Shown: positions 1 to 64,000 of the stretch, one piece after another | Layout of the letters: each line of letters opens with the position of its first letter | Position numbering within the stretch: the first letter of the stretch is position 1 | Assembly (NCBI RefSeq): GCF_024609765.1 | Contig: NZ_JANFDG010000011.1 | Coordinates: 1-64,000, forward strand | Origin: Shinella pollutisoli | Lineage (GTDB): Bacteria > Pseudomonadota > Alphaproteobacteria > Rhizobiales > Rhizobiaceae | Length of the DNA stretch: 64,000 nt | Direction of reading: 5' to 3' | Translations under genes and position numbers: made by a program | Notes under the pieces: generated by a model | The model's database searches: none | Seen by the model: the letters and a program-made list of their open reading frames with translations, nothing else | What the model was told of the DNA's origin: nothing

Positions 1-62
1 GCCCTAACACGGATCTTCACGTTGTAGTCCACGACGCGTTTCACTGGCACGAGAATCTTCAT
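1..62 (-). CDS. etfB: Electron transfer flavoprotein beta subunit, N-terminal fragment
   Basis: Only the first 20 codons are inside the window; the gene runs leftward off the edge. The reverse strand reads MKILVPVKRVVDYN followed by VKIRVR, the characteristic start of EtfB. ETF passes electrons from flavoprotein dehydrogenases to the quinone pool through ETF-quinone oxidoreductase. The start codon is 16 nt after the stop of the cupin gene at 79-672, so it is probably the third gene of the StcD-cupin-EtfB operon. An ETF here fits the demethylase at 675-2711, since related DgcA/StcD systems are encoded with ETF genes. Confidence 0.85.
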   Translation of the reverse strand, partial: MKILVPVKRVVDYNVKIRVR

Positions 63-78
63 GGCTTTCCTTTCGCGA

Positions 79-672
79 TCAGTCGGGAAGAAGCGCCCAG
101 AGGGCGAAGAGCGGCCGGTCCGTCGAGCGCATCGCATGGCGGATGCCGGGCGGGTTGTAGAACGAGCCGCCGACGCCCGGCGAGAACCAGCTGGAATCGC
201 CGTGCATGAATTCGCCGTCCGACAGGACGAGATAGGTCTCCTCCGGCGCGTGGTCGTGATCCGGATAGCGCACGTCCGGCGCCATCAGGGTCGCGCCGAG
301 CCAGACGTCGCGCCGGCTTTCAAGCGCGGCCGGCCCGACGATCATCGTGTTGGCGTGGCCGGCGGCGAAATTCTCGCTCGCCGAGCCGGCGTCGCCGCCG
401 CGCGGCTTCCATTCGAGCCGGGGCTCGAGCGCCCCGAAGCATCCGATCAGGCGGTCGAGCGCGGGCCTGCCCGTCCGCGTCGAAAGCACGCCGTCCAGAT
501 AGCGGTCGCAGACCGGCAGGCGCCGGGCGATATCCGCCCGCTCCGGCTGCGGCGCCTCCAGGTTGGCGGCGATCCGCGCCAGCGAGCGGCGGGAGCGCGG
601 GTCCTGTGCGGCCTCGTCGAACGCGGCGAGCGCCGCGTCGAGAAAATCCTGCAATGCCTCGCTTCGCGCCAT
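79..672 (-). CDS. DddQ-like cupin (DMSP lyase family protein)
   Basis: A 197-residue single-cupin protein, the usual length for DddQ. Known DddQ enzymes cleave dimethylsulfoniopropionate to dimethyl sulfide and acrylate using metal and substrate residues Tyr120, His123, His125, Glu129, Tyr131 and His163. Here Tyr136, His139, His141, Glu145, Tyr147 and His179 are present with identical spacing (+3, +5, +9, +11, +43). The start codon is 2 nt from the stop of the demethylase at 675-2711, and etfB follows 16 nt later, so it is co-transcribed with a betaine demethylase. That context suggests the natural substrate may be a betaine-related compound and not DMSP. No acrylate-handling gene is seen nearby. 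Family assignment is firm; substrate is not. Confidence 0.75.
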   Translation of the reverse strand: MARSEALQDFLDAALAAFDEAAQDPRSRRSLARIAANLEAPQPERADIARRLPVCDRYLDGVLSTRTGRPALDRLIGCFGALEPRLEWKPRGGDAGSASENFAAGHANTMIVGPAALESRRDVWLGATLMAPDVRYPDHDHAPEETYLVLSDGEFMHGDSSWFSPGVGGSFYNPPGIRHAMRSTDRPLFALWALLPD

Positions 673-674
673 CG

Positions 675-2711
675 TCAGATATCCTTGGCGAGACGCAGCG
701 CATCGTAAATCGCCGCATGCGTGTTGCGGGCCGCGACGGCATCGCCGATGCGGAAGAGCTGGTAGGTGCCGGCCGGATTGCGCGCGACGGTCTGCGGCGC
801 GCCGGCGAGCAACGCGTCGTAGGAGACCTCGCCGAGGTTCCTGGAGCCGGGCTTCAGCTCGAAATAGAGGTCGTCCAGCGGGATGGTGCCGTGGTTGACG
901 ACGATCTGGTCGACCGTGCGCGTCTTCGCCACGCCGCCGTAGTCGCTGCCGACATGGGCGATGATCTGGTTGCCGCTCCGTTCCGCCGCCTCCAGCCGCC
1001 AGGTGACGGTGAAGGTCGTGTCGAGCTTCTGCAGCGAGCGCATGTAGGGCACGAGGTTCATCGCCATGACCTCCGGGGCGAAGGACCGGTCCGGCGTCAT
1101 GATCTCGACCCTGGCGCCGGCCCTGGCGATGAACTCGGCCGCCTGCAGGCCGGCATGGTCGCCGGCATCGTCATAGACGAGGACGTTGGTGCCCGGCTTC
1201 ACGTCGCCGGAGATGATGTCCCAGGAGGAGACGACGAGCTCGTTGCCCTTCGTCAGCACCTCGGTGTGCGGCAGGCCGCCGGTCGCGACGATCACCACGT
1301 CCGGGTTCTCGGCGAGCACCGTGTCGGCCTCCGCCCAGGTGTTGAAACGGAAGGTGACGCCGCGCTTCTCGCACTGGCTCATGCGCCAGTCGATGATGCT
1401 GATCATCTCGCGGCGGCGCTTGCTCTGCGCCGTCAGCCTGATCTGGCCGCCGGGATCGTTCGCCGCCTCGAACACCACGACCTCGTGGCCGCGCTCGGCC
1501 GAGACGCGCGCCGCTTCGAGCCCGGCCGGGCCGGAGCCAACGATCACCACCTTGCGGCGGGCATCCGCCTTCGGGATCCTGTGCGGCATCGTCTCCTCGC
1601 GGCCCGTCGCCGCGTTGTGGATACAGAAGGCGAGCCCGCCCTGGTAGATGCGGTCGAGACAGTAGTTGGCGCCGACGCAGGGGCGGATGTCGTCCTCGCG
1701 CCTCTCGATGATCTTGCGCACGATATGCGGGTCGGTCATGTGGGCGCGGGTCATGCCGACCATGTCGACCTTGCCGGTGGCGATCGCATGGCGCGCCGTC
1801 GCCACGTCGGGGATCTTGGCGGCGTGGAAGGTGGGGAAACGGGTCGCCGCGCGGATCTCGCCGGCGAAATCGAGATGGGGCGAGTTCGCCATGCCCTGGA
1901 TCGGGATGACGTCGGTCAGGCCGGGGTCGGTGTCGATATGGCCGCGGATGACGTTGAGGTAGTCGATGAGGCCGCTGTCGCGCAGCCGCTTCGAGATCTC
2001 GATGCCCTCGGCCTTCCCGGTCCCGCCGGGAAGACATTCGTCGGCCGTGTAGCGCACGCCGAGGATGAAGTCGTCGCCGACCCGCTCGCGCATCGCCCTG
2101 AAGACGTCGAGACAGAAGCGCAGGCGGTTGTCGAGCGAGCCGCCGTAGGGGCCGTCGAGCTCGTTGGTGAGCGGCGAGGTGAACTGGTCGATCAGGTGGC
2201 CGTAGGCCTCCAGCTCGACGCCGTCCATGCCGCCGGCCTTCATGCGCTCGGCCGCGTCGGCGAAATCCCTGATGATGCGCTCGATGTCCCAGTCTTCCAT
2301 CTTCTTCGGGAAGGCGCGGTGCGCCGCCTCGCGGTGATGGGAGGGCGCCACGACGGGCAGCCAGTCGCCCTTGTCCCAGCGCGTGCGCCGGCCGAGATGG
2401 GTGAGCTGGATCATGATGGCCGCGCCCTCCTCGTGCACGGCGTCGGTCATCTCGCGGATCCACGGGACGATCTCGTCCTTGTAGGCGAGCAGGTTGTTGA
2501 AGACCGGCGGGCTGTCCTTCGAGACGGCGGCGGAGCCGGCCGTCATCGTCAGCGCGACCCCGCCCCTCGCCCGCTCCACCGTATAGGCGCGGTAGCGCCC
2601 CTTCGGCATGCCGTCCTCCGGATAGGCCGGCTCGTGCGACGTCACGATGATGCGGTTGCGCAGCGTCAGATGCTTGAGCTGGAACGGTTGAAGCAGGGGA
2701 TCGTTCGACAT
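675..2711 (-). CDS. TMADH-family flavoprotein demethylase, StcD/DgcA type (N-methylproline or dimethylglycine demethylase)
   Basis: A 678-residue protein of the trimethylamine dehydrogenase/2,4-dienoyl-CoA reductase family. It has an FMN-binding Old-Yellow-Enzyme barrel (about 1-370), a Cys cluster region, then an FAD/NAD-type domain starting with VVIVGSGPAGLEAARV near residue 388. It closely resembles the DgcA/StcD group, which removes N-methyl groups from dimethylglycine or N-methylproline (stachydrine route). The iron-sulfur motif reads CVGANYC: Cys345, Cys351 and Cys363 remain, but the second ligand is Ala348, as I recall it to be in DgcA. It heads a leftward operon with a cupin and etfB, divergent from a TetR gene and a ProXWV importer. 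The choice between dimethylglycine and N-methylproline is inference. Confidence 0.8.
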   Translation of the reverse strand: MSNDPLLQPFQLKHLTLRNRIIVTSHEPAYPEDGMPKGRYRAYTVERARGGVALTMTAGSAAVSKDSPPVFNNLLAYKDEIVPWIREMTDAVHEEGAAIMIQLTHLGRRTRWDKGDWLPVVAPSHHREAAHRAFPKKMEDWDIERIIRDFADAAERMKAGGMDGVELEAYGHLIDQFTSPLTNELDGPYGGSLDNRLRFCLDVFRAMRERVGDDFILGVRYTADECLPGGTGKAEGIEISKRLRDSGLIDYLNVIRGHIDTDPGLTDVIPIQGMANSPHLDFAGEIRAATRFPTFHAAKIPDVATARHAIATGKVDMVGMTRAHMTDPHIVRKIIERREDDIRPCVGANYCLDRIYQGGLAFCIHNAATGREETMPHRIPKADARRKVVIVGSGPAGLEAARVSAERGHEVVVFEAANDPGGQIRLTAQSKRRREMISIIDWRMSQCEKRGVTFRFNTWAEADTVLAENPDVVIVATGGLPHTEVLTKGNELVVSSWDIISGDVKPGTNVLVYDDAGDHAGLQAAEFIARAGARVEIMTPDRSFAPEVMAMNLVPYMRSLQKLDTTFTVTWRLEAAERSGNQIIAHVGSDYGGVAKTRTVDQIVVNHGTIPLDDLYFELKPGSRNLGEVSYDALLAGAPQTVARNPAGTYQLFRIGDAVAARNTHAAIYDALRLAKDI

Positions 2712-2855
2712 GCGACGGGCTCCGGATTAGAAAAGCTCAAGGATGCTAAGCGCATGCGTGCATAGGTGTCAATCATGAAAACAGTATAGTCATCTATTCT
2801 GACACATATGAACATTTTCCTTGTGCCCCTCGTCACAATTTGCTAGGAGACAACC
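2712..2855. promoter_or_regulatory. Divergent promoter region between StcD-like gene and tetR
   Basis: This 144-nt AT-richer gap separates two divergently transcribed genes, so it should contain both promoters. Two inverted pairs are visible: GTGTCA (2766-2771) with TGACAC (2800-2805), and TTGTG (2821-2825) with CACAA (2834-2838). On the reverse strand TTGACA occurs within the first half-site and could be a -35 element. The TetR protein encoded at 2856-3485 is the obvious candidate to bind here. The tetR ribosome site is AGGAG at 2845-2849. Confidence 0.5.
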
Positions 2856-3485
2856 ATGGAGCAGACCTTGAACAACAGCGGCTGGCGGGGATCGCAGGAG
2901 GGATGGCTGGAAGCGGCCTACAACGCCCTGCTCGAATCCGGCGTGGACTCCGTCAAGATCCTGCCGCTGGCGAAGAAGCTCAATCTCTCGCGCACCAGCT
3001 TCTACTGGTTCTTCAAGGACCGGGAGGAGCTGCTCACGGCGCTGCTGGCCCGCTGGCGCGACAAGAACACCGGCGCCATCGTCAAGCAGTCCGAGGCCTA
3101 TGCGGAATCGCTCGCCGAGGCGATGCTGAACGTCTTCGACTGCTGGCTGAACAAGGACCTGTTCGATTCCCAGTTCGAGTTCGCCGTCCGGAGCTGGGCC
3201 CTGCAGTCGCCGGAAGCGCTCGACGAGGTCCGTCAGGCCGACCAGGTCAGGGTGGAGGCGCTCGGCCGCATGTTCCGCCGCTTCGGCTACGGCGAGGTGC
3301 CCGCCGACGTCCGCGCCCGCACGACCTACCTCGTCCAGATCGGCTACATCTCGATGCAGGCGAAGGAGGACATCGCCCTGCGCATGCAGCGCATCCCCGA
3401 ATATATCGCGATCTATACCGGCCAGATGCCGCAGCAGCGGGAGCTCGACCGCTTCTTCGCGCGCCACGGCTACAAACCGGAGTAA
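2856..3485 (+). CDS. TetR family transcriptional regulator
   Basis: A 209-residue protein with an N-terminal TetR helix-turn-helix (about residues 14-60; KKLNLSRTSFYWFFKDREEL is the recognition-helix region) and an all-helical ligand domain. TetR proteins are usually repressors released by a small molecule. It is divergent from the StcD-like operon and lies just upstream of the ProC-like and ProXWV genes, so it probably controls one or both in response to a betaine or proline derivative. The start has a good AGGAG site. The ligand cannot be told from sequence. Confidence 0.85.
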   Translation: MEQTLNNSGWRGSQEGWLEAAYNALLESGVDSVKILPLAKKLNLSRTSFYWFFKDREELLTALLARWRDKNTGAIVKQSEAYAESLAEAMLNVFDCWLNKDLFDSQFEFAVRSWALQSPEALDEVRQADQVRVEALGRMFRRFGYGEVPADVRARTTYLVQIGYISMQAKEDIALRMQRIPEYIAIYTGQMPQQRELDRFFARHGYKPE

Positions 3486-3503
3486 GACCAGGTGGAGAGG
3501 GGC

Positions 3504-4292
3504 ATGGGCTTGAGGATCGGCGTGATCGGCGGGGCGGGATGGCTCGGCGGGGCGATCACCGAGGCGGTGCTCGCCGCCGGCGTCGCCCGGCCCGAAGGCC
3601 TGTCGCTCTCCTATCGCAGCCGGCGCCCCGACCGCCTGCCCGGCGCCTTCTGGACCACGGACAACCAGGCCCTTGCCGACCGATCGGACGTCGTCGTTCT
3701 CTCCGTCCGTCCGGACGACTGGCAGGATCTGGAGGTCGACGCCGGCGGCAAGCTCGTCATCTCCGTCATGGCCGGCATCCGCCTCGATGCGCTGTGCCGG
3801 CATCATCGCACGACGCGCGCCGTGCGCACCCTGCCGAACGCCGCCGCCGAGGTCCGCAAGTCCTACACGCCGTGGATCGCCAGCGCCGCCGTCGGCGACG
3901 CGGACCGCGCCGTCATACGCGCCGTCCTCGACGCCTGCGGAGACCAGGACGAGGTCCGTTCGGAAGCCGAGATCGACTATCTGACCGGCCTCACCGGCTC
4001 CGGTCCCGCCTTCCCGGCACTGCTCGCCGAGGCGATGATGGCGGACGCCGTCGCGCACGGGCTGGACCGCCGGGTGGCGCGGCGGGCCGTCAGCACGCTG
4101 CTTATCGGCGCGGGCCGGCTGCTGGAGCGGCGCGACGACTGTCCCGCGGACATGGTCCGGACCTTCCTGGACTATCGGGGAACGACGGCGGCGGGCATCG
4201 AGGCGATGCGCGCAGCGGGCTTCGCCGCATCCGTCTCGGCGGGGCTGGCGGCGGCGCACAAGAGATCGATCGAGATGGGGGAAACCTCCTGA
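3504..4292 (+). CDS. Pyrroline-5-carboxylate reductase (ProC)-like dehydrogenase
   Basis: A 262-residue protein with an N-terminal Rossmann motif (GVIGGAGWLG) and a C-terminal ProC-type helical dimerisation domain carrying LTGLTGSGPAF, the family hallmark. ProC enzymes reduce delta1-pyrroline-5-carboxylate to proline with NAD(P)H; many paralogues act on other cyclic imines or ketimines. I chose the ATG at 3504 because GGAGAGG lies at proper distance before it; a GTG at 3492 in the same frame would give 266 residues. It sits between tetR and proX. In this setting it may reduce a cyclic imine arising from hydroxyproline or methylated proline breakdown, which is inference. Confidence 0.75.
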   Translation: MGLRIGVIGGAGWLGGAITEAVLAAGVARPEGLSLSYRSRRPDRLPGAFWTTDNQALADRSDVVVLSVRPDDWQDLEVDAGGKLVISVMAGIRLDALCRHHRTTRAVRTLPNAAAEVRKSYTPWIASAAVGDADRAVIRAVLDACGDQDEVRSEAEIDYLTGLTGSGPAFPALLAEAMMADAVAHGLDRRVARRAVSTLLIGAGRLLERRDDCPADMVRTFLDYRGTTAAGIEAMRAAGFAASVSAGLAAAHKRSIEMGETS

Positions 4293-4348
4293 CCAGCGGG
4301 CTCCGCGGCGCCCGCATGACCACGCACGCCGCAGATTGAGGGAGAGAA

Positions 4349-5347
4349 ATGAAGTCCTTGCTTGCATCCACCTGCCTGACGGCCGGCCTTTTCTTCGGCC
4401 TGTCGGCAGCCAATGCCGCCGAGTGCGGAACCGTCACGATCGCCAGCATGAACTGGGCGTCGGCGGAGCTCCTGGCGAATGTCGACGATTTCATCCTGAG
4501 GAACGGCTACGACTGCGATTCCAGCATCGTGCTCGGCGACACCGTGCCGACGCTGACCTCGATGGCCGAGAAGGGCCAGCCCGACATCGCGCCGGAAGCC
4601 TGGTACAGCCTGCGCCCGCCGATCACCCAGAAGAACATCGACGAGGGCAAGCTGATCGTCGCCGGCAAGGCCTTCGAGAAGGGCGGCATCCAGGGCGTCT
4701 ACGTGCCGAAGTTCATCGTCGACGAGAACCCGGAGATCAAGACGGTCGCCGACGCCGTCAAACGCCCCGATCTCTTCCCCAATTCCGACGATCCGTCGAC
4801 GGCGGCATGGTCGTCCGGCCCGCAGGGCTGGGGCGGCACGGTCGTGCTCAGCCAGTACTACAAGGCCTACGGCGCGGAGGCGGCGGGCTTCGCCAATGTC
4901 GACACCGGCTCGGCGGCCGGCCATGACGGCTCGCTGATCCACGCCTACGAGGCGCACAAGGGCTGGATCGGCTACTACTGGGAGCCGACGGCCCTGCTCG
5001 GCAAGTACGACATGGTCCGCCTCGCCTCCGGCGCCGAATACGACGCCGCCGAATGGGACCGCTGCAACAAGGTCGACAACTGCCCGGACCCAAAGCCCAA
5101 CGACTGGCCGGCCGACGCGGTCGACACGATCGTCACCCGGAAGTTCGCCGAGGGTTCCGGCCCCGCGCTCGACTACATCAAGAGCCGCACCTGGCCGAAC
5201 GAGCTCGTCAACCGGATGCTCGCCTGGATGGCCGACAACCAGGCGACCGGCGAGGACGGCGCGAAGGAATTCCTAAGCCAGCACAAGGACGTCTGGACGA
5301 AGTGGGTCTCGCCCGAGGCCGCCGGGAAGATCGAAGCGGCGCTCTGA
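4349..5347 (+). CDS. proX: Glycine betaine/proline-type ABC transporter substrate-binding protein
   Basis: A 332-residue periplasmic binding protein of the OpuAC/ProX family with a Sec signal peptide (MKSLLASTCLTAGLFFGLSA, cleavage likely after ANA). Several Trp-rich stretches (NWASAEL, EAWYSLRPP, SGPQGWGG) are compatible with the aromatic cage used to bind quaternary ammonium groups. It is followed by its permease and ATPase, so this is a complete importer. A strong hairpin at 5360-5384 lies between it and the permease gene. A close paralogue with a similar signal peptide lies at 11658-12650. Betaine-type substrate is family knowledge; the precise compound is not visible. Confidence 0.88.
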   Translation: MKSLLASTCLTAGLFFGLSAANAAECGTVTIASMNWASAELLANVDDFILRNGYDCDSSIVLGDTVPTLTSMAEKGQPDIAPEAWYSLRPPITQKNIDEGKLIVAGKAFEKGGIQGVYVPKFIVDENPEIKTVADAVKRPDLFPNSDDPSTAAWSSGPQGWGGTVVLSQYYKAYGAEAAGFANVDTGSAAGHDGSLIHAYEAHKGWIGYYWEPTALLGKYDMVRLASGAEYDAAEWDRCNKVDNCPDPKPNDWPADAVDTIVTRKFAEGSGPALDYIKSRTWPNELVNRMLAWMADNQATGEDGAKEFLSQHKDVWTKWVSPEAAGKIEAAL

Positions 5348-5359
5348 CGGGCCTCATCC

Positions 5360-5384
5360 CGCGGCGCGCTTCCCGCGCGCCGCG
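5360..5384 (+). other. Intercistronic hairpin after proX
   Basis: A perfect 10-bp stem (CGCGGCGCGC with GCGCGCCGCG) closes a 5-nt loop 13 nt after the proX stop. There is no T-run, so it is not a classical terminator. Such hairpins commonly protect the upstream mRNA from 3' exonucleases and give more binding protein than membrane components; that role is inferred here. Confidence 0.6.
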
Positions 5385-5443
5385 TCCCACCTGCCAAAAA
5401 GATCAAGAAGAACAAGCGGCTTCTTTCCGAGAAGGGGAACCGA

Positions 5444-6331
5444 ATGGACTGGTTTTACAAATTCCCGAACATGAACGACGGGGCGCTGCGCGACCTCAAG
5501 AAGCTGATCGACGACGGTTTCAGGGCCTTCACGCGCGCCTACGGCGATGCGATCGAAGGCCTCTTCACGCCCCTGCAGCATTTCCTGCTGGCGGCCGACC
5601 GGTTCATGACGCAGACGCCCTGGCCGATCATCCTCCTCCTCATCCTCGCCGTCGCATGGTTCGCGAGCCGCAGCCTGAAGATCGTCGCGAGCTGTCTCGT
5701 GACGCTCATGCTGATCGGCTATTTCGACATGTGGACCGACACGATGCGCACCGTGGCGATGATCTTCGTCTGCACCGTGATCTCGATCGCCATCGGCCTG
5801 CCGATCGGCATCCTGATGGCGCGCTCCGACCGGGTGCAGCGGGCGATCAACCCGATCCTCGACGTGATGCAGACCATGCCGAGCTTCGTCTACCTGATCC
5901 CCGTCGTCATGCTGCTCGGCATCGGCCGCGTGCCCGGCCTCATCGCCGTCGTCATCTACGCCATCCCGCCGATGATCCGGCTGACCGACCTCGGCATCCG
6001 CCTCGTCGACAAGGACGTGCTGGAGGCCGCCGACGCCTTCGGCGCCGACCGCCGGCAGAAGCTCTTCAAGGTGCAGCTGCCGCTGGCGCTACCGACCATC
6101 ATGGCCGGCATCAACCAGACGATCATGATGGCGCTCGCCATGGTGGTCATCGCCTCGATGATCGGCGTGCAGGGCCTCGGCCAGCCGGTCCTGAAGGCCA
6201 TCGCCAACCAGTATTTCACGCTCGGCGTCTTCAACGGGCTCGCCATCGTCGGCATCGCCATCATGTTCGACCGCGTCAGCCAGGCCTACGGCAAGCGCCT
6301 CCAGAAGCACCGGGAGATCATCCATGGCTGA
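5444..6331 (+). CDS. proW: Glycine betaine/proline-type ABC transporter permease
   Basis: A 295-residue ProW/OpuAB-family inner-membrane protein. Hydrophobic segments include PIILLLILAVAWF, IVASCLVTLMLIGYF and VAMIFVCTVISIAIGL. The EAA loop that contacts the ATPase is EAADAFGADRRQKLFKVQLP near residues 196-215. The N-terminal 50 residues are amphipathic, as in ProW. The gene overlaps the ATPase gene by 8 nt, so the two are translationally coupled. Together with 4349-5347 and 6324-7385 it makes one importer. Confidence 0.88.
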   Translation: MDWFYKFPNMNDGALRDLKKLIDDGFRAFTRAYGDAIEGLFTPLQHFLLAADRFMTQTPWPIILLLILAVAWFASRSLKIVASCLVTLMLIGYFDMWTDTMRTVAMIFVCTVISIAIGLPIGILMARSDRVQRAINPILDVMQTMPSFVYLIPVVMLLGIGRVPGLIAVVIYAIPPMIRLTDLGIRLVDKDVLEAADAFGADRRQKLFKVQLPLALPTIMAGINQTIMMALAMVVIASMIGVQGLGQPVLKAIANQYFTLGVFNGLAIVGIAIMFDRVSQAYGKRLQKHREIIHG

Positions 6332-7385
6332 CCACGCCTTCGGCGGCATCCGGATCCGCCATCTCTACAAGATCTTCGGACCCGACGCGCAGGCCCATAT
6401 CGAGGCCGTCCGGAACGGCCTCACCAAGGCCGAGCTCAACGAGAGGCACGGCCACGTGCTCGGCCTCCGCGACATCAACATCGAGATGCCCTCGGGCTCG
6501 ATCCAGGTCATCATGGGCCTCTCCGGCTCCGGCAAGTCGACGCTCATCCGCCACATCAACCGGCTGATCGACCCGACCGCCGGCGAGGTCCTCGTCGACG
6601 GCGTCGACGTGGTGAAGATGGCGGAGGCGGAGCTGCGCGAGTTCCGCCGCCACCAGACGGCGATGGTGTTCCAGAAGTTCGCGCTGCTGCCGCACCGAAC
6701 CGTCCTCGACAACACCGTCTTCGGGCTCGAGCTGCAGGGCGTGCCCCGTGCGCGATGCGTCGACACCGCCATGCGCTGGATCGAGCGCGTCGGCCTCAAG
6801 GGTTTCGAGCAGAAATATCCGAACCAGCTCTCCGGCGGCATGCAGCAGCGCGTCGGCCTCGCCCGGGCGCTTGCCAACGACGCGCCGGTGCTCCTGATGG
6901 ACGAGGCCTATTCGGCGCTCGACCCGCTGATCCGCACGGACATGCAGACCGTCCTGCTCGACCTGCAGAAGGAGATCAGGAAAACCATCGTCTTCATCAC
7001 CCACGACCTCGACGAGGCGCTGAGGCTCGGCGACAACATCGCCATCCTGCGCGACGGCGAGGTCATCCAGCAGGGCACCAGCCAGGACATCGTGCTGCGG
7101 CCCGCCGACGACTATGTCGCCAACTTCGTGAAAGAGGTGAACCGCGGCCGCGTCGTCCATGTCGAGGCCGTCATGAGCCCGCTTACGACGGCGGATGCGG
7201 CGGGCGGGCCGACCGTCGCCGCCGGCATCACCATCGAGGAGGCGGTGCGCAGCCTCGCCGCGGCGCCCGAAGGCGACATCACCGTCGTCGACCCGGCCGG
7301 CAAGCCGCTCGGCACCGTGACCTTCCGGCAGCTCGCCGGCGCGATGGTCAACGCCCACGACGGCGGCCGGCGCGCCGCCGCCTGA
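6324..7385 (+). CDS. proV: Glycine betaine/proline-type ABC transporter ATP-binding protein
   Basis: A 353-residue ATPase with Walker A (GLSGSGKST), signature (LSGGMQQRVGLARAL) and a ProV-like Walker B and D-loop (LLMDEAYSALDP). ProV normally carries tandem CBS domains for osmosensing; here the tail after residue 260 is short and has only one CBS-like stretch (ITVVDPAGKPLGTVTFRQL), so uptake may be catabolic and not osmotically gated. It overlaps proW by 8 nt. A hairpin at 7391-7422 separates it from the downstream flavoprotein gene. Confidence 0.88.
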   Translation: MADHAFGGIRIRHLYKIFGPDAQAHIEAVRNGLTKAELNERHGHVLGLRDINIEMPSGSIQVIMGLSGSGKSTLIRHINRLIDPTAGEVLVDGVDVVKMAEAELREFRRHQTAMVFQKFALLPHRTVLDNTVFGLELQGVPRARCVDTAMRWIERVGLKGFEQKYPNQLSGGMQQRVGLARALANDAPVLLMDEAYSALDPLIRTDMQTVLLDLQKEIRKTIVFITHDLDEALRLGDNIAILRDGEVIQQGTSQDIVLRPADDYVANFVKEVNRGRVVHVEAVMSPLTTADAAGGPTVAAGITIEEAVRSLAAAPEGDITVVDPAGKPLGTVTFRQLAGAMVNAHDGGRRAAA

Positions 7386-7390
7386 CGCCG

Positions 7391-7422
7391 GCGGAAGGCC
7401 GGCGGCGCCGCCAGCCTTCCGC
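7391..7422 (+). other. Intercistronic hairpin between proV and flavoprotein gene
   Basis: Nine-bp arms GCGGAAGGC (7391-7399) and GCCTTCCGC (7414-7422) enclose the perfect palindrome GGCGGCGCCGCC. No T-run follows, so this may stabilise or partly terminate the proXWV message ahead of the catabolic genes. Confidence 0.55.
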
Positions 7423-7462
7423 ACCAGCATCTCCAGATTCCCTGCCAAACCGGACGTGCGCG

Positions 7463-9448
7463 ATGTCGAAAAAATTCCCCCGCCTCTTCTCGCCGCTGAA
7501 ACTGCGCTCCCGCACATTGAAGAACCGGATCGTCTTCGGCGCGCACACCGCCAACATGGCTGTCGAGGGCCTGCCGACCGAACGCCACGCCGCCTATTAC
7601 GAGGAGCGCGCCATCGGCGGCGCGGCGATGATCGTCGTCGAGCCCATGCCCGTGCATGCGGCCGCCGTGCTCACCCGCGGCAATTTCCGCCACTCCGACG
7701 ATGCGGTCGTCCCGCATTTCAAAAGGGTGGTGGAGGCGATCAAGCGGCATGGCGCGGTCGCCATCCAGCAGCTCTATCATGTCGGCGCGCACGGCGATTC
7801 CGACAATTCCTTCCATCCCCACTGGTCGCCCTCGGGCGGGCCGAGCTACCACGACAGCGACGGCTCGCATCCGATGAGCGAGGCCGAGATATGGGAGACG
7901 ATCGACGGCTTCGTCGAGGCGGCGCGGCGATGTCGCGACGCCGGCTTCGACGGCGTCGAGGTCTGGGCCGCCTATCTCGGCATGGTCGACCAGTTCTGGA
8001 CGCCCTGGTGCAACCGGCGCGAGGACGACTGGGGCGGCTCGCTGGAGAACCGCACGCGCCTGTCGCGCGAGATCCTGTCGCGCATCCGCGCGGTCTGCGG
8101 CCCCGACTTCATCGTCGGCCTCGCCGTCTCCGACGAGCCGGACGTGAAGGTGGCGCTGCAGCGCGACGAGCTCGCCGGGATCATAAAACTGCACGACGAT
8201 CTCGGCCTCGTCGACTACGTCACCTGCGGCTCGGGCGGCTATCTCGACTTCTACAAGCTGATGCCGACCTTCCTCTACCCGGAGAAGCTCGGCGCCGACC
8301 TCGCCGCCGTGCTCAAGGGCGTCGTCCGGAACGCGGTCGTCATCGCCGAGAGCCATATCCGCACGCCGGAGAACGCCGAGACGGTGCTCGGCGAGGGTGC
8401 GGCCGACCTCGTCTCCATCGTTCGCGGCCAGATCGCCGACCCGCACCTCGCCGCCAAGGCCGGCGACGACCGGCCGGAGGACATCCGCGGCTGCATCTCC
8501 TGCAACCAGATGTGCTGGGGCCGCCGCTCGCGCGACTACTGGATCAGCTGCCTCATCAACCCCTCCGTCGGCCGCGAGGCCGAATGGGGCGGCGACCGCT
8601 TCCGCAGGTCCGGCGACCCCAAGCGGGTGCTGGTGATCGGCGGCGGCCCGGCCGGGCTGGAGGCGGCGCGCGTCGCCGCCGAGCGCGGCCACCGCGTGAC
8701 GCTCGCCGAAGCCGCTCCCCGCCTCGGCGGCAATTTCCTTCTGGCCGGCATGCAGCCGCGCCGCGCCCAGATCCTCGACCTCATCGGCTGGTACGAGCGC
8801 CAGCTCGACAAGCTCGGCGTCGAGGTCCGCCTCAACACCTATCTGGAGGCCGGGGAGATCGCTCCGGCCGAATTCGACGTGGTGATCGCCGCGACGGGCT
8901 CCTATTCGCCCGAGACCGGCTTCCAGAAGGCGCTTCCCACGGTCGAGACCATGCCCGGCATCGACAAGGGCAACGTCGTCACGGTCGAGGCGGTGATGGC
9001 CCGGCAGGCGCGGCCCGGCAGCCATGTCCTGCTCCTTGACGAGGGCGGCGGCTGGCGCGGCTGCGGCACCGCCTGGAAGCTCGCCGAGGAGGGCCACCGG
9101 GTGACGATCCTCACCCCCGACCCCTTCGTCGGCAAGGAGCTGCAGCGCACCGCCGCCGACGTGCCGATGCGGCAGGCGCTGCGCAAGCTCGGCGTCGACT
9201 GGATCGTCGAGGCGAGCGTCGTCGAATGGCACGGCAACGGCGCGACGATCGTCGACCACAACACGGGCGAGCACCGCTTCGTCGCGGCGGAGACGCTGGT
9301 GACCGCCACCACCAACGCGCCGATGGACTGGCTGATGCCGGGCCTTGCGGAGCTCGGCGTCGCGACGCGCCAGATCGGCGACTGCGCCGCCCCGCGGCAG
9401 GCACCCTACGCCTTCTTCGAAGGCCGCAAGGCAGGACTGGAGATCTGA
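7463..9448 (+). CDS. TMADH/2,4-dienoyl-CoA reductase-family FMN-FAD-[4Fe-4S] oxidoreductase
   Basis: A 661-residue protein with an N-terminal flavin barrel (1-340), a complete iron-sulfur motif (Cys344, Cys347, Cys351, Cys363 in CISCNQMC plus SCLINP), and a C-terminal dinucleotide-binding domain starting VLVIGGGPAGLEAARV. It is a paralogue of 675-2711 but, unlike that protein, keeps all four cluster ligands. Family members include trimethylamine dehydrogenase, dienoyl-CoA reductase and N-demethylases. Downstream of a betaine-type importer, an amine demethylase or dehydrogenase is the likeliest role. The ATG at 7463 begins MSKKFPRLFSPLKL, aligned with family N-termini. The next gene starts 1 nt after its stop. 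Confidence 0.75.
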   Translation: MSKKFPRLFSPLKLRSRTLKNRIVFGAHTANMAVEGLPTERHAAYYEERAIGGAAMIVVEPMPVHAAAVLTRGNFRHSDDAVVPHFKRVVEAIKRHGAVAIQQLYHVGAHGDSDNSFHPHWSPSGGPSYHDSDGSHPMSEAEIWETIDGFVEAARRCRDAGFDGVEVWAAYLGMVDQFWTPWCNRREDDWGGSLENRTRLSREILSRIRAVCGPDFIVGLAVSDEPDVKVALQRDELAGIIKLHDDLGLVDYVTCGSGGYLDFYKLMPTFLYPEKLGADLAAVLKGVVRNAVVIAESHIRTPENAETVLGEGAADLVSIVRGQIADPHLAAKAGDDRPEDIRGCISCNQMCWGRRSRDYWISCLINPSVGREAEWGGDRFRRSGDPKRVLVIGGGPAGLEAARVAAERGHRVTLAEAAPRLGGNFLLAGMQPRRAQILDLIGWYERQLDKLGVEVRLNTYLEAGEIAPAEFDVVIAATGSYSPETGFQKALPTVETMPGIDKGNVVTVEAVMARQARPGSHVLLLDEGGGWRGCGTAWKLAEEGHRVTILTPDPFVGKELQRTAADVPMRQALRKLGVDWIVEASVVEWHGNGATIVDHNTGEHRFVAAETLVTATTNAPMDWLMPGLAELGVATRQIGDCAAPRQAPYAFFEGRKAGLEI

Positions 9449-9449
9449 C

Positions 9450-10454
9450 ATGGCGGACGCAATCGAACTCAGCCCGGCGGAGGCGGAGGACCTGGCCCTG
9501 AGGGCGTGCCGCGGCGCCGGCGCCGACGAACCGACCGCGCGCGCCCTCGTCGACGCGACGCTGTCGGCGGCGCGGTTCGGCCCGGCGACGCTCGGCTTTC
9601 CCCATATGGTGGACTATCTGAACAGCTTTCGCGAGGGGCGCATCAACGGCACGCCCGCGCCGGCGCTCGCCCGGCCCTTCCCGGCGATGCTCGCCTCCGA
9701 TGCCGATGGCGGCATAGCCCAGCTCGGCTTCGACCTGGCCTTCGGCGACATCGTCGCGGCGGCCCGTTCGTTCGGCATCGCGCTGTTCACGCAGACGAAC
9801 AGCTATACCGCCGGCGAGCTCGGCTACTACGTGCGCCGCCTCGCCGCCGAAGGGCTGGTCGGGCTTGCGGCCACGAACGCCAACGCCATGGTCGTGTCGA
9901 AGCCCGGCGGGCCGGCCGTCTACAGCACCAATCCGCTGGCCTTCGGCTTTCCGCTCGGCGAGAACGCGCTGCCGATGATCATCGACCAGGCCTCCAGCGC
10001 CACGGCCTTCGTCAACATCGTCGCCGCCGCGGCGGAGGGAAGGCCGATCCCGACCGGCTGGGCGGTGGACGAGACCGGCGCCGACACCGACGATCCGGAA
10101 AAGGCGCTTCGCGGCGCCCTCCTCCCCTTCGGCGGGCGCAAGGGCGGCAACGTCGCCCTGCTCGTCGAGATGCTCTCCGCCGGCCTTTCCGGCGGGCCAT
10201 GGTCGCTCGACACGCCGGATTTCCGCTCCGGCAGCGTCCGGCCGGCCGTCGGCCTGACGGTGCTGGCGATGATGCCGGGCGCTCCGGAGGAAGGACGCAT
10301 CGCCCGGGCCGCCGAGCAGGCGCGCCGGCTGGCGGGGCTCGGCGTCTTCATTCCGGGCGTCAGCGAGACGGAATCGCTCCCGGCGGCGTCGAAGCCGCTG
10401 ACGATGCCCGAAAGCGTCCACGCGGCAATCCGCCGCTTCGCCGGCGCCGCGTAG
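9450..10454 (+). CDS. Ldh2/malate-lactate dehydrogenase-family reductase (delta1-pyrroline-2-carboxylate reductase-like, divergent active site)
   Basis: A 334-residue protein of the Ldh2 fold, which includes NAD(P)H-dependent reductases of malate, ureidoglycolate and delta1-pyrroline-2-carboxylate. The neighbouring proline racemase-family gene suggests the last: 3-hydroxyproline dehydration gives pyrroline-2-carboxylate, which such enzymes reduce to proline. However, the family SHG motif near residue 48 reads Thr47-Leu48-Gly49 and the NSNHFG motif reads NSYTAG, so two normally conserved histidines are missing. The cofactor-region motif TNANAMVVSKPGG and NPLAFGFP are kept. The start codon lies 1 nt after the preceding stop, indicating coupling. 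Function may differ from the family norm. Confidence 0.65.
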   Translation: MADAIELSPAEAEDLALRACRGAGADEPTARALVDATLSAARFGPATLGFPHMVDYLNSFREGRINGTPAPALARPFPAMLASDADGGIAQLGFDLAFGDIVAAARSFGIALFTQTNSYTAGELGYYVRRLAAEGLVGLAATNANAMVVSKPGGPAVYSTNPLAFGFPLGENALPMIIDQASSATAFVNIVAAAAEGRPIPTGWAVDETGADTDDPEKALRGALLPFGGRKGGNVALLVEMLSAGLSGGPWSLDTPDFRSGSVRPAVGLTVLAMMPGAPEEGRIARAAEQARRLAGLGVFIPGVSETESLPAASKPLTMPESVHAAIRRFAGAA

Positions 10455-10505
10455 GCGCCTCGCTCTCTGCCCGAACCCCATTCCGACACGAAGGGAACGA
10501 CGACA

Positions 10506-11558
10506 ATGGCCTTCAAGAGAACGATCCACGCCGTGGACACCCATGCCGGCACGCCGATGCGCGTCGTCACCGGCGGCATTCCGCACATTCCGGGCAGGAC
10601 CGTCCACGACAAGATGAAATGGCTCGAAGGCAACGACGACCAGCTGCGCAAGCTGCTGCTGCGCGAGCCGCGCGGCTATCCGGCCCATTGCTGCAACATC
10701 ATCGTGCCGCCCGGCCATCCGGAGGCCGATGCCGGCTACATCATCATGGAGCAGATCGAATATCCGGTCATGTCGGGCGGCAACACGATCTCGGTCGTCA
10801 CCGTGCTGCTCGAGATGGGCATGCTGCCGATGCGGGAACCCGTCACCGAGCTCACGCTCGAAGCCCCCGCCGGCCTCATCCGCATCACCGCCGAATGCCG
10901 GAACGGAAAGGTGAAGAGCGTGACCTTCAGGAACGTGCCGGCCTTCGCCGCCCATCTCGACGCGGAGATCGACGTGCCCCGCCTCGGCAAGGTCCGGGTC
11001 GACGTCGGCTGGGGCGGCATGTTCTACGCGATCGCCGACGTCCGGCAATTCCCGGGCCTCGAACTGATCCCGGAGCACGGCCGGGAGATCGCCCGCGTGT
11101 CGTCGATGATCCGGCAGGCGGCCATCGAGCAGCTTGCCGTCGAGCATCCGGACTATCCGGGCGTCGGCATCACGATCTCGCAGCTCTCGGGGCCGACGGA
11201 CGACCCGAACGCCGACTGGAAGAACGCGGTGACGATGGCCTCCGGCGACTTCTCCTGGGACAATCCGGCGACCTGGACCGGCGCGCTCGACCGCTGCCCC
11301 TGCGGCACCGGCACCTGCGCGAAGATGGCGGTCCTCCATGCCAAGGGCGAGCTGCCGCTCGGCCGGGACTTCCGCCACCAGGGCATTCTCGGCAACATCT
11401 ATACCGGCCGCCTCGTCGAGGAAGCGAGGATCGGCGACCGCCCCGCCGTCGTGCCGACCGTGAGCGGCACGAGCTGGATCTACGGCATCAACACGATCGT
11501 GCTCGACAACGACGATCCCTTCGTCGAGGGCTTCACCGTCGGCGACACCTGGGCCTGA
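10506..11558 (+). CDS. Proline racemase-family protein, Ser/Cys type (hydroxyproline epimerase or trans-3-hydroxyproline dehydratase)
   Basis: A 350-residue member of the proline racemase superfamily. The second catalytic residue is Cys266 (DRCPCGTGTC), while the first is Ser90 (MSGGNT) where racemases have MCGH. Published work on this superfamily separates Cys/Cys (racemase or 4-hydroxyproline epimerase), Cys/Thr (trans-3-hydroxyproline dehydratase) and Ser/Cys members, the last reported with epimerase and/or dehydratase activity. It ends the rightward operon that begins with the importer. Together with the Ldh2-family gene just upstream, conversion of a hydroxyproline to proline is a reasonable inference. 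A Cys/Cys paralogue lies at 62975-63967. Confidence 0.8.
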   Translation: MAFKRTIHAVDTHAGTPMRVVTGGIPHIPGRTVHDKMKWLEGNDDQLRKLLLREPRGYPAHCCNIIVPPGHPEADAGYIIMEQIEYPVMSGGNTISVVTVLLEMGMLPMREPVTELTLEAPAGLIRITAECRNGKVKSVTFRNVPAFAAHLDAEIDVPRLGKVRVDVGWGGMFYAIADVRQFPGLELIPEHGREIARVSSMIRQAAIEQLAVEHPDYPGVGITISQLSGPTDDPNADWKNAVTMASGDFSWDNPATWTGALDRCPCGTGTCAKMAVLHAKGELPLGRDFRHQGILGNIYTGRLVEEARIGDRPAVVPTVSGTSWIYGINTIVLDNDDPFVEGFTVGDTWA

Positions 11559-11567
11559 GGCGACGCG

Positions 11568-11598
11568 AAAAAAACAGGCGGCCGGCAACGACCGCCTG
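11568..11598 (-). terminator. Rho-independent terminator for the leftward proX paralogue
   Basis: On the reverse strand a 7-bp stem (CAGGCGG with CCGCCTG, 10-nt loop, 11575-11598) is followed directly by a run of seven T residues (A-run at 11568-11574 on the given strand). It lies 60 nt beyond the stop of the gene at 11658-12650. Convergent transcription from 10506-11558 may also be affected by the same stem. Confidence 0.75.
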
Positions 11599-11657
11599 GT
11601 TTGTCGATGGTGCGGAAATAACGGCGCGCGGCCCGTCGCCGCGCGCCTGCGAAAACG

Positions 11658-12650
11658 CTAGAGCGCGGCCTCGACCTTCTCGGCCACCTCCGCCGGCACC
11701 CATGCCTTCCAGAGGTCCTTGTTCTCCTCGAGGAAGTGCTTCGCCCCTTCCTCGCCGGCCGCCTGGTTCTCCGTCTGCCAGGCCATGAGCCTGCCGACGG
11801 TGTCGTTCGTCCAGCCGCGCGTGTTGAAATAGGCCAGGATCTCCGGGCTCGTGCTGTCGGCGAACTGCTTGGTCAGCACCGTGAAGACCTTGTCGACCGG
11901 CCATGCGGCGACCTTCGGGTCCGGGCAGGAGAGATTGGTGATGCAGCGCTTCCACTCGTCCGGATCGTGCTCGGCGTCGAACTTCAGCAGCACCATCTCG
12001 TACTTGCCGAGCAGGGAGGTCGGCGCCCAGTAATAGGTGATGAAGCCTTCCTGACGCTCGTAGGCCTTGGCGATCGCGCCGTCGAGGCCTGCCGCCGAGC
12101 CGGGGTTCATGAGATTGAAGCCCTGATCGGCCGCCTTGTAGGCCTTGTAGAGCTGGGCGGTCACCACCGTCGCGCCCCAGCCCTCGGCGCCGTTGAAGAT
12201 CACGCCCTTCGAGCTGTCTTCCGGATCGGGAAACAGCTCGGGATGCTTCAGAGCATCGCTGATCGTCTTGATGTCGGGGTGGGCGTCCGCGACATATTTC
12301 GGGATCCACCAGCCCTGCACGCCGCCGTCCGGCAGGGCCGGCGCGCCCATGACGATCTTTCCTTCGGCAAGACCGCGCGGCACGATCTCGGGCAGGAGGT
12401 CGACCCAGGTCTCCGGCGAGATGTCGGGCTGGCCCTTCTCGACCATCGACGTCGTCGACGGCACGGTGTCGCCGGGCATCGTCTCCACGGTACAGCCATA
12501 GCCGTTTTCCAGGATGAACTTGTCGACATACGCCAGGACTTCCGCGCTCTGTACGTTGTGGACGGCGACGGACACCGTTCCGCAATCCGCGGCATGGGCG
12601 GCGCCGGCAAGGCCGAACACCAGACACGTCGATGCAAGCAGTTTCTTCAT
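11658..12650 (-). CDS. Second glycine betaine/proline-type substrate-binding protein (orphan ProX)
   Basis: A 330-residue OpuAC/ProX-family periplasmic protein with a signal peptide (MKKLLASTCLVFGLAGAAHA) nearly matching that of the ProX at 4349-5347, so the two are paralogues. Motifs such as SPETWVDLLP and NGAEGWGAT correspond to the first protein. No permease or ATPase gene adjoins it. It is a single leftward transcription unit with its own terminator (11568-11598) and an upstream region rich in inverted repeats (12844-12929). It may feed the same ProWV pair with a different betaine. The ATG at 12650 has GGGAACGGGA before it; an upstream in-frame ATG at 12722 has no signal-like sequence. 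Confidence 0.85.
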   Translation of the reverse strand: MKKLLASTCLVFGLAGAAHAADCGTVSVAVHNVQSAEVLAYVDKFILENGYGCTVETMPGDTVPSTTSMVEKGQPDISPETWVDLLPEIVPRGLAEGKIVMGAPALPDGGVQGWWIPKYVADAHPDIKTISDALKHPELFPDPEDSSKGVIFNGAEGWGATVVTAQLYKAYKAADQGFNLMNPGSAAGLDGAIAKAYERQEGFITYYWAPTSLLGKYEMVLLKFDAEHDPDEWKRCITNLSCPDPKVAAWPVDKVFTVLTKQFADSTSPEILAYFNTRGWTNDTVGRLMAWQTENQAAGEEGAKHFLEENKDLWKAWVPAEVAEKVEAAL

Positions 12651-12843
12651 TCCCGTTCCCCTTGTTTTTTGCGGCAGACGACAAGGACAGGGTGCCGCAG
12701 AAACCCGCCCCGAAGATCGCACCTCACGTCAGAACCCTTGCCGGCGACCGCGCGCTCCCGAACCGGGCGCGGCACCGCCTGCAGCCAGTATCCGGGCGTC
12801 CCGCACGCGGCGGCTCCCCGATCGTTGGCGGAAAGTAGCAGAC

Positions 12844-12929
12844 GAATTGACCGACAACAAGCAAAATGTACATGATCGTCAATTCAATGCTCTTAGGAGA
12901 ATATTATTGAGACTGTTGTGTACATTTTG
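12844..12929. promoter_or_regulatory. Nested inverted repeats upstream of orphan proX
   Basis: Two perfect inverted pairs lie about 200 nt upstream of the start at 12650: GAATTGAC (12844-12851) with GTCAATTC (12878-12885), and CAAAATGTACA (12862-12872) with TGTACATTTTG (12919-12929). The region is clearly AT-richer than its surroundings. It looks like a pair of operators or a looped regulatory site. The rest of the 12651-13104 gap shows no convincing gene. Confidence 0.5.
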
Positions 12930-13104
12930 GCCGCGGCACGACCGTGCGATCCGCCGTTCGCAGCGGATCGGCATGCCGTCCGGGTCGGTTGCCAAGGGGA
13001 TATCGTGCCGCGGGCGGCTGCTCTCCGTTGCCGGCGCTCTCGTCGCGGGCCCGGGGAGACGAAAAGGGCGGCCGTGACCGCCCGGGTCGTGGACGCGGGA
13101 CGTC

Positions 13105-13210
13105 CTGGAGCATTTCCGGTGAACACCGGTTCACCGGAAATGCTCCAGCTTCTTGTTTTGCCGCATTATCCGACGCCGAAGCGACTTCGCTTCGGCTGGA
13201 AATGCTCTAG
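13105..13210. repeat. RIME-like intergenic mosaic palindrome
   Basis: A perfect 20-bp inverted repeat (13105-13124 with 13129-13148, core GAGCATTTCCGGTGAA) is followed by a second hairpin, GCCGAAGCGA (13175-13184) with TCGCTTCGGC (13187-13196), and closes with AAATGCTCTAG (13200-13210), a variant of the first arm. This organisation matches the rhizobial intergenic mosaic elements. Its last bases supply the TAG stop of the flavoprotein gene at 13207-15657. Confidence 0.75.
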
Positions 13211-15657
13211 CCGCGTATCTTCTGGTTCCCGGGATCGTACCAAGGGCCGAGCTGGACCTCGATCGGGTAGCGCTTCATCGCCACCTCCACCTCCCATTGC
13301 CCGCCCGCCAGCCATTCCTTCGTCACGCCCTCGTCGTTCGAGACATAGCCGAGGCCGAGCGAGGCCTGGACACGGTGGCCGTAGGCGCCAGACATGATCG
13401 AGCCGATGATCCTGCCGTCGCGCAGCAGCGGCTCGTGGTGGAACAGCATCGGCGGCTCGCCCCCGGCCGTCACCTTCACCTGCACCAGCCGCTTGCGGAC
13501 GGTGCCGTTAGCCTTCCGGCGGGCGAGCGCCTCGCGGCCGATGAAGCCGCCGGGCTTGTCCATCGCCACCGCGAAGCCGAGGCCGCCCTCGAAGGGCGTG
13601 TCCTCCTCGCCGATGTCGTGGCCCCAGTGGCGGTAGCCCTTCTCCATCCGCAGCGAGTTCAGCGCGAAGAAGCCCGCGTTCTTCAGCCCGAACGCGCCGC
13701 CGGCCTCGGCGAGGACGTCGTAGACGTGCGCGGCCTGCTCGGCGGGGATGTAGAGCTCGAAGCCGAGTTCGCCGACGAAGGTCAGGCGGCTCGCCCGCAC
13801 CCGCGCATAGCCGAGGTCGATCTCGCGGCTCGTGCCGAAGGGGAAGGCCTCGTTGGAAAAGTCGTCCGGAGACACCTGCGCCAGGAGCGCGCGCGCCTTC
13901 GGCCCCCACAGCGCGAGCATCGGCAGGCCGGAGGTGACGTCGGTGATGTGGACGCGCGCCTCCTCGGGCACGTGGCGCTTGAACCAGGCCATGTCGCGCC
14001 GCTGCGAGACCGCGACGGTGACGACCAGGAAGGAATTCTCGGCGAGCCGCGTCACGGTGACGTCGGCCTCGATCCCGCCCGCCTCGTTCAGCCATTGCGT
14101 ATAGACGATGCGGCCGACCGCGACGTCGCATTCGTTCGCGCCGATCCGGTTCAGCGTCCTCGCCGCATCCGGCCCCTCGACGAGATATTTCGCAAAGCAG
14201 CTGTGATCGAAGAGCGAGACGTTCCCGGCGGTGTTGCGGCACTCGGCGGCGACGTTGTCGAACCAGCTCGGCCTGCCGTAGGAATAGCGGACGTTTGCCA
14301 CCTCCTCGGCCGTGCCGAAGAAGCCCGGACGCTCCCAGCCGGCAAGCTCGGTCATGAAGGCGCCGGCGGCAAGCAGCCGGTCGTGGAAGGGCGAGCGGCG
14401 CACGCCGCGCGCCGTCGTGAACTGGCGCGCCGGCCAGTGCATGTCGAAATTGAGGCCGAGCGTCTCGACGGTCCGGTGCTCCAGGTAGCGCCGGTTGCGC
14501 TGGAAGGCCTGCGTGCGGCGGACGTCGACGTCGATCAGGTCGACCGGCGGCCGGCCGTCGCGGATCCAGGCCGCAAGCGACTTGCCGACGCCGCCCGACG
14601 ACAGGATGCCGATGGAGTTGAAGCCGGTCGCGCAGAAGAGCCCGGCCACCTCCGGCGTCTCGCCGAGCAGATAGCGGTTGTCCGCCGTAAAACTCTCCGG
14701 CCCGTTGAAGAAGAGCTGCATGCCGGTATGCTCGAGCAGCGGCACGCGCGCCGCCGCCGCCTCCAGATGTGGGGCGATGTGGTCGATGTCCTCCGGCAGC
14801 GTGTCGAAGCAGAAGCTCTCGGAGATGCCCTTCTGGCCCCAGGGCTTGGCGACGGGCTCGAAGAAGCCGACGAGAAGCTTGCCGGCGTCCTCCTTGTAGT
14901 AGGTCCATTCGTCCGAGAGGAACAGCACCGGCAGGTTCTTCGGCAGGTCGGGGATGGCCTCGGTCACGACGTAGAAATGCTCGGCCGCATGCAGCGGCAG
15001 CGTCACGCCGATCGTCGCGGCGAGATCGCGCGACCACATGCCGCCGCAGATCACCACGGTGCGCGCGTCGATCCGGCCCTTCTCCGTCATGACGCCGACG
15101 GCCCTGCCGTTCTCGACGAGGATCTGGGTCACCGGCAGGTTCTCGACGATCCGCGCGCCGCCCATGCGCGCGCCCTTCGCATAGGCCATCGTCACGTCGG
15201 CCGGGTTCACCTGGCCGTCATGGGGGAACCAGAAGCCGCCGACGACGCCGTCGGTGTCGATGGGTGCCCAGCGCTCCTTGATCTCGCCCGGGCTCACCGC
15301 CTCGACGGGCAGGCCGAAGTTCCGCCCCATCGACGCGCCGCGCGCAAGCTCCTCGTAGCGGGCCTCGCTGGTCGCGAGCCGCAGCGACCCCGAGCGGCGG
15401 AACCCCGTCGCCTGGCCGGTTTCCGCCTCGAGCTGGCCGAACAGCTCGCCGGTGTACTGGGCAAGCTCGGTCATCTGCCGCGTCGCGCGAAGCTGGGTCA
15501 CGAGGCCGGCCGCGTGCCAGGTCGTGCCGCTGGTGAGCTGGCGCCGCTCGCACAGGACGACGTCGGTGATGCCGAGCTTCGTCAGGTGATAGGCGATCGA
15601 GCAGCCGGCGATGCCGCCGCCGACGATGACGACGTCGGCCTTCGATGGAATGTCCAT
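13207..15657 (-). CDS. DMGDH/sarcosine dehydrogenase-like FAD-dependent oxidoreductase with GcvT domain
   Basis: An 816-residue two-domain protein. The N-terminal FAD domain starts with DVVIVGGGIAGCSIAYHL, and His48 in SGTTWHAAGL matches the histidine that carries covalent FAD in mammalian dimethylglycine and sarcosine dehydrogenases. From about residue 430 comes a GcvT-type tetrahydrofolate domain (GLPMLALWGPKARALL, GYRHWGHDI). Such enzymes oxidatively demethylate N-methyl glycine derivatives and pass the one-carbon unit to folate. I chose the ATG at 15657 (MDIPSKADVVIV) because the FAD motif follows at the usual distance. It is the last leftward gene after a polyamine-type importer, 169 nt away, so it could also have its own promoter. 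Exact amine substrate is unknown. Confidence 0.82.
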   Translation of the reverse strand: MDIPSKADVVIVGGGIAGCSIAYHLTKLGITDVVLCERRQLTSGTTWHAAGLVTQLRATRQMTELAQYTGELFGQLEAETGQATGFRRSGSLRLATSEARYEELARGASMGRNFGLPVEAVSPGEIKERWAPIDTDGVVGGFWFPHDGQVNPADVTMAYAKGARMGGARIVENLPVTQILVENGRAVGVMTEKGRIDARTVVICGGMWSRDLAATIGVTLPLHAAEHFYVVTEAIPDLPKNLPVLFLSDEWTYYKEDAGKLLVGFFEPVAKPWGQKGISESFCFDTLPEDIDHIAPHLEAAAARVPLLEHTGMQLFFNGPESFTADNRYLLGETPEVAGLFCATGFNSIGILSSGGVGKSLAAWIRDGRPPVDLIDVDVRRTQAFQRNRRYLEHRTVETLGLNFDMHWPARQFTTARGVRRSPFHDRLLAAGAFMTELAGWERPGFFGTAEEVANVRYSYGRPSWFDNVAAECRNTAGNVSLFDHSCFAKYLVEGPDAARTLNRIGANECDVAVGRIVYTQWLNEAGGIEADVTVTRLAENSFLVVTVAVSQRRDMAWFKRHVPEEARVHITDVTSGLPMLALWGPKARALLAQVSPDDFSNEAFPFGTSREIDLGYARVRASRLTFVGELGFELYIPAEQAAHVYDVLAEAGGAFGLKNAGFFALNSLRMEKGYRHWGHDIGEEDTPFEGGLGFAVAMDKPGGFIGREALARRKANGTVRKRLVQVKVTAGGEPPMLFHHEPLLRDGRIIGSIMSGAYGHRVQASLGLGYVSNDEGVTKEWLAGGQWEVEVAMKRYPIEVQLGPWYDPGNQKIRG

Positions 15658-15826
15658 TGGGTTTGGTCCCCTTCCCGTTCCGCTTGAATTCCCGCGCCCG
15701 CAATCGGGCGTCGCCCCGGGGCTCGCACCCCGGGGCCTCGCTGCGGACCGTATCACAGGCCGCGTAAAACTCTACAGAAAACATGCCGGGTTATGGCGAA
15801 TTTGAGCATGCCGCCTGCCCGCGGCG

Positions 15827-16642
15827 TCACGCCCTGGCCTGGCCCCGGCGAAGGAAGGAGAAGGCGACGACCGAGACGAGGATCGAGATCGTCAGCATGC
15901 TCGTGGCGATGGCGTTGAGCTCCGGGGTCGCTCCGCGTTTCACCGAGGCGAACATGTAGACGGGCAGCGTCGGCTTCGTTCCCGAGACGAAGAAGGCGAT
16001 GATGAACTCGTCGAAGCTGAGGACGAACGACAGCAGGCCGCCCGCCACCATGGCGGGCACGATGAACGGCACGACGACGCGCCAGAGGGTTTCGCCCCGC
16101 CCGGCATAGAGGTCGTTCGAGGCTTCCAGCCAGCTCGGGTTGAGCTGGCGCAGGCGGAGGGAGATGACCTCCACCACGAGAGCGGTGCAGAACAGCGAGT
16201 GCGCGGCGATGACGGTGGGCCTGCCGAAGCTGAAGAGCTTTGCGGCCTGCTCCCAGCCGGCAAGCATCGCCACCGCCTGCTCGGCGCCCGAGAAGGCCGC
16301 GGAGAAGAACACCAGCGACGCGAGACCGATCACGATGCCCGGGACCGCGAGGCCCAGCATCATCAGGCTCTGGACGACGATCCGGGTGGTCCGCGAGGTC
16401 CCCATCAGGCCGATGGCGACGGCCGAGCCGATCGCCGTCGAGACCACCGCGGAGCAGAGCGCGATGACGATGCTGTTCGTGAGGGCGGCGATCGCCAGCG
16501 GGTTGGAGAAGGCCTTCGCATACCAGCGCAGCGACAGGCCGGTGAACGCGCTCATGTTCGGCGCCGCATTGAAGGAGAACACGACGATGACCGCGACGGG
16601 CAGATAGAGGAAGAGGAAGATGAACAGCGAGAAGGCGCGCAT
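15827..16642 (-). CDS. Spermidine/putrescine-type ABC transporter permease (PotC-like)
   Basis: A 271-residue inner-membrane protein with about six hydrophobic segments, starting with LFIFLFLYLPVAVIVVFSFN near the N-terminus. It carries an EAA-like loop (WLEASNDLYAGRGETLWRVV). It belongs to the binding-protein-dependent permease family used by polyamine, iron and opine importers. The start codon is 1 nt downstream of the stop of the partner permease at 16644-17486, so the two are coupled and should form a heterodimeric channel. Confidence 0.85.
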   Translation of the reverse strand: MRAFSLFIFLFLYLPVAVIVVFSFNAAPNMSAFTGLSLRWYAKAFSNPLAIAALTNSIVIALCSAVVSTAIGSAVAIGLMGTSRTTRIVVQSLMMLGLAVPGIVIGLASLVFFSAAFSGAEQAVAMLAGWEQAAKLFSFGRPTVIAAHSLFCTALVVEVISLRLRQLNPSWLEASNDLYAGRGETLWRVVVPFIVPAMVAGGLLSFVLSFDEFIIAFFVSGTKPTLPVYMFASVKRGATPELNAIATSMLTISILVSVVAFSFLRRGQARA

Positions 16643-16643
16643 T

Positions 16644-17486
16644 TCAGCCGATCCTCCCGTCCCGGTTGGCCATCCGCTGGAAAATCTGGCTGAGGAAGGC
16701 GACGACGATCATCATCGACATGAGGGAAATGGCGACCGCCGAGCCGAGCGGCCAGTTGCGGGACTGGAGGAACAGGTCGACGATCGCGTTGCCGATGAAA
16801 TAGACCTTCCCGCCGCCGAGCAGCATCGGGATGAGATATTCGCCCGACAAAAGGATGAACAGGAGCGAGTAGGTCGAGATCAGGCCGGGCATGGCAAGCG
16901 GGATGACGACGGAGAAGAACGTCTCGACCTTGCCGCGCCCGAGATCGTTCGAGGCCTCGAGAAGGTCGTCGCCGATCCTGTCGAACGCGACGAAGAGCAT
17001 CAGGATCGCGATCGGCAGATAGGCGTAGATGATGCCGATCGCCACCGCGAAGTCGGTGTTGAGGAAACGGAAGCGCCCGAGGCCGATCCATTCGAGCACG
17101 GCCGGCAGCCCCCGCCCCCCGAGCGCGAAGTACCAGGCATAGGTGCGCGCGACGAAGCTCGTGAAGAACGGCAGGACCACGAGGAAGAGGACCGTGTACC
17201 GGACGGAGCCCTTCAGATGCTTGGCGATGAAGAAGGCGACGGGGATGGCCGCCAGGATGCAGATCGCGGCCCCGAAGGCCGAAAGCTGGACGGTGTTCAG
17301 GAAGGCCGTGGAGCGGGAGAGCACGCTTGCGAAATTCTCGATCGAGAGCGCGGTCTCGTATCCTCCGCTGGGCGCCCGCCTGCCCAGCGAGATGACGAGC
17401 GTGGTGATGAGCGGACCGATCAGCGTCAGTGCCAGAAGGGCGTAGCCCGGCAGCAACAGCAATCTCGCCATTCTCGGCTGGAGCAT
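16644..17486 (-). CDS. Spermidine/putrescine-type ABC transporter permease (PotB-like)
   Basis: A 280-residue PotB-type permease with membrane segments including LLLLPGYALLALTLIGPLI and an EAA loop (LLEASNDLGRGKVETFFSVV). It lies 128 nt after the binding-protein gene, a gap holding a strong hairpin and a palindromic repeat. A second in-frame ATG five codons later (MARLLLLPGY) could equally be the start. It pairs with the permease at 15827-16642. Confidence 0.85.
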   Translation of the reverse strand: MLQPRMARLLLLPGYALLALTLIGPLITTLVISLGRRAPSGGYETALSIENFASVLSRSTAFLNTVQLSAFGAAICILAAIPVAFFIAKHLKGSVRYTVLFLVVLPFFTSFVARTYAWYFALGGRGLPAVLEWIGLGRFRFLNTDFAVAIGIIYAYLPIAILMLFVAFDRIGDDLLEASNDLGRGKVETFFSVVIPLAMPGLISTYSLLFILLSGEYLIPMLLGGGKVYFIGNAIVDLFLQSRNWPLGSAVAISLMSMMIVVAFLSQIFQRMANRDGRIG

Positions 17487-17524
17487 CTTGACCTCGGAAC
17501 GTGGGAGCGGGTGGAGGAGAGCCT

Positions 17525-17552
17525 CCCGCGATCAGGCGGACCTGATCGCGGG
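17525..17552 (-). other. Intercistronic hairpin between binding-protein and permease genes
   Basis: A perfect 12-bp stem, CCCGCGATCAGG (17525-17536) with CCTGATCGCGGG (17541-17552), closes a 4-nt loop. There is no T-run on either side. Its place after the periplasmic binding-protein gene matches the hairpins at 5360-5384 and 51241-51272, suggesting message stabilisation or partial termination. Confidence 0.65.
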
Positions 17553-17575
17553 CAAGCGCTCCGGATTCAAGGAAT

Positions 17576-17617
17576 TAGAGCGCCCTTCGTGCATCCGTTC
17601 GGACGCACGGCGCTCTA
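17576..17617. repeat. Palindromic TAGAGCGCC repeat overlapping a stop codon
   Basis: Outer arms TAGAGCGCC (17576-17584) and GGCGCTCTA (17609-17617) are perfect; inner arms GTGCATCCG and CGGACGCAC pair with one mismatch. This resembles short rhizobial palindromic elements. The right end provides the TAG stop codon of the gene at 17615-18733. Confidence 0.6.
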
Positions 17618-18733
17618 GGCCGACTTGAAGCGCGCCATGATCTCGTTGCGCAGCGGGTTCGACATCGCCTCGGCGATGCCGAATTCGAGCGGATCGAGCA
17701 GCTCCTTGGCGGGATAGAGGATCGGGTCGGTCTGCACCTCGGGCGGCAGGAGCGCCAGCACGCGCGTGTCGGAAATGGCCGATCCGTGCGCCTCGAACTC
17801 GAGCACGTTGTTGGCCGGGTCCAGCAGGTGGTTGACGAGCGCATAGGCCGCCGCCCTGTTCGGCCCGTTGCGGGTGATGACGTAGAAATCGCACCAGATC
17901 TCCCCGCCCTCCTTGGCGATGACATACTGGATCTCCGGCATGTCGCGGTGGAGCTGCATCGCGTTGAAGCTCCAGCCCATGGCGATGCTCGCGTCGCCGC
18001 TGCTCATCATCGGCTGGAAGTCGGTCGTCACCGCATAGAGATGCGGCTTGGTCTCGAGGAGCAGCTCCTCGGCCTTCTTCAGCTCCGCCTCGTCGACGGA
18101 GTTGAACGAATAGCCGTGATATTTCAGCGCGAAGCCGACGGTATCGAGCGGATGGTCGAGGGCGACGCCGTAGCCGGAATAGGGGCCGCGGATCCCGTCG
18201 AAATAGTCCTTGACCGAGGTGAACGGCGTGGTGACCATCGTGGTGTTGATGATGAAGCCGCTCGTGCCCCAGTTCTTCTGGACCGCATAGGTCTTGCCGT
18301 CGAACGTGCCCTGCTCGACGAAGCGCGGCTCGACCGCGGCGGCGTCGTAGTTCGGAAGCAGGCTGAGGTCCAGCGGCTCGATGAACTGCCCGGACGCGTA
18401 GAGGGGGATGGCGTATTGCGACGGCGCGATGATGTCGAAGCCGGACTCGCCGGCCTGCATCTTGGCCATCATCTCCTCGTTGGAGCCGAAGATGGCCATG
18501 TTCACCGAAACGCCCGTCTTCTCGGTGAAGGAGTCGAGGTTGGCCTGGTTCTGGTAGCTCGGCCAGGTCGCGAGCGTCACCGTGCCGGACAGTTCCTGCG
18601 AGAGCGCACGCGACGGCCGGATCCCCATGCCGAGCATCGTCGCGCCGATGCCGGTGACGGTCAGGAAGCCGCGCCGCGAGATGTGGCCACGGCGGTATTT
18701 CTCCACCCAAACGCTCAGTTCCTTGCGATCCAT
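17615..18733 (-). CDS. Spermidine/putrescine-type ABC transporter substrate-binding protein (PotD-like, Tat signal)
   Basis: A 372-residue extracellular binding protein of the PotD/bacterial SBP-1 group. The N-terminus has a twin-arginine signal (SRRGFLTVTG, then a hydrophobic stretch and a likely cleavage after SRALS), so it is probably exported folded. Conserved polyamine-family features include TWPSYQN and QAGESGFDIIAPSQ. It lies between the ATPase (18747-19823) and the two permease genes of one importer. The operon context (diol dehydratase, SDRs, DMGDH-like protein) suggests an amine or amino-alcohol substrate, which is inference. Confidence 0.85.
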   Translation of the reverse strand: MDRKELSVWVEKYRRGHISRRGFLTVTGIGATMLGMGIRPSRALSQELSGTVTLATWPSYQNQANLDSFTEKTGVSVNMAIFGSNEEMMAKMQAGESGFDIIAPSQYAIPLYASGQFIEPLDLSLLPNYDAAAVEPRFVEQGTFDGKTYAVQKNWGTSGFIINTTMVTTPFTSVKDYFDGIRGPYSGYGVALDHPLDTVGFALKYHGYSFNSVDEAELKKAEELLLETKPHLYAVTTDFQPMMSSGDASIAMGWSFNAMQLHRDMPEIQYVIAKEGGEIWCDFYVITRNGPNRAAAYALVNHLLDPANNVLEFEAHGSAISDTRVLALLPPEVQTDPILYPAKELLDPLEFGIAEAMSNPLRNEIMARFKSA

Positions 18734-18746
18734 GATGCTGTTCCTC

Positions 18747-19823
18747 CTATTTTGTGAAGTGGTGAAAGTCGCTGTCTTCGACCGTCAGGTGGACGGTGTC
18801 CCCGACCCGGAAGCGGCGCTCCGCCAGCCGGGCGACGTCGGCACGCGCCAGCAGCGTGCCGGACGAGGGGCAGTCGAGCTTGATCTCGACCTTGTCGCCG
18901 AGATAGATGACGTTCGTGATCGTCGCCCGCCAGGCCTCCCCGCCCGCGCCGGGTGCGGCCGCGGAGAGCTTCAGGGCGTCCGGCCGGAAGCCCACCGCGA
19001 TCGTTGCCCCCTCGCCCGCCCTCTCCTGCGGCACCGCGAGGACCCGGCCGGCGACGTCGACGGTCCCGCCGGCGGCCGGCTTCTCAAGCTCCAGCAGGTT
19101 GAAGTCGCCGATGAAGGAGGCGACGAAGCGGCTTGCCGGCCGGTTGTAGAGTTCGTCCGGGGAGCCGATCTGCTCGATCCGGCCCCTGTTCATCACGATG
19201 ATCCGGTCGCTGAGCGAGAGGGCCTCGTGCTGGTCGTGCGTCACCATGATGAAGGTGATCCCGAGCTCGCGCTGAAGGCTCTGGAGCTCGAACTGCACGT
19301 CGCGGCGCAGCTTCTTGTCGAGCGCCGCCATCGGCTCGTCCAGGATGAGGATCTTGGGGTTGTTGACGATCGCCCGGGCGAGCGCCACGCGCTGCTGCTG
19401 GCCGCCGGACAGTTCCCAGACGCGGTTGTGCTCCTTGCCGGAAAGCTGCATCTTGCCGATGATCTCGTTCACCCGCGCCTTCACCTCGGCGGCGGGCCGC
19501 CTGTTCCTCCGGCTTCTCAAGCCGTAGGCGATATTGTCGAAGACATCGAGGTGCGGAAACAGCGCATAGCTTTGAAAGACCATGTTGATCGGCCGCTCGT
19601 AGGCCTCCATCCGCTCGACGGGGCTGCCGCCGATGAAAACGCTGCCGACCGTCGGAAACTCGAAGCCGGCGATGAGGCGCAGCGTCGTCGTCTTGCCGCA
19701 GCCCGACGGGCCGACGATCGACACGAAGGACCCCGCCTCGATCTCGAACGACAGGTCGTTCACCGCGGTGAAACTGCCGAACTTCTTCGTCACGCCCCGA
19801 AACGTGCCCCCTCCATCGTTCAT
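18747..19823 (-). CDS. Spermidine/putrescine-type ABC transporter ATP-binding protein (PotA-like)
   Basis: A 358-residue ATPase with Walker A (GPSGCGKTT), Q-loop (VFQSYALFPHL), signature (LSGGQQQRVALARAI), Walker B and D-loop (LILDEPMAALD), and a C-terminal TOBE-type domain from about residue 240. I chose the ATG at 19823 (MNDGGGTF), which has GAAAGGA before it; the frame stays open to 19892 but that extension would overlap the SDR stop. It lies 13 nt upstream of the binding-protein gene. Confidence 0.87.
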   Translation of the reverse strand: MNDGGGTFRGVTKKFGSFTAVNDLSFEIEAGSFVSIVGPSGCGKTTTLRLIAGFEFPTVGSVFIGGSPVERMEAYERPINMVFQSYALFPHLDVFDNIAYGLRSRRNRRPAAEVKARVNEIIGKMQLSGKEHNRVWELSGGQQQRVALARAIVNNPKILILDEPMAALDKKLRRDVQFELQSLQRELGITFIMVTHDQHEALSLSDRIIVMNRGRIEQIGSPDELYNRPASRFVASFIGDFNLLELEKPAAGGTVDVAGRVLAVPQERAGEGATIAVGFRPDALKLSAAAPGAGGEAWRATITNVIYLGDKVEIKLDCPSSGTLLARADVARLAERRFRVGDTVHLTVEDSDFHHFTK

Positions 19824-19888
19824 GCGCTGTCCTTTCGTCCTGTCGTCCGGCGCGTTCGCCCCGCCGCCCTCTGCCTCCGGGGCCAGCC

Positions 19889-20671
19889 TCATGACTGGCT
19901 CGCCGATGCGATGGATTCCCCTCCATCCACGACCAGGGCCTGACCGGTCAGATAGGACGACATGGGCGAGACGAGGAAGAGGATGGCCGTCGCGATCTCG
20001 TCGAGCGTCCCGAAGCGCCCGAGCGGGACCTTGTCGCGCACGACCGCCTCCAGGGCGTCGCGCCCGCCGAGCTGCCTTTCATAGGGCAGATTGAACGGCG
20101 TATCGACCCAGCCCGGGCAAAGCGCGTTGACGCGGATGCCCGAACGGCCGTAGTCGAGTGCGATCTGCCGCGTCATGGTGATGACCGCCGACTTCGTCGT
20201 GTTGTAGGCGAGCATGCCGTGGTCGACGACGACGCCGGCATTGGACGCGGTGTTGAGGATGACGCCGCCGGACTGGCGGACCATGACCGGCAGCACCGCC
20301 TTGACGGCGGCAAGCTGCGCCGTGACGTTGATGGCGACGGAACGCTCGAAATCCTCGATGCGCACGTCCCCGGCTTTGCCGGCGATCTGGATCCCGGCGT
20401 GATTGTGCAGGATGTCGATGCGGCCCAGGGCCTCCAGGCAGTTGCGGACGGCCGTTCCGATCTGGCCGAAATCGGCGACGTCGAGCCCCGCGGCCACCGC
20501 CGTCCCGCCGTTCCCGTTTATGATCTCCGCGGTCCGCGCCGCCGCGTCCGGATCGCGATCCGTCACATAGACCTTCGCCCCGGCGCCCGCCATCTTCACG
20601 GCGCCGGCCCGGCCGATGCCCGTGCCCGCGGCCGTGACCAGCGCGACCTTGTCCTCAAGCAATCCGTTCAT
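19889..20671 (-). CDS. Short-chain dehydrogenase/reductase
   Basis: A 260-residue classical SDR. The cofactor motif is AAGTGIG near the N-terminus, the NNAG motif reads NHAG, and the catalytic Ser and YxxxK are in TASN and YNTTK. The C-terminus has VNALCPGWVDTPF. It oxidises or reduces a hydroxyl/keto group with NAD(P). It lies 14 nt after another SDR and upstream of the importer ATPase, so it probably acts on the imported compound or on the diol dehydratase product. Substrate cannot be read from the sequence. Confidence 0.82.
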   Translation of the reverse strand: MNGLLEDKVALVTAAGTGIGRAGAVKMAGAGAKVYVTDRDPDAAARTAEIINGNGGTAVAAGLDVADFGQIGTAVRNCLEALGRIDILHNHAGIQIAGKAGDVRIEDFERSVAINVTAQLAAVKAVLPVMVRQSGGVILNTASNAGVVVDHGMLAYNTTKSAVITMTRQIALDYGRSGIRVNALCPGWVDTPFNLPYERQLGGRDALEAVVRDKVPLGRFGTLDEIATAILFLVSPMSSYLTGQALVVDGGESIASASQS

Positions 20672-20685
20672 GCAAACGTCCTCCC

Positions 20686-21450
20686 TCAACCCGCGCTGTT
20701 CCCGCCGTCGACGGCGAGCATCGCCCCCGTCATGAACGACGCCTCCTCCGACGCCGCGAAACAGACGACCCGCGCGACCTCCTGCGGGGTCGCCACTCGG
20801 CCCATGGGGATGGCCTCGCCGAGCGCGGCGAGCCGCGCGGCGTGGTCGAGCCCGGGGATCGCCGATTCCAGCATCGACGTGTCGGTGTCGCCGGGGCAGA
20901 CCGCATTGACGCGGATGCCCTGCCGGGCGTGATCCAGCGCCATCGAGCGCGTGAGCTGGACCACGGCCCCCTTGCTCACGCCGTAGGCGAGCGCGCCCGT
21001 GGCGCCGACCAGGCCCCAGTCGGAGGCGATGTTCACGATCGCGCCTCCGCCCTCGGGGATCATCGCCCGCACGGCGGCGCGCGACATGCGGAAGACGGAG
21101 GTCACGTTGATCTCCAGGGTGGCGGCCCACTGGTCGTCGCTGCACTGCGTGATGTCGCCGCGGTGGAGGATCCCGGCATTGTTCACCAGGACGTCGATGC
21201 GTCCGAAATGGCGCGCGGCGGCGGCGAGGAGCGCCTCCGCCGCGCCGGGGACGGTGACATCGGCCGCCTCGAATTCGGCACGGCCGCCGTCGCCGACGAT
21301 GGCTTGCCTCAGCTCCAGCCCCGCCCGCGCGTTGCGGCCCGTCAGGAGCACCGCGGCGCCGCGCTCGGCGAAGAGGCGCGCGATCGCCGAGCCGATGCCC
21401 GACGTCGCCCCGGTGACCAGAACGCTTTTTCCGGTAAAGTCCCTGCTCAT
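20686..21450 (-). CDS. Short-chain dehydrogenase/reductase
   Basis: A 254-residue classical SDR with TGATSGIG (cofactor), NNAG, a catalytic Ser in IASDWG, YGVSK, and VNAVCPGDTDT at the C-terminal side. It starts directly at the stop of the small diol dehydratase subunit (21451), so its translation is likely coupled to it. Like its neighbour at 19889-20671 it is probably a dehydrogenase for an alcohol or carbonyl intermediate of this operon. Confidence 0.82.
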   Translation of the reverse strand: MSRDFTGKSVLVTGATSGIGSAIARLFAERGAAVLLTGRNARAGLELRQAIVGDGGRAEFEAADVTVPGAAEALLAAAARHFGRIDVLVNNAGILHRGDITQCSDDQWAATLEINVTSVFRMSRAAVRAMIPEGGGAIVNIASDWGLVGATGALAYGVSKGAVVQLTRSMALDHARQGIRVNAVCPGDTDTSMLESAIPGLDHAARLAALGEAIPMGRVATPQEVARVVCFAASEEASFMTGAMLAVDGGNSAG

Positions 21451-21864
21451 CTAGTATCTCCGGCGAAAGAGCGACCGGCGGATATAGGCATTCGCCGCCT
21501 CCTCGATGAAAAGCGCCATCCGTTCGGCGCCGAATTCCTCCCGCAGCAATCGGGCGCGCTCGAACAGCAGATCGGCGCTCTCCGCCCGGCCCGGCCGCAG
21601 GAGCTCGTAGGTCTCCATCAGGATCGCGTTCGGCACCTTCACCATCTCGGCCGCCCGCTCGAAACTGTCCGCGAGCGTCCCGCGGCAGGCGCGGCGCGCG
21701 ACCTCGGCCTGGTAGCGCAGCGCGTCTTCGGTGATCGAGAAGTCGCCGTGGTCCACGCTGCCGTCGAGGACGTTGTCGAGCGTCAGTTCCGCAAAAGGCC
21801 GCCCCTTGGCCGACCGGAGACGATCGGGCGCGTTTTCGGAAATGGGATAAGGGATATCGCTCAT
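21451..21864 (-). CDS. B12-dependent diol/glycerol dehydratase small subunit (PduE-like)
   Basis: A 137-residue protein resembling the small (gamma) subunit of adenosylcobalamin-dependent propanediol/glycerol dehydratase: YPISENAPDRLRSAKGRPFAE and LTLDNVLDGSV correspond to the conserved N-terminal part, and an all-helical region follows. The ATG at 21864 overlaps the stop of the fused large-medium subunit gene by 4 nt (ATGA), as expected for subunits made in fixed ratio. It should associate with 21861-24122. Confidence 0.85.
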   Translation of the reverse strand: MSDIPYPISENAPDRLRSAKGRPFAELTLDNVLDGSVDHGDFSITEDALRYQAEVARRACRGTLADSFERAAEMVKVPNAILMETYELLRPGRAESADLLFERARLLREEFGAERMALFIEEAANAYIRRSLFRRRY

Positions 21865-24122
21865 CGCATCCCCTCCCACCGCATTTCCTGGGGAAGTTCC
21901 GACGGCTCGATCGCCGCCGTCTCCAGGGCGAACAGCAGCGCCGTCTTCACGTGATGCTTGGCATGGATCGCCTCGCCCGTGTATTCGACCAGCACCGGCT
22001 CCGGGGACTTGCCGGCCGCCAGCATGGCGGCGTTGGCGCCCAGCCTCCGGTAGTGGTCGATCGTCGTCAAGGGCGCGGTCGAGAACAATTCGACGTTCAT
22101 ATGCGGCAGCCTGTCCTTCTGGTGGATCACCGCCGTGCCCTTCGCCTGGATGCCGATCCCGTAGCCCGAGCCGGAGAGCCGGGCGGCCGTGAGGCCGAGG
22201 AAGGAGGTGTCCGCCGTGTGGCGGATACGGACGATCCGGCTCGTCCCGCCGGCCTCGGCGACGCCCCTGACGATGGCCTCGAGGACGTCCGCGAGCGGAT
22301 GGCCGGCCGTGGTCTCGTGGATGCTGATGCCCCAGGCCGGGCTGATGCCGATGACCACCTCGGTCGGATCGGCGCCGGGAGCGGCGGTCCCCGCCGACGT
22401 GAGGGCGAAGGGGGAATGCCCGGCATGCGGGCGCGGGCCGCGCCGGCCGATCATGTCCGCCCGCCCGACGCTGCCCCGCATCGCCGCGATCGCCTGCCAC
22501 CGCTCCTCGTCGATCCGGTGCCCGGTGCCGGGGCCGGCATAGTCGTTCGGCGTGTTGACGGCACTCATCACACGGCCGTCGCGAACGATGGCCGCGGTCT
22601 GGAGGTAGTCGCCCGACACGCGCAGCCGCAGCATCATCAGCAGGTTCTGCGCCTCGTGGACGAAGCCCCGCTTGTGCAGCGCGCGCACCACGTCGACGGC
22701 GGTGACGCGGGAGCGGATGCGGGCGCTGATGTCGACCACCTCGCTTCCCGACAGGGTCTCGGTCTCCGCGGAGCCCGCCGCGAATATGACGCTCTTCTTC
22801 TGGCGCTCCGTCGGGGTGGCCAGCCCGAGCTCGTCGAGGACGGCGCTGACGGCCTCCACGGCCCGCTCGCGCACGTCGAGCGCGGTGTCCTCCGTCAGCG
22901 GCGTCAATCCGCCCTCGGCGACGTAGTCGCGCTGGAGGCTGAGATAGTCCTCGATCTCCTCGCCGTTGAAGAGCGACGCCGCGAAGGCGTTGTCATAGGC
23001 GAGGATCGAGCCGAAGCCCGAGCAGATGAAGTCCGTGCCGGCGACCAGCGCGGGCATGATCTTCGCGCCGACGCGGATCTCCGAGGAGCTGGCGCGGGTG
23101 TCGTTGCCGCTGGCGCATTCGAGGTCGAGCAGCGCGGCAAGGACGTTCTCGGCGAAGATCTCGCGTCCGCCGCCCGGCACCGAATAGGTTATCGGGGCGC
23201 CGTCGATGCCGCCGTTCTGCGTGCCCTGTATGCCCATCCCGCGCTGAAGGCACAGGCACCTGGCTTCGAGGTAGAGGATGGATTTCGCATCGTGATAGCC
23301 CATCAGGAGCTCGGAGCCGCCGCCGGACGTGCAGCGCGCCTTGATGCCCCTCGACGCATAGGCGGTCGTCAGGAAGGCCTTCGACCAGGGCGTGTCGTCG
23401 CCGTCGATGAACGACCCCTCGGTGCCGTAGACCGAGACGGTTTCGGCATAGGAGGTGAACCCCGCCATCCCGATCGCCAGTTCCTCGGCCTCCTCGATGG
23501 AGCACTGGAACAGCACGCCGCCGCGGCCGACCGACGCGCCGACGGCACAGGCGAGCGCATTCGACCAGCCGTTGCTGGCGACCCGCATGGTGGTCTCGAT
23601 CTCGTCGAAGCCGAGCGCGACGGCGGTCGCCGCATCGGCCGCCAGCTGCAGCGGGTCGTCCTTGGCGTTCGTCACATGGGCCTGGTTGCCGGGCTCCTTG
23701 CGGGCGCGCAGCTTCGTCTGCGCGAAGATCAGCTCGGCGGTGTTGAGGTATTGCAGGACGTCGACCAGCTTGGCGGGCGTCATGCCGCGCGCGAGGCGGA
23801 TCACGTCGGCGCGCGGCACGTTGATGTCCACAAGGCGGCGTGCGAATTCGAGACTGTCCGTCGCCATCGCCTCCTCGGCGACCGAAACGTCGATGTGATA
23901 GCGGGCGATGAACTCGTCGATGAGATCGAAATCCGCCGCCGCGACGCCGTCGAGCTCGGTGACGCTCCCGCCTTCGATCCGCAGCGACGGCTTCGGGTCG
24001 GCCGGGCTCCTGACGGCGGAGAAGCCGTGCTCGGGGTCCTCCTTCGCGAAACGGTCCAGCCTCAGCGGACGCTCATCCCACAGGTCGAAGCGCTTCCAGC
24101 GGTTGGGAGTCTGCGATTCCAA
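21861..24122 (-). CDS. B12-dependent diol dehydratase, fused large and medium subunits (PduC-PduD-like)
   Basis: A 753-residue protein. Residues 1 to about 560 match the PduC catalytic barrel: AGFTSYAETVSVYGTE, DGDDTPWSKAFL, EARCLCLQRGMGIQGTQNGG and LDLECASGNDT are hallmark stretches. From about residue 585 (PTEVVIGISPAWGISI, IRHTADTSFLGLTAA) it matches the medium subunit PduD. In enteric bacteria these are separate chains. The enzyme would convert a 1,2-diol to an aldehyde by a radical mechanism. No reactivating factor and no microcompartment shell gene is in this window. It heads a leftward operon with the small subunit, two SDRs and an amine-type importer. Its real diol substrate is unknown. 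Confidence 0.87.
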   Translation of the reverse strand: MESQTPNRWKRFDLWDERPLRLDRFAKEDPEHGFSAVRSPADPKPSLRIEGGSVTELDGVAAADFDLIDEFIARYHIDVSVAEEAMATDSLEFARRLVDINVPRADVIRLARGMTPAKLVDVLQYLNTAELIFAQTKLRARKEPGNQAHVTNAKDDPLQLAADAATAVALGFDEIETTMRVASNGWSNALACAVGASVGRGGVLFQCSIEEAEELAIGMAGFTSYAETVSVYGTEGSFIDGDDTPWSKAFLTTAYASRGIKARCTSGGGSELLMGYHDAKSILYLEARCLCLQRGMGIQGTQNGGIDGAPITYSVPGGGREIFAENVLAALLDLECASGNDTRASSSEIRVGAKIMPALVAGTDFICSGFGSILAYDNAFAASLFNGEEIEDYLSLQRDYVAEGGLTPLTEDTALDVRERAVEAVSAVLDELGLATPTERQKKSVIFAAGSAETETLSGSEVVDISARIRSRVTAVDVVRALHKRGFVHEAQNLLMMLRLRVSGDYLQTAAIVRDGRVMSAVNTPNDYAGPGTGHRIDEERWQAIAAMRGSVGRADMIGRRGPRPHAGHSPFALTSAGTAAPGADPTEVVIGISPAWGISIHETTAGHPLADVLEAIVRGVAEAGGTSRIVRIRHTADTSFLGLTAARLSGSGYGIGIQAKGTAVIHQKDRLPHMNVELFSTAPLTTIDHYRRLGANAAMLAAGKSPEPVLVEYTGEAIHAKHHVKTALLFALETAAIEPSELPQEMRWEGMR

Positions 24123-24230
24123 TTCAGATGCTCCGGTGATCTGCTCCAGTCGGACCGAGGGTGCGAAGGTTGATATGCCCGCGGCGCTCGGCGTAGTCTG
24201 GCCGCCAGATTAGTGGAGAGCATTCGCGCA

Positions 24231-25094
24231 ATGCATCTGCCAGAGGGGATACCCCAAAGGGAAGAGATGGACATCCTGGACACATCCACGCCGCGGGCCA
24301 TGAGCCACGAGATCGCCGAGGTGATCGACAGGATCCGCGACGCCGACTTCTATCCGGCGCTGTTCACCTTCCTGTCGAAATACATCCCGTTCAACACCGG
24401 GCATGCGATGATGTTCTTCTCGGAAAACGGAGCACCCGTCGTCCTGCACGACGGAAGCCCGAACAAGTACGAGTGGATCGACGAATACGCCAGCGGCTAC
24501 TACCTTCTCGATCCCGTGTGGATCAAGCTGATGGACCCGGACTACCGGGACAGCTTTTACATCCTCGACAATCTCGCGCCGGACAGCTTCAAGGACAGCT
24601 CGTATTACGAAAGGCACTACCGGAAGGCCGACATCACCGACGAGTTCGGATGGATCGCAAGGCTGGAGAACGGAGACCAGGTCGTCATATGCCTGATGCG
24701 CCGCTGGGACGCGCCGAAGTTCGTGGACGACCATGTGAGGATAGCCAACATACTCTATCCGATCTTCTCGAGGCTGATCATCCTGCACGAGACCCTGAAA
24801 TCCGAACGGCAGATGCGGACCCTGTCGACCATGCCGTCGGCGCGGCTGACGCCGTCCGCCAGCATCAACAAGTACCTGAAGGCATCCGGAAACGAAAAGC
24901 AGACGCTCTCCGACCGGCAGTCGGACATCGTCGACCTCATCCTCCAGGGGCATTCCACCGAGTCCATCGGGCTGAACCTGGAAATCTCGGCCGGGACCGT
25001 GAAGACGCACAAGCGAAACATCTATTCCCGCCTCGGGATCTCGTCTCACGGCGAGCTGTTCAACCTGTTCGTCACCTCCCTGAAGGAGGGTTGA
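24231..25094 (+). CDS. LuxR-family transcriptional regulator
   Basis: A protein of about 287 residues with a C-terminal LuxR/FixJ helix-turn-helix (LSDRQSDIVDLILQGHSTES through SAGTVKTHKRNIYSRLG). The N-terminal 200 residues are not a receiver and carry no clear autoinducer-binding signature, so it is probably a solitary regulator with a ligand domain. It is divergent from the diol dehydratase operon across a 108-nt gap and likely controls it. The start is uncertain: GTG 24213, ATG 24231 and ATG 24267 are in frame, and the last has the sequence AAAGGGAAGAG just before it. Confidence 0.8.
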   Translation: MHLPEGIPQREEMDILDTSTPRAMSHEIAEVIDRIRDADFYPALFTFLSKYIPFNTGHAMMFFSENGAPVVLHDGSPNKYEWIDEYASGYYLLDPVWIKLMDPDYRDSFYILDNLAPDSFKDSSYYERHYRKADITDEFGWIARLENGDQVVICLMRRWDAPKFVDDHVRIANILYPIFSRLIILHETLKSERQMRTLSTMPSARLTPSASINKYLKASGNEKQTLSDRQSDIVDLILQGHSTESIGLNLEISAGTVKTHKRNIYSRLGISSHGELFNLFVTSLKEG

Positions 25095-25125
25095 GGACCG
25101 CCCCGGAACGGGAAGCCTCCGGATC

Positions 25126-25929
25126 TCAGAACGTCGGCGGCGTGTTCACCCACAGCAGCCGGCACGGTCCGGTCCCGGCCGACCGCCAGGAATGGGCGCG
25201 ATGGCTCTCGAAATAGATCGAGTCCCCCGCGTCGAGCGTCGCGAAGCCGAGGCCCTCCACCTCGATCTCGAAACGGCCCTCCAGCACGCGGATGAACTCC
25301 TCCCCCTCGTGCCGGTAGAAGCCGTCGCTGCCGGCGCCGGGTGCCAGGATCCACTCCTGGCAATCCATCATCCGCGGCCCCGAGGCCAGTTCCCTGATCT
25401 GGATGCCCTTGCCGAGGGAGGGCAGCTGCCGGCCCTCCCCGCGGCGCACGACGGCCTCGGCGACGACGACAGGGCTTGCCATCAACTGGGTCACCGTGAC
25501 GCCGAGCGCCTGCGCGACGGCGCGCAGAAGCGGCACGCTCGCGCCGCGCGAGGTGCGCTCGAGCGTGCTCAGGGTCGAGGGGGACACATCGAGCTGCGCG
25601 GCCAGCGCCGAGATCGTCAGCTTTCTCTCCTTGCGCAGCCGCCGGATCTCGTGGCCCAGCCGGGGCGACGGGAGGTCCTCGTCCGCGGCGCGCGGTGACG
25701 CGGAGGACGCCGCGTCCAGGGAGGACTTTATTGCCGCCAGATTGAGCCCGAGGACGGAGCGGAGCCGGACGATCTGGTGGACGCGGGCGAAGTCGTCCTC
25801 GCTGTAGAGCCGGTAGCCGCTCGGCGTGCGGGACGGGGCGATCAGGCCGTGCTGCTCCCAGAGCCTCAGCGTCGCGGGCGGCACGCCGGTTGCCGCCGAG
25901 ATCTCCGACACCTTGTACCGCCTGCCCAT
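25126..25929 (-). CDS. MerR-XRE-cupin three-domain transcriptional regulator
   Basis: A 267-residue protein with two DNA-binding domains. Residues 4-70 form a MerR-type winged helix (YKVSEISAATGVPPATLRLW, then GYRLYSEDDFARV). Residues 92-147 form an XRE/Cro helix-turn-helix (LGHEIRRLRKERKLTISALA, then LDVSPSTLSTLER). Residues 180-265 form a small-molecule-binding cupin (FYRHEGEEFIRVLEGRFEIE). XRE-cupin regulators are common controllers of amine and polyamine catabolism; the added MerR head is less usual. It converges on the LuxR gene and is 114 nt from the LysR gene at 26044-27042. Its target is probably one of the two flanking operons. Confidence 0.85.
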   Translation of the reverse strand: MGRRYKVSEISAATGVPPATLRLWEQHGLIAPSRTPSGYRLYSEDDFARVHQIVRLRSVLGLNLAAIKSSLDAASSASPRAADEDLPSPRLGHEIRRLRKERKLTISALAAQLDVSPSTLSTLERTSRGASVPLLRAVAQALGVTVTQLMASPVVVAEAVVRRGEGRQLPSLGKGIQIRELASGPRMMDCQEWILAPGAGSDGFYRHEGEEFIRVLEGRFEIEVEGLGFATLDAGDSIYFESHRAHSWRSAGTGPCRLLWVNTPPTF

Positions 25930-26043
25930 CGCGCCCTGCCGACCTCTCTCCCCGCCGTGCTACGCGATAATCCCGCGAATATCAACGCATCGCCGCCGCG
26001 CCGGACGGACAGGCGGGAAAAGCAGGTCCATCGGATTCGAAGG

Positions 26044-27042
26044 CTAGATCGCCTGCAAGCCGAGGCCTTCCAGGAAGTCCTCGTCCTGGTCGCACTCGGA
26101 GATCAGCCACTCCCGGAAGACCTGGACGCGCCGGCTGTTGTGGCCCAGCGGCGAGACGAAATAATACGTCCTTTCCGCCGGCAGCGCGTAGGGGAACGGG
26201 ATGACGAGGGTGCCCTGCCGCAGCTCGGCCTGGACGAGGGCGACCTGCGATATGGCGACGCCCAGCCCCGAGGCCGCGGCCTGGTAGGCAAGGCCCGAAT
26301 TCTCGAACTTCATGCCCTTGACCGGATCGACGCCCTCGACCTTCAGGGCATTGATCCACTTTCTCCAGTCGTCCTGCCGGGCATAGGAGTGCAGCAGCGT
26401 GACCTCTTTCAGGTCCGCCGGCGTCTTCAGCCGCGCGGCGACGTCGGGGTGGCAGACCGCGACGAGATGGTTCTGGATCAGCCGGTCCGAGCGGACGCCG
26501 GGCCAGTCGCCGAACCCGGTGCGGATATAGGCGTCGATCAGCTCGTGCTCGAAATCCATCTTGCCCGCCGGCGAGAAGGTCATGAGCTGGACCTCGATCT
26601 TGGGATGGCGCTGCGCGAAGCGGGGCAGCCGCGGGATGAGCCATCTGAGCGCGAACGTCGAATAGACCCTCAGCTTTATGAGGTCGGGCGTGTTCCGCTC
26701 CCGCACGCGGTTCGTCGCATCCTCCAGGATCGCGAACGCGTCGCCGATGTCCTCGAGATACTGCTTGCCCTTCGTCGTCAGCTTGACGGAGCGCGGCGTT
26801 CTCTCGAACAGGGCGATGCCCAGGATGCTTTCCAGCAGCTTGACCTGGCGGCTGACCGCGGACTGGGTGACGTTCAGTTCCTGCGCCGCCTTCGAAAGGC
26901 TGAGATGCCGGCCTGCCGCCTCGAAGACGCGGATCGGATTGAGGGGCGTCAGTTGTCTGGCGATCGAACCATCTCCATGCCGCCGGGGCCTGATCGCGTC
27001 GGCATGCCCCGGTCCCTTCTGGCCGAAAAGGGGATCATCCAT
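26044..27042 (-). CDS. LysR-family transcriptional regulator (GcvA-like)
   Basis: A 332-residue LysR regulator. The winged helix is near residues 30-90 (PIRVFEAAGRHLSLSKAAQE, LNVTQSAVSRQVKLLE) and the effector domain follows (RVYSTFALRWLIPRL). The pattern matches the GcvA subgroup. The N-terminal 29 residues before ARQLTPLN are unusual, but ATG 27042 is the only usable start and has an AGGATGG site. It lies 33 nt after the iron alcohol dehydrogenase gene and appears to be the last gene of the leftward catabolic operon, so it would be co-transcribed with its likely target. Confidence 0.85.
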   Translation of the reverse strand: MDDPLFGQKGPGHADAIRPRRHGDGSIARQLTPLNPIRVFEAAGRHLSLSKAAQELNVTQSAVSRQVKLLESILGIALFERTPRSVKLTTKGKQYLEDIGDAFAILEDATNRVRERNTPDLIKLRVYSTFALRWLIPRLPRFAQRHPKIEVQLMTFSPAGKMDFEHELIDAYIRTGFGDWPGVRSDRLIQNHLVAVCHPDVAARLKTPADLKEVTLLHSYARQDDWRKWINALKVEGVDPVKGMKFENSGLAYQAAASGLGVAISQVALVQAELRQGTLVIPFPYALPAERTYYFVSPLGHNSRRVQVFREWLISECDQDEDFLEGLGLQAI

Positions 27043-27075
27043 CCTGCAAATCGGCTGTCAAGTCCGCACGGCCCC

Positions 27076-28188
27076 TCACAATGCCTCGCGCCCCATGGCC
27101 AGATAGTCCTCGACCCGCGCGGCGCGCGGGTTCGTCGCGTGGCAATGGTCCTTCGCCGCCGCCTGCGCGACCTGCGCGAGCAGCGCGTCGGTGACGCCCA
27201 TCGCCGCAAGCCCGGCCGGCAGGCCGAGACGCCGGTTGAGGTCCTCGACGACGGCATCCGGCGGCCCTCCCATCCGCTGCGCGAGCGTCTCCCATTTCCC
27301 GCCGATGGCAGGCCGGTTGAAACGCAGGACGGCCGGCATGAGAACGGCGTTCAGCGTGCCGTGATGCAGCGCGAGCCCGCGCGCGGCGCCCAGCGGATGG
27401 CTGAGCGCGTGGACCGCACCCAGCCCCTTCTGGAAGGCCAGCGCGCCGTGGAGGGCGCACACCATCATGTCGCGCCGCGCCCGCCGGTCGCTCCCGTCCC
27501 CGACGGCGCGCAGGATGGCGTTCAGCCCGTAGTCCAGGCCGGCGAGCGCGATCGCGTCGGCCGGCGGGTTGAACGCCGGCGCCATGTAGGTCTCCAGGCA
27601 GTGCGAGATCGCGTCCATCCCGGTCGCCGCCGTCAGCATGGCCGGAAGCCCGTATGTCAGCTCGGGGTCGCAAAGCGCCACGTCCGGCAGCAGGTGGGGC
27701 GAGAGGATGCCGAGCTTGCGTCCGTCGGCCGTGACGATGACCGCGGCCCGCCCGACCTCGGATCCGGTGCCGGCGGTCGTCGGAACGGCGATCATCGGGC
27801 ACGCCTGCTTCCGGATGAGGGAAACGCCCCCGTTCACCGCGGCATATCTCTCCAGGGGACCCTCGTGCCCCGCCAGGAGGCGGACCGCCTTGGCGAGGTC
27901 CAGCGACGAGCCGCCGCCGACGCCGACGACACCGTCGCAACCGCGGGACCGGTAGACATCGAGGGCCGCGACCACCGCGTCCTCGGTCGGGTTGGGCGGC
28001 GTCGCGTCGAAAACGGCGGCGCCGTCGCCCGCCAGCGCCGTCACGCGGCCAACGATGCCCGACGCCACCAGCCCGGCGTCCGTGGCGATCAGGGGCCGGC
28101 GGATGCCGAGCTCGGCAAGCAGGCCGGGAAGGCGGGAAAGCGCGCCTTCGGCGAATTCAATCCTGGTCAGGTAGTTGATCTGCGTCAT
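27076..28188 (-). CDS. Iron-containing alcohol dehydrogenase
   Basis: A 370-residue group III alcohol dehydrogenase. The cofactor motif GVGGGSSLDLAK is at 89-100. The four metal ligands of this family are found as Asp192 and His196 (GMDAISH), His264 (ALSHPLG) and His276 (LHHG). Family members oxidise short-chain alcohols, 4-hydroxybutyrate, 1,2-propanediol or maleylacetate. The start ATG 28188 has AGGAAA before it and lies inside the 3' end of the preceding gene (32-nt overlap). With the aldehyde dehydrogenase at 29074-30513 it could convert an alcohol to an acid. Confidence 0.85.
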   Translation of the reverse strand: MTQINYLTRIEFAEGALSRLPGLLAELGIRRPLIATDAGLVASGIVGRVTALAGDGAAVFDATPPNPTEDAVVAALDVYRSRGCDGVVGVGGGSSLDLAKAVRLLAGHEGPLERYAAVNGGVSLIRKQACPMIAVPTTAGTGSEVGRAAVIVTADGRKLGILSPHLLPDVALCDPELTYGLPAMLTAATGMDAISHCLETYMAPAFNPPADAIALAGLDYGLNAILRAVGDGSDRRARRDMMVCALHGALAFQKGLGAVHALSHPLGAARGLALHHGTLNAVLMPAVLRFNRPAIGGKWETLAQRMGGPPDAVVEDLNRRLGLPAGLAAMGVTDALLAQVAQAAAKDHCHATNPRAARVEDYLAMGREAL

Positions 28189-29077
28189 TCGGCTTTCCTG
28201 CGGTCGAGCCGCCCGTCCAGGCCTGCGGCACGGAGCGGAGCGCCGGGCCCTGATAGGCATAGGTGAATTCCTTCGGCACCGGCCCCTTTATCCGTCCGCC
28301 CTCCTGCATCTGCTCCCAGGCATGGGCGCAGATGCCGACGCTCCTCGACAGGATGAACAGGCCGCGGCCGAGGGCGGCGGGAAAGCCGAGCTCGAGGAGA
28401 ACGACGGCGGTGATCCCGTCGATGTTGAGGGGAACCGCGCGCCCCTTGCCGGCCAGCACCGCCTCGACCGCCCGGGCGGCCTTGAGCGCGTCGCCGGTGA
28501 CGATGCCCTGGCCGATCGCCTCCTCCAGCAATGCGCCGATCCGGACCGATCGCGGGTCGGTCCTGTGGTAGCGATGGCCGAAGCCGGGCAGATACCGGCC
28601 GTTGGCGGCCCGGAACGCCTCGACATGCGCCGCGGCGACCCGGGACGCGTCCGACGCGAAATCCGGATCGCGGACGATATCGCCCAGCAGCTCCATGCAC
28701 TGCTCGCCCGCCCCACCGTGGACGTCGCCCAGCACGTTCACGCCGGATGCCATCGCGTTGTTGAGGCCGACCCCGCAGGTCGCCGCCATGCGCGCGATGG
28801 AGAGCGAAGGGGCGAGCGGGCCGTGGTCGACACCGGCCACCAGCACCGTCTCCAGCAGCCTTGCCTGCTGCGGCGACGGCAGCTCGCCGCGCGTCATCAG
28901 CCAGACCATGGCCGGGAAGGTGATGGTGCCGACGAGATCCTGGATGGGATAGCCGCGGATCCGGATCTGGTCGGGGGCGATATCCGTGATGGACGAGCGC
29001 CACCACTCGGCGATCGCGGCGGCGCCGCGGTCGTCGCGCGGCGCCTCGGGCTGCCCGGCGGAAACCTTGGCGGTCAT
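28157..29077 (-). CDS. Citrate synthase-fold protein, citryl-CoA lyase-like
   Basis: A 306-residue protein, shorter than citrate synthase (about 430) and close to the length of the stand-alone citryl-CoA lyase-type domain. Conserved active-site stretches are DHGPLAPS (His85), GDVHGGAG (His120) and GFGHRYHRTDPRS (His168, Asp174). It should make or break a carbon-carbon bond in a CoA thioester such as citryl- or citramalyl-CoA. With a CoA-transferase and crotonase in the same operon, cleavage of a hydroxyacyl-CoA is the favoured role. It overlaps the aldehyde dehydrogenase gene by 4 nt and the alcohol dehydrogenase gene by 32 nt. Confidence 0.78.
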   Translation of the reverse strand: MTAKVSAGQPEAPRDDRGAAAIAEWWRSSITDIAPDQIRIRGYPIQDLVGTITFPAMVWLMTRGELPSPQQARLLETVLVAGVDHGPLAPSLSIARMAATCGVGLNNAMASGVNVLGDVHGGAGEQCMELLGDIVRDPDFASDASRVAAAHVEAFRAANGRYLPGFGHRYHRTDPRSVRIGALLEEAIGQGIVTGDALKAARAVEAVLAGKGRAVPLNIDGITAVVLLELGFPAALGRGLFILSRSVGICAHAWEQMQEGGRIKGPVPKEFTYAYQGPALRSVPQAWTGGSTAGKPNDADQLPDQD

Positions 29078-30513
29078 TGCAGGCCCTCCATCCGGTGCAT
29101 GATCGACTTCGTGATCAGGTAGGCGTCGAGCCCCTCGGCGCCGCCCTCGAAGCCATAGCCGCTCTCCTTCACGCCGCCGAGGGGCGAGGCCGGCGTCGAC
29201 ACCGAGTAGTTGTTGATGGCGATCACGCCCGCCTCGAAGGCTTCCGCCATCGCCGTGGCGCGGGAGGCGAGGTTGGTGACGGCATAGGCGGCAAGCCCGT
29301 AGGGCGTGTCGTTGGCCGCCGCCACGACCTCCTCGAAGCTGTCGAAGGGTTCGAGCAGGGCGAGGGGGCCGAAGGGCTCCTCCACCTTGGCGAGCGCATC
29401 CGCCGGCACGTTCTCGAGGACGGTCATCTCGAAGAAATAGCCGGGCCGGTCGATGCGACTGCCCCCCGCCAGCAGGCGCGCGCCGCGCCCGACGGCGTCG
29501 GCGATCATGGCCTCGATCGTGGTGATGCGCCGGGCGTTCGCGAGCGGACCCATCTGGCTTGCCGGATCGTCGCCCGGGCCGATGCGCAGGTCCCTCGCCC
29601 TGGCGGCGAACGCGTCGCGGAAGGCCTCGTAGATGCCGCGCTGGATGAAGAAGCGCGTCGGGCTGGTGCAGACCTGACCGGCGTTGCGGCTCTTGGCGGC
29701 CACCGCCATGTGCGCCGCGCCGACGGGATCGGCGTCGTCGAAAACGACGACGGGGGAGTGGCCGCCAAGCTCCATCGTGGCGCGCTTGACGCCCTCGGCC
29801 GCCAGCGCCAGGAGCTGCTTGCCGACCGCGGTCGACCCGGTGAAGGAAATCTTGCGGATGACAGGCGAGCGGATGAGACGGGTCGAGATCTCGCCGGGCA
29901 CGCCGTGGACGAGGTTCAGCACGCCCTTCGGCAGTCCGGCATCGTGGAAGGCGCGGACGATCGCGGCGGCCGTCAGCGGCGTCTCCTCCGCCGGCTTCAG
30001 GATGACGGAGCATCCGGCCGCCAGGGCCCCGCCGATCTTCCGGCCCGGCGTCTGGGCCGGGAAATTCCAGGGAGAAAAGGCGGCGACGGGCCCGATCGGC
30101 TGCTTGACGAGGTGCTGGCGCACGTCGGGCGTCCGGCTTGCGAGCACGCGGCCGTAGCCTCGCGTGGCCTCCTCCGCCATCCATTCGAGATTCGCGAGGC
30201 AGACGCCCAGCTCGCCCTTCGCCTCCGCGAGCGTCTTGCCCTGCTCCATCGTCAGGAGCGCGGCGATGTCGTCCCGCCTTTCGCGGATCAGATCGACGGC
30301 CTTGCGGATGACGGCCGAGCGGTCATAGGGCGAGACCCGCCGCCATGTCTCGAAGCCGCGTGCCGCCGCGGCAAGGGCGAGATCGAGGTCCTCGACGGCG
30401 GCGTGGGCGGCCCGGGCGACGACCTCGCCGGTGGCCGGATTGTGGACGGGATAGCTGCGGCCGCCTGCCGCGTGCCGCCATTCGCCGTCGATATAGAGCA
30501 GGCTCTCTAGCAT
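29074..30513 (-). CDS. NAD(P)-dependent aldehyde dehydrogenase (succinate-semialdehyde dehydrogenase-like)
   Basis: A 479-residue ALDH of usual length. Catalytic residues are Asn150 (SPWNFP), Glu248 (MELGGHSP) and Cys282 (NAGQVCTSPTR). The overall pattern is GabD-like. It would oxidise an aldehyde or semialdehyde intermediate to the acid. It follows livF and overlaps the citryl-CoA-lyase-like gene by 4 nt, so it belongs to the long leftward operon. The true substrate depends on that pathway and is not known. Confidence 0.85.
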   Translation of the reverse strand: MLESLLYIDGEWRHAAGGRSYPVHNPATGEVVARAAHAAVEDLDLALAAAARGFETWRRVSPYDRSAVIRKAVDLIRERRDDIAALLTMEQGKTLAEAKGELGVCLANLEWMAEEATRGYGRVLASRTPDVRQHLVKQPIGPVAAFSPWNFPAQTPGRKIGGALAAGCSVILKPAEETPLTAAAIVRAFHDAGLPKGVLNLVHGVPGEISTRLIRSPVIRKISFTGSTAVGKQLLALAAEGVKRATMELGGHSPVVVFDDADPVGAAHMAVAAKSRNAGQVCTSPTRFFIQRGIYEAFRDAFAARARDLRIGPGDDPASQMGPLANARRITTIEAMIADAVGRGARLLAGGSRIDRPGYFFEMTVLENVPADALAKVEEPFGPLALLEPFDSFEEVVAAANDTPYGLAAYAVTNLASRATAMAEAFEAGVIAINNYSVSTPASPLGGVKESGYGFEGGAEGLDAYLITKSIMHRMEGLQ

Positions 30514-30532
30514 TGGAATTCCTTACGCCACG

Positions 30533-31235
<703 letters not shown>

Positions 31236-31249
<14 letters not shown>

Positions 31250-32012
31250 GATACGCCTCCAGCACCACGGGGTCGTTCCGGATCGCCTCGGGCGTGCCGC
31301 TCGCGATGACCTGCCCGTGGTTGAGAACGACGATGCGGTCCGACACCGCCATGACGAGTTCGAGAACGTGCTCCACCAGAAGGATCGCCACGCCGTCGGC
31401 GGCCAGGCGTTTCAGGAGGGCGCCGAGATTGGCGCGGTCCGTCGCCGACAGCCCCACCGCCGGCTCGTCCAGGAGGATCAGCCGCGAGTGCTGGGCGAGC
31501 GTGCGGCCGATCTCCACCAGCCGCTGCTGGCCGGACGACAGGTCCTCCGCCTTCGCGTCCCGGAGGTCGGCGATGCCGAGATCGCGCAGGACCTCTTCGG
31601 CTCTCGCAATCGACGAGCGCTCCTCCTCCACGGCGGACGGAAGCCGCAGGATATTGCCGACGATCCGCCTCTGCGTCGCGCAGTGCAGGCCTGTGAGGAT
31701 GTTTTCGAGCGCCGACAGCTTCTTCAGCACGCCGCCGTTCTGGAAGGTGCGGCGCACGCCGAGGCGGGCGATGGCGTCGGGGCGCTTTCCCGTGATGTCG
31801 TCGGCGCCGAAGACGACGCGGCCGGACGCCGTGCGCGCGAAGCCGGTGATGGCGTTGAACAGGGTCGACTTGCCGGCGCCGTTCGGGCCGATCAGCGCGC
31901 AGATCTCGCCCGCCCGCAGATCGAAGGACGCGCCGGAGACCGCCGTCAGGCCGCCGAAGCGGACGGACACGTCCTCGACGGAGAGCACGGATCGTCTTTC
32001 GGATACGGTCAT
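31236..32012 (-). CDS. livG: Branched-chain amino acid-type ABC transporter ATP-binding protein LivG
   Basis: A 258-residue ATPase with Walker A (GPNGAGKST), the LivG-type GVRRTFQN segment, signature ([16 protein letters not shown]) and Walker B ([12 protein letters not shown]). The ATG at 32012 overlaps the livM stop by 4 nt. The long open frame upstream is a shadow of livM. Confidence 0.87.
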
Positions 32013-33010
32013 GGCTTGCCTCCGAAGAAACGGTCGCGCAGGCCGGAAATCCGTGCGCCGAGGAACCCGCCGATGCCCTCGGGAACGAAGCGCAGGACCA
32101 GGATCAGAAGAAGGCTGAAGACGATCTCTTCGAGGCCCGGGAAATTGCGCAGGGTTTCCGGTATCGCCGTCAGGAGAAGCGCGCCGAAGATCGACCCGAC
32201 GAAGCTGCCGAGGCCGCCGACCATGACCATGGAGAAATGAACCAGCAGCTGGGTGAGGCCGAAACTCTCCGGCGTGATCCGCCCGAGAAGGCAGGCATAC
32301 ATTCCGCCCGCCACGCCGACGAGCGCGCCGCTCCAGACGAAGGCGAGGATCCGGAAGCCGGCGGCATGCATCCCCAGGCCGAGCGAGATCGCCTCGCTTT
32401 CCCGCACGGAGACGATCGCGCGGCCGACGCTGGAGCGCAGGAGATTGCGCGTGACGGCGAGGCACAGGATCGTGAACGCCAGGAACACCCAGTATTTTCC
32501 GATCTCCGTCGTGATCTGAAGGCCGGCGAGCGTCATCGGAGGCACTTCGAGCCCGCTCGATCCCTGCGTGATGCTGCCGCCGTGGATGTAGAGCCAGCGC
32601 AGCAGCTCTCCCGTCGCGAGCGTGACGATCGCGAGCTGGTAGTTGCGGATGCGCAGGGCCGGGATGCCGACGAGGAAGCCGGCGATGCCGCCGCCGATGC
32701 CGCCGACGAGGATGCCCGGGATGAAGTTCAGGCCGCCGTTCATGGCGATCGTCGCGGCATAGGCCCCGACGCCGAAGAAGGCGACATTGGCGAAGGCGAG
32801 CTGGCCGAGATACCCCAGCAGGATGTTGAAGCCGAGGGTGACCAGCGTGTAGATCAGCATCATGCTGGCGACGAAACGCCAGTATTCGTTGAGGCCGAGC
32901 GGCGCGAGGGCCGCGACCAGGGCGGCGAGGACCAGCACGGCGCGCGGCATGTCGCCCGATGCCCGGGTCCACGTCCCCGTACGCGAGGTTGGGCTGGAGA
33001 TATCAGACAC
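32009..33010 (-). CDS. livM: Branched-chain amino acid-type ABC transporter permease LivM
   Basis: A 333-residue LivM-type permease with about eight hydrophobic segments. Family motifs are [20 protein letters not shown] and the loop [16 protein letters not shown]. It overlaps livH by 8 nt and livG by 4 nt, so the four transporter genes are tightly coupled. It should form a heterodimeric channel with LivH. Confidence 0.87.
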
Positions 33011-33872
33011 GTGTCGCCTCCTTTTTCCCGAGAATGCCGTTGGGCAACACGATCAGCACGACGATGATGACCAGATAGGCGAAGATGTCGATCAGGGCGG
33101 TCGAGATGTAGAAGCCGGCCAGCTGCTCGGCGAGGCCGATGAGCAGCCCGCCGAGGACGGCGCCGCCGAGGTTGCCGAACCCGCCGAACGTCATGGCCGC
33201 GAACGCCTTGATGAGCAGATGCGCGCCCATGTCCGGGTAGAGCATCGTCACCGGCGCGACGAGCGTCCCGGCGACGGCGGCGATCCCCGCGACCACGCCC
33301 CACATGGCCATGTGGAAGCCGGGGACGTTGATCCCCACCAGGGCGGCGCCGCGGGGCACCTGCGAGGCGGCCTGCATCAGCTTGCCGAGCTTCGTCCTGG
33401 CGAAGAAGAGGAAGAAGGCGACCACCAGCGCCATGCATCCGGCGATGATGAGCAGGTCCTGGGCCGTCAGGACGATGCTGCCGACGAAGATCGGCGGGAC
33501 ATCGACGATCGGCGGCATCCTGAGCACTTCCTGCCCCCAGAAGAAGCGCGCCACGCCGGTCAGGAGGTAGGACATCGCGACGGTCATCATGGCGACCGTG
33601 ACGTGCGGCCCATGAACGATGGGCCGCACCAGCACGCGCTCGAACGCCATGCCCACCAGAACCAGCACCGCGACGGCAGCCAGGAAGGCGAGCACGAAGG
33701 CCATGCCGACAACCTGCGAGAACACATAGACCGCGAACGCGCCTGCCATGAAGAACGCGCCGTATCCGAAATGAACGACTCCGGTTGATCGGAACAGGAC
33801 CGTCATCCCAAGCGCGATGACGGCATAGATGGAGCCCTGAACCAGGCCACTCGCCACAAGCTGTGCAAACAT
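33003..33872 (-). CDS. livH: Branched-chain amino acid-type ABC transporter permease LivH
   Basis: A 289-residue LivH-type permease. It begins FAQLVASGLVQGSIYAVIAL, the usual start of this family, and carries LVGINVPGFHMAMWGVVAGI in the cytoplasmic loop region. It lies 7 nt after the binding-protein gene, with no hairpin between, unlike the other importers in this window. Confidence 0.87.
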   Translation of the reverse strand: MFAQLVASGLVQGSIYAVIALGMTVLFRSTGVVHFGYGAFFMAGAFAVYVFSQVVGMAFVLAFLAAVAVLVLVGMAFERVLVRPIVHGPHVTVAMMTVAMSYLLTGVARFFWGQEVLRMPPIVDVPPIFVGSIVLTAQDLLIIAGCMALVVAFFLFFARTKLGKLMQAASQVPRGAALVGINVPGFHMAMWGVVAGIAAVAGTLVAPVTMLYPDMGAHLLIKAFAAMTFGGFGNLGGAVLGGLLIGLAEQLAGFYISTALIDIFAYLVIIVVLIVLPNGILGKKEATRV

Positions 33873-33879
33873 GGATCTG

Positions 33880-35037
33880 TCACTCGGACCAGGTTTTCAG
33901 AACGGTCGGCTTTCCGTCGCGGTAGGCGATCATCGCGCCGCCGTTCACGCCGGCATGGTCGTCGGCGGAGAAGGTGATCGGCGTGTTGAGGATCCCGGAC
34001 TGGAAGTCCTTGATCGATTCCATCGCGGCGATGAACTTGTCCCGCGTCAGGTCGGGGCCGGCCTGCTTGAGCGCCTCGATGACGGCGAGCGCGCCGCCCA
34101 TGGCCTCGTAGCTGAAGGTGTCGGCCCGATGGTCGGGGAAGTACTTCGTGATCATCTTGGTCCACGGCTCGATCTCCGCGCTGCTGAGCGCCGGCTCGTA
34201 GGCGTAGAACGTGTAGAAGTTCGCCATAGCGGCCATGTCGCCGACGCGGTCCCGGGTGTCTTCCAGCGACACGCCGAAATTGCCGAGGATCGGCGTCGTC
34301 ATGCCGAACTTGTGCGCGTCGCGGACCAGAAGCGCCGTTTCGGCCGGATAGAGCATCGCCAGCACGAAATCGGGCTGCGCGTTGCGCAGCTGCAGGATCT
34401 GCGGCGTCGCGTCGGTCGTGCTGCGCTCGAGGGCGAGCTTCAGCGAGATGTCGAGGCCGTAGGCCTTCTTCAGGTGCTCGGTGGCGACGCGCGAGTTCGT
34501 CTCGCCCCACTCGTCCGTGTGGCTGATCAGCGCGATCTTCGCCGTACCCGGCTTGGACATGGCGAAGTCCACCATCTGGGTGGCGACGACGTCCGAGTTC
34601 GGGATCGGCTGGAAGAGGTTCTTCTTGAACGGCTTCACGATGCCGGCGCTGGCGGCGCCCAGGATGACGAACGGCACGTTCTGGCGTTCGAGATCGTCGC
34701 GCACGGCCATCACGGTGCCGCTGCACACGCCGCCGTGGATCAGGAACACGTCGTCCTGCGCCGTCAGTTTTCTCACCGCGGAGATCGCGCGCGCCGCGTC
34801 GCAGCCGTCATCCTCCCGGACGACCTCGATCTTGCGGCCGTGGATGCCGCCCTTCTCGTTGACTTCGTTATAGACGGCCTCCGCGCCGAAGGCGGCGCGC
34901 CCGAAGATCGAGGCGCTGCCCGTCAGCGGCGCGAAGATGCCGATCCTGATCGTATCCTCCCCGACGCCGGGTTCGGCGAAGGCCGGATTGGCCACAGCGA
35001 CCAGGGCTGCTGCGAGAATGGCTGTCATGCGCTTCAT
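33880..35037 (-). CDS. Branched-chain amino acid-type ABC transporter substrate-binding protein
   Basis: A 385-residue periplasmic binding protein (peripla_BP_6, LivJ/LivK-like) with a signal peptide MKRMTAILAAALVAVANPAFA. Typical features are IRIGIFAPLTGSASIFG and GIHGRKIEVVREDDGCD. The ATG at 35037 has a GGAGGAG site. It supplies the LivHMGF importer downstream and lies between the crotonase gene and livH. The ligand is presumably the lactam or amide handled by HyuA/HyuB, which is inference. Confidence 0.86.
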   Translation of the reverse strand: MKRMTAILAAALVAVANPAFAEPGVGEDTIRIGIFAPLTGSASIFGRAAFGAEAVYNEVNEKGGIHGRKIEVVREDDGCDAARAISAVRKLTAQDDVFLIHGGVCSGTVMAVRDDLERQNVPFVILGAASAGIVKPFKKNLFQPIPNSDVVATQMVDFAMSKPGTAKIALISHTDEWGETNSRVATEHLKKAYGLDISLKLALERSTTDATPQILQLRNAQPDFVLAMLYPAETALLVRDAHKFGMTTPILGNFGVSLEDTRDRVGDMAAMANFYTFYAYEPALSSAEIEPWTKMITKYFPDHRADTFSYEAMGGALAVIEALKQAGPDLTRDKFIAAMESIKDFQSGILNTPITFSADDHAGVNGGAMIAYRDGKPTVLKTWSE

Positions 35038-35069
35038 TGTGTTCTCCTCCCAAAGTTTGACCGGACTGA

Positions 35070-35885
35070 CTATCTGCCCTGAAACACCGGCGGGCGCCCT
35101 TCGTTGAACGCGTTCACGCCCTCGACGCGGTCGGCCGTGTCGACAAGCCGGTTGTATGCCTCGATCTCGAACGCCATGCCGGTCCTCAGATCCGCCTGCA
35201 TGCCGAAATGGATCGACTTCTTCGCCTGCCGGATCGACAGCGGCGCATTCGCGCAGATGCGCTCCGCCACGGCGATCGTCTGTGCGAGAAGCTCGTCTGC
35301 CGGAACGATCCGGTTGACCAGGCCCCATTGCAGCGCGGTTTCGGCCGAGATCGGCGTCGCGCTGAAGATGAATTCCTTCGCCCGGCGCTCGCCGACGGCG
35401 CGCGGCATCGTCTGGGTGCCCGAACCGCCGGGCATCACGCCGATCCGCACCTCGGTCAGCGCGAACCGGGCGTTCGGCGAGGCATAGGCGAAGTCGCAGC
35501 ACAGGACCATCTCGCATCCGCCCGCATAGGCCGCGCCGTTGACGGCGCCGATGAGCGGAATGGGGCAGTTGAGCAGCGCCTGGCGCATCGATTCGAAGAC
35601 CGCGTGCTGGGCGCGCCAGGCCTCCGTGGTCATGCCCTTCCGCTGCTTGAGGTCCGCGCCCGCGCAGAAATGGCGCTCGCCGGCGCCGGTCAGGACGACC
35701 GCCCGGTAGTTGCCGGGATCGTGCTGGAGGGCCGAAAAGAGATCGATGAGCTCCTGCCCGGTTTCGGTGTTGACGGCATTGGCGACGTGCGGCCGGTTGA
35801 AGGTGACAACGAGCAGATGCGGGTTGTGTTCCTCCACCCGGAGCATCTGGAACCTGTCGGGATTGATCGCTGTATGCGTATTCAA
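35070..35885 (-). CDS. Enoyl-CoA hydratase/isomerase (crotonase) with TTG start
   Basis: A 271-residue crotonase. Both catalytic glutamates of true hydratases are present: Glu125 (GGCEMVLCCDFAYA) and Glu145 (TEVRIGVMPGGSGTQ); HFCAGADLK forms the oxyanion-hole region. The best start is TTG at 35885: GGAGGT lies at ideal distance and the TTG overlaps the TGA of the CoA-transferase gene by 3 nt. The next ATG (35846) would cut into the N-terminal strand. It would hydrate the double bond of an enoyl-CoA made by the upstream CoA-transferase. Confidence 0.83.
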   Translation of the reverse strand: MNTHTAINPDRFQMLRVEEHNPHLLVVTFNRPHVANAVNTETGQELIDLFSALQHDPGNYRAVVLTGAGERHFCAGADLKQRKGMTTEAWRAQHAVFESMRQALLNCPIPLIGAVNGAAYAGGCEMVLCCDFAYASPNARFALTEVRIGVMPGGSGTQTMPRAVGERRAKEFIFSATPISAETALQWGLVNRIVPADELLAQTIAVAERICANAPLSIRQAKKSIHFGMQADLRTGMAFEIEAYNRLVDTADRVEGVNAFNEGRPPVFQGR

Positions 35886-37042
35886 GAGTTGACCTCCTTC
35901 GTCAATTGCTTCGGGAAATAGACGCCGTTGTCCTGACCGACCGAAGGAGCGACGCGCTCGAGGCTCGCCCGCGCGCCGTCGAACGACACCGGCAGCCCGA
36001 GCAGCTGCATCGTGTCGCCGTTCACCTTCTGCAGGATGCCGAGCGCCTCGACCTGCGGATGGACGACGACCTGATCGACCGTGTGGATGGGTCCGTTCGG
36101 GATGCCCGCCGCGTCGAAGACGCCGAACCAGTGGTCCGCCGGCCGCTCGCGCAGCGTTTCGGCGAGGATCGGGATGAGGACCGCCCGGTTGACGACGCGG
36201 TCCTTGTTGGTCGCAAACCGCGGATCGGACGCGAGGTCCGGCTTGCCGATCGCCTCGCACAGCCTGCGGAACAGGTTGTCGTTCCCGGCAGCCACCATCA
36301 TGTAGCCGGTCTGCGTCTCGAACGCCTGGTAGGGGACGATGTCGGGCGACGCCGAGCCGACCCGCTTCGGCATCTTCCCCGAGCACAGGTAGGAGGTCAC
36401 GGGGTTGAGCATCCAGGCGAGCGCGGTTTCGAGGAGCGAGCAGTCCACGACGCCGCCCTCGTCGGTGCGCCCGCGCTCCAGCAGGGCGCCGAGGACGCCG
36501 ATGGCCGCCCACATGCCGGACGCCATGTCGATGATGGAGACGCCCACCCGGATCGGCGGCCTGCCGTCCTCGCCGAGGATGCTCATCATGCCGCTGAAGG
36601 CCTGCATCAGCGGGTCGTAGCCGGGATTCTCCCGCAGCGGCCCGGTGGCGCCGAACGCGCCGATGTTGCAGTAGATCAGGCCGGGCTTGATGGCCTTCAG
36701 ATCGGCCGCGCCAAAACCCAGGCGCTCCAAGGCGCCGAAGCGCATGTTCTGGATGACGACGTCGACCTCGTCGACGATCAGCGCCTTGACCCGTGCGGCC
36801 TCCGCGGGATCGGAGAGATCGGCGGAGATCGCCTGCTTGTTGCGGTTGAGCCCGTGAAAGATGGCCGCATCGCCGCGCCAGAAGGGCGGCCCCCAGCCGC
36901 GCGCGTAGTCGCCGCCGCCCGGCCGCTCCAGCTTGATGACTTTCGCACCCAGTTCCGCAAGGATGAAACCTGCATAGGGGCCGGCCACGCTATGGCCGAT
37001 TTCGATCACGGTAATGCCGTCCAGCGGCTTCACGCTTGCCAT
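35882..37042 (-). CDS. Class III (CaiB/BaiF-type) CoA-transferase
   Basis: A 386-residue family III CoA-transferase. LDGITVIEIGHSVAGPYAG begins the fold and Asp172 in VGVSIIDMASG is the expected catalytic aspartate. These enzymes move CoA between carboxylic acids, for example onto carnitine, oxalate or itaconate. It lies between hyuB (48 nt) and the crotonase, suggesting that the acid freed by ring opening is activated to a CoA ester and then hydrated. Confidence 0.85.
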   Translation of the reverse strand: MASVKPLDGITVIEIGHSVAGPYAGFILAELGAKVIKLERPGGGDYARGWGPPFWRGDAAIFHGLNRNKQAISADLSDPAEAARVKALIVDEVDVVIQNMRFGALERLGFGAADLKAIKPGLIYCNIGAFGATGPLRENPGYDPLMQAFSGMMSILGEDGRPPIRVGVSIIDMASGMWAAIGVLGALLERGRTDEGGVVDCSLLETALAWMLNPVTSYLCSGKMPKRVGSASPDIVPYQAFETQTGYMMVAAGNDNLFRRLCEAIGKPDLASDPRFATNKDRVVNRAVLIPILAETLRERPADHWFGVFDAAGIPNGPIHTVDQVVVHPQVEALGILQKVNGDTMQLLGLPVSFDGARASLERVAPSVGQDNGVYFPKQLTKEVNS

Positions 37043-37090
37043 GTAATCCTCATTTCTCTCGAAAATTGTCCGCTACCGATCGCGCTGCGG

Positions 37091-38848
37091 CTAGCCGCCG
37101 CGATGCGCCCGCAACTGGTGGCGAAGAGCCTCGGTCGCGCCCGGATCGAGACGGCCGGCGGAAACGATCACGCCGTAGTCCCGCTCGGCCGATTCCGCCG
37201 ACACGTAGCCGTCGAGAACGTCGCTCCACACGTCCTGCGCAGGCCGCTCCAGCGGGTCGCCGTACCCGCCGCCGCCCGCCGGCTGGATGCGGACGCGGTC
37301 GCCCCTGGCGATGATCTCCTGCTCGCTCTTGGCGCGCAGCGTCTTGGTTTCGCCGTTCCGCCGCTCGATCGAGCTGTTGAAGGTCGCGCCGGCGAGCCCG
37401 CTGAAGAGGCCCTTGGGGGCGACCCGGCCGCGCTCCGCGATGACCGTGCACGTCGCCTGCTCGAAGCCGACCCTGTAGGTGCGCCTGGCCGCGCAGCCGC
37501 CGCGCCAGCGCCCTGCCCCGCCGGTGTCGGGAACGAGCGTCCACTCCTCTATCGTCAGCGGGCTGTTGTGCTCGATCAGCTCGACGGGCTGCGCGCCCGC
37601 GTTGCCGACCAGCACGCGGATGGCCGAGACGCCGTCCTTGTCCGGCCGCGCGCCCATGCCGCCGGCATGGACGTCGATCGTCGACACGTAGGTGCGGCGC
37701 ATGGCCTTGCGCCGGTCGAGGTCGGGATCGTCGCCGCTGAAGATGCCGCAGCAGGCCGCGCAGTTGCTCTGCGCGATCACGCGGTCCGGCAGGGCCGAGG
37801 ACAGGGTCCTCAGCAGCAGGTCGATGATGCGCGGAGAGGTCTCCGTGTTGCCGCTGACGACGGACGCCGGATAGACGCAGTTCACCAGCGAGCCCTCCGG
37901 GGCGATGATCTTGACCGGCTCATAGCAGCCCTGGTTGATCGGGATGCTGAGGTCCGTGATCGCCTTGACCGCGAACCAGGTGCTGTTGCAGGTGACGGAG
38001 AGCGGGCAGTTGACGCCGCCACGAACCTGCGGCGCCGTGCCGGTGTAGTCGAAGCAGATGCTGTCGCCCTCCACGGTGATCTTCACCTTTATCGGGATCA
38101 GCTCCGCGTCGCCGACCGGCTCGATATAGTCGCTGCCCGTGTAGACCCCGTCGGGGATCGCCTCGATCTGCGCGCGCATCCGGCGTTCGGAATAGAGGAG
38201 CGCCTCGGCCATGGTCTCGCCGAGCGCCGCCGCCCCGTACTTGCGCGCGAGCTGCTGGAGGCGCCGGTCGCCGCAGAACGTTCCGGCATATTGCGCGAGG
38301 ATGTCGAGCGTGCAGGCGTCGGGATTGCGCGTGTTGTGGACGATCATCGACATGATATCCGCCACCGGCTCGTCGTTGCGGTAGATGAACACCGGCGGGA
38401 TGCGCACGCCCTCGCCGAAGATGTCCCAGGTGTCGGGCGTGAAGCTGCCGGGGCTCTTGCCGCCGATGTCCGTCCAGTGGCCGCGGGTCATCACGAAGGC
38501 GATGATCTCGCCGTCGAGGAAGACGGGGCGCGTCAGCTGGATGTCCGGCTGGTGATTGCCGCCGCCGAGATAGACGTCGTTGCTGATGATGACGTCGCCC
38601 GGCCGGAGATTGTCGCGGCCCACGGCCAGCACGGATTCGCGCGTCGAGATGACGGCGGAGCCGAGCATGGTCGGAATGTCGTTGCCCTGCGCGACCAGCC
38701 GCATCTCGGCGTCGAAGATCGCCGCGGAGACGTCGCCGCCGGCATGGATGATCGGGCTTGCGGCGGTGCGCATCATCGCGACCTTCATCTCGCGGGCCGT
38801 CGCGTAGAGCGCGCTGCGCAGGACCTCGTAGGTGATACGATCGAGCAT
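37091..38848 (-). CDS. hyuB: Hydantoinase B/5-oxoprolinase family subunit (HyuB)
   Basis: A 585-residue HyuB-family protein. Conserved blocks are HAGGDVSAAIFDAEMRLVAQ, RPGDVIISNDVYLGGGNHQP, GHWTDIGG, and PAGGGGYGDPLERP near the C-terminus. HyuA/HyuB pairs hydrolyse N-methylhydantoin, 5-oxoproline or related cyclic amides using ATP; acetone carboxylase subunits are distant relatives. Its ATG shares one base with the stop of hyuA (TGATG), so the two chains are coupled. Confidence 0.85.
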   Translation of the reverse strand: MLDRITYEVLRSALYATAREMKVAMMRTAASPIIHAGGDVSAAIFDAEMRLVAQGNDIPTMLGSAVISTRESVLAVGRDNLRPGDVIISNDVYLGGGNHQPDIQLTRPVFLDGEIIAFVMTRGHWTDIGGKSPGSFTPDTWDIFGEGVRIPPVFIYRNDEPVADIMSMIVHNTRNPDACTLDILAQYAGTFCGDRRLQQLARKYGAAALGETMAEALLYSERRMRAQIEAIPDGVYTGSDYIEPVGDAELIPIKVKITVEGDSICFDYTGTAPQVRGGVNCPLSVTCNSTWFAVKAITDLSIPINQGCYEPVKIIAPEGSLVNCVYPASVVSGNTETSPRIIDLLLRTLSSALPDRVIAQSNCAACCGIFSGDDPDLDRRKAMRRTYVSTIDVHAGGMGARPDKDGVSAIRVLVGNAGAQPVELIEHNSPLTIEEWTLVPDTGGAGRWRGGCAARRTYRVGFEQATCTVIAERGRVAPKGLFSGLAGATFNSSIERRNGETKTLRAKSEQEIIARGDRVRIQPAGGGGYGDPLERPAQDVWSDVLDGYVSAESAERDYGVIVSAGRLDPGATEALRHQLRAHRGG

Positions 38849-40893
38849 CACGGATTCCTCTTCACATGGATGTTGCCCTCGCCATCGAGGCTTGCGGTCC
38901 AGTCCTTCGTGAAGACGAGGCTGGAGCTGCGCTCCTCGATGATGCCGGGACCGGCGATCGTCGTGCCGGCCCCAAGGGCTTCGCGCCGGTAGCAGGCGAT
39001 CTCCTGCCTCTCGCCGCCGATGACGACGGCGCGGTGACGGAACGGCTTGACCTCGTCGCCCGCCCCGGACGCCTGCGCCGGGATGTTGAGGACGGTCGGC
39101 AGCGTCACCTGGAGGCGGAGGTTGACGAGCGTCACCGGCGCGGTCTTGCGGGTGAAGTTCCAGTGCCGCTGATGTTCGACGGCGAAGCCAGAGGCGATGG
39201 TGTCCATCGTCACGTCCGCCGCCGGATCGATGTCGACGGACAGCGTCTCGGCCTGGCCCGCATAGCGGCAGTCGGCGGAGTAGCGCGCGACCGCGCCGCT
39301 CCAGCCCTCGCCGCCGGCCGCAAGCGCATCGTCCGCCTTCCGCTTCAGGTCCGCCATCAGCGCCTGCAGGCGCGCCGGCGTGAGCTCGTCGAGGTTCGCG
39401 AGGACCGGCTGCTGGAGGTCGTAGGTCTGGTCGGCGATCAGCATGCCGAACGCGCTGAGCAGCCCGGGAAGGTTGGGGACGATGACATGGTCGATATCGA
39501 GCTCGTCGGCGATCTCGATCGCATGGACCGGGCCGCCGCCGCCGAAGGGGATATAGGCGAAGTCGCGCGGGTCGAAGCCGCGCTCGACCGTCAGCAGGCG
39601 GATGGCCTGCGCCATGAGGGAGCTGCCGATCGAGCGGACGATGCGCGCCGCCTCCTCGATGCTGACGCCGAGCGGCCTGGCGAGATGGACGTCGACCGCC
39701 CTCCGCGCCGCCGCGATGTCCAGCTCGAGCTCGCCGTCCATGAAGCCGTCGGGATCGATGTAGCCGAGGATCAGGTTGCAGTCCGTGATCGTCGGATCGG
39801 TCCCGCCGCGTCCGTAGCAGACGGGCCCGGGCACCGCGCCGGCGCTGTCCGGCCCGATCCTGACGCCGCCGGCCTCGTCGATCCGGGCGATGGAGCCGCC
39901 GCCCGCCCCGATCGACTCGATGTCGATCGTCGGCGTGCGGACGGTCACCGTCTGCAGCACCGTGCTGGTGCGCAGCTGCGGCCGCCCCGCATGGATCATC
40001 GAGACGTCGAACGTCGTGCCGCCCATGTCCCCGGTGATGGCGTTCTCGACGCCGATGCGCCGGCAGAGCTTGACCGCGGCCGTCACGCCGCCGGCGGGGC
40101 CGGATTCGAGCAGGGTCACCGGGCGGTCCATGACCAGCGGCGCGCCGGCCAGCCCGCCGTTCGACTGCATGAACAGGACCTCGCCGTCGATGCCGAGCCT
40201 GCCCACCTCCTGCTCGAAGGTGGCGATGTATCGCTTGCACTTCGGCCCGATCATGCCGTTGATCACGGTCGTGCTGGTGCGCTCGTATTCATACATCTCC
40301 GGATTGACGTCGGAGGAGGAGGTCACGAAGACGTCCGGGAGCGCCTTCTGCAGGAACGCGGCGACCGCCTGCTCGTGGGCCGGGTTGACGTGGGCGTGCA
40401 GCAGGCAGATGGCGACGGCCTCCACCCCCGCCTCCTTCAGCACCGCGCCCAGGTCCTGGAACTGCGCGGGATCGAGAGGCTGGAGCACCTCGCCGTCGAA
40501 GGCGATCCGCTCGTCCACCTCCAGGCGCAGCCGGCGCGGCACGAGGGGCGCGGGATTCCTGAAGAACAGATCGTAGAGGTCCGCCCGGTCGTGCCGCGAG
40601 ACGCGGCGGATCTCGAGGATGTCGCGGAAACCCTTCGTCGTCAGCAGCGCCGTCCTGGCGCCCTTGCCCTCGACGATCAGGTTGGTGGCGATCGTGGTGC
40701 CGTGGCCTATGCGTGCGATCTCGGCATAGTCCGCGCCGGCCTGGCTCACGATCTTGCGGATCCCCTCCAGCGCGCCGCGTGCGGGGTCCTGGGGCGTCGT
40801 GGCGACCTTCGTGAACCAGATGCGGCCCGGGCCGTCATCGATCAGGACCACGTCCGTGAACGTGCCCCCGACATCAATCCCTATTCTTTTCAC
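38848..40893 (-). CDS. hyuA: Hydantoinase A/5-oxoprolinase family subunit (HyuA)
   Basis: A 681-residue HyuA-family protein of the actin/hexokinase-like ATPase fold: phosphate motif IGIDVGGTFTDVVLID at the N-terminus and GDMGGTTFDVS in the second half. It should supply the ATP-dependent step of cyclic amide opening together with HyuB. The start is GTG at 40893, with GGAGG at correct distance and the first motif at residues 3-18; upstream ATG codons would add unrelated sequence. It is the first gene of a leftward operon of about 13 genes. Confidence 0.85.
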   Translation of the reverse strand: MKRIGIDVGGTFTDVVLIDDGPGRIWFTKVATTPQDPARGALEGIRKIVSQAGADYAEIARIGHGTTIATNLIVEGKGARTALLTTKGFRDILEIRRVSRHDRADLYDLFFRNPAPLVPRRLRLEVDERIAFDGEVLQPLDPAQFQDLGAVLKEAGVEAVAICLLHAHVNPAHEQAVAAFLQKALPDVFVTSSSDVNPEMYEYERTSTTVINGMIGPKCKRYIATFEQEVGRLGIDGEVLFMQSNGGLAGAPLVMDRPVTLLESGPAGGVTAAVKLCRRIGVENAITGDMGGTTFDVSMIHAGRPQLRTSTVLQTVTVRTPTIDIESIGAGGGSIARIDEAGGVRIGPDSAGAVPGPVCYGRGGTDPTITDCNLILGYIDPDGFMDGELELDIAAARRAVDVHLARPLGVSIEEAARIVRSIGSSLMAQAIRLLTVERGFDPRDFAYIPFGGGGPVHAIEIADELDIDHVIVPNLPGLLSAFGMLIADQTYDLQQPVLANLDELTPARLQALMADLKRKADDALAAGGEGWSGAVARYSADCRYAGQAETLSVDIDPAADVTMDTIASGFAVEHQRHWNFTRKTAPVTLVNLRLQVTLPTVLNIPAQASGAGDEVKPFRHRAVVIGGERQEIACYRREALGAGTTIAGPGIIEERSSSLVFTKDWTASLDGEGNIHVKRNP

Positions 40894-41196
40894 GTTTCCT
40901 CCAGATCGCGGCGTCGGTTCCGCGCCGCCTTTCTCGTTCTTGACGGCACAATGCCTTCTCTGGAGTTGGTGATGCAAACGACTTTATCTGACGGTAAGCA
41001 TGACTTTTTGGAAGCCTTGCCGGTAGCGCCGGCCGCCTCGAATTCTTCAACCTGACCGGATGGAACGAAAGCGCCCGGCCTGATCGGCGTCTTCGGCGGC
41101 GCGCTCGGCCTCTGCCCCGCAGGGAGGCATTGCGGCGTGAAGTGGGGTATGGTGACGCGTCGCGGCTCCGCGCGATCCGACCGAAGGGTGACGGGA
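40894..41196. other. Intergenic region between hyuA and the SH3-like secreted protein gene
   Basis: This 303-nt gap holds the promoter of the leftward hyuA operon and of the rightward gene at 41197. The part at 40970-41015 is AT-richer than its surroundings. I see no clear operator, terminator or gene here; short open frames lack ribosome sites and coding character. Confidence 0.4.
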
Positions 41197-42225
41197 ATGG
41201 TTCAGGACCGATTGAATGCCCTCTTGCGCGCCGCCGCGCTCCTCTGCCTCCTTCCCATGGCGGCAATGGCCGGGGAGACGCTCGGATGGCATGGCGCGAA
41301 AGGGGAAGAGGGCGGCGCCTCGCTGTTCTACGGCATTCCGCAGAGCGACCATGCCCCGGTTTCCTTCTCCTGCCCGCAGGCCGGCGGCGACCTCCTCTTC
41401 GCCGTCACGTTCGAGCCCGCCGGCGCGGCCGATGGCGAGGAAACCGAGGTGCTGCTCAGGGCCGGCGACATCACGGTGCCGATCGTCACGACCGGCACCC
41501 GCATCGAGATGGACGACAGCTTCGTCCTCGAAGGCCGCACGGCGCTCGATCGGCGCCTCGTCGACCTCCTCGCCTCGCGCGGCACGCTGACCGTCTCCGC
41601 CGGGGACGAGGCACGGCAATTCCCGCTCGACGGCGCGCGCGAAGCCGCGGCCGCCCTGATCGAGGCCTGCGCCGCCGAGGCCGCTCGGGCCGCCGTTCCC
41701 GGCGTCGACGCCTGCGCGATCTCCGCCTGGTCCACCGATCCGGATCCGGACGGGCTCAACGTGCGGGCCGCGCCGCGGGGTGACGCGGCGATCATCGGCA
41801 CGCTTCCGGCGGCGCGCGACGTCGGCGGCGAGCGCTTCGCCACCGAGGTGTCGATCACCGGCTCGAAAGACGGCTGGCTGCGGATATCGGAGGGCTGGGT
41901 GCTCGACTATATCGGCGACGACCCGATCGACGTCGTCTTCGAGGGCGAGGGCTGGGTGTCGGGGCGCCACATCGGCCTGCGGCTCAACTACCGGCACCTG
42001 CACAGCGCGCCTGCGAACGACAGCCCCGTGGTCGCCACGATCGCGGGCACGATCGACGGCATGCGCTACGGGCCGGATTCGATCCTGGTCGACCGCATCC
42101 ACGCCTGCCGGGGCGACTGGCTGGAGGTCGAGGGCGTGCTGACGATCGACGGGACCGCATACGGGCCGCGCCTGCGCGGCTGGACGACGAAGACCTGCTC
42201 CAACCAGGTGACGACCTGCCCGTGA
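41197..42225 (+). CDS. Secreted protein with bacterial SH3-like domains
   Basis: A 342-residue protein with a signal peptide (NALLRAAALLCLLPMAAMA, cleavage near AMA-GE). Residues of roughly 180-250 look like a bacterial SH3 domain (PDGLNVRAAPRGDAAIIGTL, then GWLRI), and a second weaker copy follows (YRHLHSAPANDSPVVATIAG). Such domains bind cell wall or protein partners in the periplasm. The ATG at 41197 has a GACGGGA site. It is not obviously part of the adjacent catabolic operons and may pair with the secreted protein at 42308-43147. Confidence 0.65.
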   Translation: MVQDRLNALLRAAALLCLLPMAAMAGETLGWHGAKGEEGGASLFYGIPQSDHAPVSFSCPQAGGDLLFAVTFEPAGAADGEETEVLLRAGDITVPIVTTGTRIEMDDSFVLEGRTALDRRLVDLLASRGTLTVSAGDEARQFPLDGAREAAAALIEACAAEAARAAVPGVDACAISAWSTDPDPDGLNVRAAPRGDAAIIGTLPAARDVGGERFATEVSITGSKDGWLRISEGWVLDYIGDDPIDVVFEGEGWVSGRHIGLRLNYRHLHSAPANDSPVVATIAGTIDGMRYGPDSILVDRIHACRGDWLEVEGVLTIDGTAYGPRLRGWTTKTCSNQVTTCP

Positions 42226-42307
42226 CGCCGCCCCGGCATCGCATATCCGCCTGTGCCGGCCCGACGAAAAACGGCTATCCTGCGCAGGTGATCTCAAGGA
42301 GACCGTC

Positions 42308-43147
42308 ATGATGGTCGTTCTGCTGCGCGTGGTCCTGGTCGTGCTGGCGGTCCTCTCGGCGCCGGCCGGGCGCGCGTCCGCCCAGCCGGCGGCGTCTCCC
42401 GACCTCGCGGATCGGGTCGGCGGCAGGGAGGATCTGACCTTCGCCGACCTCGTCCGGCTCGTTGCGCCCCGGATCGCCGCAAGCGGCGAGGCGGCCCGCC
42501 TGCGCCACATCGGCGGCGAGGAATGGCGCAGCGCCGGGCCGGAGGCGGCCGAACTGCGGGCGTTTACGGCCGTTCCGGCGCGCTCCGGCGGCTCCGATCG
42601 GATGGTCCTGCTCCTGGACTTCGGCGAGGCGCGGGACAGCGCCGCCGGCTTCGCCGTTCTCGCCCTCTTCGACATCGCCGGCGAGCCGAGGCTTCTCGAC
42701 GCCGCCGACGTCGCCTTCGATCGCCGGACATCCTTCGCCGGACCCGTCCGGCTGCCGGTCGGCGAGGCCGGCGACCTGCTCGTCACCCGAAGCACGCATT
42801 TCAATTCCAGCCAGGGCTACGCGATGACCGCCCTGATCCTCCTCGGCGGCGACCGGTTCGAGCTCGTCGACACGATCTCCACCCTGGACGACCGGGCCTG
42901 CGCCTTCAAGCGCACGCAGCGGCTCGACATCCGCCGGGGGACGGCGGCGCCGTTCGCGGACATCCGGGCCACCGTGACCGAACGCACGGCAGGGACGGCT
43001 GAGCCGTGCGACGACGGTGCGGCCGTTCCAGAGCCGGGAACGCGGACGATCGCGGTGACCTATCGCTGGGACGCGGCCGAGCGGCGCTACATCGCCGACT
43101 CGGACGCCTTCGCCGTGCTGGCGCGCGAGAACGAGACGCGCTTCTGA
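42308..43147 (+). CDS. Secreted protein of unknown function
   Basis: A 279-residue protein with an N-terminal signal (VVLLRVVLVVLAVLSAPAG, cleavage near ASAQP). I do not recognise the mature domain. It is globular, without cysteine motifs beyond three scattered Cys and without membrane segments. AAGGAG precedes the ATG by 7 nt, so it is well supported as a gene. It lies 82 nt after the SH3-like gene in the same direction. Confidence 0.6.
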   Translation: MMVVLLRVVLVVLAVLSAPAGRASAQPAASPDLADRVGGREDLTFADLVRLVAPRIAASGEAARLRHIGGEEWRSAGPEAAELRAFTAVPARSGGSDRMVLLLDFGEARDSAAGFAVLALFDIAGEPRLLDAADVAFDRRTSFAGPVRLPVGEAGDLLVTRSTHFNSSQGYAMTALILLGGDRFELVDTISTLDDRACAFKRTQRLDIRRGTAAPFADIRATVTERTAGTAEPCDDGAAVPEPGTRTIAVTYRWDAAERRYIADSDAFAVLARENETRF

Positions 43148-43172
43148 CGGCCCCGGAGGACGGGCCGCCGCC

Positions 43173-46145
43173 TCACGCCCCGGCCGCGCCGTAGAGGCCG
43201 AGGCGGTCCAGCAGCGCGCGCTGCCTGTCGGCATTCTCGACGAGGAGGTCCGTATAGCGCTCGACGATCCGCGCGCGGTGGCCGGGATCGGCGACGGCCG
43301 AGAGCGCGCCGACGACCGCCGCGATCGTCTCCGAGGCCTGCCGCAGCTCGTCCAGGAGGTCCGCCTGTCCGGCAGCGCCGGCGACCGCCTCCCGCGTCAC
43401 CCGGCCGATGCCCGGCGGCGTGCGGCCGCCGGCCGAGACGTAGCCTTCCGGCAGGTCGCCCTTCAGGTTGGCGACCGAGCGGAAGCGGATGACGTCGAAG
43501 ACCTGGTCGACAGCCTGCTTCGCGCCGGCGACCCTGGAGGGATGGTCGGTGTCGGCGGCGGCATGCGGCAGGAGCTCGAGCCTGCCCCGGTGGCGCTCCT
43601 CGAGCGGCAGGTAGGGCAGCATCGGCCCGCCGAGCCGGCCGGTGGCCGCATCCTTGAAGAGGTCGGCGTCGATCGCCGCATGCGCGACCTTGCCGGACGA
43701 CAGCGCCGCGTCGAGCGCCGCGACGTCGACGACCTCGCCGCGGTCGTAGTTGACGAGCACCGCGCCGTCGTTCATCGCGCCGAGCACCGCGGCATCGACG
43801 GTGCCGGCATTGGAATAGGCGCCGGTCACCGGATCGAGCCGGCCGAGGCCGATATGGACGGAGAGCACGTCGGCGCCGGCGGCCGCCGCCGCCAGACTTG
43901 CGGCATGCTCGAAGCCCTCGGCCTCGATCCAGCGCCTGTGGCGGTCGCGCGCGTAGACCGCCACCCTCATGCCGAAGGCCTTGGCGAGCCCGGCGACCTC
44001 GCGGCCGATATTGCCGTAGCCGAGGACGGCGATCTTCCGGCCCTCCAGCTTGGCGGTCGGATAGTCCTTGAGGTCGCGGCCGGTGTCGAAGTCGCCCGCC
44101 GACACGCGCCGGTGCAGTTCCTCCACCGGCAGGTCGGGCAGGACCCTGAGGATCGCCTTCATGACCATCTGCGCGGTCGCCCGGCTGTTGATGCCGGGCG
44201 TATTCATCAATGGTGCCGTGCCGCCCTCGCCGTTGCCGCCGCCCCAGGAGGCCGAGCCCATGTTGCCGGTGCCGGCGCCGATGCGCACGCCGCCGAGCGG
44301 GAAGACCGAGGCCTTCGGGATGAAGGTGGCGGCGGCGATCAGCGCGTCGTACTGGCCGCTGTCGGTCTGCGGCAGGATTTCCGCCTCGGTGGAAAGGCCG
44401 GGCTGGTAGAAGAAGTGGATGCGGCCCTTGTCCAGGCCCGCCCGGTCGCCGAGCGGGCCGAGATGGAAGACGCCGCCCTTCGCCTCGATATGGGCCTTGA
44501 CCTCGCTATGGTCCGGCTTGCCGTCGGCGCCGAAGCGCAGGCCGACGAGGTCGGCGATCAGCACGGTGTAGGCGCGGCCGGGATCGTCCTTGCGCACGGG
44601 CCCGCTCGCCGTGGCGGGCGCCTCGAACGTGACGCCCTGCTTCGCCAGCTCCTCCTCCAGCACGACGATCTTGGCGCGCAGATAGGCGTATTGCAGGTTC
44701 TCCAGCAGCGCGACGACGTCCTCCGGCTCGCGGATGCCGCCGACCCAGGCGCGATAGTCGCCGGGCGTGCCGGGGAAGGCGTTGACGTAGCGGGCCGCGT
44801 CGAGGCCGGGCTCGTACTCGCCGTTCGGGTGGGTGATGCCCTCGTAGCCGAGGAGCTGCTTCGAGCGGGCGATGATGCGGGCATGGACGGCGGGATCGGT
44901 GATGCCGGCATCCTCGACCTTGAGCAGCGTCACCGCCGCACCGCGCCGCTCGGCGTCGGCGACGGTGAGCGAGAAGAGCGGATGCGATTTCACCCACTCG
45001 TCGATCACCGCGCGATTGGCGGCGGAGCGGCGGTTGAGATCGACGACCGACCCGACGCGCGCCTCCGACTGCAGCAGGCCGAAGGTGGTCTCGGCGAAGG
45101 CGAGCGCGCTGTAGGTGTTGATGACGCCGCCGAGCATGCGGTCCTCGGCCGCGTCGTAGAACGGTCCGGCGTCGACCGAGCGCTTCGCCGAGAACGGCTG
45201 GCGGGGGTCGACCGGCGGGGCGATCTTGAGCTGGCGCGGGATCGCCCAGGACGGGTCCTGCTGGTTCTTCTCGATCAGCGCCAGCGCATGCGGGGTGAAG
45301 GAGGCGACGAAATAGCCGGAGACGCCGCCGATCGCCTTCTGGAACGGCATGAACAGGCAGCATTTCGCCATCACGGCCGCGACCAGCTCCGGCTCCCAAG
45401 GCATCGCGCCGAGCATGGAGGTGGCGTCGAAGACGGCGTGGCGGCTTTCGGGATCGCCGTCGAGCCAGCGCAGCAGCTCGCGGATCTCGCCGGCGGTATA
45501 GGCATTGGCCCCGGTCGTCTCGTGGCCGACGCCGACGAAGACCGAAATGCCGAGGGCGGCGAGTTCGTCCGCCGCCGGGATGACGCCCTCGGAGGCGGCG
45601 AAATGGATGCGGCTCTCGCAGCCCTTCTCGGCAAAGCGCTGCATCTCGATCAGCTGCGTCGCCCAGGACTGGCGGAAGAAGCCGGCGGCCTTCGACGGAT
45701 CGCTCTCCGGCCGCGGCGTGTCGACATAGACGCGCTGGGCGGCGTCGTTGGCGTTCAGGAGATGCTGGACGCAGACGGTGTAGCCGCTGTGGCCGCCGCC
45801 GAGGCCCACCGCCATGCGTTTCTCCTTCGGGAAGCCGAAATAGCGATGGATCGCCCGCATCATGTCGACGAGGATCTTGTCCGCCGGATAGCCGCGATGC
45901 ATGCTGCGGGAGATCTCGGCGGTGGTGAAGCCGCCGATATCGTTGCCCCTGTCGTCGAACTTGCGATAGGTCTTCTCGATCCAGGCGTCGAAGGCGATGC
46001 GCCTCAGCCGGCTGTCCACCTCGTCGGTGGTCGCGTCGGTGATCGGGCCGACGCCGAAGAACGGGTTGGACGGCAGCTTCGGCGCCGCCGATCCGGTCAG
46101 CCGGAGTGCTTCAAGTCGCTGTTCCTGCATCTGCGCAATGTTCAT
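43173..46145 (-). CDS. Fusion of SerC-like aminotransferase and SerA-like 2-hydroxyacid dehydrogenase
   Basis: A 990-residue protein with two enzyme domains. Residues 1 to about 500 look like a class V aminotransferase of the phosphoserine aminotransferase type, with the PLP lysine probably Lys270 in FMPFQKAIGG. Residues 525-870 form a D-2-hydroxyacid dehydrogenase: NTPGINSRATAQ near 648, the NAD motif VLGYGNIG at 707-714, Arg802 in NYDRGEVVD, and probable catalytic His861 in LLPHAAAD. Together these would be the second and first steps of serine synthesis, or an analogous 2-hydroxyacid to 2-amino acid conversion. The last 100 residues are helical and unassigned. The start has no strong ribosome site. 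It stands alone, convergent with 42308-43147. Confidence 0.78.
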   Translation of the reverse strand: MNIAQMQEQRLEALRLTGSAAPKLPSNPFFGVGPITDATTDEVDSRLRRIAFDAWIEKTYRKFDDRGNDIGGFTTAEISRSMHRGYPADKILVDMMRAIHRYFGFPKEKRMAVGLGGGHSGYTVCVQHLLNANDAAQRVYVDTPRPESDPSKAAGFFRQSWATQLIEMQRFAEKGCESRIHFAASEGVIPAADELAALGISVFVGVGHETTGANAYTAGEIRELLRWLDGDPESRHAVFDATSMLGAMPWEPELVAAVMAKCCLFMPFQKAIGGVSGYFVASFTPHALALIEKNQQDPSWAIPRQLKIAPPVDPRQPFSAKRSVDAGPFYDAAEDRMLGGVINTYSALAFAETTFGLLQSEARVGSVVDLNRRSAANRAVIDEWVKSHPLFSLTVADAERRGAAVTLLKVEDAGITDPAVHARIIARSKQLLGYEGITHPNGEYEPGLDAARYVNAFPGTPGDYRAWVGGIREPEDVVALLENLQYAYLRAKIVVLEEELAKQGVTFEAPATASGPVRKDDPGRAYTVLIADLVGLRFGADGKPDHSEVKAHIEAKGGVFHLGPLGDRAGLDKGRIHFFYQPGLSTEAEILPQTDSGQYDALIAAATFIPKASVFPLGGVRIGAGTGNMGSASWGGGNGEGGTAPLMNTPGINSRATAQMVMKAILRVLPDLPVEELHRRVSAGDFDTGRDLKDYPTAKLEGRKIAVLGYGNIGREVAGLAKAFGMRVAVYARDRHRRWIEAEGFEHAASLAAAAAGADVLSVHIGLGRLDPVTGAYSNAGTVDAAVLGAMNDGAVLVNYDRGEVVDVAALDAALSSGKVAHAAIDADLFKDAATGRLGGPMLPYLPLEERHRGRLELLPHAAADTDHPSRVAGAKQAVDQVFDVIRFRSVANLKGDLPEGYVSAGGRTPPGIGRVTREAVAGAAGQADLLDELRQASETIAAVVGALSAVADPGHRARIVERYTDLLVENADRQRALLDRLGLYGAAGA

Positions 46146-46631
46146 GGTGAGCCGCCCGTATGACCTGGAGGTGAGTTGGACCGGGATACTGGAGCTTTTC
46201 CGCCGGCCGGACGGCATGATATGCGCCGGACAGCGCACGAATTGCGTCATCGACGGCCAGGCCGGGGTCTCTCCGCGCCGGCGCGCGCGGACCGGCGGCC
46301 ACCGCCCCGCGAAACCTGCGCGCAAAGCCGGGACGCCGGAACCGGCGCGTGAGTGCCCTCGCCCGGCGCGCGCGCCTGTCCATCGGAAGAACCTTGGGAC
46401 GACTCCAACCCGCAACCAACCGCCTTGCCGGCTCGGGCCACGCCGCCCGGGTTGAAAGCCCTGCCGCCCGCTGAAGAGCGGCAGGCCGCGGGCGCCGCAG
46501 CCCGCCGTCGGGCCGCGTGGAGCCGCCGGGCAAGGCATCGGCACGACGTGCCTGTACCGGCTGCTTTCCGCAATGCCGTCCATCCCCGATGGCCGCCCCA
46601 CCGAAGAAGGCGGGATGGCGCCGTTTGCCTA
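46146..46631. other. Intergenic region upstream of the fusion gene and pxpA
   Basis: This is most of the 545-nt gap between divergent genes. Several open frames cross it but none has a ribosome site, a recognisable product or a consistent reading direction. It is very G+C-rich until about 46620, then becomes AT-rich at the pxpA promoter. I see no RNA gene or terminator. Confidence 0.4.
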
Positions 46632-46670
46632 TTGACTTCCGTGGGCGGGATCGGAGATATATTATATATC
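46632..46670 (+). promoter_or_regulatory. Promoter of the pxpA operon with AT-palindrome operator
   Basis: TTGACT (46632-46637), a 17-nt spacer and AGATAT (46655-46660) form a good sigma70-type promoter. The palindrome GATATATTATATATC (46656-46670) overlaps the -10 element, so a bound protein would block transcription. An almost identical palindrome lies at 53864-53878 beside the gntR gene, making that FCD-GntR protein the likely repressor. Confidence 0.65.
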
Positions 46671-46690
46671 ATGTAGCGATGAGGGGCAAA

Positions 46691-47425
46691 ATGGTTACGA
46701 TCAACTGTGACATGGGCGAGGCTTTCGGCATCTATCGCTTCGGCGACGACGAGGCCTGCATGCCCTTCGTGACCCACGCCAACATCGCCTGCGGCTTCCA
46801 TGCCTCCGACCCCGTCGTCATGGCGAAAACCGTCCGGCTGGCGAAGAAGGCGGGGATCAGGGTCGGCTCGCATCCGGGCCTGCCGGACCGGGAGGGCTTC
46901 GGGCGCCGGCCGATGCGCATGACCCGCGAGGAGGTCTCGGCGCTGACCATCTACCAGACGGGCGCGCTGGAAGGTTTCCTCAAGGCCGAGGGCGTGACGC
47001 TCTCGCATATCAAGCCGCACGGCTCGCTGTTCGGCATGGCCCAGAACGAGCCGGCCGTCGCCGAGGGCATCGCGGATGCCGCCGAGGTCTTCGGCGTGCC
47101 GGTCATCGCCTTTTCGGATTGCTGCATGTCGGAGGTCTTCACCCGGCGCGGCATTCCCTTCTCTTGCGAGTTCTACGTCGACATCGACTACGGCGACGAC
47201 GGACGGCAGATCATCTCGCGCGAGCATCCGCCCATCTCGGCCGAGGAGGTGGCGGAGAAGGTACGCCGGGCCATCGGGCTGGGGCTCACCCGCTCGGTGA
47301 ACGGCAAGGACGTGCGCGTGGTCGCGGAATCGATCTGCGTCCACTCGGACACGCCGAACGCCATCGAGGTCGCCCGCGCGGTTTTCGACGAATTGAACCA
47401 GAGCGGCAAGCTGACCCGGGACTAG
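46691..47425 (+). CDS. pxpA: LamB/YcsF family protein, 5-oxoprolinase subunit A
   Basis: A 244-residue PxpA/YcsF protein. It starts MVTINCDMGEAFGIYRFGDD and carries the family marks NIACGFHASDP, GSHPGLPDREGFGR and IKPHGSLF. With PxpB and PxpC it forms the common bacterial ATP-dependent 5-oxoprolinase, which opens a lactam. I chose ATG 46691 because GAGGGG precedes it by 5 nt. pxpB and pxpC are not adjacent here but 6.5 kb away, beyond a transporter and a repressor gene. Confidence 0.87.
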   Translation: MVTINCDMGEAFGIYRFGDDEACMPFVTHANIACGFHASDPVVMAKTVRLAKKAGIRVGSHPGLPDREGFGRRPMRMTREEVSALTIYQTGALEGFLKAEGVTLSHIKPHGSLFGMAQNEPAVAEGIADAAEVFGVPVIAFSDCCMSEVFTRRGIPFSCEFYVDIDYGDDGRQIISREHPPISAEEVAEKVRRAIGLGLTRSVNGKDVRVVAESICVHSDTPNAIEVARAVFDELNQSGKLTRD

Positions 47426-47429
47426 AGCG

Positions 47430-48878
47430 ATGCGCACGCTGGCTGGACAGTCACTGCAGGAGGACATCGCCGCCGCGATCGCGCCGGCGCTGCGGGCGAT
47501 CGCGGCCTCGATCGGCCCGGACGGCCGGCATGTCCTCTACTATACCGGGGACCGCGTGCTGACCGCGCATACCGGCAGCGAGATCGCGCGCCGGATCTGT
47601 TCGGACCACTTCGCCGAACGGCTGCTGAAGGAGGCGCTGGTCGATGCCGAGCGCCAGTTCGGCGACGGGACGGCCCGGCTCGCCGTGATGGCGGGAGCGG
47701 CCCTGGCCGAGAGGCGCCGCCCCGGCGGCCCGGCGGTCGAGAGCGAACGCGTCATCGAGGCGCTCGCCTGGCTGCGGCCGGCGCTGGACGCGGCCTTCGC
47801 CGCGGAGACCCGCATCTGCGACGCGGGCGCCGGGCTGATCGCGGCGGCCGGCGTCGATGCCGCGCTCGTTCCCCTGATCCTGCAGGCGGATGCCGCGGCG
47901 GGTCCGGGCGGCCTGGTCGAGGTGAAGGAAGCGGCGGAAGCCGCCGTCGTCGCCGCCGACGGCTTCAGCTTCGATGCGCGCCATGCGGGCTCGGGGCCGC
48001 TTGCGGCGATGGACGACGTCCATCTGATCGTCGCCAACGAGATCCTGTCGGACTTCAAGACGCTCGCCCCGGTGATCGAGGGGTTCGCCGCGCGCGGCAA
48101 GGCGCTCGTCGTCGTGGCCCGCGGCATCGAGGGCCAGGCGCTGCAGCTGCTCGAGCGCAACCGGAAGGCCGGCGTGCTGAAGATCGCGGCCCTCGTCCCG
48201 GCCGATGCCGGGCCGCGCGCGGCCGAGATCCTCGAGGATCTGGCCGCCGCCAGCGGCGCGACGCTGGTCTGCGCCCAGGCGGGAACCGCCATCGAACGGC
48301 TGAAGCCCGCCATGCTCGGCCGGGCGGCGCGGTTCCGCTTCGAGCGCGGGCGGGTCCATCTGGCGGATGCGGCAGGCGCTGCGGACCGGATCGCCCTGCG
48401 CATCGCCTCCGCCGAGGCCGAGATCCGCGCGAAGCGCTACCTGCCGCTCGACCGCGAGCACGCCGAGCGGCGCCGGGCGCGGCTGGCGGGGCGCTGGGTG
48501 GAGCTGACCATCGCCCGGGGACCGGAATCGGGCGCGCAGGCGGAAACCGTGCGGCGCGCGATCGTGGCGCTGCGCGCCGCGCGCACGGACGGCGTCATCG
48601 TCGGCGGGGGCCGCGGCCTCGAGGCGATCGCCGACCGCCTGAAGGGCGCCGGCGGCAACGACCCCGCCCGGCTTGCCGCGGCGGCGATGATCGACGCGGC
48701 CTTGCGGGCGCCGGGACAGTGCCTGCGCCGCAATTCGGCCGAGCCCCGCGCGGACGGGCGCGGGCCGATGCCCGCCCTCGTCGCGGACCCGGCCCGGCTG
48801 TCGCGCGACCTGCTGGACGTCGCGCTCTCGCTTGCGGTCCGCCTTGCCGGAATCGGCGGGGCGGTGCTGCGCCACTGA
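47430..48878 (+). CDS. Divergent GroEL-like (chaperonin) protein with degenerate ATPase site
   Basis: A 482-residue protein whose order of motifs follows GroEL (about 545 residues). SIGPDGRHV at 27-35 matches LGPKGRNV; FGDGTARLAVMAGA at 77-90 matches the AGDGTTTATVLA block. The apical-domain run (VHLIVANEILSDFKTLAPVI, then IEGQALQLL) matches [20 protein letters not shown] and following. GVIVGGGRGL near 388 matches GVVAGGGVAL. By this alignment Asp79 corresponds to GroEL Asp87, but Asp52 becomes Thr48 and catalytic Asp398 becomes Arg376, and the GGM tail is missing. ATP hydrolysis is therefore doubtful. It starts 4 nt after pxpA. Perhaps it holds or assembles the Pxp complex; that is speculation. 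Confidence 0.75.
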   Translation: MRTLAGQSLQEDIAAAIAPALRAIAASIGPDGRHVLYYTGDRVLTAHTGSEIARRICSDHFAERLLKEALVDAERQFGDGTARLAVMAGAALAERRRPGGPAVESERVIEALAWLRPALDAAFAAETRICDAGAGLIAAAGVDAALVPLILQADAAAGPGGLVEVKEAAEAAVVAADGFSFDARHAGSGPLAAMDDVHLIVANEILSDFKTLAPVIEGFAARGKALVVVARGIEGQALQLLERNRKAGVLKIAALVPADAGPRAAEILEDLAAASGATLVCAQAGTAIERLKPAMLGRAARFRFERGRVHLADAAGAADRIALRIASAEAEIRAKRYLPLDREHAERRRARLAGRWVELTIARGPESGAQAETVRRAIVALRAARTDGVIVGGGRGLEAIADRLKGAGGNDPARLAAAAMIDAALRAPGQCLRRNSAEPRADGRGPMPALVADPARLSRDLLDVALSLAVRLAGIGGAVLRH

Positions 48879-48913
48879 AACTGGATATCGGATTTAGAGT
48901 GAGACCAGAGCAG

Positions 48914-49996
48914 ATGAACAACGGCGTCGTGGATCCCATGCTCGAGATCGAGGATCTTGTCCACTGCTACGGTGCGGTGACCGCGCTGAACCATGTCTCG
49001 GTTTCGGCCGCGAAGGGCGAGTTCCTGACGATCCTCGGCTCCAGCGGCTCCGGCAAGACGACGATGCTGCGGGTGATCTCGGGGCTGGAGATGCCGACGT
49101 CGGTCCGCCGGCTGCGCATCGGCGGGCAGGACGTCGCCCATCTTCCCGCAGCCAAGCGCAATTGCACGACGGTGTTCCAGAGCTATGCGCTGTTTCCGCA
49201 CATGAACGTGGTCGAGAACGTCGCCTACGGCCTGAAGATCCGCAAGGTGAACGGCCCCGACGCGCTGAAGGAGGCGCGGCGGGCGCTGGCGATGGTGCAG
49301 CTCGAGGGCAAGGCCGACCGGCGGATCAGCCAGCTCTCCGGCGGCGAGCGGCAGCGCGTGGCGCTGGCGCGGGCCGTGGTCACCCAGCCGGCCGTCCTGC
49401 TGCTCGACGAGCCGCTCGGCGCGCTGGACGAGCGCCTGCGCCAGGACATGCAGATCGAGCTGATGGAGCTGCAGCGCAGCCTGGGCATGACCTTCGTCTA
49501 CATCACGCACAGCCAGGAAGAGGCCCTCACCATGAGCGACCGGGTCGTTCTGATGAGCCACGGCCGGATCGTCCAGAGCGGCAGCCCGCTCGATCTCTTC
49601 GACAGGCCGGAAAGCCGTTTCGCGGCGGGCTTTATGGGCTACGAGAACATCCTGGAGGCGACGCTGGTCGCGCAAGACGGCACGCTCGGCACGGTCGAGT
49701 TCCCCGGCGGCCTGCGCATCCGCGGGGTCGTCACCGCGGACGGCCTGAAGGTCGGCGGGACGGTCGCCATCGCGATCCGCGCCGAACGCATCTCTCCCGT
49801 GTCGGCGGAGGCGCCGGAGAGCGTCGAGGCGACGCTCACGAACCGGATCTACCGGGGCAAGTACACGGACGTCACGGTCGCCACGGGAGCAGGACCGCTG
49901 CGCTTGCGCAGCTGGCACGGCGTAGGGAGCGAAACAGAGGAAATACGAAGGGTTGGCTGGAACACGACGGATGCCGTGATCTTCGCCGCGCAGTGA
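48914..49996 (+). CDS. Spermidine/putrescine-type ABC transporter ATP-binding protein (PotA-like)
   Basis: A 360-residue ATPase with Walker A (GSSGSGKTT), Q-loop (VFQSYALFPHM), signature (LSGGERQRVALARAV), Walker B and D-loop (LLLDEPLGALD), and a C-terminal TOBE-type region from about residue 240. It starts 35 nt after the chaperonin-like gene and precedes the binding protein and two permeases of the same importer. The long frame upstream of ATG 48914 is a shadow. Confidence 0.87.
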   Translation: MNNGVVDPMLEIEDLVHCYGAVTALNHVSVSAAKGEFLTILGSSGSGKTTMLRVISGLEMPTSVRRLRIGGQDVAHLPAAKRNCTTVFQSYALFPHMNVVENVAYGLKIRKVNGPDALKEARRALAMVQLEGKADRRISQLSGGERQRVALARAVVTQPAVLLLDEPLGALDERLRQDMQIELMELQRSLGMTFVYITHSQEEALTMSDRVVLMSHGRIVQSGSPLDLFDRPESRFAAGFMGYENILEATLVAQDGTLGTVEFPGGLRIRGVVTADGLKVGGTVAIAIRAERISPVSAEAPESVEATLTNRIYRGKYTDVTVATGAGPLRLRSWHGVGSETEEIRRVGWNTTDAVIFAAQ

Positions 49997-50030
49997 CTGC
50001 AAACCAGGAAAACCAACAGGGGATCGCAAG

Positions 50031-51230
50031 ATGCAAGACAGATTTTCAACATACAACCAGGCCCAACTGACCCGCCGCCAGATGCTGGCGGGCATGACCG
50101 CGCTCGCGGGTGCCGCCACGCTCGGCGGCATGCCCGGCATCGCCGGCGCGCAGGACGTGGCGTCCGTCAAGATCTACGGCGTTCCGACGGCGGCGCTCAA
50201 GGACTGGGCGCCGATGGAGAAGTCGATCGGCGTGCGCGCCGAGCTCTCCGGCTCCAGCAACGACGTCGGCGTCTTCATGCGCGACGTCATGGGCGCCAAC
50301 ATGGGCGACAGCGTCGATCTCTTCGTCTTCGAATCCGGCACCGAGGACATTCTCGGGCCGCAGGGCTTCTACGCCCCGCTCGACGAGGCCAATCCCGAGC
50401 TGACGCTCTGGGAGCGCACGTCGGACGACTGGAAGCGCTCGGCCGTCGTGCAGGACCGCGACGGCAAGCAGTGGGGCGTGCCGGTGATCGGCAACGCCGA
50501 CAGCTTCGGCTACTTCCCGGAAAAGCTCGGCATGGCGGCCGACAGCGAGGAGGAACTGTCCTGGTCGCTGATGTTCGAGAACGAGAACACCCGCGGCCGC
50601 GTCGCCTACGGCAACGCCTATACCTACTCGATGGGCGTCGCGGCACTCTATCTCCAGTCGAAGGGGGCCGCGACGTTCGGCGACATCGCCGACCTCACGC
50701 CCGAGGAGGCCAGGACCGTCGCGGACTTCCTGATCGAGCGCAAGAAGGCCGGCCAGTTCCGCACGCTCTACGGTGCGTTCGAGGAGCAGATCCAGCTTCT
50801 GACCAACCGCGAGGTGGACGTCATCAACTGCTGGGAGCCGGCCGTCCGCGAGGCCAATCTCAAGCTCGGGCCGGACGCCACGCGCTATGCCTACACCAAG
50901 GAAGGCTACTTCAAGTGGGGGCATGGCGCCTATATCGCCGCCCAGGCCGCCGACCGGGGCAATCTCGCCGCGATCTACAAGGTGCTGAACTACTTCCTCG
51001 GCGGCGAATATCGCGCGCTTCAGGCCCGCGACCGCGGCTATGCCGGCCCGAACATGGACCTCGGCGTCGAATATGCCGAGGCCAACGGCTGGAGCGCGGA
51101 CGAGATCGCCGCGCTGAAGGCCACCGAGGCCAAGGTGAACAAGAAGTTCTCGAAGCCCTACGTCTCGACCACCACGCCGGACAATGCCGGCGCGATGGAA
51201 GAGGAATGGCAGCGCTTCCTGAACGCCTGA
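50031..51230 (+). CDS. Spermidine/putrescine-type ABC transporter substrate-binding protein (Tat signal)
   Basis: A 399-residue extracellular binding protein. The N-terminus has a twin-arginine signal (LTRRQMLAGMTALAGAATLG), with cleavage probably after AGA. The mature part has the SBP-1/PotD fold (SVKIYGVPTAALKDW, INCWEPAVREANLK). It serves the ATPase at 48914-49996 and the permeases at 51298-53089. A strong hairpin follows its stop at 51241-51272. Given the neighbouring lactam and hydroxy-amino-acid enzymes, the ligand may be a lactam or basic amino acid derivative. Confidence 0.85.
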   Translation: MQDRFSTYNQAQLTRRQMLAGMTALAGAATLGGMPGIAGAQDVASVKIYGVPTAALKDWAPMEKSIGVRAELSGSSNDVGVFMRDVMGANMGDSVDLFVFESGTEDILGPQGFYAPLDEANPELTLWERTSDDWKRSAVVQDRDGKQWGVPVIGNADSFGYFPEKLGMAADSEEELSWSLMFENENTRGRVAYGNAYTYSMGVAALYLQSKGAATFGDIADLTPEEARTVADFLIERKKAGQFRTLYGAFEEQIQLLTNREVDVINCWEPAVREANLKLGPDATRYAYTKEGYFKWGHGAYIAAQAADRGNLAAIYKVLNYFLGGEYRALQARDRGYAGPNMDLGVEYAEANGWSADEIAALKATEAKVNKKFSKPYVSTTTPDNAGAMEEEWQRFLNA

Positions 51231-51240
51231 GCGAAGACGG

Positions 51241-51272
51241 GGTCCGGGCCCGCGGCGACGTGGGCCCGGACC
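51241..51272 (+). other. Intercistronic hairpin after the binding-protein gene
   Basis: A perfect 11-bp stem, GGTCCGGGCCC (51241-51251) with GGGCCCGGACC (51262-51272), and a 10-nt loop. No T-run follows. It has the same position, between binding protein and permease genes, as the hairpins at 5360-5384 and 17525-17552. Confidence 0.65.
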
Positions 51273-51297
51273 GGCCGGCGATCCGGAACTTCTTTGG

Positions 51298-52242
51298 ATG
51301 AGTGAGATGCAACAGACAGCAGGCGCCTCGGGAACAGCGACGGTCGGCCGCCAGGGTTTCCTGCGCGCGCTGGCCGGCAGGCTCGCCGACATGAACTTCG
51401 CCGTGACGGTCATCCTGTCGACCTGGTTCGTGCTGGTGATCGTGCCGATCGTCGTGCTCTTCGCCTTCAGCTTCTTCACCACCGTGCAGTTCCGCACCGT
51501 CTACGAGCCGACGCTGGACACCTGGATCGGGCTGTTCTCCTCCGGCCGGTGGGAGGTGACGCTGCGCACGCTGCGCATCGCGCTCACGGTGACGGTGATC
51601 GAGCTCCTGATCGCCTTCCCGTTCGCGCTCTGGCTGGCGAAGGGCTGCCGGTCCGGCACCGTGCAGGCCGTCTGCCTCGCCATGCTGACGATCCCGTTCT
51701 TCCTCGACATGTCCTCGCGCACCATCGTCTGGCGCGCCATCCTCGGCCAGTCCGGCCTGGTCAACACGATGCTGCTCGGCACCGGCCTCGTCGACACGCC
51801 GGTGGAGTGGCTGCTCTATTCGGAGGTGGCGGTGCATTTCGGCATGGTCGTCAGCCTGTTCCCGCCGATGGTCATGCCGATCTATCTGGCGATCAACCTG
51901 ATCGACGACACGCTGCTCGAGGCCAGCAACGACCTCGGCGCTTCGCCCTGGCAGACGCTGAGCCGCATCATCATCCCGCTATCGCTGCCCGGCGTGATGG
52001 CCGGCGTGGTGTTCTGCCTCGGTCCGGCGCTCGCCGCCTGGGTCGAGCCGGGCATGCTGGGAGGCGGCTTCGTCAACCTCATCTCGAACTCGATCGAGAG
52101 CGCCTATTCCGCGCTGCGCTATCCCGTCGTCGCGGCACTTTCCGCCTTCGTGATCCTGCTGCTCCTGCTGCTGCTGGCGGCGATGTACCTGATCGCGCGG
52201 CGGTTCGGCGATCCTTCGTCCGTCAGCGTATTCAGAGGCTGA
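51298..52242 (+). CDS. Spermidine/putrescine-type ABC transporter permease (PotB-like)
   Basis: A 314-residue inner-membrane permease with about six hydrophobic segments (for example FVLVIVPIVVLFAFSFF and FVILLLLLLLAAMYLI). The EAA loop is LLEASNDLGASPWQTLSRII. A cytoplasmic N-terminal extension of about 30 residues precedes the first segment. It is followed 4 nt later by the partner permease. Confidence 0.85.
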   Translation: MSEMQQTAGASGTATVGRQGFLRALAGRLADMNFAVTVILSTWFVLVIVPIVVLFAFSFFTTVQFRTVYEPTLDTWIGLFSSGRWEVTLRTLRIALTVTVIELLIAFPFALWLAKGCRSGTVQAVCLAMLTIPFFLDMSSRTIVWRAILGQSGLVNTMLLGTGLVDTPVEWLLYSEVAVHFGMVVSLFPPMVMPIYLAINLIDDTLLEASNDLGASPWQTLSRIIIPLSLPGVMAGVVFCLGPALAAWVEPGMLGGGFVNLISNSIESAYSALRYPVVAALSAFVILLLLLLLAAMYLIARRFGDPSSVSVFRG

Positions 52243-52246
52243 GCGC

Positions 52247-53089
52247 ATGAAAAGCCAACACTCCCTCAACCTGCGCCCGATCTCGCCGAAACTCGAGCCC
52301 AGCTACGCGCCCGTCTGGAAGCGCCTCGGCAAGTGGGGCGGGTTCGCCATGCTGGCGCTCATCTACTTCCCGCTGCTGTGGCTCATCCTCCTGTCGATCA
52401 GCCAGAACCCGCTCGGCGGCATCCCGGGATCGTTCTCGCTCGAGCACTACCGCGCGCTGTTCTCCAACAGCGCCTGGCACAAGCCGATGCTGGCGAGCCT
52501 GGCGATCGGCGTCCTGGTGGGGCTGGTCTGCGCGGTGGCCGCGACGATCATCGGCCGCGCCCTGCCGACGCTCAACAGCCCGGGCCGCGTCCTGTTCATG
52601 TTCGTCGTCCCGCTCTTCGTGCCCGGCATGTCGATGGGGGCGGCCCTGTTCATCCTGGCGCGCGCCGTCCTCAACCTGAAGCTCGGCTTCTGGTCGGTCG
52701 CGCTCGGCCATTTCGTCTGGGCCTTCCCCTTCGCCCTGCTGATCGTCCTGGTGGTGACCGTCCGCTTCGACCACCGGCTGGTCGAGGCGGGCCGCGACCT
52801 CGGCGCAAGCAACTGGCGCGTCTTCTGGGACATCGAGTTCCCGATCCTGATGCCCGGCATCGTCAGCGCCGCGCTGTTCGGCTTCCTGATGTCGTTCAAC
52901 GAGGTCATGCGGTCGATCTTCCTGCGCGGCACCGCCGAGACCATGCCGGTCTGGAGCTGGATCCAGGCCGCCGCCCAGCAGAGCCAGGTGCCGATCATCT
53001 TCTCGCTCGCCTCGCTGGTGCTGCTCGTCACCCTGCCGCTGCTGTGCGGCGTCTTCTGGCTGCTCTTCGCCCGGGTGGGCCGCTCATGA
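52247..53089 (+). CDS. Spermidine/putrescine-type ABC transporter permease (PotC-like)
   Basis: A 280-residue permease with segments such as FAMLALIYFPLLWLILLSI and an EAA-like loop (LVEAGRDLGASNWRVFWDI). It is the last rightward gene of the pxpA-chaperonin-transporter series and converges on the gntR gene 32 nt away. Together with 51298-52242 it should form the membrane channel. Confidence 0.85.
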   Translation: MKSQHSLNLRPISPKLEPSYAPVWKRLGKWGGFAMLALIYFPLLWLILLSISQNPLGGIPGSFSLEHYRALFSNSAWHKPMLASLAIGVLVGLVCAVAATIIGRALPTLNSPGRVLFMFVVPLFVPGMSMGAALFILARAVLNLKLGFWSVALGHFVWAFPFALLIVLVVTVRFDHRLVEAGRDLGASNWRVFWDIEFPILMPGIVSAALFGFLMSFNEVMRSIFLRGTAETMPVWSWIQAAAQQSQVPIIFSLASLVLLVTLPLLCGVFWLLFARVGRS

Positions 53090-53121
53090 GCCCGGCCGCA
53101 TACCCCTCCGCGGCCGGCGGC

Positions 53122-53784
53122 TCAGTCCGCCGGCGCGCGCGCCAGGCGCGGCAGCAGCGCCCGGGCCGCCAGCTTCAGGTCGTCGGCCATCGCCTCGCGC
53201 GCGGCCACGGCGTCCCGCCGCTTCACCGCCGCCATGATGTTGCGGTGCTCGTCGTTGGCATGCTCGCGGTAGTGATCCGTGTCGAACAGACCGGTGAAGA
53301 CCGGGCCGACCTTCAGCCACAGCCCCTGGATCACCCGCAGCAGCTCGGGATTGCCCGCTCTCTCGTAGATGCTGAAATGGAACTCCCGGTTCAGCTTCAG
53401 ATAGGTGCGCGCGTCGTAGGTGACCGTGGTCTCCGCGATCCGGTTGAGGAGCGCGTCGATCTTGACGAAGTCCTCGTCGGTGAAAAGCGGCGTCGCGAGC
53501 TCCGCCGCCATGCCCTCCAGCGCGACGCGGATCGGCAGGAGATGGTTGAACCGCTCGACCGTCATCTGCGGCACGACGATCGACCGGTTCGGCAGTTGCA
53601 CCAGAAGATGCTCGGCGATCAGGCGCTGCAGCGCCTCGCGGATCGGCGTGGCCGAGATGCCGAAATTGTCGGCGAGATTGCGGATCACCATGGGCTGCAT
53701 GGGCGCGAAGGTTCCCTCGGCCATGCCCTTGAGGATTTCGTCATAGGCTCGGTCGCTCAGCGGCTCGCGTGCGATCTTGGTCAT
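53122..53784 (-). CDS. GntR-family regulator, FCD subfamily
   Basis: A 220-residue regulator with an N-terminal winged helix (YDEILKGMAEG, then ISATPIREALQRLIAEHLL) and a helical FCD ligand domain with the metal-site pattern NREFHFSIYERAG. I chose ATG 53784, which has GAGGGACGAA before it. It is transcribed leftward between the transporter half and the pxpBC half of this cluster. Palindromes GATATAT-N-ATATATC in both promoter regions are its likely operators, implying a repressor of both halves and of itself, released by a pathway acid. Confidence 0.85.
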   Translation of the reverse strand: MTKIAREPLSDRAYDEILKGMAEGTFAPMQPMVIRNLADNFGISATPIREALQRLIAEHLLVQLPNRSIVVPQMTVERFNHLLPIRVALEGMAAELATPLFTDEDFVKIDALLNRIAETTVTYDARTYLKLNREFHFSIYERAGNPELLRVIQGLWLKVGPVFTGLFDTDHYREHANDEHRNIMAAVKRRDAVAAREAMADDLKLAARALLPRLARAPAD

Positions 53785-53833
53785 TTCGTCCCTCTTCCCG
53801 ACAGTCACGGAGCATGTTGCCCGAGTTTTCCTA

Positions 53834-53879
53834 AATATACGAAGTCACGACCGTTTCCGACAAGATATATCATATATCT
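53834..53879. promoter_or_regulatory. gntR promoter and AT-palindrome operator in gntR-pxpB gap
   Basis: The palindrome AGATATATCATATATCT (53863-53879) has 8-bp perfect arms around one central base. On the reverse strand TTGTCG (53863-53858), an 18-nt spacer and TATATT (53839-53834) form a likely gntR promoter whose -35 edge touches the palindrome. The pxpB promoter must also lie in this 163-nt gap, though I cannot place it with certainty. Confidence 0.65.
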
Positions 53880-53947
53880 ATGCAGAATTATTCCCGGCGC
53901 TGCCGGCTCCTCGCCGCGCCCGGCCCGGTTCCAACAGAGGCACTCCC

Positions 53948-54811
53948 ATGCTGCATGACACTTTGCGTTTTTTCCCCGGCGGCGACCGCGCTGTCGAGGT
54001 GGAATTGGGCGACGGGATGGATTTCACGCTGAATTTCACCGTGCACCGCCTCGTCGCGGCCGTGCGCGAGGCCGGAATCGCCGCGATCGAGGATATCATC
54101 CCCGAACTCGCCTCGCTGCAGATCAACTACGATCCCGACCGCATCTCCTACGAGGACCTCACCCGGGCGATCGCGGCCATCTACGAGGAGATGGGCTCCG
54201 ACGTCTCGGGATCGCTGCCCAGCCGGCTGGTGACGCTGCCGGTCTGCTATTTCGACGAGGAGACGACGGCCTGCATCGAGGACTATCGCAAGACCTATCC
54301 CGACAAGCGGTTCGATCCCGACCTCCTGTGCGAGCTGAACGGGCTTGCCGACCGCGCGGCCCTGGCGCGCCGGCATTCCGGCACGGAATACTGGGTCGCC
54401 GCGCTCGGCTTCTGGCCGGGCCTCTGCTCGCTGCTGCCGCTGAGACCCGGCTCGCGCATCACCGCCCCCAAGTACAACCCGCCGCGCACCTGGACGCCGA
54501 AGGGCGCGGTCGGCATCGGCGGCGCGCTCTGCTGCGTCTATCCCGACCGGACGCCGGGCGGCTACCAGCTGATCGGGCGCTGCCCCGCGCCGATCTATGA
54601 CGGCACCCAGCGCCTGCCGGCGTTCCGCGACAGCCTCGCGCTGCTGCGGGCCGGCGACCGGGTGCGCTTCCGCCCGGTGACGGCGGAGGAATGCGCCTGG
54701 ATCGACGCCGAGGTCGCCGCCGGCCGCTACGAACACGACGTGGTCGAATACCAGATCTTCTCGGTCGACCGGTATCTCGACTGGGTAAAGGCGCACGGAG
54801 AAAAGGCATGA
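53948..54811 (+). CDS. pxpB: 5-oxoprolinase subunit B (KipI/allophanate hydrolase subunit 1 family)
   Basis: A 287-residue PxpB/KipI protein. FFPGGDRAVEVELGD at the N-terminus and the C-terminal block SLLPLRPGSRITAPKYNPPR with GGYQLIGRCPAPIYD are conserved. The fold is shared with the carboxyltransferase part of urea amidolyase. It overlaps pxpC by 4 nt (ATGA). ATG 53948 follows the divergent regulatory gap, with the shadow frame upstream excluded. Confidence 0.87.
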   Translation: MLHDTLRFFPGGDRAVEVELGDGMDFTLNFTVHRLVAAVREAGIAAIEDIIPELASLQINYDPDRISYEDLTRAIAAIYEEMGSDVSGSLPSRLVTLPVCYFDEETTACIEDYRKTYPDKRFDPDLLCELNGLADRAALARRHSGTEYWVAALGFWPGLCSLLPLRPGSRITAPKYNPPRTWTPKGAVGIGGALCCVYPDRTPGGYQLIGRCPAPIYDGTQRLPAFRDSLALLRAGDRVRFRPVTAEECAWIDAEVAAGRYEHDVVEYQIFSVDRYLDWVKAHGEKA

Positions 54812-55791
54812 ACGCGCGTTGCATCACCGTCCTGAAGCCGGGCCTTGAGACCACGGTGCAGGAACTGCCCGGCCGGATCGGCTATCTGGAGCAGGGCTTC
54901 CCGGTCTCCGGCCCCTTCGACAAATGGTCGTTCCGGCAGGCCAACCTGCTGGCTGGCAATCCGCGCGACACCGCCGCGCTGGAATGCCAGTTCCTCGGCC
55001 CGACGCTGCGCTTCGACTGCGACGCGACGGTCGCGGTCACCGGCGCCGACATGCGGCCGAAGCTCGACGGAGAGCCGGCGGCGATGTGGCGGAGCCTGCC
55101 CGTCAGGGCCGGCCAGGTGCTGGAGCTCGCGGCCGCCTACAGCGGCGCGCGCGGCTACGTCGCGGTCTCCGGCGGCATCGACACGCCCGTCGTGCTCGGC
55201 TCGCGGGCGGTGTTCCACATGGCCCGGGTCGGCGGACAGGCGCTCGCCAGGGACCAGGTCCTGCCGCTCGGTCCGCCGCCCTCCGGCGCCGGCGACATCC
55301 TCGCCGTTCCCGAGGCGAGCCGCCCGCCCTTCTCCACCGACAAGACCTGGCAGATCGAGGCGCTGGCCGGCCCGAACGACGACTGGCTCGACCCCGCCTC
55401 CGTCGAGATGTTCTTCAGCGCCGACTGGTCGGTGCAGGCCAAGAGCAACCGCACCGGCATCCGCCTGAGCGGCCCGCAGTTCGCCTTCGCCGGCCGGGCG
55501 CTCGACAAGAGCAGTGACCACGGCCAGGACCCGTCGAACATCATCGACCACGGCTATCCGCTCGGGGCGGTGAACCTCGCCGGGCAGACGCCGATCATAC
55601 TGGTCAACGACGCCCCGAGCACCGGCGGCTTCATCAATCCCTTCACGGTCGCCAGCGCGGCGTTCTGGAAGCTCGCCCAGGCCAAGCCCGGCGACGTCCT
55701 GCGATTCCGCCGGATCGATCGCGAGGAGGCCGGCCGTCTGCGCGCCGCGCTCGAAACCGTGACCAGCGCAGGAGTGGCAGTCCGTGTCTGA
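54808..55791 (+). CDS. pxpC: 5-oxoprolinase subunit C (KipA/allophanate hydrolase subunit 2 family)
   Basis: A 327-residue PxpC/KipA protein with family marks VLKPGLETTVQELPG, ARGYVAVSGGIDTP, SNRTGIRLSGP and VNDAPSTGGF. With PxpA and PxpB it should make an ATP-dependent lactam-opening enzyme. It overlaps pxpB by 4 nt and the kinase-like gene by 8 nt, so all are translated from one message. Confidence 0.87.
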   Translation: MNARCITVLKPGLETTVQELPGRIGYLEQGFPVSGPFDKWSFRQANLLAGNPRDTAALECQFLGPTLRFDCDATVAVTGADMRPKLDGEPAAMWRSLPVRAGQVLELAAAYSGARGYVAVSGGIDTPVVLGSRAVFHMARVGGQALARDQVLPLGPPPSGAGDILAVPEASRPPFSTDKTWQIEALAGPNDDWLDPASVEMFFSADWSVQAKSNRTGIRLSGPQFAFAGRALDKSSDHGQDPSNIIDHGYPLGAVNLAGQTPIILVNDAPSTGGFINPFTVASAAFWKLAQAKPGDVLRFRRIDREEAGRLRAALETVTSAGVAVRV

Positions 55792-56869
55792 CGTGACGAC
55801 TATCGTGCCCGCGAGCGATCCCGTCCGGGGCGCGCTCGGGGAAATGCTCAACAGCCCGCCGCCCGCCATTGACGAGGCCACCGCGGCCCGGCTGATGCAA
55901 CGCCATTTCGGCATCTCGGGCAGCGCGGAGACCCTCGCCTGCGAGCGCGACGCGAACTTCCACATCGTCGCCGACGACGGGCGCAAGTTCACGCTGAAGG
56001 TCTCGAACCCGGCCGAGCCGGAAATCAACACCAACTTCCAGACCGAGGCGCTGCTCTGGCTGGAGCGGCGCGATCCCGGCCTGCCGGTGCCCAAGGCCCT
56101 GCGGGCGCTCGACGGAAGAAGCGAATTCCCGCTGGTGCTGGAAGACGGGCGGTCGAGCGTCATCCGCGTGCTCACCTGGCTCGACGGGTTCCCTGTGGTG
56201 CGCGTCGGCGTCACGCCGGCGCTGCGGCGCGACCTCGGGCGGGCGCTCGCGCGGCTCGGCATCGCCTTCGAGGGGTTCGACCATCCGGCCTCCAGCCACG
56301 AGATCCTCTGGGACGTCAAGAACGCCTCGCGTCTGCGGCCGCTGGTCGAGGCCCTGACGGAGCCCGACCTGCGCCGGCAGCTGACGGCGGAGCTCGACCA
56401 CTTCGACGCCGATGTCCTCCCCGTCCTCGCGACGCTCAGGCAGCGCGTCGTGCACAACGACCTGAACCTGCACAACGCGGTGCTGGAGCCCACCGATCCG
56501 GACCGGATCACCGGCATCCTCGACTTCGGCGACATGGTGAAGACCGCGCTGATCATCGATCTCGCCGTCGCCGCCTCCTATCACACGCAGGAGGCCGAAG
56601 GCTGCCTCGCGGCGGTCTGCGACATGGTGCGGGCCTATCACGAGGTCCTGCCGCTGGAGCGGCGCGAGATCGACGTGCTGCGCGACCTGATCGTCGCGCG
56701 CCTGATGACGACCGTCGCCATCACCGAGGGCCGCGCGGCGCGCTATCCGCAGAACGCGGCCTACATCCTGCGCAACAACGGCCCCGCCCGCATGGGCCTG
56801 CGCCTCTTCGCAACCCTTCCCCGAGACCAGGTCACGGCGGCCCTTCGCGCCGCCTGCAGTATGGAGTGA
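55784..56869 (+). CDS. Phosphotransferase, hydroxylysine kinase (AGPHD1)-like
   Basis: A 361-residue APH-fold kinase. The catalytic loop is VVHNDLNLHN (His224, Asp226, Asn231) and the metal-binding motif is ILDFGD (Asp247). Human AGPHD1 phosphorylates 5-hydroxylysine, and the product is broken down by the PLP enzyme AGXT2L2; bacterial relatives of the two are often adjacent or fused. The next gene is exactly such a PLP enzyme, 3 nt away. I therefore infer a kinase for a hydroxy-amino acid or amino alcohol. It overlaps pxpC by 8 nt. Confidence 0.75.
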   Translation: MSDVTTIVPASDPVRGALGEMLNSPPPAIDEATAARLMQRHFGISGSAETLACERDANFHIVADDGRKFTLKVSNPAEPEINTNFQTEALLWLERRDPGLPVPKALRALDGRSEFPLVLEDGRSSVIRVLTWLDGFPVVRVGVTPALRRDLGRALARLGIAFEGFDHPASSHEILWDVKNASRLRPLVEALTEPDLRRQLTAELDHFDADVLPVLATLRQRVVHNDLNLHNAVLEPTDPDRITGILDFGDMVKTALIIDLAVAASYHTQEAEGCLAAVCDMVRAYHEVLPLERREIDVLRDLIVARLMTTVAITEGRAARYPQNAAYILRNNGPARMGLRLFATLPRDQVTAALRAACSME

Positions 56870-56872
56870 GCC

Positions 56873-58195
56873 ATGAAGACCCAGGAAGCAATGGTCAACG
56901 CCTTCATCGAGGGCGCGGCTGAACTGGACGAGGCGACCGCCGCGCTGATCGCGCAGCGCAAGGCCCTGCTCGGCCCCGCCTACCGCCTCATGTACGAGCG
57001 CCCGCTGCATTTCGTGCGCGGCGAGGGCGTCTGGCTCTACGACCCGGACGGCAACGCCTATCTCGACGCCTACAACAACGTGACCTCGGTCGGCCACTGC
57101 CATCCGAAGGTGGTCGAGGCGATCCGCCGCCAGGTCGGCATCCTGGCGACGAACACCCGCTACCTCCACGGCGCGGTCCTCGACTACGCCCGGCGCCTGC
57201 TCGCCACCATGCCGTCCGAGATCGGCCACCTGATGTTCACCTGCACGGGATCGGACGCCAACGACCTGGCCGTGCGCATCGCCCAGGCCCATACCGGCGG
57301 CAAGGGCATCATCGTGACGGAGACCGCCTATCACGGCATCACGCAGGCCGTTTCCGAATTCTCGCCCTCGCTCGGGGAGAATGTCGACCTCGGCGTGCAC
57401 GTGCGCACCGTTCCAGCACCCGACAGCTACCGGTCGGAGAACGTCGCGGAGGAATTCACCGCCGCCGTCCGCGCCGCGATCGGCGACCTGCGGCGCCACG
57501 GCATCAAGCCGGCGCTCCTCATCTGCGACGGCATCTTCGCCAGCGACGGCGTCTTCGACGGTCCGGCGGGCTTCCTCAAGAGGGCGGTCGACGCCATCCG
57601 CGAGGCGGGCGGCCTCTATATCGCCGACGAGGTGCAGTCGGGCTTCGCCCGCACCGGCGAGGCGATGTGGGGCTTCCAGCGCCACGGCGTCGTCCCGGAC
57701 CTGGTGACGATGGGCAAGCCGATGGGCAACGGCTTCCCGGTCGCCGGCGTGGCCGCGCGCCCGGAGGTGCTCGCGGACTTCGGGGCGAAGGCGCGCTACT
57801 TCAACACCTTCGGCGGCAACGCCGTGGCGGTCGCCGCCGCCTCCGCGGTGCTCGACGTCATCGAGGAGGAGGGGCTCCTGGAAAACGCCCGCACCATCGG
57901 CCGCCACATCAAGGAAGGGTTCCAGGCGCTCGCCGGCAGGCACGCCTGCCTCGGCGACGTGCGCGGCGCGGGGCTCTTCCTCGGCGTCGAGATCGTCTCG
58001 GACCGGGCCGGGAAGACGCCGGACGCCGCCGCCGCGACGCGCATCATCAACGGGCTGCGGGACGAGAACGTCCTGATCTCCGGCTGCGCCAAGGCGGCGA
58101 ACGTGCTGAAGATCCGCCCGCCCCTCGTCTTCACGCGCGAGAACGCCGACGAGCTGATCACCAAGCTCGATCTGGTGCTGCAGCGCCTGTCCTGA
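56873..58195 (+). CDS. Class III PLP enzyme, ammoniophospholyase-like (AGXT2L family)
   Basis: A 440-residue class III aminotransferase-fold protein. The PLP lysine is Lys282 in TMGKPMGNGFPVAG, a motif shared with ethanolamine-phosphate and 5-phosphohydroxylysine phospholyases. ADEVQSGFARTG and TCTGSDANDLA are other family marks. Such enzymes release ammonia and phosphate together, giving an aldehyde. With the kinase just upstream it forms a two-step deamination of a hydroxy-amine. An ordinary aminotransferase role cannot be excluded from sequence alone. Confidence 0.78.
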   Translation: MKTQEAMVNAFIEGAAELDEATAALIAQRKALLGPAYRLMYERPLHFVRGEGVWLYDPDGNAYLDAYNNVTSVGHCHPKVVEAIRRQVGILATNTRYLHGAVLDYARRLLATMPSEIGHLMFTCTGSDANDLAVRIAQAHTGGKGIIVTETAYHGITQAVSEFSPSLGENVDLGVHVRTVPAPDSYRSENVAEEFTAAVRAAIGDLRRHGIKPALLICDGIFASDGVFDGPAGFLKRAVDAIREAGGLYIADEVQSGFARTGEAMWGFQRHGVVPDLVTMGKPMGNGFPVAGVAARPEVLADFGAKARYFNTFGGNAVAVAAASAVLDVIEEEGLLENARTIGRHIKEGFQALAGRHACLGDVRGAGLFLGVEIVSDRAGKTPDAAAATRIINGLRDENVLISGCAKAANVLKIRPPLVFTRENADELITKLDLVLQRLS

Positions 58196-58221
58196 CCCCT
58201 TACGAGATTGCGGAGAGACCC

Positions 58222-58466
58222 ATGACCATCAAGACCGTCGAAGCCATGCTGCCGGGCGTGATCTACCTGTCGCCCTCGCCCGACACGCCGCCCTTCAAGG
58301 CCGCGGGCGACCGGGTCGCCGCGGGCGAGACCGTGGCGCTGGTGGAGGTGATGAAGTCCTTCCTGCCCGTCGAGGCGGACAGCGACGGCACCTTCCTCGG
58401 CTATTCGACCGAGACCGGCAGCAATATCGAGCCCGGCGAGGCCGTCTGCCGGATCGAGGTCGCGCA

Positions 58467-58470
<4 letters not shown>
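58222..58470 (+). CDS. Small biotinyl-domain carrier protein (AccB-like)
   Basis: An 82-residue single biotinyl/lipoyl domain. The modified lysine is Lys45 in VEVMKSF, a variant of the usual EAMKM. It lacks the long N-terminal part of housekeeping AccB. Its stop overlaps the biotin carboxylase start by 4 nt. Such small carriers with AccC are frequently found beside pxpABC/kip genes. Confidence 0.82.
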
Positions 58471-59834
<1,364 letters not shown>

Positions 59835-59865
59835 ACGCGCTCCCGTCCTTCCCCGCGCCCGGATC

Positions 59866-60915
59866 CTAGGGCCTGCCGCGGGATCTGCGCCCGACGGAGG
59901 CCCGCTCGATCAGCGTGCAACCGACCCTGTGCACGCGGTGCGACCCGGGCGCGGGCCGTTTCGCGAGCTGCTCGATCGCCCAGGCGCCCATCGGGCGGTG
60001 CGGGAGCTCCAGCGTCGTCAGCTGGGGCCGCAGATGGCGCGCCAGCTCGTCGTCGTCGTATCCGACGACGGAGATGTCGCCGGGGATGCCCAGCCCTGCT
60101 TCGGCGATCGCATTGAAACATCCCATCGCCATCTTGTCGTTCTGGCAGAAGATGGCCGTCGGCGGCGCGGCGAGCGAGAGCAGCCTCTGCGTCGCCTCGA
60201 AGCCGGACGTCGGCGTCCAGTTGCCCTCCACGACCAGACGGTCGTCGTAGGCGATGCCCGCCTCGGCCAGGGCCTCCCGGTAGCCGGCGAGGCGGTCCTG
60301 CGCCGCCTCCATGAAGCTCTCCCCGACGACCGTGCCGATGCGCGTATGGCCCTTCCTGGCGAGAAGGGCGGTCGCCATGCGGCCGCCGGTCCTCTCGTCC
60401 GGCACGACCGACGGGAAACGGTTGTCGCTCGTGTAGCAGTTGAGCAGGACCAGCGGCACCGGCAGGTCCGCGAGCGCCGGATCGAGCGACACGCGGCGGG
60501 TGAAGATCGACATGTAGACGATGCCCTGCGCCCCCGCCTGGAGGAGCCGCGCCACCGCCCGGCGCTCGTGCTCGGCCCGCCCCTGGGTCTGCGCGACGAG
60601 GATGGTCACGTCGTTCTCCCAGGAGGCGTGGCGCGCGCCCTCGATGGCGTTGACGGCTTCCGGCGTCGTCGCCAGCTGGTCGACGACGAAGCCGATGCAG
60701 CTGCCGCGCAGGTCCTCCAGGCCCGCGCGCCGGACCGGGCCGCCCAGCCCGTAGCCGAGCGATCGAGCGGCCTCCAGCACCCGCGCGCGCAGCTCGTGCG
60801 AGATCTTGATGTCGGTCACGTTGTTCAGCACGACGGACACGGTCGCCTGCGAGCAGCCGGCGGCCTTCGCCACGTCCATCATCGTCACGCGCTTCCTGAC
60901 TTTCCGGCCGTCCAT
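59866..60915 (-). CDS. LacI-family transcriptional regulator
   Basis: A 349-residue LacI/GalR regulator. The helix-turn-helix and hinge helix are in TMMDVAKAAGCSQATVSVVL and following residues, and a periplasmic-binding-like ligand domain begins near residue 70. It diverges from the dioxygenase gene at 61030 and converges on the biotin carboxylase gene 31 nt away. A 16-bp palindrome at 60976-60991 in the divergent gap is its likely operator. Confidence 0.87.
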   Translation of the reverse strand: MDGRKVRKRVTMMDVAKAAGCSQATVSVVLNNVTDIKISHELRARVLEAARSLGYGLGGPVRRAGLEDLRGSCIGFVVDQLATTPEAVNAIEGARHASWENDVTILVAQTQGRAEHERRAVARLLQAGAQGIVYMSIFTRRVSLDPALADLPVPLVLLNCYTSDNRFPSVVPDERTGGRMATALLARKGHTRIGTVVGESFMEAAQDRLAGYREALAEAGIAYDDRLVVEGNWTPTSGFEATQRLLSLAAPPTAIFCQNDKMAMGCFNAIAEAGLGIPGDISVVGYDDDELARHLRPQLTTLELPHRPMGAWAIEQLAKRPAPGSHRVHRVGCTLIERASVGRRSRGRP

Positions 60916-60953
60916 GCCCTCTCCGCCTCCGACCCCGCTCCGTCCTCTACACC

Positions 60954-60991
60954 AACTAATAAAGTTCGGCCATTGACTAATAATTATTAGT
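60954..60991. promoter_or_regulatory. LacI operator region
   Basis: A perfect 16-bp palindrome ACTAATAATTATTAGT (60976-60991) and an additional half-site AACTAATAAA (60954-60963) lie between divergent lacI and the dioxygenase gene. TTGACT at 60973-60978 overlaps the palindrome and could be the -35 of the dioxygenase promoter. The centre is AT and not the CG common in LacI-family operators, so the assignment is tentative. Confidence 0.55.
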
Positions 60992-61029
60992 TACGGTAGC
61001 CTCTGCGATGTTTTGGAGGAGACAGCCCA

Positions 61030-61866
61030 ATGAACACACGACCCTCGTTCACCTACGACATCGCCGCCCAGGTGGCGCAGCTCGCCGAGGACGGCATCAT
61101 CGGACTGAAGGGCGCATTCACCCCCGAATGGGCGGACGAGATGCGCGAGGACATGATGACGGCCTTCTGGTCGGCCATCCAGAGGCCGGGCGGCGCCGTC
61201 GGCCGCGGCCCGCGCCGCTGGTACGTGGAGATCCACCCGCAGGCCTTCCGCGGCTTCGTCGACCTCGTCACCCATCCCTGGGTGGTGGACGTCTGCACCA
61301 ACGTGCTCGGGCCGGACTACCAGATCGTCGAGATCGGCCTGGACGTGCCGTTCCAGGGCGCGAAGTACCAGCCCTGGCACCGCGACTTCCCCTCCCCGGT
61401 CGACACCTATCGCGACCGCAAGATCACCTCGCTCGCCTTCAACCTCACCGGCGTCGACGTGACCGAGGACATGGGCCCCTTCGAGGTGGCGCCGGGGACG
61501 CAATATGACGACGGCCGTGCGTGGAAGCACGAGATGTTCCCGGACAAGGCGCTCTGGGGCCGCTTCCAGGAGCGCGCGACCCGCAAGTATCCGCAGCGCG
61601 GCGACATCTCCTGCCGCTCGGCCCTGACCGTCCACCGCGGCACGGAGCACCGCTCCCCCATCGCCCGGCCGGTCATGGTCCTCGGCGTCGACGCACCGGG
61701 CGCCGGGCATGCCGAATTGCACGACATGATGGTCACCCAGGACTGGTACGATGCGCTTCCGGAGATCGCCAAGAAGCACCTCGTCTGCCGGGTCGTCGAC
61801 GAGCTGGTGCCGATCACTCAGAAGCACGACATCGAAGGCCTCGTCATGGGCGCAGACCCCGCCTGA
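61030..61866 (+). CDS. Phytanoyl-CoA dioxygenase-family Fe(II)/2-oxoglutarate oxygenase
   Basis: A 278-residue PhyH-family protein. The iron ligands are His117 and Asp119 (PWHRDF) and probably His202 (TVHRGTEHRS), with Arg213 as a candidate 2-oxoglutarate contact. Such enzymes hydroxylate or demethylate amino acids, alkaloids or ectoine. Its ribosome site is GGAGGA at 61016-61021. It is a single gene under apparent LacI control. Close to a hydroxyproline epimerase-type gene it might hydroxylate an amino acid, but the substrate is not evident. Confidence 0.8.
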   Translation: MNTRPSFTYDIAAQVAQLAEDGIIGLKGAFTPEWADEMREDMMTAFWSAIQRPGGAVGRGPRRWYVEIHPQAFRGFVDLVTHPWVVDVCTNVLGPDYQIVEIGLDVPFQGAKYQPWHRDFPSPVDTYRDRKITSLAFNLTGVDVTEDMGPFEVAPGTQYDDGRAWKHEMFPDKALWGRFQERATRKYPQRGDISCRSALTVHRGTEHRSPIARPVMVLGVDAPGAGHAELHDMMVTQDWYDALPEIAKKHLVCRVVDELVPITQKHDIEGLVMGADPA

Positions 61867-61883
61867 CATCGCACCGGCGCACC

Positions 61884-61990
61884 GGCGGCCGTCTGCCGCC
61901 GGGTGTGCTTCCCGCCGGAAGACGGCCGCCCGATCGGCCCGGCGGATGCCCGGCGGGCGATCGGGCGCGCGGCTTTGCAGACAGCCGCGC
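61884..61990. other. Cluster of three strong hairpins downstream of the dioxygenase gene
   Basis: In the 425-nt gap (61867-62291) three perfect stems follow one another: GGCGGCCGTCT (61884-61894) with AGACGGCCGCC (61920-61930); CGCCCGATCG (61927-61936) with CGATCGGGCG (61958-61967); GCGCGGCT (61967-61974) with AGCCGCGC (61983-61990). None has a T-run. They could form a rho-dependent or structural end of the dioxygenase message. I see no gene in the rest of the gap. Confidence 0.5.
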
Positions 61991-62263
61991 AGTTCACATC
62001 CCGCACCGGTCGCCCTCCGCATGGCGAGGCGGGCCGCTCCGCAGATCGCCCGGATCGGGGCCGCCGATAGGCAACGGCCGCCCCCGCCGCACTCGACCCG
62101 TCATGACGCAACCGGCCGCCGCAGCGGTCCGGATCCCCCCCGTTTCTTTGCCCTGCCCCCGTATCCGCGAGCGCGCCGGCGCATTCGCCGTTGAGAAGAC
62201 GCGCGTTCTTTTGCAAGGATATCCCCATCGGAATGTCCCGAACAGAGAAAGAGGAGCTTGCAT

Positions 62264-62278
62264 TGTATACAGGATACA
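62264..62278. promoter_or_regulatory. Possible GntR operator upstream of gntR-racemase pair
   Basis: An imperfect dyad TGTAT-ACAGG-ATACA lies 13 nt before the gntR start. TGTATAC-type dyads are typical of FCD-GntR operators, so self-regulation of the gntR-racemase pair is likely. The arms are only 5 bp. Confidence 0.45.
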
Positions 62279-62291
62279 GTATGGTGGATTC

Positions 62292-62978
62292 ATGGACATG
62301 AGCTACCCACACAAGCTTTCGGCAGGAATCGCGGACAACCTCGTTGCCGTGCTCGAGGAGGCGATCGTCTTCCTCGAACTCGCGCCGAGCGAACGGCTGA
62401 CCGAGGAGGAGGTGGCGGAGCGCTACGGCGTCAGCCGCTCTCCGGTGCGCGACGCGCTGCGGTCGCTGGAGCGCGACGGCCTCGTGCTGCGCGAGGCGCG
62501 CAAGGGCATCTGGGTCACGCCGATGTCGCTGCGGGACTTCGACGACATCTACCGCTGCCGCATCGCGCTCGAGGCCATCGCGGCCGAGCAGGCGGCGCGC
62601 TCGACCGACACGGCCCTCAAGGAACAGCTCTGGCAGGTGCTCGACGGGATGAAGCGGGCGCGGGAGGCCGGCGACGCCAGGCTCTTCTTCACCCACGACG
62701 TGCGCGGCTCCGAGCTGATCTACCAGATCGCCGACAACACCACGCTGCGCCGGCTGCTCAAGGGGCTGGAGAAGCAGGCGCTGCGCTACCGCTATCACCT
62801 CTACCAGCGCAACAGGAGCGTCGTGGACCTCTCCTTCGACGACACCGCGCTGATCTTCCGGGCGATCGTCGACGGCGACGCCGAGCGCTCGTACGCGCTG
62901 GAGCACGACCTGATCGAGAAGATCTGGCGCGAGACCCGCGACGCGATCCGCGCGGAGTTCGGGGAAGGCCGCAAATGA
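62292..62978 (+). CDS. GntR-family regulator, FCD subfamily
   Basis: A 228-residue regulator with a winged helix (LTEEEVAERYGVSRSPVRDA, LERDGLVLREARKGIWVTP) and a helical FCD ligand domain. Its stop overlaps the proline racemase start by 4 nt, a strong sign that it senses and controls proline or hydroxyproline metabolism. GGTGGA lies 3 nt before ATG 62292 and 9 nt before ATG 62298, so the second may be the true start. Confidence 0.83.
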   Translation: MDMSYPHKLSAGIADNLVAVLEEAIVFLELAPSERLTEEEVAERYGVSRSPVRDALRSLERDGLVLREARKGIWVTPMSLRDFDDIYRCRIALEAIAAEQAARSTDTALKEQLWQVLDGMKRAREAGDARLFFTHDVRGSELIYQIADNTTLRRLLKGLEKQALRYRYHLYQRNRSVVDLSFDDTALIFRAIVDGDAERSYALEHDLIEKIWRETRDAIRAEFGEGRK

Positions 62979-63967
62979 TCGGCGTCGAAGCGGCATTCCC
63001 CTATATCGACACCCACACGGCCGGGCATCCGACCCGCGCCGTGCTGGGCGGGATCCCGCCGCTTCGGGGCCGCAGCGTCCTCGAGAAACGCGAGGATTTC
63101 GAGCGCCGCTTCGATCATCTCCGCCCTGCCCTGCTGCACGAGCCGCGCGGCCACGCCGCCATGGTCGGGCTGATCCCGGTTCCGTCCGAGGTGGCGGATT
63201 TCGGGGCGATCTTCATCTCCTCCTACGTCTATCTCGGCATGTGCGGCCACGGCACCATCGGCCTTGCCAAGACGCTGGCCTTCACCGGGGCGATCTCGCC
63301 CGCCACGGGCGACGGCTTCACGCTGGAGACCCCGGCGGGCGTGGTCGACGTGCGGCTGGAATGGGACGGCGAGGGCCGCCTCGGCGCGGTCTCGCTGAAG
63401 AACGTGCCGGCCTACATGGGGATCGAGGCGCTGGAGGTCGACGTCCCCAGGCTCGGCACGATCCGCACCGACATCCTCTATTCCGGCATGTGGTACGCGA
63501 TGGTCGACGCCGATCCGCTCGGGCTCGCGCTCACCCCCGACAACGTCTCGGCCGGCCTCGCGCTCGGCTGGAAGATCAAGCAAGCGATCGCCAAGGCCAC
63601 GGACGGGCGGCCCGAGATGCGCGGCCTTCCCGCCCCCTCCGTGCTGTTCCACAGCGACCTCGGCCGGGGCAGCGCACGCCAGTTCCTGGTGCTCGCGCCC
63701 AACAAGTACGACCGTTCTCCCTGCGGCACCGGCACCTGCGCGCGCATGGCGCAGCTCCTGATCCGCGGCGCGCTGTCGGAGACCGAGACCTATCGCGCCG
63801 AGAACATCCTCGGCGTGCCCTTTACCGCGGAACTCGCCGACAAGAGCGAGGTCCACGGTACGACGGGTTATTCCGTCATCGTCCGGGGAGAGGCTTACGT
63901 CGCCTCCCAGGGCACACTGTACCTCGAAAAGGGCGATCCGCTTTCGGGGGGGTTCCTGGGCCGGTGA
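62975..63967 (+). CDS. Proline racemase/4-hydroxyproline epimerase, Cys/Cys type
   Basis: A 330-residue proline racemase-family enzyme with both catalytic cysteines: Cys90 (MCGHGT) and Cys250 (DRSPCGTGTC). DTHTAGHPTR at 12-21 is the conserved N-terminal block. Cys/Cys members are proline racemases or 4-hydroxyproline 2-epimerases; operons with GntR regulators usually favour the epimerase that starts trans-4-hydroxy-L-proline breakdown. It overlaps gntR by 4 nt. Remaining pathway genes may lie beyond the right edge; the last 33 nt of the window show nothing. Confidence 0.85.
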   Translation: MIGVEAAFPYIDTHTAGHPTRAVLGGIPPLRGRSVLEKREDFERRFDHLRPALLHEPRGHAAMVGLIPVPSEVADFGAIFISSYVYLGMCGHGTIGLAKTLAFTGAISPATGDGFTLETPAGVVDVRLEWDGEGRLGAVSLKNVPAYMGIEALEVDVPRLGTIRTDILYSGMWYAMVDADPLGLALTPDNVSAGLALGWKIKQAIAKATDGRPEMRGLPAPSVLFHSDLGRGSARQFLVLAPNKYDRSPCGTGTCARMAQLLIRGALSETETYRAENILGVPFTAELADKSEVHGTTGYSVIVRGEAYVASQGTLYLEKGDPLSGGFLGR

Positions 63968-64000
63968 AACGAGCCGGTCTCAAACGTCGAAACAAATCAG

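Follow-up and report, generated by a model that had tools for sequence, protein, structure and literature searches.

A divergent GroEL-like protein with a predicted hydrolysis-dead ATP site in an import and putative lactam-catabolism gene cluster of Shinella pollutisoli

INTRODUCTION

The best-known chaperonins whose ATP site is broken are the vertebrate BBS proteins, and the best-known GroELs dedicated to an operon are those of monooxygenase operons. Among the latter, MmoG and MimG are GroEL-like proteins reported to be needed for maturation of their enzymes (PMC7994243, PMC5874634, PMC7176365), and MmoG is also reported to be necessary for the binding of MmoR to DNA (PMC5874634). The vertebrate proteins BBS6, BBS10 and BBS12 are described as chaperonin-like factors that lack folding activity and help to put together one complex; in BBS6 and BBS12 the ATP-hydrolysis motif is altered (PMC5534436). 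Bacteria and their phages offer further divergent examples: the GroES-binding and ATP-binding regions of chlamydial GroEL2 and GroEL3 are reported to differ from those of E. coli GroEL (PMC1892554), and the chaperonin gp146 of phage EL is reported to lack the D83-K327 and R197-E386 bridges and not to function with E. coli GroES, while being an active ATPase (PMC7185714). In GroEL, these two bridges are described as belonging to the apo state, and the D83-K327, R197-E386 and K80-E386 contacts as breaking or forming during the ATP cycle (PMC3326522). According to the same report, the D398A variant binds ATP normally and, with about 3% of ATPase activity left, is still able to encapsulate and fold protein (PMC3326522); loss of D398 alone therefore does not abolish chaperone action. 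The enzymes relevant to the present locus, the PxpABC 5-oxoprolinase and caprolactamase, are compared in a separate study (PMC8453981).

Here we describe PCpn (pseudo-chaperonin), a GroEL-like protein encoded in the window, by which we mean the whole 64,000-nucleotide stretch of Shinella pollutisoli DNA that was analysed. Like MmoG of the soluble methane monooxygenase operon and MimG of an acetone/propane-type monooxygenase operon, as these are described, PCpn is a GroEL-like protein dedicated to one catabolic operon; unlike them, it has no monooxygenase among the cluster genes identified, the systems being compared here by their published descriptions. With BBS6 and BBS12, as reported, it shares a chaperonin ancestry and an altered hydrolysis site, but PCpn is bacterial and matches group I chaperonins, whereas BBS6, BBS10 and BBS12 are said to derive from the eukaryotic group II protein CCT8. 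It also resembles the published picture of chlamydial GroEL2 and GroEL3 in being a bacterial group I paralogue that has diverged in the GroES-binding and ATP-binding regions. We know of no tie between the chlamydial proteins and a catabolic cluster. As described for gp146, both bridges are gone from PCpn, gp146 differing in that it is an active ATPase. The ring-opening enzymes PxpABC and HyuAB/caprolactamase, which share PCpn's cluster, are not chaperonins, and to our knowledge no PCpn-like gene lies alongside pxpABC in E. coli.

The initial annotation of this DNA proposed that a pseudo-chaperonin scaffolding, assembling or regulating a Pxp-type enzyme would be a new kind of system. Because MmoG and MimG are already known as operon-dedicated GroEL-like proteins, this wording is too strong; PCpn is of interest as a bacterial protein that unites an apparently broken ATP site with dedication to an operon.

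MATERIALS AND METHODS

Eleven PCpn proteins, the window protein included, were aligned by MAFFT with 79 GroELs, a non-random set picked by similarity to the query, and residues are numbered as in E. coli GroEL. The 79 GroELs are those left after removal of the GroEL loci L093 and L101 (two candidate ORFs), P0007 was taken from a chosen internal ATG (501 of 541 aa), and the fragmentary MAG copy L034 was kept outside the 11-protein set. Except where papers are cited, residues in the alignment are given their commonly assigned GroEL roles. Profile A3 was built from a ten-sequence alignment of 10 of the 11 PCpn proteins (P0011 was left out). The tree took in the 11 PCpn proteins and 37 of the 79 GroELs and was rooted at its midpoint. 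Linkage tables cover the window and 11 other loci, 12 in all, with L034 included. Single-chain structures were predicted by AlphaFold2 with 34 sequences and compared by Foldseek.

RESULTS

PCpn is a divergent group I chaperonin

The PCpn reading frame is open throughout, and its ATG lies 4 nt downstream of the PxpA stop codon; the genes at 48914-53089 encode an ABC importer, in agreement with the arrangement first proposed (Table 1). An antisense open frame of 474 codons (47451-48875, minus strand) lies opposite the gene and is likely a by-product of high G+C content.

Table 1. Genes and sequence features of the PCpn cluster in the window
Feature	Coordinates	Strand	Evidence or remark
PxpA (LamB/YcsF family), 244 aa	46691..47425	+	PF03746 7.6e-79; NF003814 above cut-off
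PCpn (pseudo-chaperonin), 482 aa	47430..48878	+	group I Cpn60 fold without catalytic Asp398/Asp52
SIGPDGR, codons 27-33	47508..47528	+	nucleotide loop, GroEL T30 to R36, Gly-Pro kept; alignment
Codon 48, Thr replacing GroEL Asp52	47571..47573	+	alignment
GDGT, codons 78-81	47661..47672	+	Asp79 corresponds to GroEL Asp87, kept; alignment, D in 11/11 relatives
Codon 376, Arg replacing catalytic GroEL Asp398	48555..48557	+	alignment; R in 8/11, A in 3/11 relatives
PotA-like ABC importer ATPase, 360 aa	48914..49996	+	profile matches
Substrate-binding protein (SBP), 399 aa	50031..51230	+	Pfam; weak TAT-signal match below cut-off; marker of system
ABC permease, PotB-like, 314 aa	51298..52242	+	profile matches
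ABC permease, PotC-like, 280 aa	52247..53089	+	profile matches
GntR/FCD regulator, 228 aa	53122..53808	-	PF07729 8.1e-27
PxpB-like carboxyltransferase half, 287 aa	53948..54811	+	TIGR00370 1.6e-24 (below cut-off); urea carboxylase C-terminal region 4.4e-52
PxpC-like carboxyltransferase half, 327 aa	54808..55791	+	PF02626 2.1e-84
APH-type kinase-like protein, 361 aa	55784..56869	+	resembles PRK06148 N-terminal part, below model cut-off
Class III PLP enzyme, 440 aa	56873..58195	+	PF00202; best solved relatives phospho-lyases, 5g4i 4.5e-106, 6tor 1.3e-99
Biotin carboxyl carrier protein (BCCP), 82 aa	58222..58470	+	PF00364 1.1e-8
Putative biotin carboxylase (AccC-like), 455 aa	58467..59834	+	by-eye sequence reading and orthologues' position

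The resemblance to Cpn60 noted earlier was borne out and cannot be put down to chance. The sole Pfam match is PF00118 (Cpn60_TCP1; 1.8e-13), at 50.5 bits against a cut-off of 34.3, and a phmmer search of the PDB recovered GroEL chains at 1.9e-28 over residues 20-432. NCBIfam GroEL models match with E-values down to 3.7e-35, all below their own cut-offs: the best reaches 121.2 bits of the 352 required, and TIGR02348 gives 110 bits for a cut-off of 582.1. The chlamydial GroEL2 and GroEL3 models did not recognize PCpn, scoring 18.4 and 38.2 bits for a cut-off of 600. Certain relatives score much better on the GroEL models than the window protein does (best 6.8e-105). Together with the predicted fold described below, these matches identify PCpn as a real, very divergent group I chaperonin. 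Among the matches listed in a literature search of titles and abstract openings, which took in few subscription journals, no earlier description of PCpn was found.

PCpn is only 29-30% identical to the GroELs resident in the same genome. These are three in number, each with a Cpn10 gene just upstream, and they lie elsewhere; within the window genome, to which this search was confined, no Cpn10 (GroES) gene was found on the window's contig. A housekeeping role for PCpn is thereby ruled out, and its designation as a dedicated operon member stands.

The catalytic acids are lost and the phosphate loops are kept

All 79 GroELs have Asp398, and all 11 PCpn proteins have lost it, with Arg (8/11) or Ala (3/11) in its place; Asp52 occurs in 77/79 GroELs and 3/11 PCpn proteins, being absent from the other eight. 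The two substitutions that had been read by manual alignment, Thr48 for Asp52 and Arg376 for Asp398, thus survive refinement against a large GroEL set, which rules out an alignment artefact hiding the acids, and the claim of a disabled ATPase site is strengthened by the loss of Asp398 from every relative found. Other parts of the site have also changed: T90 is mostly Ala and T91 mostly Arg, the adenine-contact loop 479-481 is deleted in 8/11, and an Arg stands at 397 or 398 in 11/11. Asp87 is kept in all PCpn proteins and all 79 GroELs, and Gly32, Pro33 and Gly414 in 11/11 PCpn proteins. The motifs that were pointed out as retained (GPDGR, GDGT and GVIVGGG) are the phosphate-binding loops, so that what has gone is the catalytic acids and not the whole site. 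Judged by the alignment, PCpn appears to have lost the chemistry of hydrolysis while keeping the phosphate loops, and through its GP, DGT and Gly414-416 loops it may bind nucleotide or another phosphate compound without turnover. Two GroEL paralogues of other genomes (L100 and L105, in G1363 and G1388) have Ser at position 52 and keep Asp398.

Salt-bridge switches, apical surface and ring contacts have diverged

The residues of the GroEL bridges are replaced almost throughout the family. R197, K327 and E386 are lost in 11/11 (with Arg for K327 in two proteins and Asp for E386 in G1160), D83 is Arg and K80 is Asp or Glu in 10/11 each, and E252 is Arg in 10/11. The salt-bridge switches that hold GroEL closed are thus lost. 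The apical pair E255/K245 is retained in 7/11, and K390 in one protein, that of G287 (Hyphomicrobiaceae).

The apical residues that we take to bind substrate and GroES are Y199, Y203, F204, L234, L237, L259, V263 and V264. In the window protein only L259 is kept; L237 is Ile and the other six are lost. Across the family Y203 is lost in 11/11 and F204 in 10/11, and V263-V264 is Glu-Arg in the five window-type proteins. G287 keeps both valines, and this, with its K390 and the E255/K245 pair of seven relatives, indicates that the loss of GroEL features is graded.

The GGM tail, noted at the outset as missing from PCpn, is absent from all 11 proteins, compared with 73 of the 79 GroELs that have it. 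Conversely, a PxMLG motif is found in 11/11 PCpn proteins and 1/79 GroELs. The ring-contact positions A109, E461 and R452 are altered in most relatives, and at least 10/11 PCpn proteins retain the GroEL residue at 16 of the 94 equatorial positions that never vary among the GroELs aligned.

PCpn relatives are rare and probably of one origin

The relatives comprise proteins of Shinella sp. PSBB067 (79% identical to the window protein), Ochrobactrum sp. RH2CCR150 (73%), a Gemmobacter MAG (62%), Rhodobacter sp. Har01 (60%) and a Hyphomicrobiaceae MAG (33%; the same contig as G287), with further members in G1010, G1174, G1160, G242 (family f18 of the window's own order) and G1536 (family f74). They span Alphaproteobacteria and a second proteobacterial family, f259 (G1010, G1174 and G1160), which is probably Burkholderiaceae. 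A scan of genome contigs by two short peptide patterns confirmed 5 of 152 stretches as PCpn relatives; because it relied on those patterns, divergent members will have escaped it. With the A3 profile, the three members present in the genomes searched (G242, G1010 and G1160, all of them rows of the profile) scored 565-680 bits, and the best GroEL 354.

The gene is rare. It occurs in 2 of 21 genomes of the genus, 1 of 10 in G242's family and 2 of 150 in G1160's order. A search with P0001 at E 1e-40 gave 2/397 in the order and 1/385 in the class, the own genome being counted each time, and these two tallies are undercounts because the search missed G242. Among 398 genomes sampled across the phylum, only G1010 and the own genome exceeded GroEL scores. 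One scan of viral contigs with A3 yielded 126 pattern matches and no PCpn relative, and a viral origin was rejected on this ground.

In the tree, the 11 PCpn proteins fall on one side of a branch with SH-aLRT support of 100; branches are long and may attract, and under midpoint rooting G242 stands apart from the other ten. A single origin of the family, rather than convergence, is likely from these sequences. G242 has an odd extra chaperonin, L094, which carries Asp52 and Asp398, and a further divergent GroEL paralogue (L198:7841-9526, G242:C23) that has both aspartates and no GGM tail. In the cluster of a Rhodobacteraceae MAG (L034:10001-13201), the chaperonin-like gene, PotA and SBP all carry internal deletions, which reflect decay or misassembly.

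The importer is the constant neighbour of PCpn

The order PxpA-PCpn-PotA-SBP-permease-permease is shared by the window, PSBB067, Ochrobactrum, Rhodobacter, G1010, G1174 and G1160, and these seven clusters also hold PxpB-PxpC, GntR, kinase and PLP enzyme genes. The Gemmobacter contig stops past PotA, and L034 retains the gene order with most of SBP missing. In G287 and G1536, PCpn is followed by the PLP enzyme, PotA, SBP and the permeases, and then by GntR, PxpA, PxpB and PxpC, the PxpB and PxpC of this first G1536 cluster being broken across several ORFs. In G242 the order is PCpn-PotA-SBP-permeases-PLP enzyme-GntR, with HyuA and HyuB genes (Pfam Hydantoinase_A and Hydantoinase_B) on either side (L074:1856-7553 and L075:4082-8101), and the 24 kb read contained no match to the window's PxpA, PxpB or PxpC. 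Two neighbouring ORFs of G242 each match Hydantoinase_B across its length. A GntR-type regulator gene is present wherever the flank extended to it.

In a reverse test, genomes were searched with the SBP at E 1e-90 and then inspected for PCpn. The SBP was found in 3/297 genomes of the order, 3/180 of the G1010 family and 1/115 of family f74; among 72,556 plasmid records, one SBP exceeded 60% identity and ten were near 34%, these ten being left out of the tally of PCpn carriers. All eight distinct carriers at this threshold have PCpn, including G242, G1174, G1160 and G1536, which were first found through the SBP (4/4).

The importer is thus the constant neighbour of PCpn, and the association extends beyond Pxp. 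Of the proposed linkage to pxpA, the conserved cluster holds, PxpA being present in 11 of the 12 loci with L034 included, and its constancy does not, since G242 has HyuA/HyuB instead; the Pxp link is common. The more specific proposal that PCpn serves a Pxp-type enzyme is weakened by G242 and by a second cluster beside the first in G1536 (L116:1197-5458), which has PxpA, PxpB, PxpC, BCCP and AccC without PCpn. PxpA homologues below 60% identity were also found in 376 plasmid records, where PxpA was tallied alone and its neighbours lay outside the tally. G242 has HyuA/HyuB where PxpABC would be and retains the importer, which on the basis of this one genome suggests that the partner of PCpn is the importer or a feature shared by both ring-opening chemistries.

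PCpn evolves fast, with dN/dS below 1

Nei-Gojobori dN/dS of PCpn was 0.225 in the comparison with Shinella PSBB067, 0.367 with Rhodobacter and 0.107 with Ochrobactrum, where dS (1.8) was close to saturation. In all three comparisons it was the highest among the validly compared genes (11, 10 and 10 genes) and yet below 1; AccC values against Ochrobactrum and Rhodobacter were excluded as invalid because those loci end in or before AccC. Over ten loci the mean pairwise identity of PCpn was 37%, against 60-68.5% for PotA, SBP, the two permeases and PxpA (nine loci for PxpA), making it the fastest evolving of the six cluster genes compared. The pairwise identities of PCpn track those of PotA (r 0.974), PxpA (0.97), SBP (0.944), PermC (0.916) and PermB (0.84), as would be expected from shared ancestry alone. 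The fast evolution fits a loose scaffold and also partial relaxation.

The predicted subunit resembles GroES-bound GroEL

The AlphaFold2 model of PCpn (pLDDT 85.4) recovered the three-domain chaperonin fold. Among the 50 Foldseek matches listed, the GroES- or Hsp10-bound chains 4v4o, 8wuc, 8wuw, 1aon, 9es0 and 3wvl, which have raised apical domains, gave TMq 0.79-0.87, and apo and nucleotide-only GroELs gave 0.56-0.63. As a control, the true GroEL L118 was modelled with the identical 34 sequences (pLDDT 84.8). It reached up to 0.91 to ATP-bound chains (4aaq, 8g7l) and about 0.76 to apo chains (1oel, 1ss8), and only 0.66-0.68 to the GroES-bound chains favoured by PCpn. Because the control was not raised when given PCpn's sequences, the preference for the raised state belongs, in this one comparison, to the query sequence. 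The result suggests, from one single-chain model and one control, that the PCpn subunit rests in a raised conformation like that of GroES-bound GroEL.

DISCUSSION

Without the residues that split ATP and without the switches, and yet beside the same importer in distant bacteria, PCpn looks like a passive helper. The reading that we prefer, with a probability of about 0.5, is that PCpn is a dedicated, hydrolysis-dead and GroES-independent scaffold or holdase, derived from a chaperonin, of an import-and-lactam-catabolism system. A group I chaperonin would have been taken into the cluster and have become a passive helper devoted to it. Without an ATP cycle, PCpn would form a static binding platform or open ring, and it would hold or help to assemble one of the system's proteins, most probably a component of the hetero-oligomeric machinery for import or ring opening. 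Taken together, the published accounts of MmoG and MimG as GroELs of one operon, and of BBS6, BBS10 and BBS12 as assembly helpers, lead to such a model of a static scaffold or holdase; PCpn would be analogous to BBS6 and BBS12 in BBSome assembly, and to MmoG and MimG in serving one operon. A more ambitious version, which we consider doubtful, is that PCpn represents a new class of chaperonin-derived scaffold, in which an ATPase-dead, GroES-independent raised ring builds or couples the importer and the lactam-opening enzyme, whichever of the two unrelated types is present.

Several other roles can be envisaged. PCpn might be a working but very slow chaperonin that takes up ATP through the loops it retains and, with no or trace hydrolysis, folds or holds a single client. 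The near-universal retention of the GP and DGT loops and G414 would allow this, as would the reports that GroEL with D398A binds ATP and can still enclose and fold protein (PMC3326522) and that the phage EL chaperonin is an ATPase despite lacking D83-K327, R197-E386 and interaction with GroES (PMC7185714). We nevertheless consider it unlikely, given that Asp398 is not merely absent but replaced by Arg in 8/11, that T90 and T91 are changed in most relatives and the adenine-contact loop is deleted in eight, and that window-type proteins have lost the GroES-binding residues. The invariable Arg at 397 or 398 stands in a pocket that retains its phosphate loops, and PCpn could instead be a regulator or sensor in which this pocket binds a pathway metabolite or a phosphate, the protein then acting on a transcription factor or on the importer. 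For such a role MmoG is a precedent, being reportedly required for DNA binding by MmoR (PMC5874634), and a candidate target is the GntR-type gene of the cluster; however, the GntR proteins of six distant loci are just 26-47% identical to that of the window, and the pocket has lost its adenine-contact loop in 8/11, so we rate this role as distinctly unlikely.

GroEL subunits pair through the 35-46 hairpin and short strands at both termini. These elements are present in the PCpn model, and three GroELs occur in the same cell, so PCpn might enter the rings of housekeeping GroEL, either as an inhibitory subunit or as one specific to a client. The low identity of PCpn to those GroELs, the small share of GroEL-invariant equatorial positions that it keeps (16 of 94) and the altered contacts at A109, E461 and R452 make mixed rings improbable. 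Finally, PCpn could be a decaying, functionless GroEL copy carried along by linkage, as its fast evolution, its dN/dS at the top of the cluster genes compared, its sporadic presence in the genus and the fragmentary L034 version might suggest. This we regard as very improbable: dN/dS to Shinella is 0.225, the 11 reading frames are intact, PxMLG is held in all of them, the loss of D398 is held across distant families, and PCpn is kept in G242, where the catabolic genes differ.

With few defined neighbours and a natural enzyme swap, PCpn as a dedicated scaffold or holdase would offer a tractable test of a chaperonin without ATP cycle or GroES, and the system bears on how chaperonins become specific to a single client.

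The label lactam is used for the pathway because the enzymes belong to the Pxp and Hyu families; a search of solved structures with the SBP, which might have named the substrate, gave no relative at E 0.001. The clusters occur in two forms, with a kinase and without (G287, G1536 and G242). For the kinase-containing form, phospho-lyases (5g4i and human 6tor) are the closest solved relatives of the window's PLP enzyme; the PLP enzymes of the three kinase-less clusters are 27-29% identical to that of the window, the nearest chains to the G287 enzyme being labelled 4-aminobutyrate transaminase. These assignments fit a cluster that would import a compound, open its ring and remove an amino group, the compound differing from host to host. 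In the window, the kinase and the phospho-lyase-like PLP enzyme are separate genes (55784-58195), the kinase corresponding to the N-terminal part of a long PRK06148-type protein, and this pair suggests a phosphorylated hydroxy-amine intermediate.
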